Origin: Micavibrio sp.
GTDB lineage: Bacteria > Pseudomonadota > Alphaproteobacteria > Micavibrionales > UBA9664
NCBI GenBank assembly: GCA_002699085.1
Contig: PAAR01000020.1
Location: 1-43,296, forward strand
Direction of reading: 5' to 3'
Length of the DNA stretch: 43,296 bases
Positions 1 to 43,296 of the stretch are shown piece by piece. A program made the translations under genes and the position numbers. The notes below the pieces were generated by a model. The model saw nothing but the letters and a program-made list of their open reading frames with translations. It had not been told where the DNA came from and ran no database searches. Numbering within the stretch: position 1 is the stretch's first letter; the number at the start of each line of letters is the position of its first letter.

Positions 1-755
1 AAAAAATTCACCACGTATCCGTTGACCCAGCAACAGGCATGATGCCATTTCACGCACGTGAATTAGCCTTCGCTCTAGGACTCGAGGGCGACGCTTTCAA
101 ATCAGCAACAAAGTTCTTTATGAACCTATACAAAGCCTATGTTGAACTTGATGCCTCAATCGTTGAGATCAACCCAATGATCGTGACCGACAAAAACGAA
201 GTGATGGCATTGGATGCCAAAATGAACTTTGATGATAACGCCCTCTTCCGTCAAAAAACTGTTGAAGAAATGCGTGATACAACAGAAGAAGACGAAGCAG
301 AACGTATCGCTAAAGACTGGGAACTTTCTTATGTACGTTTGGACGGTAATATTGGCTGTATGGTTAATGGTGCAGGTCTTGCGATGTCAACAATGGACAT
401 TATTAAACTGTATGGCGGTGAGCCTGCTAACTTCTTGGATGTTGGTGGCGGTGCAACGGCTGAGCGTGTAACGGCTGCCTTCAAAATCATTCTTTCTGAT
501 AAAAACGTTAAAGGCATTTTGGTTAATATCTTCGGCGGCATTATGAAATGTGACGTGATTGCCCAAGGCGTTATTGCCGCAGCGAAGGAAGTTGATCTTT
601 CTGTGCCATTGGTTGTGCGTTTGGAAGGTACAAATGTTGAAAAAGGTAAGAAATTAATGGCTGAGTCTGGCCTACCGATTATCTCTGCTGATAATTTGGC
701 AGATGCCGCACAAAAAGTTGTTGAAGCAACAGCGAAAGCACTGAAAGCCGCTTAA
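1..755 (+). CDS. sucC: Succinate-CoA ligase (ADP-forming) beta subunit, 3' part
   Basis: C-terminal ~250 residues of the beta subunit of succinyl-CoA synthetase, which with SucD interconverts succinyl-CoA and succinate with nucleotide phosphorylation in the TCA cycle. The reading frame is open from base 3; the ATG at 39 is internal, because the residues before it (VDPATG, then [11 protein letters not shown]) continue the family alignment. Visible signatures are [53 protein letters not shown] and NIFGGI, spanning the end of the ATP-grasp domain and the ligase/CoA-binding domain. The 5' end lies outside the window. sodC begins one base after the stop, and sucD follows at 1525, so sucC and sucD are separated by about 770 bases instead of being adjacent. 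Identification is firm. Confidence 0.97.
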
Positions 756-756
756 T

Positions 757-1287
757 ATGCGTATTTTATTTTTCACATTTTTTCTTATTGCCCTTTGTTT
801 AAGCTCTGCTTATGCGAAAGAAGATATGGCGCTGGCAACAGTCATTAATAATAAGGGTGAGACCATAGGTTCTGTCCATATTGTTCAAGCCACAAAAGGG
901 GTTTTACTTGATGTAAATATCAACGGCTTACCCACTGGCACACATGGCTTTCATATCCACAGTGTTGGCGACTGCTCTGACCACGAGCATTTCAAAGCAG
1001 CCGCTGGCCACATTAAAGGTGACGGCACAGCACACGGCCTCATGAATCCAAATGGCCCAGAAGCAGGTGATCTACCTAATCTTATAGTTGGAGAATCAGG
1101 TACAGTAGCACTTGAACTTTATGCACCAGATCTTGTGATTTATGATCGCACAGGGCACGCCAAAAATATTTTAATGGATGATGATGGCTCTGCTTTCATG
1201 ATTCACGCCGATCCTGATGACCATATGACTCAACCAATCGGAGGAGCTGGTGCAAGAATCGCTTGCGGTGTAATTAAAGAACAATAA
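757..1287 (+). CDS. sodC: Exported Cu/Zn superoxide dismutase
   Basis: 176-residue periplasmic Cu/Zn superoxide dismutase, converting superoxide to peroxide and oxygen. A hydrophobic signal peptide covers residues 1-20 with a likely cut after AYA. Copper ligands are H66 and H68 (GFHIH), bridging H85 (AAGH) and H150 (MIHAD). Zinc ligands H93 (AHGL) and D105 (AGDLPN) are present, but the third zinc histidine, expected in a GPHAGDLPN-type segment, reads E102 (GPEAGDLPN). The disulphide pair C73-C170 and the active-site arginine R167 are present. The gene starts one base after the sucC stop, so it is probably co-transcribed and translationally coupled. sodC between sucC and sucD is not the usual arrangement. 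The family is certain; full activity is less so because of E102. Confidence 0.93.
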   Translation: MRILFFTFFLIALCLSSAYAKEDMALATVINNKGETIGSVHIVQATKGVLLDVNINGLPTGTHGFHIHSVGDCSDHEHFKAAAGHIKGDGTAHGLMNPNGPEAGDLPNLIVGESGTVALELYAPDLVIYDRTGHAKNILMDDDGSAFMIHADPDDHMTQPIGGAGARIACGVIKEQ

Positions 1288-1315
1288 AAAGATAACGAAA
1301 AAGGGAGTGTAAAAA

Positions 1316-1503
1316 ATGGATGAATTAAAAAAGAGCTGGAGTAATGAACCCTACAATGAACATCTCACCGAAAGACAAGCATGCTACCGACCATCATCTC
1401 AGCTTTAGCTGCCATACTCATTGTTGCCGGAGTTACATTGCTTACACCTTCAGATAATCACATAGAACGCTCTCAAGCATCATACGACTTAACCTCAAAA
1501 TAA
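1316..1503 (+). pseudogene. Small single-pass membrane protein gene, apparently broken by a one-base loss
   Basis: An ATG at 1316 follows a good ribosome binding site (GGGAG at about 1303) and encodes MDELKKSWSNEPYNEHLTER before ending at 1408. From 1381 another frame encodes MLPTIISALAAILIVAG, a clear transmembrane helix, plus a polar tail ending at 1503. Restoring one base near 1378-1382 would join them into one protein of about 62 residues: charged N-terminus, helix, short periplasmic tail. Alternatives are a sequencing error, programmed frameshifting, or two coupled tiny genes. It lies between sodC and sucD and would share their transcript. I recognise no family. Confidence 0.4.
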
Positions 1504-1524
1504 AGACATAGGAGAAACTAAAAA

Positions 1525-2394
1525 ATGTCAGTCCTCGTTAATAAAGATACAAAAGTAATTTGCCAAGGTTTTACGGGTGCGCAAGGGACGTTCCACTCTG
1601 AACAAGCCATCGCTTATGGCACGAAAATGGTTGGCGGTGTTACGCCTGGTAAAGGCGGGACAACACATCTTAACTTACCTGTATTCAATACTGTCAAAGA
1701 CGCACGTAAAGCAACAGATGCCAATGCCTCTGTAATCTACGTACCACCGCCTTTTGCAGCAGACTCAATCGTTGAGGCGATTGAAGCCGAAATTGAACTC
1801 GTAATCTGCATCACTGAAGGTATTCCAGTAATGGATATGGTTAAAGTAAAAGCAGCGCTAAACGGCTCTAAAACACGCCTGATCGGCCCTAACTGCCCAG
1901 GTGTTATCACACCAGATGAATGTAAAATTGGTATTATGCCTGGTCATATCCACAAACGTGGTAAAGTTGGCGTTGTATCACGTTCTGGTACATTGACCTA
2001 TGAAGCAGTGGCACAAACAGCTGAATGGGGTCAATCAACCTGTATCGGTATCGGTGGTGACCCTGTGAACGGTACCAACTTTATTGATTGTCTAAAAATG
2101 TTCCACGAAGACCCAGAAACAGAAGTTATTCTGATGATTGGTGAAATCGGTGGGACGGCAGAGATTGAAGCGGCCGAATATTACGCATCTCTCAAGAACA
2201 AAAAGCCGATTGCTGGTTTCATTGCAGGCCGTACAGCCCCTCCTGGTAAACGTATGGGTCATGCTGGTGCGATTATCTCTGGTGGTGATGATACAGCCCC
2301 AGCCAAGCTAAAAGTTATGGCTAAGTCAGGCTTTGCGATTGCTGAAAGTCCTGCAGGTCTAGGCGATGCTGTTAAAGAAGCGCTTGCCGCCTAA
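1525..2394 (+). CDS. sucD: Succinate-CoA ligase (ADP-forming) alpha subunit
   Basis: Full-length 289-residue alpha subunit of succinyl-CoA synthetase. It binds CoA through an N-terminal Rossmann-like domain ([26 protein letters not shown]) and carries the phosphohistidine in the C-terminal domain (GHAGAI at about residue 246). GPNCPG and [11 protein letters not shown] are further family signatures. AGGAG lies 10 bases before the ATG. It acts as an alpha/beta complex with the sucC product at the left edge. A strong terminator follows at once, so sucA and sucB, which often follow in alphaproteobacteria, are not in this transcript. Confidence 0.97.
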
Positions 2395-2420
2395 AAAATA
2401 CAGACATACGATAAGAATCT

Positions 2421-2450
2421 AAAAGCCCGCCTAGTTGCGGGCTTTTTTAC
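2421..2450. terminator. Bidirectional intrinsic terminator between sucD and the GNAT gene
   Basis: A perfect 9-bp stem, AAAGCCCGC (2422-2430) pairing with GCGGGCTTT (2437-2445) around a 6-base loop, runs into a T tract on the plus strand. On the minus strand the A-rich left flank gives a short T tract. It sits between two convergent genes and the stop codon of the GNAT gene lies within its right flank, so it can serve both. Confidence 0.9.
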
Positions 2451-2917
2451 AAATCTTTTATCATCATCAAGCACAGATCATCATCTATCTGGTACACTTT
2501 GATTGGATCAACAGGCTGACGATCATAGGTGACGCCATATCCATCTGGCTGATACCCTAATTTAAAATAAAGCCGCTGAGCGGCCCCTGCTTCTTTATGC
2601 AGAGCCACAGACACAGCGATATGTTGCTTACCCGCTTTCTTAGACAAGTCTTCACAATGTGTAATAAGTTTTGTCGCCAAGCCTTTTTGGCGGTATTTAT
2701 CTAAAACATATACATCTTGGATTTCTGGAATATCCAGCCGCTTATAAAGGCTATAGCGTGGCTGATAGTTCAGCAGGCAATAACCAGCGAGTGCATCACC
2801 TTCATAAACAACAAAGATATCACGGTCTTGGCGTTTAAAACATTCTGCAAAATAGCCATCCTCACACTCGAAAACGTCTAGTAAATCTATTTCTTCTATT
2901 AGGATTTGACGGATCAT
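2447..2917 (-). CDS. GNAT-family N-acetyltransferase
   Basis: Small acetyltransferase of the GNAT fold, expected to move an acetyl group from acetyl-CoA to an amine; the substrate is unknown. The acetyl-CoA pyrophosphate loop is visible as YRQKGLATKLI, preceded by the strand IQDVYVLD, and followed by HKEAGAAQRLYFKLGYQ, the usual GNAT motif B. I prefer the ATG at 2917 (156 residues) because it overlaps the stop of the upstream peptidase gene as ATGA; an in-frame ATG at 2935 would add six residues. It is the last gene of a minus-strand operon with the methyltransferase and S49 peptidase. Confidence 0.85.
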   Translation of the reverse strand: MIRQILIEEIDLLDVFECEDGYFAECFKRQDRDIFVVYEGDALAGYCLLNYQPRYSLYKRLDIPEIQDVYVLDKYRQKGLATKLITHCEDLSKKAGKQHIAVSVALHKEAGAAQRLYFKLGYQPDGYGVTYDRQPVDPIKVYQIDDDLCLMMIKDL

Positions 2918-3762
2918 AGCCCGTAACGTGACCATGCCAATACGGATTTTAGCTTCACGACGATATCGTCTGCCAATGATTGAGACGTATTACCGCCTGA
3001 TAACAAGCCTGCAATCAGCCCTTTATCTGGTGCATTTTCAACAAATTTTGTTTTAGCGCCGTATTTTTCTTTCATGACAAAAAGGTAATCGCCTAGACCA
3101 TCAACCAACCCTAGCGGTAAGCCACGTTTGGCTGTCCAGAACTCACCTGTAAATAATTCTTTATCTTTACCTTTCAGCTTATCCCCACGACGCCCCTTAA
3201 CCCATGCAATAAAGCTTTCATGGATATCAGCCTGCAAGGTTTTCAAACGCTTAAGGTCAGCTTCTTTTTCAGGCAGAAACGGATCCATAAAACCTTTGCT
3301 CTCACCTGCGGTATGGTAACGACGCTTAATATCATAGCGTTTAATAAAGTCTTCTAGGCCAAAGCTTGCTGAAATCACTCCGATGGAACCAACGATAGAT
3401 GTTTCTTGCGCATAAATCTCATCTGCCGCACAAGCCAGCCAATAACCACCACTTGCCGCAACATCTTCAACAAACGCAAAAACAGGAATATCTTTCTCAA
3501 TGGCCTTTTGACGGATTAAGTTACCGATTAAAGCCGATTGTGCAGGCGAGCCGCCTGGCGAATTAATAATGATTGCCACGGCTTTGGCATCATAGACATT
3601 AAAAGCTTTTTCAATAGCTTTCTGGCATTTCGCAAAAGACAAAGTCTGCCCTCGTCCACCATCGCTAATAACGCCTGATAATCTAATAACACTTACATAA
3701 GGCTTTTTGCTAAAGAGCGATTTAAAACCAGGAATTTTACAAAATATTTCTCTTATACACAT
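2914..3762 (-). CDS. S49-family serine peptidase (SppA/SohB-like)
   Basis: 282-residue single-domain signal-peptide-peptidase-type protease. The catalytic serine is S104 in VAASGGYW and the general base is K156 in GESKGFMDPF. Their 52-residue spacing equals that of the Ser-Lys dyad in Bacillus SppA. INSPGGSPAQS and VGSIGVI are further signatures. No convincing transmembrane helix is visible at the N-terminus, unlike classic SppA, so it may be peripheral or soluble. Its role is presumably degradation of membrane-associated peptides. It starts 7 bases after the methyltransferase stop and overlaps the next gene by ATGA. A methyltransferase/S49 pair next to a polyprenyl synthase is familiar from alphaproteobacteria. 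Confidence 0.92.
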   Translation of the reverse strand: MCIREIFCKIPGFKSLFSKKPYVSVIRLSGVISDGGRGQTLSFAKCQKAIEKAFNVYDAKAVAIIINSPGGSPAQSALIGNLIRQKAIEKDIPVFAFVEDVAASGGYWLACAADEIYAQETSIVGSIGVISASFGLEDFIKRYDIKRRYHTAGESKGFMDPFLPEKEADLKRLKTLQADIHESFIAWVKGRRGDKLKGKDKELFTGEFWTAKRGLPLGLVDGLGDYLFVMKEKYGAKTKFVENAPDKGLIAGLLSGGNTSQSLADDIVVKLKSVLAWSRYGL

Positions 3763-3769
3763 ATCTTAC

Positions 3770-4492
3770 TTATACCAGAGCTTGGCCGTCACGCAAGAGT
3801 GCTTGGGCTTTTTCAGTATAACCACCATCCTGCTTATGAATGATTAAGCCAGGGTGAATTTTTGAGGACGATTTTTTGCCTTTAAGTGCTCTAATAATCA
3901 CTCGCTTACAGGCCACGCCCTCTTTTGGATAGAGCGGAATTACTTCAATCCCGCCAAATTTTGTACCCATAGCCAAGATAATTCGTTGAAGATAATCCGC
4001 ACGATGGATCATTACCAATGTACCGCCTGGTTTAAGCGCTCGATTAGCCACATGGATCCAATCATCCAAATGCGTATCACCAATCGCTGTGTTTTTTGCG
4101 CTATCGGGTGATGTTATAAAACTGCCCTCTTCTAAAAAAGGCGGATTTGTTACAACGATATCATACCCAATTTCTTTAAAGTCTTTTATGTCCTGACATA
4201 AAAAGCGTAAGCCTTTTTCAAAGCCATTCTCTATGGCATTCTGTTCAGCCAGAGCATGGTAATCAGGTTGAATTTCAATCCCTGTAATATCTGCATCTGG
4301 CAATCTGTATTTAAGACATAATGATAATCCGCCGACACCAGCACCTAAATCAGCAATCTTTGCTTTAGATTGGTTCGGAACAGCAGCCGCAGCTAATACA
4401 GTATCAATAGCAACATGAAAGCCATGCTCTAACTGTTTAATTTTTACATGGCCATTGAGCAGTGTGTGATCTAATGTATTTTTACTTAACAT
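3770..4492 (-). CDS. TrmN6-like tRNA (adenine-N6) methyltransferase family protein
   Basis: 240-residue class I SAM-dependent methyltransferase of the YfiC/TrmN6 type. It has the SAM-binding motif IADLGAGVGGLSLCL near residue 45, an acidic residue after the second strand (GIEIQ), and the catalytic NPPF motif (VVTNPPFLEEG), typical of N6-adenine and related exocyclic-amine methylation. The E. coli relative modifies A37 of tRNA1Val, but alphaproteobacterial members are not all characterised, so the exact target is inferred. It is first in a three-gene minus-strand operon. Its start lies only 39 bases from the divergent N-formylglutamate amidohydrolase gene, so the two promoters must interleave. 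Confidence 0.85.
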   Translation of the reverse strand: MLSKNTLDHTLLNGHVKIKQLEHGFHVAIDTVLAAAAVPNQSKAKIADLGAGVGGLSLCLKYRLPDADITGIEIQPDYHALAEQNAIENGFEKGLRFLCQDIKDFKEIGYDIVVTNPPFLEEGSFITSPDSAKNTAIGDTHLDDWIHVANRALKPGGTLVMIHRADYLQRIILAMGTKFGGIEVIPLYPKEGVACKRVIIRALKGKKSSSKIHPGLIIHKQDGGYTEKAQALLRDGQALV

Positions 4493-4497
4493 AAAGT

Positions 4498-4526
4498 TTG
4501 ATTTTTGTTATCCATTCTTTTATAAA
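4498..4526 (+). promoter_or_regulatory. Sigma-70-type promoter giving a near-leaderless transcript
   Basis: TTGATT (4498-4503) and TATAAA (4521-4526) are separated by 17 bases. The ATG of the following gene is at 4532, five bases after the -10, so transcription should begin at or within a base or two of the start codon. No Shine-Dalgarno sequence precedes that ATG, consistent with leaderless translation. Confidence 0.55.
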
Positions 4527-4531
4527 CGCCT

Positions 4532-5476
4532 ATGGATTTTAATCGTTCCGCTTCAGAAAAGACAGCAGCTTTTACACTGTACCGCTCAACAGGTCTGAAT
4601 ACGCCTGTATTTATGGATTCACCTCATAGCGGACGGGACTATTCATTATTTAATGGCTACTTAACGCTTGATGAGAAAATTGCGGCTTATTCAGAGGATC
4701 GATGGGTTGATTTATTACTCGCAGATTTACCGGCCAAAGGTGCAGATGTATTATTGGCTAACTTTCCACGTGATTTGATCGACCCTAATCGCTCCATACG
4801 ACAGATTAGCGCCGATCAATTTCTTGACTTAGACAAAAAGAAATTCATAACACGCCCTAATGATGGCCATGTTCGTGCTGGATACGGACTTATAGCAGTT
4901 ACTGTAAGAGACCATTTTCAAAGAGCGCACACCATGTATAATGGAAAACTACCTCAAAGTGAGCTAGAACGTCGATTGAGTAACTTTTATAACCCCTATC
5001 ACGAAAAATTAGAAGAAATCATAGCAATAAAAAGAGCCTTACATGGCGCTTGTTATCATATTAACTGTCATTCAATGCAAAATTGGGCAGCACCAAAATT
5101 AAATGGCAGGCATGTTGATTTTGAAATTGGCTATCAATCCAGAGATACTGGAGAAAAAACTGCTTGTGACAACCTTGTAGGTGAAATTACTGTCCATTTA
5201 CAACTCGCAGGTTTCACCGTCGCTGTAAATAAATGCTTTAAAGGCGGACAAATTGTCAGTGTACATGGTGATCCAGAAAATGGCGTACACTCAATTCAAC
5301 TTGAAATCAATCGCCTTCTCTACATGGATGAAGAGACATTAGACTATGACCCTAAACGTGCGCATCGGGTTATTAGTGCTTTAGAGGGCATAAATTCAAC
5401 CATTATGGCATTTCATACAGCTCCAGAACCTGCAATCGGCCGCACACCACATATTGCAACGTATATGCGCCGATAA
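4532..5476 (+). CDS. N-formylglutamate amidohydrolase family protein
   Basis: 314-residue zinc hydrolase of the N-formylglutamate amidohydrolase family (HutG type), which releases formate from N-formyl-L-glutamate in one route of histidine breakdown. Signatures are MDSPHSGRDY near residue 30, DLIDPNRSI (DPNR motif), HINCHSM (probable metal-binding histidines) and SIQLEINRLLYMDE near the end. No other hut gene is nearby, and several relatives act on other formyl or acyl amides, so the substrate is not certain. It begins 39 bases from a divergent gene and probably forms an operon with the polyprenyl synthase 38 bases downstream. Confidence 0.88.
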   Translation: MDFNRSASEKTAAFTLYRSTGLNTPVFMDSPHSGRDYSLFNGYLTLDEKIAAYSEDRWVDLLLADLPAKGADVLLANFPRDLIDPNRSIRQISADQFLDLDKKKFITRPNDGHVRAGYGLIAVTVRDHFQRAHTMYNGKLPQSELERRLSNFYNPYHEKLEEIIAIKRALHGACYHINCHSMQNWAAPKLNGRHVDFEIGYQSRDTGEKTACDNLVGEITVHLQLAGFTVAVNKCFKGGQIVSVHGDPENGVHSIQLEINRLLYMDEETLDYDPKRAHRVISALEGINSTIMAFHTAPEPAIGRTPHIATYMRR

Positions 5477-5514
5477 AGCTTGCTGCATAAGATTTGACGT
5501 TGTAATAATAAGCC

Positions 5515-6531
5515 ATGCAAGCACCTCTTACACAGAGCCAAGAAAACCTCACCTCTTCGCCTTTAGAAGATATGTCACAGTATTTTTCAGAAGATATGTT
5601 GGCTGTAAACACACTCATTTTAGACAGCATGGAATCTGACGTTGCATTGGTAAAGCAGATCGCTAGCTATTTAATTGCCGCTGGTGGTAAACGTGTCCGC
5701 CCTCTTTTGACATTAGCTGGCTCTGCATTATGCGGCAATGTTACAGAGAATAGCCATTTACTCGCTGCCGCTGTTGAGTGCATCCATACAGCCACGCTAT
5801 TACATGATGACGTTGTTGATGAAAGCGAACAACGCCGTGGAAACCCTTCAAGTAATAGTGTTTTTGGCAACCAAGCACCGATCCTAGTTGGTGATTTTTT
5901 ATTCTCTCGTGCTTTTCAATTAATGGTACGAACACAAAATATTCATGCGCTCAAAATTCTCGCTGATGCGTCAGCCATTATTGCTGAAGGTGAAGTCTTA
6001 CAACTCTCTATTCTCGGCAAACTAGACACACCTTTATCCACCTATTTTAAGGTCATAGAAGGTAAAACAGCCGCTCTTTTTGCAGCAGCCTGTGAAAGTG
6101 GCGCACTTGTTGGTGATGCTAGCCAACAACAACAAAAAGCAGCCCATGATTTTGGGCTTAATCTGGGTATGGTTTTCCAAATTATTGATGATTTAATTGA
6201 TTACGCAGGTGATGAGACAGTAACTGGCAAAAAAGCCGGTGATGACTTCCGTGAAGGCAAAGTTACATTGCCAATCTATCTAGCGTATGAGCAAGCGAGC
6301 AAAGAAGAAAAAGCCTTCTTCGAGAGCGTATTTAAAACGCCTTCAGATAAACAAACGGACTTTAATAAGGCGCTTAATATTATAGAGAAATATGATGCCA
6401 TCACACGATCTAAGGAGATAGCCCAAGGCTATTACGATCAAGCAATCACCAATCTTGATGTATTTCCTGATACTGCTGTCAAAACATACATGACACAGCT
6501 ACTAAACTTTACATTAAATAGAAAATTTTAA
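5515..6531 (+). CDS. ispB: Trans-polyprenyl diphosphate synthase (quinone side chain)
   Basis: 338-residue E-isoprenyl diphosphate synthase adding isopentenyl diphosphate units to an allylic primer; in this lineage it most likely makes the octa- or decaprenyl tail of ubiquinone. The first aspartate-rich motif is LLHDDVVDESEQRRG, the second IIDDLIDYAG; GGKRVRP, GNQAPILVGD and EGKTAALFAAACESGA also match. The ATG at 5515 has no clear Shine-Dalgarno; an in-frame ATG at 5572 is a weaker alternative that would remove 19 poorly conserved residues. The stop is four bases from the end of a convergent gene, with no terminator between them. The symbol follows the octaprenyl enzyme; chain length cannot be read from sequence. 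Confidence 0.92.
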   Translation: MQAPLTQSQENLTSSPLEDMSQYFSEDMLAVNTLILDSMESDVALVKQIASYLIAAGGKRVRPLLTLAGSALCGNVTENSHLLAAAVECIHTATLLHDDVVDESEQRRGNPSSNSVFGNQAPILVGDFLFSRAFQLMVRTQNIHALKILADASAIIAEGEVLQLSILGKLDTPLSTYFKVIEGKTAALFAAACESGALVGDASQQQQKAAHDFGLNLGMVFQIIDDLIDYAGDETVTGKKAGDDFREGKVTLPIYLAYEQASKEEKAFFESVFKTPSDKQTDFNKALNIIEKYDAITRSKEIAQGYYDQAITNLDVFPDTAVKTYMTQLLNFTLNRKF

Positions 6532-6535
6532 TTAA

Positions 6536-6841
6536 TTAGTGAGATCTTTTTAGATAAGCATCAGAAGCCGCTCGTGCTTTTGCTGCCTGGTTATCCTGAT
6601 CCGTCGCCATAACACCAATCCAATTTGAGATGGGCGTGCTGCTTTTAAAAACAGGTGTATGAATGTCTTGTTCATTAGCACGCAACGCTGCAAGACGTTT
6701 CTCTAATTGCAAACGTCTTTGTGTACGGACATCATAATCGTCCCAAGTAGCTTGGTCGAAACTGTCAATTCTGTCTTTGCTTCTTACACGTGTTTTTGTG
6801 CTTTTCACGTCGCTAGCAAAATATTGTCCTATTACATTCAT
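6536..6841 (-). CDS. Small charged protein of unknown function
   Basis: I do not recognise this protein of about 101 residues. It is polar and rich in R, K, D and Q, with a probable helical stretch (RTQRRLQLEKRLAALRANEQD), no signal peptide and no membrane segment. The ATG at 6841 is preferred over one three codons upstream (6850) because AGGA lies eight bases before it. The upstream 210-base AT-rich region contains a CtrA-like box. Its end meets the polyprenyl synthase stop within four bases. Its reality as a gene rests on the RBS and on filling the gap exactly. Confidence 0.6.
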   Translation of the reverse strand: MNVIGQYFASDVKSTKTRVRSKDRIDSFDQATWDDYDVRTQRRLQLEKRLAALRANEQDIHTPVFKSSTPISNWIGVMATDQDNQAAKARAASDAYLKRSH

Positions 6842-6883
6842 GGATCGCATCCTACACTAAAATTTAAAACGAATCAAAAGAAA

Positions 6884-6898
6884 TTAACCTTTTGTTAA
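6884..6898. promoter_or_regulatory. CtrA-like binding box (TTAA-N7-TTAA)
   Basis: TTAACCTTTTGTTAA in the AT-rich intergenic region between the divergent small genes matches the alphaproteobacterial CtrA full-site pattern TTAA-N7-TTAA. It is also part of a palindrome (ATTAAC, 5-base loop, GTTAAT, 6883-6899). A match of this length is expected about once in 43 kb of AT-rich DNA, so only the intergenic position speaks for function. Confidence 0.35.
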
Positions 6899-7001
6899 TA
6901 ATTCAACTTATTTTTTTAACTTCTAACACTTAACCAACATCTAAAAGTCACGATAAGTTCCAAAAAACTTTACATTTTTTCTTACTTATGCTAGGAATAT
7001 A

Positions 7002-7030
7002 TTCATAAACAGGCGAAATCCGCCTATATT
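7002..7030 (+). promoter_or_regulatory. Putative sigma-70 promoter of the small coiled-coil membrane protein gene
   Basis: TTCATA (7002-7007) and TATATT (7025-7030) stand 17 bases apart. The predicted start, near 7037, leaves a leader of about 15 bases before the ATG at 7052. The remainder of 6842-7051 is AT-rich with no further gene. Confidence 0.45.
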
Positions 7031-7051
7031 TCCCCGAAAGACCTTATATTT

Positions 7052-7330
7052 ATGGATTTTCTAGACCTCAAAGATTTGAGCACCCCGAGCGTTATCGCCT
7101 TTATCATTATGATTGCTGTGAACGCCGCTGTGATGCGTGCTACATTAAGTTCAATCAAAGGAGAAGTTGAAAAGCTAGAAAAGAAACTAGAGCAACTTTA
7201 CACGCAACTTCTAAAAATGTCTGTACTAGAAGCCCGTCTAGGCCATATTGAAAAAGACCTTGGCAAGACGCAATCTCGAGTTAATGTAATAGAACAACGC
7301 TTCTTATTTCGTGCCTCTTTTGATGATTAA
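7052..7330 (+). CDS. Small membrane-anchored coiled-coil protein
   Basis: 92-residue protein with a transmembrane helix at about residues 13-31 (VIAFIIMIAVNAAVM) followed by a heptad-patterned coiled coil (IKGEVEKLEKKLEQLYTQL, then LEARLGHIEKDLGK). The layout suggests a bitopic inner-membrane protein with a cytoplasmic or periplasmic coil; orientation is not clear. I recognise no named family. Its TAA overlaps the stop of the convergent Rap1a/Tai-like gene in the shared tetranucleotide TTAA. Confidence 0.7.
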   Translation: MDFLDLKDLSTPSVIAFIIMIAVNAAVMRATLSSIKGEVEKLEKKLEQLYTQLLKMSVLEARLGHIEKDLGKTQSRVNVIEQRFLFRASFDD

Positions 7331-7665
7331 GGGCAAGGATAGAGCTTTGAAAAAGCCAATGCAATCGCCGGAGATGCTAAAAACTCAGCATGCTGCTTGT
7401 TTTGCTTGAAATAGGTTACAACATCTAATTGCAATTGTTCCGCTGGCACAGTTTTAGGCACACAAAAATCAACGCCTGGTGTCATATCGACTGATCTTAG
7501 GATAGTATTATAATCAATAATCCCTGCTAAATAGCCTTGGCATGCGGCTGTATCTTCTGGCAAAGCACCTGAACACAAATAATACAGACGCTCGCCTGTC
7601 ATTTGCGCCTGTGCTGAAAAAGAAAAGAAGAAACTACAGAGCAGAAAAAGGAAAAAGCGCATCAC
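7327..7665 (-). CDS. Exported Rap1a/Tai-like protein
   Basis: 112-residue secreted protein with a very hydrophobic signal peptide (residues 1-20, cut after AQA). The mature part has four cysteines in the pattern YYLCSG, AACQGYLAGI, DFCVPK and YPCP, with VTYFKQN before the end. This is the layout of the Rap1a/Tai fold, named for type VI secretion immunity proteins but widespread as orphan periplasmic proteins. No effector or T6SS gene is nearby, so immunity is not supported here. It starts inside the stop of the upstream SUV3-C-like gene (ATGA), so the two are translationally coupled. Confidence 0.75.
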   Translation of the reverse strand: MMRFFLFLLCSFFFSFSAQAQMTGERLYYLCSGALPEDTAACQGYLAGIIDYNTILRSVDMTPGVDFCVPKTVPAEQLQLDVVTYFKQNKQHAEFLASPAIALAFSKLYPCP

Positions 7666-8663
7666 TTTTTCTTTAAACTTTCCAATACAGCAAATGGACT
7701 ACTTGACTGATCTTTTTGATCGCCTTTTACCGTAAAGCTATGCGTTACAGGACCTTTTGGCTTTGATGGCTTCGATGGTTTTTTAGATTTTAGCTTCGCT
7801 GCGGCTTTTGGCTTATCTTTTTTAACAAAGACTTTTTTCTCCTTTGCTTCGCCTGACATTTTACCACGACGCAAATTAAACCAATCAAGCTGTGCTGACG
7901 CACCCTCTTCTACTGGCACCTCAGATTGAATGCGTTCATGCCCCATTGCTTCCAATACTAAATATAAATCATCAATCGTGCAGCCTAACCACTCACAGTA
8001 CTGATGTTTAGCCTGAAACTTCCAATCTTTGGAACTGTCATACAAATCAACCACTACACGATCAAGCATATCAATTCTTACCGCACGCGGGCCGTAAACT
8101 GGATAGCCAATCGCTTGATACAAATCTTTATCAATGTCTTTATCTGTAATGACTTGAGAGACCACGCCGTCAGAAGGAATGGTAATCGGCAAGCTTTGAC
8201 CATGCCACACACCCCACAAAATTGTACGAAGCTTAATCGGCGCAGGTTTGTTTAGTTCTGGCATAAAGGCCAAAATCGGCCCTAAACGGATCTTTTTAAA
8301 ACGAAGCTGCGCACGCCCTTGCTCTTCAAGTTTACTAATAACATCTTCCAACTCAGCTCTTGGAACCACGCCCATCGCTTCATATAAAGCGGTTGCAATT
8401 TGTTTTGGCGCTTCTTCGAGATTGTCATCATGCAATTGCATGAGCGGTTTTAATTTCTCTTCGATATGACTTTCAAGCCATTCAGCTATTTTCTCCTGCC
8501 CTTCTTCAGACGGCTCAAGCAGAGTAACTGCAGGCTTCAAAAGAGTCTCACCTTTGGTGAGCTTTGCCACCATAACCCCAGGCATTGGGTTATTCGCTAA
8601 AGCCTGCCAAAATATCTCGCCCTTATCGTTTAGGCTAAATTGATTATTGTCGTAAACTGTCAT
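7662..8663 (-). CDS. Detached C-terminal region of an alphaproteobacterial SUV3-type helicase
   Basis: 333-residue protein matching, from memory, only the C-terminal third of the ~900-1000 residue helicase-related proteins of alphaproteobacteria: a FSLNDKGEIFWQ strand pair, VVPRAELEDVISKLEEQGR, LRFKKIRLGPILAFMPEL, KPAPIKLRTILWGVWHG, YGPRAVRIDMLDRV and the LGCTIDDLYLVLEAMGHER end. No helicase motor (no Walker A or DExH box) exists in this gene or next to it. The ATG at 8663 is preferred; the same frame extends to a TTG at 8723, which is unlikely. The last ~70 residues are a Lys/Pro/Ser tail (KPSKPSKPKGP). It is ATGA-coupled to the Rap1a/Tai-like gene. It could be a remnant or a stand-alone RNA-binding module. 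Confidence 0.7.
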   Translation of the reverse strand: MTVYDNNQFSLNDKGEIFWQALANNPMPGVMVAKLTKGETLLKPAVTLLEPSEEGQEKIAEWLESHIEEKLKPLMQLHDDNLEEAPKQIATALYEAMGVVPRAELEDVISKLEEQGRAQLRFKKIRLGPILAFMPELNKPAPIKLRTILWGVWHGQSLPITIPSDGVVSQVITDKDIDKDLYQAIGYPVYGPRAVRIDMLDRVVVDLYDSSKDWKFQAKHQYCEWLGCTIDDLYLVLEAMGHERIQSEVPVEEGASAQLDWFNLRRGKMSGEAKEKKVFVKKDKPKAAAKLKSKKPSKPSKPKGPVTHSFTVKGDQKDQSSSPFAVLESLKKK

Positions 8664-8741
8664 AACTGACGTTTTTACGAGAAAATATGCGCTTTGACAA
8701 CTTCTCTTTGCATTTGTTTTCAATTGATCTAATTTAACAGC

Positions 8742-10244
8742 ATGAAATTATTTTTATTATTAAGCGTTATCTGCTCATTTTTTATTTCTCCTGCACAGGC
8801 AAAAACAGCGACTGAGGTACAGGCCATGGCCGAGTCAGCCCTACAAAACATGCAAGACAAAGCCATTCTCCAAGGAATTTCTATTAAAAGACAAGGACCA
8901 TTATTAGTTGAGGACGGTAATGGCTTTTTTGCAATAACTTTACCTAACTTAAAGATAATCACCGCAGATAAAATTATCATTGATTTGGGCATCACTTCCA
9001 TAAACGCCACAGAAACCGCCAAAGATAATATATGGGAACTGCGTATGGCTCTTGCTACACCTATTCGCTTTAGCAACGGTTTGGGACAACCTGTTATGGA
9101 AGTTCATCTTCCGACCCAGAATGTCAATATTCTATGGCATGAAAAAGCCAATATCTTCACCTCATTTTTTGCAAAATTCTCTCAAGTCAGCGCCATTGAC
9201 TTTCAACGCAATACAACAATGAATGCTGATGAAATATTGATTGAAAGCAGCCTCGATACACCGAACTTTGCTTACTTCGAAGAACAAAAAAACCTTTTAT
9301 CTCAGTGGAACACCCGAAAAGCATCACCTGACTTCAACATGAACGATGAAGACATAACACGCCTTGAAACGCTTTTTGCTCATTACATTGGTAATTTTGC
9401 CAAAGGCCGTAATCTCAAGATTGATATGCAAAAAGTTCACATAGCCGAGGCAAGCGTTGATGCACAGAAACTAGACAAATCTATAACAATCAATCGCCTT
9501 TTATTCGATCAAGGCCTAACCCAAGATAACGCAAGCAATTCAGGCGATCTTGTGGGGAATTTTGCCATAACAGGCATTCAATCATCTAATGGACAAGTGG
9601 TGCCTGATTTTATCAAAGCGTCTTACCTACTAAAAGATATGCCCTACAAGGAAGTAACTGATCTATTACGCGCTAGCCTCAAAGAAGCATATTTTCAAAA
9701 CTTAATGGGACAATATCCAAACAGCAATCAAACATCGACTGCGCTTATTTCTGCGCAAATAAAGCAAGAAAAAGAACAAAAGCTTACAGTCTTAAAACAA
9801 GCGGCAGCCACACGTAATACACAATTAGTTGCACAACTAGATGCCGACAAAAAAGATGCCTTTGGTATTGGCCTGCGCCTTGATGCTAAAGCTGCACCGA
9901 CAGCGGCTGGCGGGACAGGTCTACTAGATTTAAATTTCATTAATTTTGATAATTTTAAAAAGCTACTCTTCGAACAAGCTAAAAGTGCAGATACTGTAAA
10001 TGCTGAACAAAGTTTACAAATAGGATTAAGCGTCATTGAAAACCTAGGCCTAAAAAGTACGACAGCCGATGGTGCGCCCAAAATGACGTTCCGTTTCCAA
10101 CTTGGTGAAGATGGGCAAGTGATGATGAATAATATGAATATTCAGATGTTAATGGCACTGGCAATGCCTGCCATTGCAACGCTGCAAAGCCTAAATGCGC
10201 CGTTAGATGAAACGACGCCTACCACTACTCAACCCAGTAAATAA
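8742..10244 (+). CDS. Periplasmic protein of unknown function
   Basis: 500-residue exported protein with a signal peptide at residues 1-20 (MKLFLLLSVICSFFISPAQA). The mature part has no cysteine or metal motif and many short alternating strands (FFAITLPNLKIITADKIIID, GLLDLNFINFDNF), plus a Gln/Lys-rich helical segment at about residues 345-365. It recalls large periplasmic repeat-of-strand proteins such as DUF945- or DUF2125-type families, but I cannot assign it. A Pro/Thr-rich tail ends it. It is divergent from the SUV3-C-like gene (78 bases apart) and its end overlaps hemW on the other strand by 16 bases. Confidence 0.75.
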   Translation: MKLFLLLSVICSFFISPAQAKTATEVQAMAESALQNMQDKAILQGISIKRQGPLLVEDGNGFFAITLPNLKIITADKIIIDLGITSINATETAKDNIWELRMALATPIRFSNGLGQPVMEVHLPTQNVNILWHEKANIFTSFFAKFSQVSAIDFQRNTTMNADEILIESSLDTPNFAYFEEQKNLLSQWNTRKASPDFNMNDEDITRLETLFAHYIGNFAKGRNLKIDMQKVHIAEASVDAQKLDKSITINRLLFDQGLTQDNASNSGDLVGNFAITGIQSSNGQVVPDFIKASYLLKDMPYKEVTDLLRASLKEAYFQNLMGQYPNSNQTSTALISAQIKQEKEQKLTVLKQAAATRNTQLVAQLDADKKDAFGIGLRLDAKAAPTAAGGTGLLDLNFINFDNFKKLLFEQAKSADTVNAEQSLQIGLSVIENLGLKSTTADGAPKMTFRFQLGEDGQVMMNNMNIQMLMALAMPAIATLQSLNAPLDETTPTTTQPSK

Positions 10245-11383
10245 ACGAGCAAACTATCGAGCGTCTTAAGACCGCTTTCCGTACATTGGATATGCTGATC
10301 CGTATAATTTATGTACCCTTCATCTGAAAGTTGAAGTAATTTTCGAGGATCTATTTTTTGTGTAAAGTGAATACCCGTTTTATTATAAATATCGTCAAAG
10401 CCAACACCACTAATAAGACGCAATCCCATCATAAGCATTTCTTCAAAAGCATCTTCATTGGTGATTGTTTCTTCTGTAACTTGTGAATGGCCGTGTTGCT
10501 GAACGCGCTCCAGCCATACTTCTGGTGCTTTGTGCGCCCGTGTTGAAATACGGGTACCATCCTGCCTTTTATAGCGACCATGTGCGCCTGCACCAACGCC
10601 GACATAATCTTCATATCGCCAATACGCCAAATTATGACGACTTTCTTGTCCCTTCTTGGCGTGATTAGATATTTCATAAGCTGGTAAACCTGCCTCCGCT
10701 AAAATCTCTTGTGTCACTTCATAAAAATGGGCTTCTAAATCCTTATTAGGCATGATGAAGTCGCCACGTTTTGCGCGCGTAAAAAATTCTGTCCCCTGCT
10801 CAATCGTTAATTGATAGACAGAAATATGATCTGGATTAAAACTTAGGGCCTGGCGCAATTCTTTTGCCCAGCTTTCCGGACTTTGCTCTGGTCTACCATA
10901 GATAAGATCAAATGAACTACGTGCGAAAATAGTTGAAGCCATTTCAATCACTTTTATTGCCTCTTCTGCCGAATGCTCACGCCCTAGAAATTGTAACACC
11001 TTGTTATCAAGGGACTGAACACCAATAGATAAGCGGTTTATACCTGCTTGTTTAAATGCTTTAAACTTGTCAGCCTCTGATGAAGTGGGATTAGCTTCTA
11101 ATGTTACCTCACAATTATCCGCCATAGACCATTGTTTTTGAAGCGCTTTCAAGCATCTCTGTATTGTTTTCGGCATCATCAGAGACGGTGTGCCACCGCC
11201 AAAGAATACAGACGTCACTTGCCTGTTCGGCAGGTCCTTAGCAAAATGCGCTATCTCTTGCTCAAAAGCTGCCGCCCATGCTTCGTGATCGACGTTATCC
11301 CGAACATGTGAATTAAAATCACAATAAGGGCACTTCTTTTTGCAAAATGGCCAATGAATATAAACAGCTAAAGGGGCAGGCAT
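10229..11383 (-). CDS. hemW: HemW-type radical SAM protein
   Basis: 384-residue HemW, a radical-SAM heme chaperone formerly called a coproporphyrinogen III oxidase-like protein. The cluster motif is C14-KKK-C18-PY-C21 in YIHWPFCKKKCPYCDFNSH. FGGGTPSLM, EANPTS, GINRLSIGVQS and VGVGAGAHGRY also match. HemW lacks the HNxxYW segment that is decisive for HemN; here HNLAYW is present as in HemW/HemN relatives, so the call rests on overall length and the rph-rdgB-hemW context. The first 16 bases overlap the end of rdgB, suggesting coupled translation. Confidence 0.9.
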   Translation of the reverse strand: MPAPLAVYIHWPFCKKKCPYCDFNSHVRDNVDHEAWAAAFEQEIAHFAKDLPNRQVTSVFFGGGTPSLMMPKTIQRCLKALQKQWSMADNCEVTLEANPTSSEADKFKAFKQAGINRLSIGVQSLDNKVLQFLGREHSAEEAIKVIEMASTIFARSSFDLIYGRPEQSPESWAKELRQALSFNPDHISVYQLTIEQGTEFFTRAKRGDFIMPNKDLEAHFYEVTQEILAEAGLPAYEISNHAKKGQESRHNLAYWRYEDYVGVGAGAHGRYKRQDGTRISTRAHKAPEVWLERVQQHGHSQVTEETITNEDAFEEMLMMGLRLISGVGFDDIYNKTGIHFTQKIDPRKLLQLSDEGYINYTDQHIQCTESGLKTLDSLLVYLLG

Positions 11384-11976
11384 TGCTCTATCAATTCTGC
11401 GAAAGCCTTATGACGATGCGCCACTTTTTCTTTATACACAGCATCTTCTGCAAAAGTTTTATCATGCCCTAACGGCTGAAAACAGGGGTCATACCCAAAC
11501 CCGCCTTGGCCATGACGAGGCGGCCAAATGATATCGCCCACACAACGCCCTTCAACCGTTTCAACATGTCCATCTGGCCAAACAAGGGCCAATACCGAGA
11601 CAAAATAGGCTGAGCGATCGGCATTCTCACCAATCTCTTTGTGCAGCTTTTCCATACCGTACTCAAAATCACGTTGGTTGGTGGTTGGATTGATGGCATA
11701 ACGAGCAGAATAGACACCTGGTGCACCATCAAGGGCATTTACACATAAACCGCTATCATCGGCCAGAGCAGGTAAATCAGTCGCCAATGAAGCTGCTTTC
11801 GCTTTCAAAACCGCATTTTCTTCAAAGGTTACGCCAGTTTCTTCTGGCTCGGGCAGTCCTAAATCACCGGCCAATACAACCTCAATATCATAGGGTTTAA
11901 ACAACGCAGAAAACTCTTCCAGCTTGCCCTTATTATGGCTAGCCAAAACAAGTTTATTGCTCGTTAATTTACGCAT
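11368..11976 (-). CDS. rdgB: dITP/XTP pyrophosphatase
   Basis: 202-residue HAM1/RdgB-family house-cleaning enzyme that hydrolyses non-canonical purine triphosphates (ITP, dITP, XTP) to the monophosphate, keeping them out of DNA and RNA. Signatures are LVLASHNKGKLEEF at the N-terminus, ALADDSGLCVNALDGAPGVYSARYA in the middle and GFGYDPCFQP and HRHKAF near the end. It begins three bases after the rph stop and overlaps hemW, consistent with the usual rph-rdgB-hemW operon. Confidence 0.97.
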   Translation of the reverse strand: MRKLTSNKLVLASHNKGKLEEFSALFKPYDIEVVLAGDLGLPEPEETGVTFEENAVLKAKAASLATDLPALADDSGLCVNALDGAPGVYSARYAINPTTNQRDFEYGMEKLHKEIGENADRSAYFVSVLALVWPDGHVETVEGRCVGDIIWPPRHGQGGFGYDPCFQPLGHDKTFAEDAVYKEKVAHRHKAFAELIEQCLPL

Positions 11977-11979
11977 GAT

Positions 11980-12699
11980 TTACAACCCTAAAGCAGCCTT
12001 TTGAATCACTGTTAACTCTTTGACAGATTTCTCGGCCAAATCCATCAGCTCATTAAGTTGTGCCCGTGAGAACGGCTTATCTTCAGCTGTACCCTGCACT
12101 TCAACAACACCTAAGCTTTCTGTGATAACAAAATTCGTATCTGCTTCTGCTGTTGAATCTTCGGCATAATCAAGATCAGACACACAAACACCTTGATAAA
12201 TGCCGCATGAAACGGCTGACACAAATTCAGTCACTGGAATTTCTGTAATCATGCCAATTTTTTGCATATGTTGGAATGCCAACATCAGAGCCACAAAACC
12301 ACCTGTAATAGAAGCCGTCCGTGTGCCACCATCCGCTTGGATTACATCACAATCAACCTTAATCTGACATTCACCCATTTTCTCCATATCAACAACCGCA
12401 CGTAAAGCCCGCCCAATCAAACGTTGAATTTCTTGTGTACGGCCAGATTGTTTGCCGCGGGCTGCTTCACGGTCAATCCGATCGCCTGTTGAGCGTGGCA
12501 ACATACCATATTCAGCCGTTACCCAGCCCTTACCTGTATTGCGCATCCACCCTGGCACTGATTTATCTACTGAGGCTGTGCACAAAACATGTGTATTACC
12601 AAACTTGATAAGGCATGAACCTTCTGCGTGCATATTTACACCCGTTTCAATTGTCACATCACGCATTTGGTCTGGCTTACGGCCTGAAGGTCTTGTCAT
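11980..12699 (-). CDS. rph: Ribonuclease PH
   Basis: 239-residue 3'-5' phosphorolytic exoribonuclease trimming tRNA 3' ends. The ATG at 12699 gives the usual family start, [15 protein letters not shown], and usual length, with AAGAAAG upstream; a longer frame to 12762 would add 21 unlikely residues. Signatures are [60 protein letters not shown] and AVSCGIYQG. It is the first gene of an operon with rdgB and hemW and is divergent from hrcA over 92 bases. On its strand TTGACA (12762-12757), 17 bases, CATTCT is a possible promoter sharing the -35 region of hrcA. Confidence 0.96.
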
Positions 12700-12755
12700 T
12701 ATTTCATCTTTCTTAAATTTATTTATGCTGGGCAGAATGGCCGTATAAAGAAGAA

Positions 12756-12784
12756 TTGTCAATAAAGCCCTGGGCCGCTATATT
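12756..12784 (+). promoter_or_regulatory. hrcA promoter, predicted leaderless start
   Basis: TTGTCA (12756-12761) and TATATT (12779-12784) with a 17-base spacer form a near-consensus sigma-70 promoter. The hrcA ATG is at 12792, seven bases after the -10, exactly where transcription should begin. The ATTGTCAAT at 12755-12763 also reads as TTGACA on the minus strand, so one element may serve the divergent rph promoter. No CIRCE inverted repeat is visible here. Confidence 0.65.
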
Positions 12785-12791
12785 CTTATCC

Positions 12792-13835
12792 ATGTCATCG
12801 ACCCTCTTTAAAGAATTAGATAGCCGATCACGGGCGATTTTTGAAACCATCGTGACAAGCTATATGCAAACAGGTGAACCTGTAGGCTCTCGCACGCTTT
12901 CCCGTATTGCGGGGTTAGATCTATCACCTGCAACGATCCGTAATGTTATGGCCGATCTTGAAGAGCTTGGCCTTGTTTTATCACCGCATAAATCCGCTGG
13001 TCGCCTGCCTTCGCAAACAGGTCTAAGGTTTTATGTTGACGGCCTCATGGAATTAGGCGCTTTAAGCAAAGAGGAGCGAGAAGCTATTAAAGCAGAATGT
13101 TCGGCCAGTGGACGCTCAATGCGTGAAATGTATGAACAAGCCACAACTACTCTATCAGGCCTATCACAATGTACAGGTCTTGTTGTTGCACCAAAAGCCA
13201 ACAAACCATTGAAACAAGTACAGTTTGTACCACTCGGCCCTGGACGTGTTCTAGCCGTGATGGTCTCACAAGATGGTATGGTTGAGAATCGTGTATTAGA
13301 AACCACCATTGATACACCAGCCACGGCCCTTATTTCCGCAACAAATTATCTAAACAATCATATTGCAGGCAAAACATTAGACGATGTCCGCAGCACAATA
13401 TTGGATGAAATTGAAGCGCAGAAAGCACAACTAGATTCCTTGAGCAGCGATCTCGTCAAACAAGGCCTTGCGCTTAAAACAGGCGATGATGACATGCACT
13501 TAATCGTTCGTGGTCAGCGTAATCTGCTTAATAACATTAAAGCCATGGAAGATTTGGAAAAAGTACGCAAAATATTCAGTGCCTTAGAAGAAAAAGAGAG
13601 CATGATGCGTATTTTGCAGCAAACACAAAATGCCCAAGGCGTGCAAATATTTATCGGCACTGAAAATGATGCTTTTTCACATGATGGCTTGTCTATGATT
13701 ATTTCTCCGTATAAAAACACAGAAGAAAAAGTCATTGGCGCAATAGGCGTGATTGGCCCAACCAGATTAAACTATGGCCGTCTGATCCCTATTGTAGATT
13801 ACACAGCCAAAGTTATGACGAAATTAATGGGGTAA
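12792..13835 (+). CDS. hrcA: Heat-inducible transcription repressor HrcA
   Basis: 347-residue repressor that binds CIRCE operators, usually at groESL. The N-terminal winged helix is evident in SRAIFETIVTSYMQTGEPVG, DLSPATIRNVMADLEELG and SPHKSAGRLPSQTGLRFYVD. GAIGVIGPTRLNYGRLIP near the end is the family signature. I chose the ATG at 12792, giving MSSTLFKELD; the frame opens at a TTG at 12756 that lies inside the promoter. No Shine-Dalgarno precedes the ATG, fitting a leaderless message. It leads the gene string fkbM-like, grpE, dnaK, dnaJ and is back to back with rph, the standard alphaproteobacterial arrangement. Confidence 0.96.
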   Translation: MSSTLFKELDSRSRAIFETIVTSYMQTGEPVGSRTLSRIAGLDLSPATIRNVMADLEELGLVLSPHKSAGRLPSQTGLRFYVDGLMELGALSKEEREAIKAECSASGRSMREMYEQATTTLSGLSQCTGLVVAPKANKPLKQVQFVPLGPGRVLAVMVSQDGMVENRVLETTIDTPATALISATNYLNNHIAGKTLDDVRSTILDEIEAQKAQLDSLSSDLVKQGLALKTGDDDMHLIVRGQRNLLNNIKAMEDLEKVRKIFSALEEKESMMRILQQTQNAQGVQIFIGTENDAFSHDGLSMIISPYKNTEEKVIGAIGVIGPTRLNYGRLIPIVDYTAKVMTKLMG

Positions 13836-13836
13836 T

Positions 13837-14667
13837 ATGCAAGAAATGAACACTCAATACGGCAGCTATAAGCCAAATGCGCTCAAGCAATCAGTAATAG
13901 GCCTAACCCGTACATTGCCAAATAATTGGTTTGGAAAGCGTCTTGGCTTTACTTTGCGCAAACTCGTTCACGGCAAAAATCGTTTGCCTATCGATACAGA
14001 TGTTTTTGGCCTAAATCTTCGTCTGCACGGCTATGATAATAAATGCGAAAAACGTGTTGTGTGCTTGCCGCAAATGTTCGACCCCGAAGAACGCCATGTT
14101 TTAGAAACAGCTGCACGTGCTAAAGGCAAAGATTTTAACTTTATTGATTTAGGCGCAAATGTTGGCCTCTATAGCCTTTTCATGGCAAGCCTTAAACTGC
14201 CGAACACTAAAATAATTGCGATAGAGGCAGACCCTTATATCTATCAACGCCTACGATTCAACATTGATAATAACAACTTGGACATTCAAGCATTTAATAT
14301 GGCAGTCAGTGATACAGACGGTACGATTACTTTAAACATTAACCCGAAAAACCGTGGTGAGAATAGCATCATACATGCCCAAGGTGACGGCGAAAAAATT
14401 GACGTGAAATGCCAAACACTCCTGAGCATTATGGACACGCAAAACATGAAACAAGCCGATGCAATAAAGCTTGATTTAGAAGGGGCAGAAGAAACAGTGC
14501 TTACATCTTTCTTTGCCCATGCCCCCAAAAGCCGACTACCAAAACTTATTCTCATTGAGAATGCGCCAGAGCGCTGGGAGAGCGATATCTATGCCCTCAT
14601 TGAGCAGCAAGGCTATAATCTACATTTTGCGAATAAATCAAATCGTGTTTATACCTTGAAAAAATAA
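13837..14667 (+). CDS. FkbM-family SAM-dependent methyltransferase
   Basis: 276-residue methyltransferase of the FkbM family, which mostly O-methylate sugars or other small molecules in glycan or secondary-metabolite synthesis. The SAM site is FIDLGANVGLYSLFMA near residue 103, with IAIEADPYIYQRLRFNID after the second strand and AIKLDLEGAEETVL as the family acidic motif. The first ~80 residues form an N-terminal extension with a basic stretch. It begins one base after the hrcA stop and is followed 23 bases later by grpE, so it is embedded in the heat-shock operon. The acceptor is unknown and no glycan genes are nearby. Confidence 0.87.
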   Translation: MQEMNTQYGSYKPNALKQSVIGLTRTLPNNWFGKRLGFTLRKLVHGKNRLPIDTDVFGLNLRLHGYDNKCEKRVVCLPQMFDPEERHVLETAARAKGKDFNFIDLGANVGLYSLFMASLKLPNTKIIAIEADPYIYQRLRFNIDNNNLDIQAFNMAVSDTDGTITLNINPKNRGENSIIHAQGDGEKIDVKCQTLLSIMDTQNMKQADAIKLDLEGAEETVLTSFFAHAPKSRLPKLILIENAPERWESDIYALIEQQGYNLHFANKSNRVYTLKK

Positions 14668-14690
14668 ATAAAATGGTTACATAAGAAGCT

Positions 14691-15299
14691 ATGAATGAAG
14701 AACAAAATATACCTGACGAAGAACCAGTAGAAACAAATGTTGAAGAACAAACACCTTCAGAGAGCCTCTCCGAAGAAGATGTATCTGTGCTACAAACACG
14801 TATTATTGAGCTGGAAGCCGCTCATAATGAGATGAAAGACAAAGCATTACGTGCTTTGGCTGAAGCGGAAAACACAAGAAAGCGTGCAGAGCGTGACCGA
14901 ATTGATGCGTCTAAATTTGCGATCGCAAAATTCGCCCGTGATTTGCTCGATGTATCAGACAATATGCAACGTGCATTGGCCGCCATTCCCGAAGATCAAA
15001 AAGAAAGCTCTGAGCTTGTTAAAAATATCGTACTTGGCATCGAAGCCACAGATAAAGCGCTCTTAAAGGTTTTTGAAACACATGGTGTGACAAAAATTGC
15101 CCCAACAGAAGGCAAGTTTGACCCTAATTTTCACGAAGCAATGTTTGAGAGCGAAATCCCTGGAAAAGCCCCAGGTGAGATTATCCAACTGATTGATCCA
15201 GGCTATGTGCTCAATGACCGTCTTTTGCGCCCTGCCCGTGTTGGTGTATCAAAAGCCCCTGCGGCACCCTCTGCTACACATGTGGATGAAAAGGCTTAA
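14691..15299 (+). CDS. grpE: Nucleotide exchange factor GrpE
   Basis: 202-residue GrpE, the dimeric factor that promotes ADP release from DnaK. An acidic, disordered N-terminus (about residues 1-35) leads into the long coiled coil (ALRALAEAENTRKRAERDR) and the C-terminal beta domain (KIAPTEGKFDPNFHEAMFE, ending GYVLNDRLLRPARVGVSK). AAGAAG precedes the ATG. It lies between the FkbM gene and dnaK; a separate promoter and 165-base leader separate it from dnaK. Confidence 0.96.
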   Translation: MNEEQNIPDEEPVETNVEEQTPSESLSEEDVSVLQTRIIELEAAHNEMKDKALRALAEAENTRKRAERDRIDASKFAIAKFARDLLDVSDNMQRALAAIPEDQKESSELVKNIVLGIEATDKALLKVFETHGVTKIAPTEGKFDPNFHEAMFESEIPGKAPGEIIQLIDPGYVLNDRLLRPARVGVSKAPAAPSATHVDEKA

Positions 15300-15314
15300 T
15301 ATAGGAAAATATTC

Positions 15315-15342
15315 CTTGACATCTGGCTGTGTGCATTATACC
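15315..15342 (+). promoter_or_regulatory. Putative heat-shock (RpoH-type) promoter of dnaK
   Basis: CTTGAC (15315-15320), a 13-base spacer and CATTAT (15334-15339) resemble the RpoH consensus (CTTGAA then CCCCAT-like). The same bases can be read as TTGACA with a 15-base spacer before TATACC, a sub-optimal sigma-70 promoter. It sits in the 165-base gap before dnaK. The rest of the gap holds only an imperfect hairpin around 15407-15432 (GTGG and CCAC arms) and the RBS AAGGAG. Confidence 0.5.
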
Positions 15343-15464
15343 TTAAATAATGAGGAAAAAAGCTAGACATTGCCTGATGGAGTGTTATTTTAACCTCAAT
15401 AAACAACGTGGTGCTTAAATGTAAGGCCACATAATAAAAACTTGCTTAGATAAGGAGTATTAAC

Positions 15465-17408
15465 ATGTCTAAAGTTATTGGTATTGACCTCGGAACCACC
15501 AACTCATGCGTAGCATTAATGGATGGTGACAAACCCAAAGTAATCGAAAACGCTGAAGGTGCGCGTACAACCCCTTCTATTATAGCCTTTACAGATGATG
15601 GTGAACGTATTGTTGGACAACCAGCAAAACGTCAGGCTGTAACAAATCCAACAAAAACACTCTATGGTATTAAGCGCCTTATTGGCCGCCGATTCAAAGA
15701 TGCCGAAGTGCAAAAAATGAAAGACAATGCACCATTCAACATCGTTGAAGGTGATAATGGCGATGCATGGGTCGAAATTGATGGTGAAAAATATGCACCA
15801 TCTCAGATTTCTGCCATGGTCTTGAAGAAAATGAAAGAAACAGCAGAAGCACATCTTGGTGAAAAAGTAACCAAGGCTGTTATTACAGTGCCTGCGTATT
15901 TTAACGACTCACAACGTCAAGCAACCAAAGATGCTGGTAAAATTGCTGGTTTGGAAGTTGAACGTATTATCAACGAGCCAACAGCCGCAGCTCTTGCTTA
16001 TGGTTTAGATAAAAAAGATCACGGCGTTATTGCTGTATATGACCTTGGTGGTGGTACATTCGATGTATCTATCTTGGAAATTGGCGATGGTGTTTTTGAA
16101 GTAAAATCGACCAATGGTGATACATTCCTTGGTGGTGAAGACTTTGATGACCGTATCATTGACTATCTTGCTGATGAGTTCAAAAAATCTGACAGCATTG
16201 ATCTACGTAATGACAAAATGGCACTACAACGCTTAAAAGAAGCGGCGGAAAAAGCCAAGATTGAATTGTCATCTACCGCTCAAACTGAGATCAACTTGCC
16301 GTTTATCACAGCCGACCAATCTGGTCCTAAGCACTTAAACGTGAAGCTATCTCGTGCGAAACTTGAAAGCCTAGTTGAAGATTTGGTGAAACGCACAATC
16401 GCACCAATGAAGGCTGCCCTGAAAGATGCTGGCGTTAAAGCGGCTGACATTGACGATATCGTTCTTGTTGGTGGTATGACACGTATGCCAAAGATCATCG
16501 AAACTGTAAAAGAATTCTTTGGTAAAGAACCACATAAAGGTGTGAACCCTGATGAAGTTGTTGCCGATGGTGCGGCGATCCAAGGTGGCGTTCTACAAGG
16601 TGACGTGAAAGACGTTCTGCTTCTTGATGTGACACCTCTATCGCTTGGTATTGAAACACTGGGCGGGGTATTCACGCGATTGATTGAGCGTAATACAACC
16701 ATCCCAACCAAGAAGTCTCAAACATTCTCGACAGCCGAGGACAATCAAGGTGCGGTGACAATCCGTGTCTTCCAAGGAGAGCGTGAAATGGCCGCAGACA
16801 ATAAACCACTTGGTCAGTTTGATCTTGTTGGTATTCCTGCAGCACCACGTGGTGTTCCACAAATTGAGGTGACTTTTGACATTGATGCCAATGGTATCGT
16901 GCATGTGACAGCCAAAGATAAAGCGACGAATAAGGAACAACAAATCCGCATTCAAGCATCTGGTGGACTATCTGATGCCGATATCGAGCAAATGGTCAAA
17001 GATGCTGAAGCGAACGCTGAGACAGATAAAGAGCGTCGTGCCAATGTTGAAGCCAAAAACAATGCTGAAAGCATGATCCACTCTACAGAGAAAACGATCA
17101 AAGATCTCGGCGATCAAGTACCTGCTGAGGACAAAGACACTGTTGAATCAGCTATTGCTGAACTTAAAACAGCACTTGAAGGTGATGATGCTGAAGAGAT
17201 CAAGGCGAAGACAGAAGAATTGTCTCAGGCTGCCATGAAACTTGGTGAATTGGCTTATCGTAAAGCACAGGAAGAAGCGGCTGCTGAAGGCGCTGAAAAT
17301 CCTGAAGCACCAGAAGATGAAGTGCAAGACGCTGAAGTTGTCGATGCTGAATTTGAAGATGTCGATGACGAAGCAGATGATAAGAAAAAAGGCAAGAAAG
17401 CTTCTTAA
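15465..17408 (+). CDS. dnaK: Chaperone protein DnaK (Hsp70)
   Basis: 647-residue Hsp70 chaperone that binds unfolded segments in an ATP-driven cycle with DnaJ and GrpE. The ATPase domain begins with [58 protein letters not shown] and [10 protein letters not shown] are the other nucleotide-site motifs. The substrate domain contains [17 protein letters not shown] and the alpha lid ends in an acidic tail before [14 protein letters not shown] lies upstream of the ATG. A hairpin terminator follows the stop before dnaJ, which would keep dnaK above dnaJ. Confidence 0.98.
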
Positions 17409-17422
17409 TCACTAAATAATGC

Positions 17423-17450
17423 GGGAGGGCTTTTGCCCTCCCCTTCTTCT
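17423..17450 (+). terminator. Terminator or attenuator between dnaK and dnaJ
   Basis: GGGAGGGC (17423-17430) pairs perfectly with GCCCTCCC (17435-17442) around a TTTT loop, followed by a pyrimidine-rich run (CTTCTTCTTCC) rather than a pure T tract. dnaJ begins 33 bases further on without an obvious promoter of its own, so partial read-through is expected. Confidence 0.75.
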
Positions 17451-17482
17451 TCCAATTACAAAAAGAGTTTAAAGAAACCATA

Positions 17483-18640
17483 ATGGCAAAAAGAGATTAT
17501 TACGATGTATTAGGCGTGTCTAAAAACGCCACAGCAGACGAGCTTAAAAAGGCCTATCGTAAAAAAGCGATGGAGTTTCACCCTGACCGCAACAAAGACG
17601 ATAAAACAGCTGAAGCAAAATTCAAAGAAGCTAATGAAGCTTATGATGTCTTAAAAGACGAACAGAAAAAAGCAGCTTATGACCGTTATGGCCATGGCGC
17701 ATTTGAACATGGCGGCATGGGCGGTGGTGCTGGCGGCTTTGGTGGCGGCGCAGGTGGTGCTGGTTTTGCTGATTTCGGTGACATCTTTGAGGAAATGTTC
17801 GGCGGCGGTGGCGCTCGTGGTGGTTTCGGTGGCGCAAGTCGTGGCGGCGCTATGCGTGGGTCTGATTTACAGATGTCAACTTCTGTGACGTTAGAAGACG
17901 CCTATAATGGCAAAGATATCACCATCAAGGTACCACGTGCCGAAAAATGTGATACTTGCTCAGGCTCTGGCGCAAAACCAGGCACAAAACCTGAGACATG
18001 TGGGACTTGTGGTGGTGCAGGCCGTGTCCGTGCTCAGCAAGGTTTCTTCACTATTGAGCGCACCTGTCATGTCTGTAATGGTGCAGGTCAAATAATTAAA
18101 GAAAAATGTAGTACTTGCCATGGCCAAGGCCGTGTCCAAAAAGAAAAAATGCTTAAAGTCTCCATCCCTGCAGGGGTTGAAGATGGCCGTCGCATTCGTT
18201 TACCTGGTGAGGGTGAAGCAGGCTTAAAAGGTGGCCCATCCGGCGATCTTTATGTTGTTATCAACATTAAACAAAATGACTTCTTTGAAAGAGAAGGCCC
18301 GCATTTATATTGCCGTGTGCCGGTACCCGTTTCAACAGCCGCTCTTGGTGGTACGATTGAGGTCCCAACCATTGAAGGTAAAAAATCATCGGTGAAAATT
18401 CCTGCTGGTACACAAACAGGTCAACAATTCCGCCTGCGTGGCAAAGGTATGAGCATCTTACGCTCATCCGCTCGAGGCGATATGTATATCGAGATATTCG
18501 TTGAAACACCTGTCAATTTGAATAAGAAGCAGGCTGACTTTATGAAACAGTTTGATGATCCGAAAAACTCGCCAAACTCACCAAAATCAAGTGCTTTCGT
18601 CAATAAAATGAAAGAGCTTTGGAACGATCTGACAGATTAG
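17483..18640 (+). CDS. dnaJ: Chaperone protein DnaJ (Hsp40)
   Basis: 385-residue type I J-domain co-chaperone that stimulates the DnaK ATPase. The J domain carries HPD in [11 protein letters not shown] Gly/Phe-rich linker covers about residues 70-130. Four CxxCxGxG zinc repeats follow: [24 protein letters not shown] and CSTCHGQG. The C-terminal peptide-binding domains include [20 protein letters not shown]. The stop is two bases from the end of a convergent transporter gene. Confidence 0.98.
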
Positions 18641-18642
18641 CC

Positions 18643-19548
18643 CTATAGGCTTTCATCTTCCTTGAGTGCTTTTGCCACTGTCGTAAACGCTATGGTGACA
18701 GCGCACAACACTACAATAACGGCACCAATAAACATGGCTTGATCTGGATACTCACCTAAAATCAACACGGCAAATAAAATAGCATAAGCTGGCTCCATCA
18801 TTGTCAACACACTGGCCTTTGTTGCACTTACATGCCGTAATGACCAAAAGTAAATCGAATGCCCAACGGCGGTCGTCAGCACGCCCAATATCAATAACTT
18901 GCCAAAGGAAATCATAGATAAATCAAAGAAAGACGTAACGCCTGTTAAACCTAGAGGAAGTAGCAATAAAGCACCGTAGAAGAATTGGGCGGTCATACAA
19001 TCAAGCGTATCTTCTTCAATTAAGATTGTGCGGTTAAGTAAAGCAAGCGCAGCATATCCTGCTGAGACAGCCACACCGTAGACCCAAATCAAGGGCTGTA
19101 TGGTGCCAACATGAAACGCCATTGTAATAATAAGAGCCAATGTGCCAAAAACGGCTACTAAAACCGTTCTCATACGTGGTTTTTCTTTAACAATGAACGG
19201 CTCCACCACCGCCACTAAGAACACAAAACTGGCATGAAATATAATAGCCATGGCAATTGTCGACATCTGTATTACTTTAAAAAAGGCGACCCAATGAACG
19301 GCTAATAAAATACCGCATACTATATTTTTCCATGCGAGATGTTTATTCCATTGAATTGCGCCAATGCCATGCCGATAAAAATACACCCCTGCCAAAGCAA
19401 TACAAGCAATCGCCATCCGCCAAAAAGTCAGATTATACGCATCAGCTTCAACCACCTTGCCAAACAAACCAGAAAAACCCCACAGCATCACCGCAACGTT
19501 AAGAATTAATAGGACAAAAAGCTCATGTGGTTTTTCTTTTGTAAGCAT
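18643..19548 (-). CDS. EamA-family (DMT) transporter
   Basis: 301-residue membrane protein with about ten hydrophobic helices in two EamA repeats, the drug/metabolite transporter architecture. Signatures are VMLWGFSGLFGK and FWRMAIACIAL at the start of repeat one and LTTAVGHSIYFWSLRHVSATKASVLTMMEPAYA in repeat two (the second-repeat family motif, ending in a helix LILGEYP). The substrate is unknown; relatives export amino acids, nucleosides or metabolites. It starts immediately after the DUF486 gene stop, so the two small membrane genes form an operon. Confidence 0.88.
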   Translation of the reverse strand: MLTKEKPHELFVLLILNVAVMLWGFSGLFGKVVEADAYNLTFWRMAIACIALAGVYFYRHGIGAIQWNKHLAWKNIVCGILLAVHWVAFFKVIQMSTIAMAIIFHASFVFLVAVVEPFIVKEKPRMRTVLVAVFGTLALIITMAFHVGTIQPLIWVYGVAVSAGYAALALLNRTILIEEDTLDCMTAQFFYGALLLLPLGLTGVTSFFDLSMISFGKLLILGVLTTAVGHSIYFWSLRHVSATKASVLTMMEPAYAILFAVLILGEYPDQAMFIGAVIVVLCAVTIAFTTVAKALKEDESL

Positions 19549-19908
19549 TTATACGCCTTTCGGAGCTGAAAAAATGAAATATGCACCTAACGCAATAAAT
19601 ACGAAGCCGCCTATATGATGAAAAGTTATTTTTTCACCTAAATATAAAATTGAAAAAGCAACAAAGACAGTTAATGTCACCACCTCTTGTATCGTCTTGA
19701 GTTCTGCTGCTGTGTACACTTGATATCCTATACGGTTTGCTGGTACAGCAAAACAATACTCAAACAACGCTATCCCCCAAGAGACAATAACAACAATCCA
19801 TAAAGCATGATGCGAGAACTTTAAATGGCCATACCATGCAAACATCATAAAGACATTTGAAATGCCAAGCATAATAATGGGCAAAATATATGACCAAGAC
19901 GCTATCAT
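19549..19908 (-). CDS. DUF486 (DMT-superfamily) small membrane protein
   Basis: 119-residue protein with four predicted helices, matching from memory the DUF486/COG3169 family related to small multidrug-resistance proteins. Typical elements are the early helix with NVFMMFAWYGHLK, the AVPANRIGY segment and the LKTIQEVVTLTVFVAFSILYLGE stretch. The function of the family is not established. The stop codon abuts the EamA gene start, and the start lies 38 bases after dnaB on the same strand, so dnaB read-through may drive both. Confidence 0.85.
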   Translation of the reverse strand: MIASWSYILPIIMLGISNVFMMFAWYGHLKFSHHALWIVVIVSWGIALFEYCFAVPANRIGYQVYTAAELKTIQEVVTLTVFVAFSILYLGEKITFHHIGGFVFIALGAYFIFSAPKGV

Positions 19909-19946
19909 GTGATTATGGTATGTGCGTCGCCGCCTACAAGCAAGTG

Positions 19947-21419
19947 TTACCCGCTATGGTGCGTGTCTAAATCAGTAAAGCGTGTGTAGTTACCATCAAA
20001 GAAGGTCTCAATTGTACCGATAGGACCATGACGTTGCTTGGCAACAATGACCTCAGCCTTATTGGCTGTCCGCTGTAACTTCTTTGTCCATTCGTCATAT
20101 TTTTCAATCTGTTCTTCGTCAGGCTTCAAACGAGATAGATAATATTCTTCACGATACAGAAACATCACAACATCGGCATCTTGCTCAATCGAACCAGATT
20201 CCCGTAAGTCTGAGAGCTGTGGACGTTTATCCTCACGACTTTCCACCGCACGAGAAAGCTGCGATAGCGCCACAACGGGGACCTGTAATTCCTTGGCCAA
20301 ACCTTTGAGACCACGGGTAATTTCAGAGACCTCGTTCACACGGCTGGTCTGTGATTGCTGCGTCCCACTGCCTGATAGGAGCTGTAAATAGTCAATCACG
20401 ATCATGCCAAGGTTATGCTGACGTTTCAAACGGCGTGCACGTGCCCTTACAGCACCAATACTTAAACCTGGTGTGTCATCGATATAAAGTGGTACTGCAC
20501 TTAACTCACGACTAGCTGAAACAAATTTTTGAAAGTCAGACTCTTGGATATCGCCACGGCGAATGCGATCACCTGAGATATTCGACACATCAGCTAAAAT
20601 ACGACCCGCTAACTGATCGGAAGACATCTCCAGCGAGAAGAAACCAACAACAGCACCTTCTTTACCACCTGATTTTGCGTAAGCTTTAGCTGCCTCATAA
20701 GCCATTTTTGTGGCGAGTGCTGTTTTACCCATAGAAGGACGTGCCGCCAAAATGAGAAGGTCAGAGCCTTGCAGACCGCCAAGTTTTTTATCCAGATCAC
20801 GTAGACCTGTAGTGACACCAGTGACTTGGCCTTCGGCCTGAAACGCTTTTTCAGCATGTTCAATAGCCACCAACACAGAGTCACGCAAAGTCACAAAGCC
20901 TTTTTGCGCTTCACCAGTTTCTGCCAATTTAAATAATTGCGATTCTGCTGTTTCTAAACAATCCTGTGCACTGACTTCTAAGGTTAAATTTGCCGCCTCC
21001 AACATCGTGCCATCCCCAAAGCGAATGAGTTCACGGCGCATATGCAAATCTCTTAGTACAGAAGCATATTCAGGGGCATTGACTGTGGTAATAACATGTT
21101 CGGCCAAATCGAATAAATACTCAGCGCCGCCGACTTTTTCTAAATCTTCATCCTTTTCAAAATAGCTTTTTAATGTAGGCGCAGATGCCGTTTGCCCCCG
21201 TTCATACAATTTCAAAATGGCTTCATAAATACGGGCATGTGCCCCCGCATAAAAGTGATGCGGCTTCAAGCCATCTGAGACACGTTCAATTGACTGGTTA
21301 TCGGTCAACATCGCCCCTAACAGGGCTTGCTCTATTTCTAAATTATACGGTAATTTTTTTGCTACCGACTGGTCATCTTCCTTAGAAGCGCCCTCTTTTA
21401 AACTCACAACTTTATTCAT
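19947..21419 (-). CDS. dnaB: Replicative DNA helicase DnaB
   Basis: 490-residue hexameric replicative helicase. The N-terminal domain (LPYNLEIEQALLGAMLTDN) interacts with primase; the RecA-like motor carries Walker A AARPSMGKT at about residues 225-233, FFSLEMSSDQLAGRIL, the Walker B-like strand MIVIDYLQLLSG, and motif 4 around LSQLSRAVESREDKRPQLSDLRESG. No intein interrupts it. Placement after rpsF-rpsR-rplI is common in alphaproteobacteria; here the rplI terminator separates them. Confidence 0.98.
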   Translation of the reverse strand: MNKVVSLKEGASKEDDQSVAKKLPYNLEIEQALLGAMLTDNQSIERVSDGLKPHHFYAGAHARIYEAILKLYERGQTASAPTLKSYFEKDEDLEKVGGAEYLFDLAEHVITTVNAPEYASVLRDLHMRRELIRFGDGTMLEAANLTLEVSAQDCLETAESQLFKLAETGEAQKGFVTLRDSVLVAIEHAEKAFQAEGQVTGVTTGLRDLDKKLGGLQGSDLLILAARPSMGKTALATKMAYEAAKAYAKSGGKEGAVVGFFSLEMSSDQLAGRILADVSNISGDRIRRGDIQESDFQKFVSASRELSAVPLYIDDTPGLSIGAVRARARRLKRQHNLGMIVIDYLQLLSGSGTQQSQTSRVNEVSEITRGLKGLAKELQVPVVALSQLSRAVESREDKRPQLSDLRESGSIEQDADVVMFLYREEYYLSRLKPDEEQIEKYDEWTKKLQRTANKAEVIVAKQRHGPIGTIETFFDGNYTRFTDLDTHHSG

Positions 21420-21500
21420 ATCTTAAAGCTATACTGTTCTTTTGAAAAAACGCAAGAAATGCCTGCAGCCACCCTGTGAATAGCGGGGATGAAATCACCA

Positions 21501-21530
21501 TAAAAAAACCCCGAACAATGTCGGGGTTTT
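21501..21530 (-). terminator. Intrinsic terminator of the rpsF-rpsR-rplI operon
   Basis: AAAACCCCGA (21505-21514) pairs with TCGGGGTTTT (21521-21530) around a six-base loop, a perfect 10-bp stem. Read on the minus strand it runs into a T tract (complement of the A run at 21502-21508). It begins 26 bases after the rplI stop, upstream of dnaB. Confidence 0.9.
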
Positions 21531-21555
21531 AAAATCTTTAAATATTGAACGAAAC

Positions 21556-22272
21556 TTACTCTTCTTCTGAAGCTGTTTCTTCAGTCGCCTCGGCTGCTGC
21601 CGCTTCTTCTTCAGCTTTCGCTGCTTTCTTTGCTGCTGCTTTAGCATCCTTTTCAGCTTGCTCTTCAGCCGCTTGCGCTTCTGCTTCTTCTGCTGCTTTT
21701 TTCGCTTTCAAGGCTGAATCATCAAGAAGGCTTTCTTCTAGTTCCTCAGTTTTTTCTTGAACAGTTACATCACCGGCAGCAACAAGTGCTTTACCAGTTT
21801 TAAGCTGAATAGCTGCCTCGTCTTCAGAACGAGCAATATTAAGCTGAACAGGTACAACAACTTCTGGGTGCAAAACGATGTTTACAGAAAACAAGCCAAT
21901 TGATTTGAAGCTTTGATTTAGATCAACTTGGCCACGACGAATAGAAACATCTTTTGTTGCAATAGCTTCAGCAATATCAGTCGCTGTGATACCACCGTAA
22001 AGCTGACCACCCTCAGACGCTTGACGAATAAGATTAACGGTCAAACCTTCAAGTTTTTTCGCTACTTTTTCAGCTTCTTTACGCTTTTCAGCATTTACTT
22101 TTTCAATCGCTGCTTTTTCTTTTTCAAAATAAGCAATGTTTTCGTTTGTTGCACGAAGTGCCTTACCCTGAGGTAAAAGGAAATTACGTGCATAACCAGG
22201 TTTCACAGAAACTGTATCTCCGATCACACCAAGGTTTTCAACTTTTTCTAATAAAATAACTTGAACAGACAT
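21556..22272 (-). CDS. rplI: 50S ribosomal protein L9 with long charged tail
   Basis: 238-residue L9, longer than the usual ~150 residues. The N-terminal rRNA-binding domain is standard (VILLEKVENLGVIGDTVSVKPGYARNFLLPQGKA), followed by the connecting helix and the C-terminal domain (YGGITATDIAEAI, HPEVVVPVQLNI). About 70 extra residues at the C-terminus are almost only A, E and K (KAAEEAEAQAAEEQAEKDAK), probably a long helix or disordered tail. Part of the extension is common in alphaproteobacteria. It begins three bases after rpsR. Confidence 0.97.
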   Translation of the reverse strand: MSVQVILLEKVENLGVIGDTVSVKPGYARNFLLPQGKALRATNENIAYFEKEKAAIEKVNAEKRKEAEKVAKKLEGLTVNLIRQASEGGQLYGGITATDIAEAIATKDVSIRRGQVDLNQSFKSIGLFSVNIVLHPEVVVPVQLNIARSEDEAAIQLKTGKALVAAGDVTVQEKTEELEESLLDDSALKAKKAAEEAEAQAAEEQAEKDAKAAAKKAAKAEEEAAAAEATEETASEEE

Positions 22273-22275
22273 GGT

Positions 22276-22563
22276 TTAGTCCTCTTCTCTTGCTACGTAA
22301 GGAAGCAACGCCATAAAACGAGCACGTTTAATCGCTTGCGCTAATTTACGTTGTTTCTTCAATGATACATTCGTAATACGTGATGGAAGCATTTTACCGC
22401 CATCAGAAATAAAACGACCTAAAGTACGTGTGTCTTTCCAGTCAATTTTCGGTGCATCTTCACCAGAAAACGGACAAGATTTACTACGTTTAAAAAATGA
22501 TTTTTTATCAGATGAATCTCTAGATGAAGAGTCTCTTGATGATGAATCTTTATTATAAGCCAT
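22276..22563 (-). CDS. rpsR: 30S ribosomal protein S18 with Ser/Arg/Asp repeat leader
   Basis: 95-residue S18. The conserved body starts at [17 protein letters not shown] and contains [35 protein letters not shown]-type S18 sequence ending in LLPYV. The first ~20 residues are an unusual low-complexity stretch with SSSRDSS repeated. Its ATG shares one base with the rpsF stop (22563), giving tight coupling. Confidence 0.96.
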
Positions 22564-22889
22564 TACGCAGCCTCCACTTTTTGTACTGATGCGTCTTTAG
22601 AAAGAGCATCTAATTTAATTGTTAAACTACGCACAACATCTTCATTGAAACGCATGATACGCTCCATTTCCAACAAGGCTGTTGGTGGTGTATCAAGTTC
22701 CATAAGAACATAATGCCCTTTTTTCTGCTTGTTGATGCGGTATGCGAAAGATTTAAGACCCCAGTTTTCAGTCTTATGAATTTTTCCACCATTATCTGTA
22801 ATGATTTTTTGTAGGTCTTTTGTCAGTGTTTCAACAGCTTGTGTTGATAATTCCTGACGAGCAATAAAGACGCATTCGTAAAATGCCAT
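22563..22889 (-). CDS. rpsF: 30S ribosomal protein S6
   Basis: 108-residue S6, which binds S18 and the central domain of 16S rRNA. Signatures are [13 protein letters not shown] at the start, [25 protein letters not shown] and [23 protein letters not shown] precedes the ATG. It is first in rpsF-rpsR-rplI. Its 118-base leader holds a promoter with a dyad over the -10 and a small hairpin (ATGCTC, TTAT, GAGCGT at about 22910-22926) near the RBS, a plausible place for autoregulation, though I could not match the known S6:S18 RNA motif. Confidence 0.97.
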
Positions 22890-22960
22890 CGTATTTTCTC
22901 CTTTTGGTTATGCTCTTATGAGCGTAGCTGATATCACCATGACACCAGCAAGGTTATGTT

Positions 22961-22997
22961 GTGGCCTTATATAGACCACTTTTCAAAGCCTTTGCAA
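22961..22997 (-). promoter_or_regulatory. Putative rpsF promoter with dyad over the -10
   Basis: On the minus strand TTGCAA (22997-22992), an 18-base spacer and TATATA (22973-22968) form a moderate sigma-70 promoter. The -10 is centred in an imperfect palindrome, GTGG-(T)-CT...AG-(G)-CCAC at 22961-22979, which could be an operator or a hairpin at the 5' end of the message. Confidence 0.45.
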
Positions 22998-23007
22998 GCT
23001 TTTTTTA

Positions 23008-24003
23008 TCAAAGTTTTTCCAACACATTCACAAGATTAAGTGCGATACCTTTATGAATATTGTCAAAGCATATCCAAAGACATAGACCATTCTCGCCAGC
23101 ACTATCTTCACGGATACGAGAAACATAGACGTCATCTTCGCCGTTTATTTCCTCTGGTGTCATATATTCAAGTTCTTCATTCTCAAGATCAATCACTGTA
23201 ATACCACGTGTTTGGCGCAATGCTTCAATCGCCTCCATCGCCGAGATTTCATTATCACAATCAATATGTACCATCGCAGAATGCCCAACAAAAACGGGTA
23301 CACGGACAGAGCTAATCGTAATACCCATTTTACCTTTTAGAATTTTCTTCGTTTCACCTTTAATCTGGAATTCATCCTCTGTGCCACGATCATCCATAAA
23401 AGCACTCGTTTGTGGCAATAGGTTAAAAGCAATTTGTTTCGGGAATTCTGTGTTCTGAAGAGGATTGGCCATAAAAATTGAACGTGTTTGATTAAACAAT
23501 TCATCCATAGCCCGCTGTCCTTCTGCTGATACTGATTGCAAAATTGTTGCATGAATGCGGTTGATTTGTGCTTTGGCATGAATTGGCGCAAGGGCAGCGG
23601 CTAAACCAACCACCGCCGGATGAGGCACCGCAATCATACCATTATGAGTCTCTATATCAGCCGCATTCACATCTGAAACGATAAGCGGCACATCAGGATC
23701 CATTCTAAAAGCCGAAGAACCATCAATAAAAACAGCCCCCGCTGCTTTTACTTTCATTGCAATCTCTTTAGAAACTTTGGTACCTGCCAAATTAATAACG
23801 ATATTTGTTTTAGAAAAATCAAAGCCTTCTAATTTCACAACAGGCAACTCGCCCTCTTCACCATAGGTAACCACTTGCCCCGTTTGAGCCATAACATCCA
23901 CAGCATATAGCGCATCCGTTTTTACATTTCTTTCTTCGATAACAGCTAAAAGCTCACGACCAATATGGTTAGCAGCGCCGATAACAGCAATTTTATGTGA
24001 CAT
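23008..24003 (-). CDS. Aspartate-semialdehyde dehydrogenase homologue lacking the catalytic cysteine (USG-1-like)
   Basis: 331-residue protein with the aspartate-semialdehyde dehydrogenase fold: NADP-binding start KIAVIGAANHIGRELL, the phosphate-binding segment FIDGSSAFRMDPDVPLIVSDVN, and the late motifs RVPVFVGHSAMVH and DNIHKGIALN. The active-site segment, ANPNCST in true Asd, reads AVPHPAVVG (about residues 125-133), so the nucleophilic cysteine is replaced, as in E. coli USG-1. The enzymatic reaction is therefore unlikely, and the role is unknown. AAAGGAG is a strong RBS. It is divergent from the histidine kinase gene and upstream of the ribosomal operon. Confidence 0.82.
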   Translation of the reverse strand: MSHKIAVIGAANHIGRELLAVIEERNVKTDALYAVDVMAQTGQVVTYGEEGELPVVKLEGFDFSKTNIVINLAGTKVSKEIAMKVKAAGAVFIDGSSAFRMDPDVPLIVSDVNAADIETHNGMIAVPHPAVVGLAAALAPIHAKAQINRIHATILQSVSAEGQRAMDELFNQTRSIFMANPLQNTEFPKQIAFNLLPQTSAFMDDRGTEDEFQIKGETKKILKGKMGITISSVRVPVFVGHSAMVHIDCDNEISAMEAIEALRQTRGITVIDLENEELEYMTPEEINGEDDVYVSRIREDSAGENGLCLWICFDNIHKGIALNLVNVLEKL

Positions 24004-24074
24004 AGTTTCTCCTTTAAGGCTTCAAGGTACAAAATACGGTTTCTTTCATGAATCACAAGAGGTAAACTACAGAA

Positions 24075-26300
24075 ATGACATATAAGCCTGATTTATTAGA
24101 CAAAATCCCTTTGCCTTGCTTAATTATCACAAAAGATAAAAGCGAATCATGCCTTTATGCGAATGACTTATTCCTTGAAATCGCAGTTTCCAATGCCATA
24201 AAAGATCAAAAACTTGGTCAACTCATCTCTGGCTTAACCATAGGCCAGTGCAAAACAAAATCTCAAATTGAAATAAATGGTCAAATATACAAACCTACAT
24301 TGCAAGACATTGATTACACAGGAAAAAAAGCCACGTTAATTTTCTTGTCTAATGTTACAGAGCTAGCGCAGTCAACCTCCAAATTCAAAGAAGCGGCCAA
24401 TGAAGCCGAAGCAATGATTGAGCTGAAATCTAATTTCTTAGCCACCATGTCACATGAAATTCGCACCCCAATGCAATCCGTTTTTGGTTTGCTTGAGCTT
24501 ATTGCCGAAGAAAAACCGCAACAATCAATCATGGATATGGTCACTACCGCACGCGAATCTGCCAGCGGTCTGTTAGAGATTCTTGATGACATTTTAGACC
24601 TTGCCAAGCTTGATGCTGACAAAATGGAAATTGATGATTTTGAAGTGCCCGTACGGCTTATGGCACGCGGCACGCTGGAAGCACTGAGTGTTAAAAAACA
24701 TGGCCCAAATGTCGCAATGATTGATGAAATTAGCGAAGACGTGCCTTTTGTTATTAAAGGCGACCCTAAACGGCTGCGCCAGATATTGATGAATTTTATG
24801 AGCAATGCGCTAAAATTCACAAAGAAAGGCCACGTAAAACTCCGTATCCACACAAATGTTGAGCACGTTGATGCACCCAAAGACGGCGTTGCCTTACGTT
24901 TTGAAGTGGAAGACACAGGCATGGGGATGTCAGAAGAAGTACGTTCAAAACTCTTTCAACCTTTTGTCCAAGCCGATAGTTCTACTGCCAGAAAATTTGG
25001 TGGAACAGGCCTAGGTCTATCAATCTGTAAAAAATTGGTTGAGGTTATGAACGGCGTCATTGGTGTGGATAGCACACCAGGGAAAGGCTCCACATTCTGG
25101 TTTGAGATACCGACATATATTGTAGGGACAGATCAAACAAGTGTTGAACTCCCTAATCTTGATGGCATTGCTGTTTTGTCTGTAGAAGACCACCCACAAG
25201 GCGGTAAAGAAATCGTCAATTCACTGCGTTCAATGGGTGCAGAGGTAACCCTTGTCACCACATATAAAGAAGGCCTAGCCATGGCCAAGCGACGCCCCTT
25301 TGATGTGGCGGTTATTGACCAAGGTCTACCCGATGGCTTAGGCATTGATCTTTTAAAAGAACTATCAGAGATCCGCCCTTTTATGGGACAAGTTATGTAC
25401 ACTGTCCGTGATGATTACGGCTTACAACATGCCTGTAAAGCGATGGGGGCCACCTATCTAGTAAAACCTGCCAGCCGAGCAGGTCTTGGCGAAGCTGTTG
25501 AAGCTGCGTCAAGCCATGCCAGCAAACACATTGTGGATGGACCACAAAGACTGCTCATCGCTGAAGACACATTGAGCGTTCAAGATGTTTTGCGGAGACA
25601 ACTAGAATTATTAGGCGTTGAGGCTGACTTTGTAGAAGATGGCGCAGAAGCACTCAAAGCAATGGCCACAGGTAAATACGGTATTTTAATGACTGACCTT
25701 CATATGCCAGCCGTTGACGGCTACGAAGTGGTAAAGACTATTCGTGATAAAGAAAAAGGTACTGATCTTCATACACCCATCATTGTTTTAACTGCCGATG
25801 TGCAAATGGCGCAGCGCCAAGCCTATCTTGTTGAAGGCTTTGACGAATGTCTTTTAAAGCCCGTCAGTCTTGGTCAATTCCGTCGTCTCCTGATGCGTTG
25901 GGGTATCTTATCGGAAGAAAAAAATATTGAAGCCTTAGAAGAAGAAAACCCTACTTCAACAAATAAACCAATCATTGATACGGTTGCGATGAAAAACCAA
26001 TTAGGTGCTTTTGATCTGGATAGCCTTAACATGATCCGTATGTTTGTTGAGATGACAAAACCTGTCATTGAAAAGCTCATTACCGCCAATGAAGCTAAAG
26101 ACACCCATCAAGTCGGTGAAATAGCCCATAGCCTTAAAGGCTCGGCACGTTCGGCTTGTTGTATGATTTTAGGAGATTTAGCGTCTGATGCACAAGATGC
26201 CGCAGAACATAATCGTGCCTACGATAAATTTATCCCACAAATCGAAAAAGCCTTTGCTGATATCCCTGCCGAGATAGAACGCTTAAAGAAAACGCTTTAA
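24075..26300 (+). CDS. Soluble hybrid histidine kinase with two receivers and an Hpt domain
   Basis: 741-residue phosphorelay protein without transmembrane helices. Residues ~8-100 look like a divergent PAS sensor. The HisKA domain follows with H127 in MSHEIRTPMQ, then HATPase_c with N box LMNFMSNALKFTKKG, G1 box VEDTGMGM and G2 box FGGTGLGLS. Receiver one (about 364-480) has acceptor D415 and K464; receiver two (about 492-610) has D541 and K595. The C-terminal Hpt carries H685 in IAHSLKGSARS. All four phosphotransfer sites are intact, so a complete His-Asp-His relay is possible. AGAGGT serves as RBS. It is convergent with rnr, one base apart. Its partner regulator is unknown; the receiver at 35499 is one candidate. 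Confidence 0.93.
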   Translation: MTYKPDLLDKIPLPCLIITKDKSESCLYANDLFLEIAVSNAIKDQKLGQLISGLTIGQCKTKSQIEINGQIYKPTLQDIDYTGKKATLIFLSNVTELAQSTSKFKEAANEAEAMIELKSNFLATMSHEIRTPMQSVFGLLELIAEEKPQQSIMDMVTTARESASGLLEILDDILDLAKLDADKMEIDDFEVPVRLMARGTLEALSVKKHGPNVAMIDEISEDVPFVIKGDPKRLRQILMNFMSNALKFTKKGHVKLRIHTNVEHVDAPKDGVALRFEVEDTGMGMSEEVRSKLFQPFVQADSSTARKFGGTGLGLSICKKLVEVMNGVIGVDSTPGKGSTFWFEIPTYIVGTDQTSVELPNLDGIAVLSVEDHPQGGKEIVNSLRSMGAEVTLVTTYKEGLAMAKRRPFDVAVIDQGLPDGLGIDLLKELSEIRPFMGQVMYTVRDDYGLQHACKAMGATYLVKPASRAGLGEAVEAASSHASKHIVDGPQRLLIAEDTLSVQDVLRRQLELLGVEADFVEDGAEALKAMATGKYGILMTDLHMPAVDGYEVVKTIRDKEKGTDLHTPIIVLTADVQMAQRQAYLVEGFDECLLKPVSLGQFRRLLMRWGILSEEKNIEALEEENPTSTNKPIIDTVAMKNQLGAFDLDSLNMIRMFVEMTKPVIEKLITANEAKDTHQVGEIAHSLKGSARSACCMILGDLASDAQDAAEHNRAYDKFIPQIEKAFADIPAEIERLKKTL

Positions 26301-26301
26301 G

Positions 26302-28593
26302 CTATTTCCTTTTATGCTTTGGCGTGGTTTTCTTTTTCTTCTTGCCGCCCTTTTTCCAAGACTGACTTTTTTTACCCGAACGATCGCTCTTCTTTTTACC
26401 GTAGCCATGATCTTTTTTGAAGCGCATCGCCCCTGGCTTCGGTGTATAGCCTGGAATATCGGCACCTTGATTACCCACAACCTCTAAAACTGTTGAACCT
26501 GTCATGCCATCCGCATCGACTAAACGCACACGAATAGGCGCACCCAGACGAAAGATTTTACCAGAGCGCTTACCGACCAAGGCATGGCTTTTTTCATCAT
26601 GGATATAATAATCGTCTTTCAATGAACGCATCGGGATGATCCCGTCCGCACCACTTTCTGTAAGCGTCACAAACATCGCAAATTTTGTTACACCACTAAT
26701 ACGACCTTCAAATTCTGCCCCCAACTGAGATTGCAAAAAGCTGGCTGTGAAGCGGTCAACAGAAGCACGCTCTGCCTGCATAGAGGTACGCTCTGTAGTT
26801 GAGATATGGTCAGCCATTTCAGCCAAACGCACCTCTTCCTCTTTGGATAAACCGCCCTCACCTAGACCATAAGCCCGTGCCATAGAACGATGAACCAATA
26901 AATCAGCATAACGCCTGATCGGAGAAGTAAAATGCGCATAATGTGTCAGCGCCAAACCAAAATGACCGACATTATCTTGGGAATATACGGCTTGCGACTG
27001 CGCCCTTAAAACAACCTCGCTAATCAAATGGGAAATACCTTCTTTCTCTTTAGCTTGTTTTAGCAAACCATTGAGAACGGCTGGTTTAATCACTTGGCCT
27101 TTTGGAAAATCAAGCTCAAAGCCTTCAACAAATTCACGGACAGATTCAAAACGGTCTGCATCAGGTTTATCATGGATACGGTACACACAAGGGGCATGCT
27201 TATCTTCCAACGCTTTGGCCGCAGCGACATTGGTTAATACCATAAACTCTTCAATCAATTTATGGGCATCGAGCCTGATACGACGCTCAACACCAACCAT
27301 GTCATTGTTACCATCAATAATAATTTTACGCTCTGGTAAATCCAAATCCAGCGCACCACGCTTTTGGCGGGCTTGGTCTAATATACCGTAAACTTCATAT
27401 AAAGGATTAATAACCGCATCCATAAGCGGGTCTGTCATCCCGTCAGGATTACCGTCTTTAGCGGCTTGGACCTGTTCATAGGTCAAACGGGCTGCCGAGC
27501 GGATCAACGCGCGTGTTGGTTTATAGCGCAGCAAACGCCCATCACCATCAATCCATAAATGCATCACCATGGCCGCACGGTCTTCTTTAGGCCTTAACGA
27601 ACAAAGATCATTCGATATCGCTTCTGGTAACATCGGCACGACACGATCAGGAAAATAGGTTGAATTACCTCTCGCATAGCCTTCTCTATCAAGCGCAGAG
27701 TCATACCGCACATAATAAGAGACATCGGCAATCGCCACGATCAAATGATAACCGCCTTTATTATGCGGATCTTTTTCAGCAAATACCGCATCGTCAAAAT
27801 CACGAGCATCAGCTCCATCAATTGTAACAAGCGGAATTTTTCGTAGATCCTCACGCTTATTCAGTGTGGGTACTTTCATGCCCTCAGTTTCTTTTATCGC
27901 CGCCTCAGGAAACACATGACGCAAGCCATATTCGTGAATCGATATGAGCGAAATCGCTTTAGGATCATCGGCATGACCAACAATCTCAACAATACGTACA
28001 GCCTTACGAAGTGATTTATTCTTGTCAGGTTGAATTTCACCGACGACAATCTGGCCTTCAACAGCGTCTAATTCTTCACCACGAATAACGGGATAATCAT
28101 CACGGGCTTTCTTATCGACAGGACTGAGCACAAAGCCGTTCTTAGTCGCAACCATAATCCCCATAATTTGATTTTTAGGTGCCGACATACGTTTGATCGC
28201 CTCACCGGTATAAAGCCCCTCTTCCACCAATATCACTTTAGCCAAAACACGCTCATTAAGACCATAAGCGAGCGCACCAGTGCGTGGTGGTTTCATCTCA
28301 ATACGTGGTGGCGTCCCTTGCTCGTCCAGCCAAGGAACAGGTGTCGCAAACACATCGCCATCAATATCTATTTCGGTAATTTCTACGACAGCCACAGAGG
28401 GCAAGCGATTGGGCAAGCCATAGCGAGAACCGACACGTTCAATTTGGCCGTTCTTTTCAGCTTCTTTAAGCATTTTTTTAAGACCAATACGATCATTCCC
28501 TTTTACATTAAGGGCTTTGGCTATATCGGCTTTTGTGAGTGGCTCATGTGCATCTTTAAGCAGCTGCAACAACGCTGAAGGTTCAAATATCAT
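26302..28593 (-). CDS. rnr: Ribonuclease R
   Basis: 763-residue 3'-5' exoribonuclease able to degrade structured RNA. An N-terminal winged helix (ADIAKALNVKGNDRIGLKKML) leads into cold-shock-type OB folds, then the RNB catalytic domain with GADARDFDDAVF (D262, D265, D267, D268 as metal ligands), YFPDRVVPMLPEAISNDLCSL and HFTSPIRRYADLLVHR. An S1 domain follows (EGRISGVTKFAMFVTL) and the C-terminus is a Lys/Gly-rich tail. It ends plsY-dprA-topA-rnr, 40 bases after topA. Confidence 0.97.
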   Translation of the reverse strand: MIFEPSALLQLLKDAHEPLTKADIAKALNVKGNDRIGLKKMLKEAEKNGQIERVGSRYGLPNRLPSVAVVEITEIDIDGDVFATPVPWLDEQGTPPRIEMKPPRTGALAYGLNERVLAKVILVEEGLYTGEAIKRMSAPKNQIMGIMVATKNGFVLSPVDKKARDDYPVIRGEELDAVEGQIVVGEIQPDKNKSLRKAVRIVEIVGHADDPKAISLISIHEYGLRHVFPEAAIKETEGMKVPTLNKREDLRKIPLVTIDGADARDFDDAVFAEKDPHNKGGYHLIVAIADVSYYVRYDSALDREGYARGNSTYFPDRVVPMLPEAISNDLCSLRPKEDRAAMVMHLWIDGDGRLLRYKPTRALIRSAARLTYEQVQAAKDGNPDGMTDPLMDAVINPLYEVYGILDQARQKRGALDLDLPERKIIIDGNNDMVGVERRIRLDAHKLIEEFMVLTNVAAAKALEDKHAPCVYRIHDKPDADRFESVREFVEGFELDFPKGQVIKPAVLNGLLKQAKEKEGISHLISEVVLRAQSQAVYSQDNVGHFGLALTHYAHFTSPIRRYADLLVHRSMARAYGLGEGGLSKEEEVRLAEMADHISTTERTSMQAERASVDRFTASFLQSQLGAEFEGRISGVTKFAMFVTLTESGADGIIPMRSLKDDYYIHDEKSHALVGKRSGKIFRLGAPIRVRLVDADGMTGSTVLEVVGNQGADIPGYTPKPGAMRFKKDHGYGKKKSDRSGKKSQSWKKGGKKKKKTTPKHKRK

Positions 28594-28633
28594 TCTCTCT
28601 ATCGTAAAGGGCTTTCACCCTCCAGTCGAGGGG

Positions 28634-31237
28634 CTATTTCTTCTTGGCTGTTGTTTTCTTCTTAGTGGCTGTTTTCTTCTTAGCAGCAGGCTTTTTCTTC
28701 TTTTTAGCAGGTGATTTCGCCTTCTTGGCTAGTAATTCCAAGGCCATTTCCATTGTGGCCTGCTCTGGTTGCATATCCCGTGGCAATGACGCCATGACTT
28801 TGCCGTGTTTCACATAAGGACCGTAACGACCATTATACACACCCACTGGCTCAGAATCTTCTGGATGTTTACCGAGGTCTTTCAGTGGCGTCGCATTTGC
28901 CCCGCCTCTGCCTTGGCTTGCTTGTGCCAACAAATCAACCGCCCGATTAAGACCAATCGTTAAGACGTCTTCATCTTTAGGGATCGACTTAAATTTATTC
29001 TGATGCTTCACATACGGGCCAAAACGACCGATACCTGCTTCAATCATCTCACCCGTTTCTGGATGTAAGCCAACATCCCGTGGTAAACGTAATAATTCCA
29101 GCGCAACCTCTAAGGTTACATCATCAGGTGACACACCTTTAGGCACACCTTGGCGCTTTGGTTTTTCTTTTTTATCCGTCGGATCAACGGGATCGATCTG
29201 TACATACACACCGTAAGGCCCTTTACGCATGGTAATCGTACGACCCGCATCATTCTGCCCAAGCTCAATTGGACCCGTATCTAGTTTCGCAGCAACTTCG
29301 CTAACATCACCATCTTGTGGCACTTCCAAGCGACGTGTGAAATTACATTCAGGATAACGTGAACAACCAACAAAAGCCCCAAACTTACCAAGTTTTAAAG
29401 ATAATTCCCCTTCTTTACATGATGGGCACGCACGACCCTCTGGGAAGAAATGACTCTCTAATTCAGCATTCAACGCATCAATTACTTGCGTGATCGTTAA
29501 GTCTTTTGTTTTACCAATCGCTTCCGAAAAATGTTTCCAGAATTGTCCTAGAATCTGTTTCCAACCGACATGCCCGCCTGAAATAGCATCAAGCTCTTCT
29601 TCCATTTCCGCCGTGAAATCATATTCAACATAACGAGAGAAAAAGTTCTTTAAGAATGTGACAACAATACGGCCACGGTCTTCTGGTACAAAGCGTTTTT
29701 GATCTAGAATCACATAATTGCGATCTTGTAACACTTGCAACACAGAAGCATAAGTCGATGGACGGCCAATACCAAGCTCTTCCATTTTCTTAACAAGTGA
29801 TGCCTCGGTATAACGAGGCGGTGGTTGTGTGAAATGCTGGTCTGGGGTGATATCTAATATCTTAGTGGCATCGCCTTCATTCAGAGGTGGCAATATACGA
29901 TCATCATCATTATCAGAATCATCATCACTTCTATCGTCAAAACCTTCACGATAGACTTTCATAAAACCATCAAAAGCGATGACCGAGCCATTTGCACGCA
30001 ACACGACATCATCCGTACCATCTGATAAATCGACACGCACTTGATCGAGGATGGCAGACTCCATCTGGCAAGCAATCGTTCTTTTCCAGATTAAATCATA
30101 TAGTTTATATTCTGAATCATTTAACACACCACGTAAGGAATCTGGCTCGCGAGATAAATCTGTTGGACGGATCGCTTCATGGGCTTCTTGGGCATTTTTC
30201 GCTTTAGACTTATATGCACGAGGGCTATCTGGCACATAATCTTTGCCGTATTTTTTATCAATCACAGAACGCGCTTGTGCAATCGCATCACCAGAAAGTG
30301 TAATACCATCGGTACGCATATAGGTAATAAGACCAACAGTCTCCCCTTTAACATCAATCCCTTCATAGAGACTTTGTGCTGTCCGCATGGTTTGGGTTGC
30401 ACTAAACCCTAATTTACGAGAGGCTTCCTGTTGTAATGTCGAGGTGATAAACGGTGCTGAAGGATTACGCTTTGTTTGCTTCTTCTCAACCGACGTGACC
30501 TTTAATGATTTAGCCTGAATACGCTTAACTGCATCTTCCGCTAACGCCTTATTCGCCAGATCAAATTTATCTAATTTATTGCCCGCAAGATGCGTTAAAT
30601 TGGCTTTGAACTGTGCGCCATCAGGATTTTTCAAAAGCGCTTCAACTGTCCAATATTCTTGCGGTTTGAAAACCTCAATTTCCGCCTCACGCTCACAAAT
30701 AAGACGTAGCGCCACAGATTGCACACGTCCCGCTGAGCGAGAGCCTGGCAATTTACGCCACAATACAGGTGAGAGCGTAAAGCCCACTAAATAATCCAGC
30801 GCCCGACGTGCCAAATACGCATCAATCAAATCCTTATCAAGGTCACGAGCGTTATCAAAGGCTGCCTGTACGGCTTTTTTAGTAATCTCGTTAAAAGTAA
30901 CACGCTTAACCTCTTTCCCTTTAAGCGCATTCTTATCATTTAAAAATTCTTTTACATGCCATGCAATGGCCTCACCTTCACGGTCAGGGTCAGTTGCGAG
31001 AATAAGTGTTTTGGCATCTTTAAGTGCCGTCGATATTTCTTTTAATGTTTTGCCGCCACGGTCAGAAACGGCCCAAGCCATTGAAAAATCATTTTCTGGA
31101 TCAACTGAACCATCTTTAGGCGGTAAATCACGGACATGGCCAAAACTAGCAAGAACGTAATAATCCTTACCAAGATATTTGTTGATGGTTTTAGCTTTTG
31201 CTGGTGATTCAACAATAACAAGATTTTCTGCCGCCAC
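28634..31237 (-). CDS. topA: DNA topoisomerase I
   Basis: 867-residue type IA topoisomerase relaxing negative supercoils. The Toprim domain has VIVESPAKAKTINKYLG and ATDPDREGEA (D83, D85); the catalytic tyrosine is Y306 in LITYMRTDG. IGRPSTYA is also typical. A single zinc ribbon (CPSCKEG...CSRYPEC) is followed by repeats with KFGPYVKH/RYGPYVKHG and a C-terminal lysine tail (KKKKKPAAKKKTATKKK). It uses a GTG start at 31237 with AAGGA upstream. It follows dprA by 15 bases. Confidence 0.98.
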   Translation of the reverse strand: MAAENLVIVESPAKAKTINKYLGKDYYVLASFGHVRDLPPKDGSVDPENDFSMAWAVSDRGGKTLKEISTALKDAKTLILATDPDREGEAIAWHVKEFLNDKNALKGKEVKRVTFNEITKKAVQAAFDNARDLDKDLIDAYLARRALDYLVGFTLSPVLWRKLPGSRSAGRVQSVALRLICEREAEIEVFKPQEYWTVEALLKNPDGAQFKANLTHLAGNKLDKFDLANKALAEDAVKRIQAKSLKVTSVEKKQTKRNPSAPFITSTLQQEASRKLGFSATQTMRTAQSLYEGIDVKGETVGLITYMRTDGITLSGDAIAQARSVIDKKYGKDYVPDSPRAYKSKAKNAQEAHEAIRPTDLSREPDSLRGVLNDSEYKLYDLIWKRTIACQMESAILDQVRVDLSDGTDDVVLRANGSVIAFDGFMKVYREGFDDRSDDDSDNDDDRILPPLNEGDATKILDITPDQHFTQPPPRYTEASLVKKMEELGIGRPSTYASVLQVLQDRNYVILDQKRFVPEDRGRIVVTFLKNFFSRYVEYDFTAEMEEELDAISGGHVGWKQILGQFWKHFSEAIGKTKDLTITQVIDALNAELESHFFPEGRACPSCKEGELSLKLGKFGAFVGCSRYPECNFTRRLEVPQDGDVSEVAAKLDTGPIELGQNDAGRTITMRKGPYGVYVQIDPVDPTDKKEKPKRQGVPKGVSPDDVTLEVALELLRLPRDVGLHPETGEMIEAGIGRFGPYVKHQNKFKSIPKDEDVLTIGLNRAVDLLAQASQGRGGANATPLKDLGKHPEDSEPVGVYNGRYGPYVKHGKVMASLPRDMQPEQATMEMALELLAKKAKSPAKKKKKPAAKKKTATKKKTTAKKK

Positions 31238-31252
31238 GAAAATTGATCCTTC

Positions 31253-32392
31253 TTATTCTTCTAATTTGCAAACTCTGTTGCCTGTAAGGCGCATAACACG
31301 CCCCGCAAGCTCCAATGCCAAGATGGCTGTTTGCCCCTCTGCTATAGAGATGTGGCACGCTCGGATCAATTCGTCAATGCCTATTGGTTGAGTGGTCAGT
31401 TCAAATAAGAGCATTTCTTGTATTTGCTCAAGTGAAGAAAAATCAGTTTCTTCAAGTGTTTCAAAAGGCTGTTTCATCTCGAAAATATTATTTTTTTCCT
31501 CAACTGATTTTATCATTTGGAAGCGTTGAAGCTGGTCTAACACATCTTCAATATTACGAATAAGTGTTGCTCCATCACGAATAAGCCTGTTCGGACCAGC
31601 CGCTCTTGGATCATTTGGATAGCCTGGCACAGCCATTACTTCACGCCCCTGCTCTGCTGCTAATCTAGCCGTAATCAAAGAGCCCGAACGTTCAGTCGCC
31701 TCAACAACCAACACACCCTCCGATAGACCAGAAACAACACGATTACGACGTGGAAACAAATGCGCTGACGGCGCAGTACCATAAGGGCTTTCTGCAATGA
31801 CCGCACCTTTTTCCGCTATCTCTTGGAAAAGTTTTTCATTCTCTCTAGGATAAATTTGGTCAATACCACCAGCCACTACAGCAATGGTTTTACCTTGCGC
31901 TTCCAAAGCGCCCTGATGCGCTGCTGTATCAATACCTCTTGCTAAACCAGAGGTAACAACAAGATCATGGGCGACAGCATCTTTGGCTAATTTTGATGTG
32001 AGCTTACGGCCATTAAGCGATCCAGAACGTGCGCCAACAATAGCCAGTTGTTGCTGTTTTAATAATGTAACATCACCTAGCACTGTTAGTGTAAGAGGCG
32101 TATCATCAATTGCAGCTAATTGTTCTGGATAAGCAGGATCAAGTAATGTAATGATCTGCCCACCCACTTTATGGATTTTTGCCAATTCCCTCTCGACACT
32201 TTCTAAAGGAGCTGGGTCAAATTTCTTACCGCCTGCTTTGGATAATTCTGGCAAAGCTTCCAATACATTTTGTGCTGAACCAAACCGTTCTAGTAATTTT
32301 AAGGCAGTAATAGGACCAATGCGATCTGTCCGTGCTAAACGCAAAAAGCTGAGTGTATCGTCATCGGTCAATGTTTTCTTTTGGAACAACAA
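31253..32392 (-). CDS. dprA: DNA-processing protein DprA
   Basis: 379-residue DprA/Smf protein, a RecA loader on incoming single-stranded DNA in transformation. An N-terminal SAM-like region (FLRLARTDRIGPITALKLLERFG) leads into the Rossmann domain with AIVGARSGSLNGRKL, SGLARGIDTAAHQGAL, PRRNRVVSGLS and GSLITARLAAEQGREVMAVPG; a winged-helix C-terminus follows. I prefer the TTG at 32392: AGAAGG lies seven bases before it and it begins just after the plsY stop. An ATG at 32473 would add 27 basic residues overlapping plsY by 79 bases, likely a shadow of the other frame. Confidence 0.93.
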   Translation of the reverse strand: MLFQKKTLTDDDTLSFLRLARTDRIGPITALKLLERFGSAQNVLEALPELSKAGGKKFDPAPLESVERELAKIHKVGGQIITLLDPAYPEQLAAIDDTPLTLTVLGDVTLLKQQQLAIVGARSGSLNGRKLTSKLAKDAVAHDLVVTSGLARGIDTAAHQGALEAQGKTIAVVAGGIDQIYPRENEKLFQEIAEKGAVIAESPYGTAPSAHLFPRRNRVVSGLSEGVLVVEATERSGSLITARLAAEQGREVMAVPGYPNDPRAAGPNRLIRDGATLIRNIEDVLDQLQRFQMIKSVEEKNNIFEMKQPFETLEETDFSSLEQIQEMLLFELTTQPIGIDELIRACHISIAEGQTAILALELAGRVMRLTGNRVCKLEE

Positions 32393-32394
32393 AT

Positions 32395-33039
32395 TTATGC
32401 CTTCTTCTTTTGGCCGATCTTTGGCTCTTCGCCTTTTAAGATACGCCTTATATTTTGATGATGCCTTAGCCATGCAATCACTGTTAGTAACGCAACGAGA
32501 TAAACCTGCTTAGGCTCGCCTATATATAATGTATAAAAAGGTGCTGCTGCCAAAGCTATCAACGCTGCCAAAGATGACATTCTAAATATGAGTGCCACCA
32601 CAAACCATGTCACACAAGCGGCAAGTCCTACAGGCCAAGACAATGCCAGCAATACGCCTAACGTGGTAGCGACACCTTTACCGCCTTTAAACTTTAGCCA
32701 GATCGGGAAATTATGCCCTAGCACAGAGCCAAGTGCAGCACCAAAAGCAAAGGCAGGTCCAAATTGCCAACCGATCAAAACAGCAATTGCCCCTTTAGAG
32801 CTGTCTAATATAAGCGTGATAAGTGCGAGGAACTTATTACCTGTCCGCAACACATTGGTTGCACCAATATTGCCAGAGCCTATTTTGCGAATATCGCCAT
32901 AGCCAAATATATAACAAAGAATGAGACCAAAAGGCATTGCGCCTAATAGATAACCACCTAGCAATCCAATCGTGCCGTCCGCTCCAATATGCTGAGCAAT
33001 TTGTTCAAAGACACGTAAAATAGCAGTGAATTCATTCAT
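32395..33039 (-). CDS. plsY: Acyl-phosphate glycerol-3-phosphate acyltransferase PlsY
   Basis: 214-residue inner-membrane enzyme making lysophosphatidic acid from acyl-phosphate and glycerol-3-phosphate. Signatures are GSGNIGATNVLRTGNK, GHNFPIWLKFKGGKGVATTLG and the C-terminal NIRRILKGEEPKIGQ. Five to six helices are visible. The first ~20 residues (MNEFTAILRVFEQIAQHIGA) are an extension before the usual start. It is the first gene of the minus-strand group and is divergent from pyrB across 83 bases. Confidence 0.96.
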   Translation of the reverse strand: MNEFTAILRVFEQIAQHIGADGTIGLLGGYLLGAMPFGLILCYIFGYGDIRKIGSGNIGATNVLRTGNKFLALITLILDSSKGAIAVLIGWQFGPAFAFGAALGSVLGHNFPIWLKFKGGKGVATTLGVLLALSWPVGLAACVTWFVVALIFRMSSLAALIALAAAPFYTLYIGEPKQVYLVALLTVIAWLRHHQNIRRILKGEEPKIGQKKKA

Positions 33040-33086
33040 GCCTTTATCTTATCGTTCAAAATAATAAATAAAAGTAAAAAGAATGT

Positions 33087-33114
33087 TTGGCTTTTTAAAA
33101 CTATGCGTTATCAT
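33087..33114 (+). promoter_or_regulatory. Putative pyrB promoter with near-leaderless start
   Basis: TTGGCT (33087-33092), 16 bases, TATCAT (33109-33114). The pyrB ATG at 33123 is eight bases beyond the -10 and has no Shine-Dalgarno, so the transcript would have almost no leader and no room for a pyr attenuator. Confidence 0.4.
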
Positions 33115-33122
33115 CCTCACTC

Positions 33123-34115
33123 ATGAGCCAAGCCATTGAACAAGGATTAATAGAGGCACGCGCTGGACGCGATTTAAGCTGTTTTGACCTATACTCTATC
33201 GACCAATTAAGCCTTGCGGATATAGACCTTATCTATGACCTTGCCCGCCTTTTCCGAAAAGCGAAGACAGAAAAATTATCTCTCAATAAAGGCTGCAGTC
33301 TTGTCCATGCGTTTTTTGAAAACTCTACACGCACGCTTGCCAGCTTTGATCTATCCGCTAAAAACCTTTCAATGGATACCAGTTCAGTCAGTGGTAATTC
33401 ATCCGTTAAAAAAGGCGAAAGCTTTTTGGATACAGCCCAAACACTCGATTCTTATAATTTAAAAGCCATCACTATTCGCTCTGCCGAAGCAGGTGTTGCC
33501 GAGATGCTATCTCGACATGTGCGGGCTTCTGTTATCAATGCAGGCGATGGCTGGCATGAACACCCGACACAAGCACTACTCGATGGCTTAACCATGTTAG
33601 ACCACAGTAAATCAAAAACGCTACAAGGAAAAACAATTTGCTTTGTGGGGGACATTGTCCACTCACGAGTCTTTGGCTCTCTCGTAAGATTACTCAAAAA
33701 ACTAAAAGCGACTATCCGTGTAGCGGGACCATTAACCTTAATGCCCGCTTATGTTGAAAAATTTGGCGTTACTGTTTACACCAATGTTGAGGAAGCACTA
33801 GCTGGCGCCGATATTGTTTATGCATTGCGTGTCCAAGAAGAACGAGGCGCCAATGGCTTCATCCCCACTTTGCGCGAATACTCAAAAATGTTTGGGATCA
33901 GTCGCAAACGCTTAGACTTGGCCGCTAAAGATGCGATTCTAATGCATCCTGGCCCTGTGCGTCGTGACGTAGATGTCCACTCTGCTCTCGTCTCAGTTGA
34001 CGAGCAATCACAAATTTTACAACAGGTTGAAAATGGGATGGCGGTGCGCAAAGCTGTTCTTTGGCTATTATGCAATCGTATGGACAATAAAGTGAAGGAG
34101 ATGACAAGATTATGA
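33123..34115 (+). CDS. pyrB: Aspartate carbamoyltransferase catalytic subunit
   Basis: 330-residue enzyme joining carbamoyl phosphate and aspartate in pyrimidine synthesis. The carbamoyl-phosphate motif is FENSTRTLASFDL (S68-T71) and HPTQALLDGLTM (H147) is the second signature; the aspartate domain includes DIVYALRVQEERG and MHPGPVRRDVDV. No pyrI regulatory subunit is adjacent. It overlaps pyrC by ATGA, the two probably being made as partners in a complex, as known for class A-type arrangements. Confidence 0.97.
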   Translation: MSQAIEQGLIEARAGRDLSCFDLYSIDQLSLADIDLIYDLARLFRKAKTEKLSLNKGCSLVHAFFENSTRTLASFDLSAKNLSMDTSSVSGNSSVKKGESFLDTAQTLDSYNLKAITIRSAEAGVAEMLSRHVRASVINAGDGWHEHPTQALLDGLTMLDHSKSKTLQGKTICFVGDIVHSRVFGSLVRLLKKLKATIRVAGPLTLMPAYVEKFGVTVYTNVEEALAGADIVYALRVQEERGANGFIPTLREYSKMFGISRKRLDLAAKDAILMHPGPVRRDVDVHSALVSVDEQSQILQQVENGMAVRKAVLWLLCNRMDNKVKEMTRL

Positions 34116-35410
34116 GTTCTCTTCTTATCAAAGGCGGCCATGTTATTGATCCTGCAAACAAATTTGATGCTGTGGCCGATATTTTTGTCGAAAACGGTAA
34201 AATAAAAAAGATCGCTAACAACATTAGCGATAAAGCTGATGAGACAATCGACGCTAAAGGCCTTACCGTTACGCCTGGTCTTATCGACTTGCAAGTCCAC
34301 TTACGTGAACCTGGTCGTGAAGATAAAGAAACATTGAAAACAGGTTCTTGGGCAGCACTTGCTGGCGGCATCACTTCTGTCGTAGCAATGCCAAATTTAA
34401 ACCCAGTTGCGGACAATCAAAGCATTATCGAATTCATTGTTAACCGCTCCAAAGAACTTGATTTAATTAACATTTATCCTGCAGGTGCAACGACCAGAGG
34501 CCAGCACGGCAAAATGATTTCAGAAATGAATGAGCTAAAAAATGCAGGCGCCATTGCTGTGACCGATGATGGTGTTGATGTGCAAGATGAAAACATCCTT
34601 CGCCGCGCGTTAGAATACGCCAAAACATGTGATATCTTGCTAATGAGCCATTGTGAAACAGACACGTTAACCGATGGCGGCGTGATGCATGAAGGCTGGG
34701 TTTCAACACAATTAGGCCTATCAGGCACGCCTGCCGTCTCAGAAGATTTGGCCGTAACTAAAAATATCATGCTCGCCAACCTCTCTGGCGCAAGGCTGCA
34801 TTTGCTGCACAACTCATCGATTGGTGCGATGGAGGCTATCCGTCAAAGTAAAAAACTAAAACAAACAAATATTACAGCTGAAGTTTCAGTACAGCATTTC
34901 TCACTCACTGACGAAGAATGTTTTGGCTACAACACGAACGCCAAAATGTATCCGCCGCTGCGCTCTGAAGATCACGTCGCTGCTGTTGTTAAAGCGATCA
35001 AAGACGGCGTGATAGATTGTTTTACCACAGACCATGCGCCGCATATTGAGCCTGACAAATTAGAGCCATTCCAGCACGCCGCTTTTGGCTCAACCGGACT
35101 GGAGACAAGCTTTGCAGTGGCGAATACTTATCTCGTTGAGAAAAAACACGTCGATTTAAAAACGATTATTTCAAAAATGACAATCGAGCCCGCCAAAATT
35201 ATCCGCGTTAACAAAGGTTCTCTTTCTGTTGGTGCAGATGCCGACATCGCCCTTTTTGACATGAAGAAAGAATGGATTGTTGACCCTCGTGACAGCTTAT
35301 CCAAAGGCAAAAACTGCGTATTTGCCAATAAAAAATTACATGGAAAATGTGTTCAAACAATTGTCGGTGGCAAACTTAAATACGCCAATGGACAAATTAT
35401 TCATAAATAA
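34112..35410 (+). CDS. pyrC: Dihydroorotase (class I) with altered metal ligand
   Basis: 432-residue amidohydrolase-fold dihydroorotase, closing carbamoyl-aspartate to dihydroorotate. Most metal ligands are visible: H63 (VHLREPG), D153 (TDDG), H180 (MSHCETD), H233 (LLHNSS) and D307 (TTDHAPH). The first histidine of the HxH motif, usually DxHVHLREPG, reads Q61 (DLQVHLREPG). Many alphaproteobacterial pyrB-linked PyrC proteins have drifted further and are thought to be inactive, with a second dihydroorotase elsewhere; this copy keeps every other ligand, so it could be active or structural only. ATGA-coupled to pyrB. Confidence 0.93.
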   Translation: MSSLLIKGGHVIDPANKFDAVADIFVENGKIKKIANNISDKADETIDAKGLTVTPGLIDLQVHLREPGREDKETLKTGSWAALAGGITSVVAMPNLNPVADNQSIIEFIVNRSKELDLINIYPAGATTRGQHGKMISEMNELKNAGAIAVTDDGVDVQDENILRRALEYAKTCDILLMSHCETDTLTDGGVMHEGWVSTQLGLSGTPAVSEDLAVTKNIMLANLSGARLHLLHNSSIGAMEAIRQSKKLKQTNITAEVSVQHFSLTDEECFGYNTNAKMYPPLRSEDHVAAVVKAIKDGVIDCFTTDHAPHIEPDKLEPFQHAAFGSTGLETSFAVANTYLVEKKHVDLKTIISKMTIEPAKIIRVNKGSLSVGADADIALFDMKKEWIVDPRDSLSKGKNCVFANKKLHGKCVQTIVGGKLKYANGQIIHK

Positions 35411-35498
35411 ACTACGCCACCCTATTTGCGTTTAAAAAAGAATATTGTACTCTAATGACTGAATTCATTTCATTTTCATGGAATTTTAAGGATAAAGA

Positions 35499-35879
35499 GT
35501 GAGTCAAAAAATATTAATTGCCGAAGATAATGACTTTGTACGCATGCAAATCGTTACCTTTCTTAAAGAAGCAGGCTATGAGTGCATAGAGGTTACAGAT
35601 GGTAACGCCGCACTTAAAACAATAGACGAGAGCTTTGCTGCTGCGATTATTGACGTACGCATGGAACCATTAAACGGCTTTGATTTTGTTAAAAATCTTC
35701 ACAGCGAAGAATTATATACGCCCATCGTGTTTGTAACTGGGGATCAAAACCCTGATTTGCTTTCTGAGGCTGGGAAACTCGGTGTGAATGCCGTATTACT
35801 AAAACCAGTCCAAAGAGAACGCCTCATTCAGATGATTGAAAGGCTTGTTAAGGCTGGGCCTAGGAAAGTAAGAATTTAG
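35499..35879 (+). CDS. Stand-alone response-regulator receiver protein
   Basis: 126-residue CheY-like single receiver. Acidic pocket ED at residues 9-10, phospho-acceptor D52 (AIIDVRMEP), switch T80 (FVTGD) and K102 (VLLKP). There is no output domain, so it must act by protein contact or as a phosphate shuttle. It starts with GTG at 35499, with AAGGA seven bases before. A weak promoter can be drawn at 35426-35456 (TTGCGT, 19 bases, TCTAAT). It is the first gene of the pilus/secretion cluster, nine bases before the secretin start, suggesting control of assembly or of the ATPase. Confidence 0.92.
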   Translation: MSQKILIAEDNDFVRMQIVTFLKEAGYECIEVTDGNAALKTIDESFAAAIIDVRMEPLNGFDFVKNLHSEELYTPIVFVTGDQNPDLLSEAGKLGVNAVLLKPVQRERLIQMIERLVKAGPRKVRI

Positions 35880-35888
35880 AGATTGCAC

Positions 35889-37883
35889 ATGACTAAAACA
35901 AAAAACACATATTTTAAACAGAGTATATTGAGTGCTTTCTGTTTTTTATCTTTTGCTTTAACTGGCTGCGCACAGGTGGATGTGCCTAATCCTAGAACGG
36001 TCGACATTGATGCCCCTACTCGTGCAAATGTCCGTAGCAAAGGTATTAACGAGGGTTATGAGCCCGTTGTATATGTTCAGTTGGGTTCGGATGTATTAGT
36101 GCCTCAAGCGCCAAGCGCAAGTAAATTACCTGATGTTGAAATTGGCCCGATAGAGTTTAGAAACGAATCTCTCGCTTTGGCGTTACAGCTAGTTTTAGAT
36201 GATTACGATATTCCACTCGCTTTTGAAACCCAGACGGCCTTTTCCCAAACAATCACCGTTTCTAAATTAAAAGGCCCTTTACAAACAGTAGTACGTAAAC
36301 TTTGTGGCCTAGCTAATTCTTATTGCGCCTATGACGATGGTATTTTGACAGTGAAAGACCTTGAAACTTTTTCTGTGACCATGCCTCCTGTCGATGATAC
36401 GCAGGTTTTTGATGATATTGCAGCAGGTTTGGCAGCTATTACAGGTGGCACACCCGTTGTCGATCCATCTACACGTACAATCATTTATACAGCAACCAGC
36501 CGTAATGCTAAGCGCGCTGAAGACTATTTTGAAAAACTTCGTAGCAACACTGCTTTAATTGTGTTCGAAACGTATATTTGGGAAGTGACTTTGAGTGGCG
36601 CCAATACAACAGGTATTCGCTGGGATCAAATTGAAGACTTTGGTGCTTTTGGTGGTTTCAGCACTGGTGTCAGCATCAATGGGACACCTGACTTAAATGT
36701 AGGGGCACCAATCAGCATTGGTCTGCCGACGGGTTCTGGTAATGTTAATTTAGACACAGGTGATATCCTGCAATTCCTTTCTTCACAAGGGAATGTAAAA
36801 ACTATTTCTCAGCCTCAGCTTACTGTTTTATCAGGCTCGGAAGCGACATTACGTGTTGCAGAAACACAGAACTATATTGAATCACTTTCTCGTACAACAG
36901 ATGTTCAGGGCGATGAAACAGTTTCAACCACGACAGGCACAGTTGATAGTGGTTTCACACTGACCATTGGCAGTGTGTGGGATCAGGCAACTGTTTACGG
37001 TAATGTCGAAATCGAACTTGATGAATTCTTAGGTTTTCAAAACTTTGATGCAGGTGATGGCAATACATTGCAGCTTCCAAGAACAAGTGAGCGTGACTTG
37101 ACAACACAAGTACGTATTCGCCCAGGCGATTCTGTTTTAATCGCTGGCCTTGTAACGGAAAGGGATAATTTCAATACATCAGGCCCTGGTGTATCTCGCC
37201 CACTTTTCCCGACATCCCGTTCAGCATCTGTTGAAAACACAGAGCTTGTTGTTATGTTGAAGCCTCGTGTCATTGCCTATGTGCCTGAAAAAGATCAGGC
37301 TTATATGAAGGAAAAGCTTGCTAAAAAGCAAGACTACAGCCTTGCTGTTTCAACAATTGAGCCAACAACCAATATTACATCAGCGCCAGCACCAGAAGCA
37401 CCAAGCCGCTCAACTAGAGTGCCAGCGCCAGCACCTGTTGCCGCAACACCGGCCATTAAACCTGTCACACAAACGCCTTTATCGGCCTACAGAGAGCAAG
37501 TAAAAGCGTCCACACCCATTGAAGAACCTACTAAAACAACACGTTATGTTGCGCCAACACCTGCTGTTGAGAAAATCACACAACCTGCAGCACCTGCACC
37601 AGTAGCAGCTGCGCCTGTAACACCAACCCCGTCGCCTATCCCAAGTTATGTGGCCGTCTCTTCTCCGCCTGCTGACATGGAATATCCAGTGCGCAATACT
37701 TCGGTGACAACATCACCTGCGCCAAAAGTGGCAACACAACCTCAAATAGTGACAGCACCAACAGCTTCTACGGCACCTGTTGACACGCCTATCCCTGCTT
37801 ATCCGACATATACCAACGATACAGCAAATAGCATAAACACAATTCCCTTAGACCTTCTAAACCCAGGGAGAAGCACGCAATGA
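35889..37883 (+). CDS. Lipoprotein secretin of type IVb pilus/T2SS-like system
   Basis: 664-residue outer-membrane secretin. The ATG at 35889 gives a lipoprotein signal with lipobox L24-T25-G26-C27. A region at ~85-155 resembles an STN/secretin N-terminal fold (IEFRNESLALALQLVLDDYDIP), followed by an N1-like domain, and the secretin beta-domain covers ~300-466 (LQFLSSQGNVKTISQPQLTV... RPGDSVLIAGLV ... ELVVMLKPRVIAYVP). An N-terminal lipid anchor fits PilN/TcpC/BfpB-type secretins. Unusually, about 200 residues rich in Pro, Ala and Thr follow the secretin domain. The stop overlaps the next ATG (ATGA). The frame also opens at a TTG two codons upstream. Confidence 0.88.
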   Translation: MTKTKNTYFKQSILSAFCFLSFALTGCAQVDVPNPRTVDIDAPTRANVRSKGINEGYEPVVYVQLGSDVLVPQAPSASKLPDVEIGPIEFRNESLALALQLVLDDYDIPLAFETQTAFSQTITVSKLKGPLQTVVRKLCGLANSYCAYDDGILTVKDLETFSVTMPPVDDTQVFDDIAAGLAAITGGTPVVDPSTRTIIYTATSRNAKRAEDYFEKLRSNTALIVFETYIWEVTLSGANTTGIRWDQIEDFGAFGGFSTGVSINGTPDLNVGAPISIGLPTGSGNVNLDTGDILQFLSSQGNVKTISQPQLTVLSGSEATLRVAETQNYIESLSRTTDVQGDETVSTTTGTVDSGFTLTIGSVWDQATVYGNVEIELDEFLGFQNFDAGDGNTLQLPRTSERDLTTQVRIRPGDSVLIAGLVTERDNFNTSGPGVSRPLFPTSRSASVENTELVVMLKPRVIAYVPEKDQAYMKEKLAKKQDYSLAVSTIEPTTNITSAPAPEAPSRSTRVPAPAPVAATPAIKPVTQTPLSAYREQVKASTPIEEPTKTTRYVAPTPAVEKITQPAAPAPVAAAPVTPTPSPIPSYVAVSSPPADMEYPVRNTSVTTSPAPKVATQPQIVTAPTASTAPVDTPIPAYPTYTNDTANSINTIPLDLLNPGRSTQ

Positions 37884-39544
37884 TCTTCCTTAAAAAGCCC
37901 CTACAACGTTCATTTTGGTTGAGCCTTACATTAAGTGCCTTATTTATTGTAAATAGTACCAATATTGCTTTTGCTCAATCTGCTTTTGATGACCCTATTA
38001 GTGCCGCAGAAGAAGCGATGCAAAACTCAGGCAAGTCAGGTGGTGGGCTTATTGCTGTGAATGACCCTACCGATGCTGGATCAATCACAACAGGCTCCAC
38101 AGCGCAAGTCGTTGTGCTATTCCGCAACGAAGGCATTAAGCCTGTCGATTTTCAAGACCTTAGCCTTTATCCATCTTCTAATATCTCAGCGAATGTTCAG
38201 AATAACGCCTGTAACAATGAACCACTCACAGCGGGTGCTGAATGTGCGGTAATCTTATCTGTGCGCGGCGTATCGGCTGGCGATTTTCGTCTATCCATGC
38301 TCGCAAAACATAGTGGCTTAAAGCGTTTGGTTAGTGGCACAGTTACCGGGACAGTAATCGCTGGAGAAGAGTCTGAGAAAGTTGGACAGGCCGTTGATAT
38401 AGAGATGGTGCCTTCTGTTGTTGAATTTGGTAGTATTTCATCGAGCCGTCCAGTTATAAAATCTGTATCACTACGCAACGTTTCCACAAAAAAACTAAAC
38501 ATTAATGACATTTCCATCAATAGCTTTGACCAAGCAGGTTTTACCCTCAATCACAACTGTGGCGACTCATTGGACGAAGGCGAAGGGTGTTTGGCCACAA
38601 TCACATGGGCGCCCTTGGTCGAAGGTCCTGTTAGCGGTTTTCTGGTCGTCTCACATAGCGGAAAAACCAAAGTGTCTAACAGCGCATTATCTGGCACTTA
38701 CAGCGCCGCCCAACCCTCTACAGCAAATGTTTTCCCAAATGCTATTCCAAACAAAGGCTTACTTATCTCAGATATCACACAATTTGATTTCGGTAGCATT
38801 GCCAGCCCGTCTGCATTAACAGCCACTTTGGTCAATTCAGGAGATGGTGTTTTAACGTTAAAACAACTCTTTTTATCCGAAGGCAGTAACAATCTTTCTA
38901 TTGCCCCTACCGGCTGTGCGAAAAATGGCGTTTTAAAGCCAACCGAAGCTTGTGCACTAACTTTAAAATGGTCGCCTCAATCTCCATTAGGCCTAGTAGA
39001 CAATGTGCAAATTATCCATGATGGTGCCAGAGGTGTTTTTGTAATGCCTGTTAGTGGAACATCAACTGTGGAAGCACCAAGCGCCGCAGAAAATACATCG
39101 GCAGGCACCTCTTCTGAGCTAGAGGTTTCGCAAGAAGATAGCAATGAAGATGACAGTGATGAAGTTAATGATGCTGCACTTGATGCTATTATTAATGAAC
39201 AGCTAAGCAATGATAGTGGCCTAGCAGCAATTACACCAAATGTTGTCGCAGCACCGACATTTTCAAAAACATCTGTATTAGAAGGATACCGCATATCATC
39301 GTTGTCTAATAATAAAGCGACAATTAATGGTAATGAAGGTAGTAAACTTATACAAAACGGACAAAAAACACGTATTGGCGGCGTTATCTGGGATATCGAC
39401 ATAAAAGACAACACTATTAAATTCACGTCTGGCAAGAGTAAAGCCACACTCTATTTTGACACCAATTTTAACGTTCAGAACAACGAATCTATTCTAGAAC
39501 AAGAACAAACAGAAACTGAAGATGAATCTTCAGAATCGCAGTGA
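37880..39544 (+). CDS. Exported ASH-domain protein with possible PilP/GspC-like C-terminus
   Basis: 554-residue periplasmic or inner-membrane-anchored protein with a signal sequence or anchor (residues ~12-32, cut possibly after AFA). Three immunoglobulin-like repeats of the ASH/choice-of-anchor D type follow at ~55-160, ~175-275 and ~295-395. Each contains a cysteine pair in the same place (C111/C122, C227/C237, C346/C358) before a strand such as CLATITWAP or CALTLKWSP. An acidic linker (~400-445) leads to a small module at ~462-530 (VLEGYRISSLSNNKATINGN... IGGVIWDIDIKDNTIKF) that resembles the beta domain of PilP/GspC adaptors. ATGA-coupled to the secretin. I recognise no characterised homologue of the whole protein. 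Confidence 0.75.
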   Translation: MIFLKKPLQRSFWLSLTLSALFIVNSTNIAFAQSAFDDPISAAEEAMQNSGKSGGGLIAVNDPTDAGSITTGSTAQVVVLFRNEGIKPVDFQDLSLYPSSNISANVQNNACNNEPLTAGAECAVILSVRGVSAGDFRLSMLAKHSGLKRLVSGTVTGTVIAGEESEKVGQAVDIEMVPSVVEFGSISSSRPVIKSVSLRNVSTKKLNINDISINSFDQAGFTLNHNCGDSLDEGEGCLATITWAPLVEGPVSGFLVVSHSGKTKVSNSALSGTYSAAQPSTANVFPNAIPNKGLLISDITQFDFGSIASPSALTATLVNSGDGVLTLKQLFLSEGSNNLSIAPTGCAKNGVLKPTEACALTLKWSPQSPLGLVDNVQIIHDGARGVFVMPVSGTSTVEAPSAAENTSAGTSSELEVSQEDSNEDDSDEVNDAALDAIINEQLSNDSGLAAITPNVVAAPTFSKTSVLEGYRISSLSNNKATINGNEGSKLIQNGQKTRIGGVIWDIDIKDNTIKFTSGKSKATLYFDTNFNVQNNESILEQEQTETEDESSESQ

Positions 39545-39562
39545 TTATATTGAGTGACAATT

Positions 39563-41392
39563 ATGGTTGATGAAACACCCATAGTAGAAGAATCTGAAAC
39601 AACGTCTTCTGATGTACCTGAAAAAAGGAAAGAAGACCGACGTCAGGCGGATAAAGGTTCACCAACAGGCCATGAACGCCGGCAAGCAAGAGAACGTCGG
39701 ATTGCTTATCAGGTTGAAGGCCGTGAACGCTACCTAGATATGGTTCAAAAAGAGCGCTCTTTGTTATTGCAACAAGGTGTCTCTCGCTCTACAGAACAAC
39801 TCCTTGACGCAGCAGGTGCTTTTGCCACATCCGATAATCAAGACCATGATGACGAACAACAAACGGCTCGTGAAACCGCCAGTGGTGACCAATTACGTGC
39901 CATATTACCTGTGCAATCGTGGCTACCGCTAAATATCCATCTTATTGGCCTACGTGACGGTATCTTGCGTATTGCACCTCTAAATGAATTACTAGATCGC
40001 CAACGAGATTCTCTTTTATCAACAGCCCAGCGCAGTGGCTTAAAAGTCGATACCATTGAAGCTGAGATCTGGGATCGTGCCGAATTACTAGAAACATTGC
40101 GTGCCGTTCACGATCTTTCGGCCGACCGTTGCGAGAAAACACTGGCAGAGTGGCTGGCTGACATTGATAACGGCTTACTCCTTAATCAATTCCAGCGGGA
40201 TATGCTCGCTGAAACGCTGCAAATGCGCGCCTCAGATATTCACATTGTTCAAGACAATAATCCTGACGCGCCTAACTGGATCAAATATCGTGTCGATGGC
40301 GATCTCATCCCAATGCACTTATTACCTGCCGAAGCAATGGCACGTTTAACGACGCTGTTAAAGCGTGATGCTGGTCTTAACTTTGGTGATAAAACAACAC
40401 CAAAAGACGGCCGTTTCAGCTTTTCATGGCAAGGACGTATGGTCGATATTCGTGTCGCCGCTGGGCCACAAGGTATTGACGGTGAGAAACTTACCCTACG
40501 TTTACTCGACCGTGCAGCCCTCAAAGGCTTTGACGAGTTATTTAAACGCCATGAAGATGTTGGCGATCATTTGGCTAAACTTCTTAACCCTGAAATCAAG
40601 GGTGGTGGTGGTCTTATTCTCTTATCAGGCCCCACAGGTTCTGGTAAAACCACAACGCTTTATGCCTGTGTGCAACAAATTGACCGTCGTCGTCGTCATG
40701 TTTTAACGATTGAAGACCCTATTGAGTATGAAATGCGCTATGCTACACAATGGCAAGTGCGTGCTGGCGATAAAGAAGGCGATTTTGCCTCACTGATCCG
40801 TGCATCAATGCGTCATGACCCTGACTACATCATCATCGGAGAGATGCGTGATGGCGAAACAGTTGAAACAGCCCTCAAAGCTGCCGAATCAGGCCATACC
40901 GTTATCACGACTGTTCATGCTGATACCGCTATTCAAACATTTGAACGTTTACGGTCTCTCATGCCGCATGAACGTGAACGCTCATCAACATTTACACTTG
41001 CGCAACAAGTGAAAGCTATTTTGAACCAGCGTTTGGTTAAAACCCTTTGCCAGGGCTGTGCACATACAAGCGTCGCTGGTGAAGTATTATCCGAGCAGGA
41101 TCTTGAAGAAACAGGCCTTAAACCCAATGAAAAAGTCCGCACAATCAATACCAGTGGATGCGATTTGTGTAATCGTACAGGGATTTTAGGCAGAACTTTG
41201 TTGCTTGACACACTTCTTGTAAACTCCAATGTTCAACAACGTCAAAAAGTCTATGATTCACTCATGAGTAACGCAAATACCATCACAGCAATTGAGGGGG
41301 TTGTATTCCACTCTCGTCGTGAAGGTTTGATTGACCTCGTTAGGAATGGTCTCGTTGATCCTACATTAATCAGCTCTTATCTTGAAGAATAG
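39563..41392 (+). CDS. GspE/PilB-type assembly ATPase
   Basis: 609-residue hexameric traffic ATPase powering pilus or pseudopilus assembly. The ATG at 39563 is preferred; a GTG at 39554 would add three residues (numbering below counts from it). An acidic then Arg-rich leader (RKEDRRQ, HERRQARERR) and a divergent N-terminal domain precede the motor: Walker A GPTGSGKT (359-366), Asp box LTIEDPIEYE, Walker B YIIIGEMRDGETVETAL, His box SGHTVITTVHADTA. A tetracysteine zinc site, C499-QG-C502 and C536-DL-C539, marks assembly rather than retraction ATPases. It follows the ASH gene by 18 bases. No retraction ATPase is seen. Confidence 0.95.
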   Translation: MVDETPIVEESETTSSDVPEKRKEDRRQADKGSPTGHERRQARERRIAYQVEGRERYLDMVQKERSLLLQQGVSRSTEQLLDAAGAFATSDNQDHDDEQQTARETASGDQLRAILPVQSWLPLNIHLIGLRDGILRIAPLNELLDRQRDSLLSTAQRSGLKVDTIEAEIWDRAELLETLRAVHDLSADRCEKTLAEWLADIDNGLLLNQFQRDMLAETLQMRASDIHIVQDNNPDAPNWIKYRVDGDLIPMHLLPAEAMARLTTLLKRDAGLNFGDKTTPKDGRFSFSWQGRMVDIRVAAGPQGIDGEKLTLRLLDRAALKGFDELFKRHEDVGDHLAKLLNPEIKGGGGLILLSGPTGSGKTTTLYACVQQIDRRRRHVLTIEDPIEYEMRYATQWQVRAGDKEGDFASLIRASMRHDPDYIIIGEMRDGETVETALKAAESGHTVITTVHADTAIQTFERLRSLMPHERERSSTFTLAQQVKAILNQRLVKTLCQGCAHTSVAGEVLSEQDLEETGLKPNEKVRTINTSGCDLCNRTGILGRTLLLDTLLVNSNVQQRQKVYDSLMSNANTITAIEGVVFHSRREGLIDLVRNGLVDPTLISSYLEE

Positions 41393-41417
41393 GCGTTTAT
41401 AAAGATTTCTTTAAGGA

Positions 41418-41446
41418 TTCACAGTTAGGGTTGCTTTTGTTATACT
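41418..41446 (+). promoter_or_regulatory. Near-consensus sigma-70 promoter inside the pilus cluster
   Basis: TTCACA (41418-41423), exactly 17 bases, TATACT (41441-41446), each five of six to consensus, in the 81-base gap between the ATPase and the membrane-protein gene. The predicted start near 41453 leaves a leader of about 20 bases with AGAGAAATAGGA upstream of the ATG at 41474. It would allow the downstream genes to be expressed separately from the upstream part. Confidence 0.55.
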
Positions 41447-41473
41447 ACAAGAGAAATAGGATTTAACCTCACT

Positions 41474-42688
41474 ATGCGTCAATGGATTGCCGAAATTGCT
41501 ACAGATACTACTTCAGGTGTTAAAACATCAGTAGAATCTTTTTATCTACCCCGTGAGGAAGATGTACGACGCGAAATTATCAAACGTGGTGCGTATTGTC
41601 TTAGCATAAGAGCCTATGAACGCAGCCCTATGGAACGCCTGTTGGCACGTTCTTCTTGGTGGCAAGTACAGCTTTTACGCGGCATTCAATTTAGATCGAC
41701 ATCCACATCCCCAGGCGTTGCCTTTTGGCGCCTTATTGAAGGGGAAACCAACCCCACACGTCAAAACATTCTATCACCTGCCAAAGAAGCCTTATCACGA
41801 GGCCTAGGAATCATTGATGCCCTTAAAGCGCTGAATATTTTTGATCGAGGCACGCTGGCCATTCTCTCTGCTAGTGAAAAAGCGAATAAATTGGTAGAGG
41901 GTATTCCTCACGCTATTTCAACCATTACACAAAAGCGTAAAAATATGCGGGCGATTGGTGGAACAATGGCTTGGCTTGGTTTTGACGTTCTAAGTATCGT
42001 ACAGGCCATGTTTTGGGGTAAAGACCTCGTTTTAGGTTGGTTCCATGATAATGCGCCAACAGAAGTTGATAAACTCGCTGAATATAATGATGTTGTCGGC
42101 AAGCTTGAGCTCACATGGAACATCCTCATTCTTATTGCCGTTGCTGCAACAGTATTCATGGTATGGTGTATCCTCTCTTTCTTCCTTAATCGTGGGAAAG
42201 ATGACTGGCCAACAGCACGTATCGTCAGAAAAATCCCTCTCATAGGTGCTTACATGCGTGATCTAGGCTTTGCCGATTCAATGTCTACAGCGGCACGTAT
42301 GTTACGTGGTAAAGTACCTATTAACGAGATGATGATCCAATCAGCTGAATCGGCATCAGTGCCAGATATTGCACTTTATTGGCATGCTGCCGAGCAAGAT
42401 TTGAAACGCGGTATTCCTTTAGGGTCAGCAATGGACAGAGAACCTCTTAACCGCAGTGAACGCCTTGAGATTGCTAGCTTGTCAGACCTTAGTCAGATTG
42501 CTACAATTATGGAGTCGATTTCGGAGATGCGTGCCCAAAATGCCAAGGGGAAACACAGCCTTATTCTATGGCTGGCTTTTGGTTTAACGGGCCTCTATCT
42601 CGCCATTGCGTTTGGTAGTGCGATTTTTGCGCTAACAGTTATGAATATGTCTATGGACTCTCTATTAGGTGGGCTCACAAGTTTTTAG
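41474..42688 (+). CDS. GspF/PilR/TcpE-like inner-membrane platform protein
   Basis: 404-residue inner-membrane platform protein of the GspF superfamily, the partner of the assembly ATPase. Two cytoplasmic T2SSF-like helical domains (~70-160 and ~255-355) alternate with membrane helices at about 161-181, 215-238 and 361-390. ARMLRGKVPINEMMIQSAE and the RGIPLGSAM segment are the recognisable T2SSF parts. The N-terminal ~50 residues (EEDVRREIIKRGAYCLSIRAYE) look like the GspF entry segment. Sequence is divergent, closest in style to PilR/TcpE of type IVb pili. It has its own promoter just upstream. Confidence 0.85.
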   Translation: MRQWIAEIATDTTSGVKTSVESFYLPREEDVRREIIKRGAYCLSIRAYERSPMERLLARSSWWQVQLLRGIQFRSTSTSPGVAFWRLIEGETNPTRQNILSPAKEALSRGLGIIDALKALNIFDRGTLAILSASEKANKLVEGIPHAISTITQKRKNMRAIGGTMAWLGFDVLSIVQAMFWGKDLVLGWFHDNAPTEVDKLAEYNDVVGKLELTWNILILIAVAATVFMVWCILSFFLNRGKDDWPTARIVRKIPLIGAYMRDLGFADSMSTAARMLRGKVPINEMMIQSAESASVPDIALYWHAAEQDLKRGIPLGSAMDREPLNRSERLEIASLSDLSQIATIMESISEMRAQNAKGKHSLILWLAFGLTGLYLAIAFGSAIFALTVMNMSMDSLLGGLTSF

Positions 42689-42711
42689 GGTATGAAAGAT
42701 TAAAAAAAGTT

Positions 42712-43296
42712 ATGACAGACACAGTGAATACAAATCCTGAATCTACCGCTAAAATACCCTCAAAGGCAGATAAAGCGTTCAACGAAATACGGGATCGCGT
42801 CGGTCGTGTGGCACACGCAGCGACTGGCGGTGGATTAAGAACAGATAACTTAGTGCCTTACTTGCCAGCGGATATTATTGGCGGTTCTATCCCGCATGTA
42901 TTAGGCATGGAAGACGAAGCCGTCTGGAATGCGGCCTCTCAGGCCTGTGGGACAGAAAAGGTGCATTATTGCTACACTGTTGATAACAAACGCTGCTGGT
43001 ATTTAGCCGCACCCTCTACCACATTCGCCTCTAATCCAGACAGTTGGTGCCCTCTAGCCGCTGCACTACCTGGAAACAGCGAGTTTTGGGACAAAGAAAC
43101 TGTTTACATATACGAACAAGAAGGGATCGCCTCAGCATTGAGATGGGATCCAGAGACGAACCGTATGCAAGTATTCATTGGGCCTGCCAGAACAATACTT
43201 CCACGTATTCAAAGTATGGATGCCAATTTTGTCACAATTAATGGCGAGGCGGCGAAAGTTGTACCTTGGCAGCAACGTGCTTTAAAATCGGAGCAA
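42712..43296 (+). CDS. Unrecognised protein of the pilus cluster, 5' part
   Basis: An ATG at 42712 opens a frame of 195 codons without a stop to the right edge of the window. The N-terminus is polar with a helical stretch (KAFNEIRDRVGRVAHAA); the rest alternates strands and loops and contains YCYTVDNKRCWYLAAPS, ETVYIYEQEGIASALRWDPE and RMQVFIGPARTILPRI. Five cysteines are seen. No signal peptide or membrane segment occurs so far. By position it could be a cytoplasmic or PilO/TcpD-like component, but no motif supports a specific assignment. It starts 23 bases after the platform-protein gene. Confidence 0.75.
   Translation, partial: MTDTVNTNPESTAKIPSKADKAFNEIRDRVGRVAHAATGGGLRTDNLVPYLPADIIGGSIPHVLGMEDEAVWNAASQACGTEKVHYCYTVDNKRCWYLAAPSTTFASNPDSWCPLAAALPGNSEFWDKETVYIYEQEGIASALRWDPETNRMQVFIGPARTILPRIQSMDANFVTINGEAAKVVPWQQRALKSEQ

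Follow-up and report, generated by a model that had tools for sequence, protein, structure and literature searches.

Which machine do the six genes at the end of a Micavibrio sp. contig encode, and does it belong to one of the pilus or secretion classes already described? The window analyzed here is the entire contig C22 (43296 bases) of a 31-contig, 1.89 Mb genome. The six open reading frames lie on the forward strand in the order given by the first-pass annotation, namely receiver, secretin, ASH protein, ATPase, platform and a sixth gene, which we call X (Table 1). That annotation also described ATGA overlaps in the upstream part of the cluster. One such overlap joins the secretin and ASH genes (37880-37883) and is the only one within the cluster; the other belongs to pyrB/pyrC (34112-34115). 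The ATPase and platform genes are separated by 81 bases. X is truncated at position 43296 because the contig stops there, an assembly break that goes beyond a mere window edge. The window holds the first two thirds of what is probably a complete, uncharacterized pilus-building machine.

Table 1. Positions of the machine components and of a related kinase in the window, with the continuation of X on a second contig.
Feature	Position	Strand	Evidence
Stand-alone receiver, single-domain response regulator	35499..35879	+	Response_reg 3.8e-22
Lipoprotein secretin	35883..37883	+	Secretin 2.8e-16; listed start TTG, ATG two codons on
ASH protein	37880..39544	+	Signal peptide, three ASH/Ig domains, linker, C-terminal small beta domain
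ASH protein C-terminal domain, GspC homology-region/PilP-like connector (putative)	39266..39454	+	hhalign to GspC
Extension-type ATPase, GspE/PilB superfamily, four invariant cysteines	39554..41392	+	T2SSE 4.5e-80
Platform protein, divergent GspF	41474..42688	+	T2SSF 2.3e-4, below curated cut-off; conserved position
X, 5' part, predicted cytoplasmic actin-like domain of GspL/BfpC/PilO2-like protein	42712..43296	+	Ortholog match, fold
Remainder of X	End of contig C21 (locus L095)	-	Second half of split ortholog match
Hybrid histidine kinase HisKA-HATPase-REC-REC-HPt	24075..26300	+	55% identity to kinase of locus L009

A search with the ATPase returned 55 close loci from MAGs of Micavibrio and other Alphaproteobacteria, at 64-76% identity. 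The same order, receiver, secretin, ASH protein, ATPase, platform, X, Y, pil1 and pil2, recurs in about 50 loci and hence is not a product of chance. The X ortholog match is split between two contigs of the genome, with the end of C22 matching at 8.9e-79 and the end of C21 at 2.6e-19; the continuation was located through this ortholog search, and a few residues of X are apparently missing between the two ends. On C21, X is followed by Y, pil1, pil2, a second pil2 copy (pil2b), an rpmG-like small gene and PleD-/DivK-like genes. The link between the contigs is supported by a genome of the same genus in which the operon is unbroken and is flanked by the same genes, pyrC and PleD/DivK. Thus, the prepilin-like genes that were to be sought to the right of the window exist, both on C21 and, as pil1 with pil2, in more than 40 other loci. 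In 38 of 43 loci the receiver gene is directly 5' of the secretin gene. A small A24 prepilin peptidase gene is divergent and adjacent in 35 of 40, and a kinase-like gene is convergent with pil2 in 40 of 42, one of which (L012) matches PleD and not this kinase. The platform protein is 69% identical to its ortholog in L009. At the level of sequence, the secretin, ATPase, platform, X/Y pair and two prepilin-like families that lack Glu5 (E5) form one co-conserved operon. An asd-like gene and the hybrid kinase, a pair that normally flanks the operon, are found in the window at 23008-26300, about 9 kb upstream. They lie beyond topA, dprA, plsY and pyrBC, and the local neighborhood has therefore been rearranged.

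No Pfam or NCBIfam family matches X (325 aa), and hhalign reports no sequence relation of X to GspL or PilO2, or of Y to GspM (under 2%). The AF2 model of X (pLDDT 79.7, pTM 0.53) predicts an alpha/beta domain on the cytoplasmic side, a long membrane-to-coil helix and, as a third element, a small ferredoxin-like domain. Foldseek alone gave weak matches (PilM, best, E 0.067; BfpC, E 0.11). Structural realignment was clearer and placed PilO2 of the R64-type pilus (PilO2Bp) at the top (Z 8.7, 131 residues, 3.5 A), followed by BfpC (Z 7.1) and GspL proteins (Z 5.7-6.4), while the C-terminal part of X aligned with the periplasmic domain of PulL (Z 5.5). A Z below 8 is indecisive by itself, and the top rows for X are nonetheless dominated by parts of type IVb pili and of the T2SS. 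PilO2 and BfpC are known to share a fold without sequence identity (PMC3984277). The modeled architecture of X is GspL/BfpC/PilO2-like. Y crosses the membrane with a single helix, its periplasmic part contains two cysteines that are invariant, and its position and topology would suit a GspM/PilO role.

The first-pass annotation set the ASH protein outside the standard pilus sets. Its ASH domains do distinguish it from R64, but it is not an added oddity, as its end resembles a connector. The protein matches the ASH (8e-9) and HYDIN Ig (1e-7) families, and its AF2 model (pLDDT 77.7) has structural matches to HYDIN/CEP192 Ig domains. For the C-terminal domain, hhalign gives a 60-column alignment to the GspC homology region with a probability of 43% (66% with the divergent set), as against at most about 5% for unrelated controls. 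The connector assignment comes from this profile alignment, since a structural search with the full-length ASH protein returns only its Ig domains. In locus L118, a 139-aa protein with the connector domain alone replaces the ASH protein. The C-terminus thus looks like a GspC/PilP connector with Ig/ASH domains in front. With X of GspL/BfpC/PilO2-like design and a connector-like ASH end, no core part of a type IV filament machine is missing. The features that mark the superfamily are an extension ATPase, a platform, prepilin-like subunits and a prepilin peptidase, all of which occur here.

The pilin-like proteins carry the strongest novelty, which is that the local set uniformly lacks Glu5. A type III signal with Gly and Glu had been anticipated; the Gly at -1 is there and the Glu at +5 is not. 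All 102 pilin-like proteins (102/102) have Gly(-1) and a hydrophobic N-terminal helix, with cleavage predicted from these sequences. None of the 102 has an acidic residue at positions 1-20 and hence none has Glu5; position 5 is L, Y, P or M. One further pilin-like sequence was not matched by the search expression and is excluded from the 102; its printed start, GNVLLYV, has no early acid. The pil1 start, GNVLFLILIAVALFAALSYAVTQS, is nearly invariant in Micavibrionales, where the whole protein is 35-50% identical. Alpha- and betaproteobacterial pil1 products have in common Gly(-1), a Cys-x-x-x-Asn motif (CxxxN) and a second Cys, and both Cys are invariant. Conserved in pil2 are Gly(-1), a Cys-Pro-Gly motif, a Trp and an Asn. 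The N-terminal 70 columns are common to the two families (97.5%, hhalign), and pil1 is duplicated in some operons. Pil1 and Pil2 gave no PilS-type Pfam match; the weak hhalign matches are to GspK (24-32%) and PilS (4-20%, with a shared local motif around one Cys). Their leader and helix, together with these matches, suggest a pilin fold. Glu5 is held to drive or stabilize the docking of each new subunit in type IV filaments (PMC10191384). It is a usual, though not strictly defining, feature of the main pilin, and would be absent from it here if Pil1 is the main subunit.

The secretin has the lipobox SFALTGC. Its best curated model is MshL (3.6e-31), followed by PilN (3.5e-24), both below the equivalog cut-offs. 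The tetracysteine site reported for the ATPase is borne out, with C499, C502, C536 and C539 (CxxC...CxxC) invariant in 25 orthologs. In the ATPase tree, this set is one clade (100/99), apart from R64-type PilQ (100/100) and GspE (100/99) and also separate from MshE, the sampled PilB-type proteins and HofB; its exact sister is unsure. The ATPase thus has a clade of its own among the sampled classes and does not fall within a characterized one. The secretin tree recovers the same clade (100/99), to which PilN and a secretin from a Vibrio plasmid are loosely joined (93/94). The MSHA proteins MshE and MshL, each sampled sparsely by one Aeromonas representative, are placed outside this clade. The reference sampling of the trees is limited, with a single MshE, few PilB-type proteins, and no TcpT, BfpD or LngH.

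X is present in 94 of the 126 genomes of the order. Among 386 sampled alphaproteobacteria it was found in 11, five within the order and six outside it, and a phylum-wide sample of 397 gave a single weak, partial case outside the class (G734). Six divergent loci keep the order from secretin to Y, and five of them have pilin-like genes adjoining or near. Divergent alphaproteobacteria and two betaproteobacterial plasmids retain X, Y, and pil1 and/or pil2 with significant scores. The plasmids are those of Rhodoferax ferrireducens T118 and Methylibium petroleiphilum PM1, both typed as conjugative (X, 8e-24 and 8e-27; Y, 3e-10 and 1.5e-19; best pil1, 4e-25; best pil2, 3e-23). In L118 the set sits within a VirB-type T4SS cluster, with VirB8/VirB9 genes on one side and VirD4/VirB11/VirB10 genes on the other; both trees place this set with the plasmid forms. 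A lineage within a VirB cluster and two conjugative plasmids fit what is expected of a mating pilus. The same locus encodes a VirB10/TrbI protein (12207-14030) with an ASH/HYDIN-type Ig domain, the same kind of domain as in the connector of the machine. Downstream of the pilin genes, the Rhodoferax T118 plasmid (L121, 18104-22736) encodes a protein of 1049 aa as well as a phage tail assembly chaperone. This pair is reminiscent of a tip adhesin with a tail-fiber-like end, as in PilV of R64. The survey of Denise et al. names type IVb pili in Gammaproteobacteria, Acidithiobacillia and Nitrospirae (PMC6668835), so an alphaproteobacterial machine of this kind appears to be missing from its list. 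We found no paper describing the gene set in searches on Micavibrio, Micavibrionales, ASH/pilus and Rhodoferax/Methylibium, with few subscription papers within reach.

Other pilus parts are found in the same genome. A separate R64-like cluster on C1 (38000-57000, L096) contains PilN, PilO (PF06864), PilQ, PilR, a PilS/Bundlin match and a transglycosylase, and is joined to TraI- and DotB-like conjugation genes, here in an alphaproteobacterium. C30 (42000-58000, L098) encodes a PilT-like ATPase, a PilD with methylation domain, a TPR protein and a GspF paralog, without PilB; this cluster may serve the machine of the window. A Tad locus lies apart from the operon, and the genome has prepilin peptidases on C30 (PilD) and C27 (Tad). 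Given the R64-like, Tad and PilT/PilD/GspF/TPR clusters, the machine of the window is additional to them. On C10 (L099, 5592-7157) there are two adjacent prepilins with normal Glu5 (GFTLVELSIVLVIISLI), and the retrieved stretch has no assembly genes beside them. An N_methyl match on C23 was set aside as probable contamination; this 8.5 kb contig (L100) carries a prepilin, an RHS-like fragment and genes resembling recombinases, and its sequence gives the impression of Bacteroidota origin.

The candidate identities can be weighed against this background. The first-pass annotation was reminded of R64, and the likeness is apt in design. The R64 thin pilus (type IVb, IncI plasmids) is also built from a compact operon with a lipoprotein secretin, connector, ATPase, platform and actin-like single-pass protein, is also found on conjugative elements, and has the actin-like inner-membrane protein (PilO2/BfpC) to which X comes closest, albeit by fold only and without a sequence match. 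Yet this is a different machine, as the true R64-like cluster elsewhere in the genome attests. The R64-type clades of ATPase (100/100) and secretin (100/96) exclude this set, in spite of the grouping of its secretin with PilN. The operon has X and Y in place of a recognizable PilO2, and X has no PF06864 match, unlike the true PilO of the genome. Beyond the weak PilS alignment noted above, matches to PilS, lytic transglycosylase (PilT of R64) and PilV are absent from the operon, the pilins lack Glu5 and the connector carries ASH domains. An ordinary R64-type type IVb pilus is therefore very improbable. The MSHA pilus provides the best curated model for the secretin, and MshM or MshN was not seen in the operon. 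The small prepilin peptidase of most relatives, without N-terminal methylation domain, recalls Tad/Flp pili (T4cP), but here there is one platform gene and a GspE-type ATPase. A T2SS-like machine, in which a short pseudopilus of Pil1 and Pil2 in the periplasm drives exoproteins out through the secretin for prey digestion, would account for the functional set D, C-like, E, F, L-like and M-like, with X similar to GspL and the connector to GspC. It would also suit an operon that contains no retraction ATPase (a PilT-type ATPase is elsewhere in the genome). In Micavibrio aeruginosavorus, a T2SS annotated without GspC, G, H and K is reported to have most of its genes up-regulated during attachment (PMC3189940), and those genes may correspond to this operon. 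However, the order here is D-C-E-F-L-M followed by only two or three E5-less prepilins after Y in the place of GspG-K. Profile models find no GspG-J match among them and GspK at only 0.005-0.026, far below the cut-off. ATPase and secretin fall outside the T2SS clades, and conjugative plasmids and a VirB cluster fit a pilus better. We consider such a secretion machine unlikely.

A further alternative keeps the pilus and changes its fiber. Prepilins with E5 encoded elsewhere, on C10 in this genome, might be the main subunits, with Pil1 and Pil2 as minor or tip pilins only. N_methyl prepilins are encoded elsewhere in all 12 of the 12 machine-bearing genomes tested, and the C10 pair are orphans. 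A known E5-less subunit caps the tip complex (PMC10191384), so Pil1 and Pil2 could all be minor subunits. The same genomes, however, hold other candidate machines (R64-like, Tad and T4aP) for those prepilins, all pilin-like proteins of the operon lack E5 even on the plasmids, and pil1 is in places duplicated. An E5-containing fiber is thus improbable, about as much so as the secretion machine. As the probable identity we favor a type IV filament machine that is complete and comes nearest to a type IVb pilus. Judged from sequence comparison, it is most likely an undescribed variant of a type IVb-like adhesive pilus.

In the type IVb-like pilus that we favor, the secretin would form the outer-membrane gate. 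The GspC homology-region-like end of the ASH protein would tie it to the inner membrane, with the Ig/ASH domains lining the periplasmic gap. X, with its actin-like domain, one membrane helix and ferredoxin-like domain, would dock the ATPase and, with Y, couple it to the platform. A prepilin peptidase, the small dedicated A24 enzyme in most relatives and probably PilD of C30 here, would cut after Gly(-1). Pil1, with its nearly invariant 20-residue helix and conserved cysteine pair, would be the main subunit, with Pil2 in a minor or tip position, in a filament that would pack without the Glu5 salt bridge. The receiver and the hybrid kinase probably time the use of the pilus. Its role is plausibly adhesion to another cell; on the plasmids this may be mating-pair attachment, by analogy with the R64 thin pilus.

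The analysis suggests roles for four families that have no Pfam or NCBIfam model (X, Y, pil1 and pil2). A natural machine whose entire local pilin set lacks Glu5 also makes the Glu5 rule testable. The presence of the machine in conjugative elements and in epibiotic predators suggests cell-to-cell attachment, and with X in roughly three of every four genomes sampled from the order, it is a candidate prey-attachment device in Micavibrionales. Tentatively, and with rather less confidence than in the pilus itself, these observations may be read jointly as a further subtype of bacterial type IV pilus, in addition to T4a, T4b, Tad, Com and MSHA, one with an entirely Glu5-less fiber. Conjugative elements would have spread it, and in the predatory order Micavibrionales it would have become fixed as an organ of attachment.
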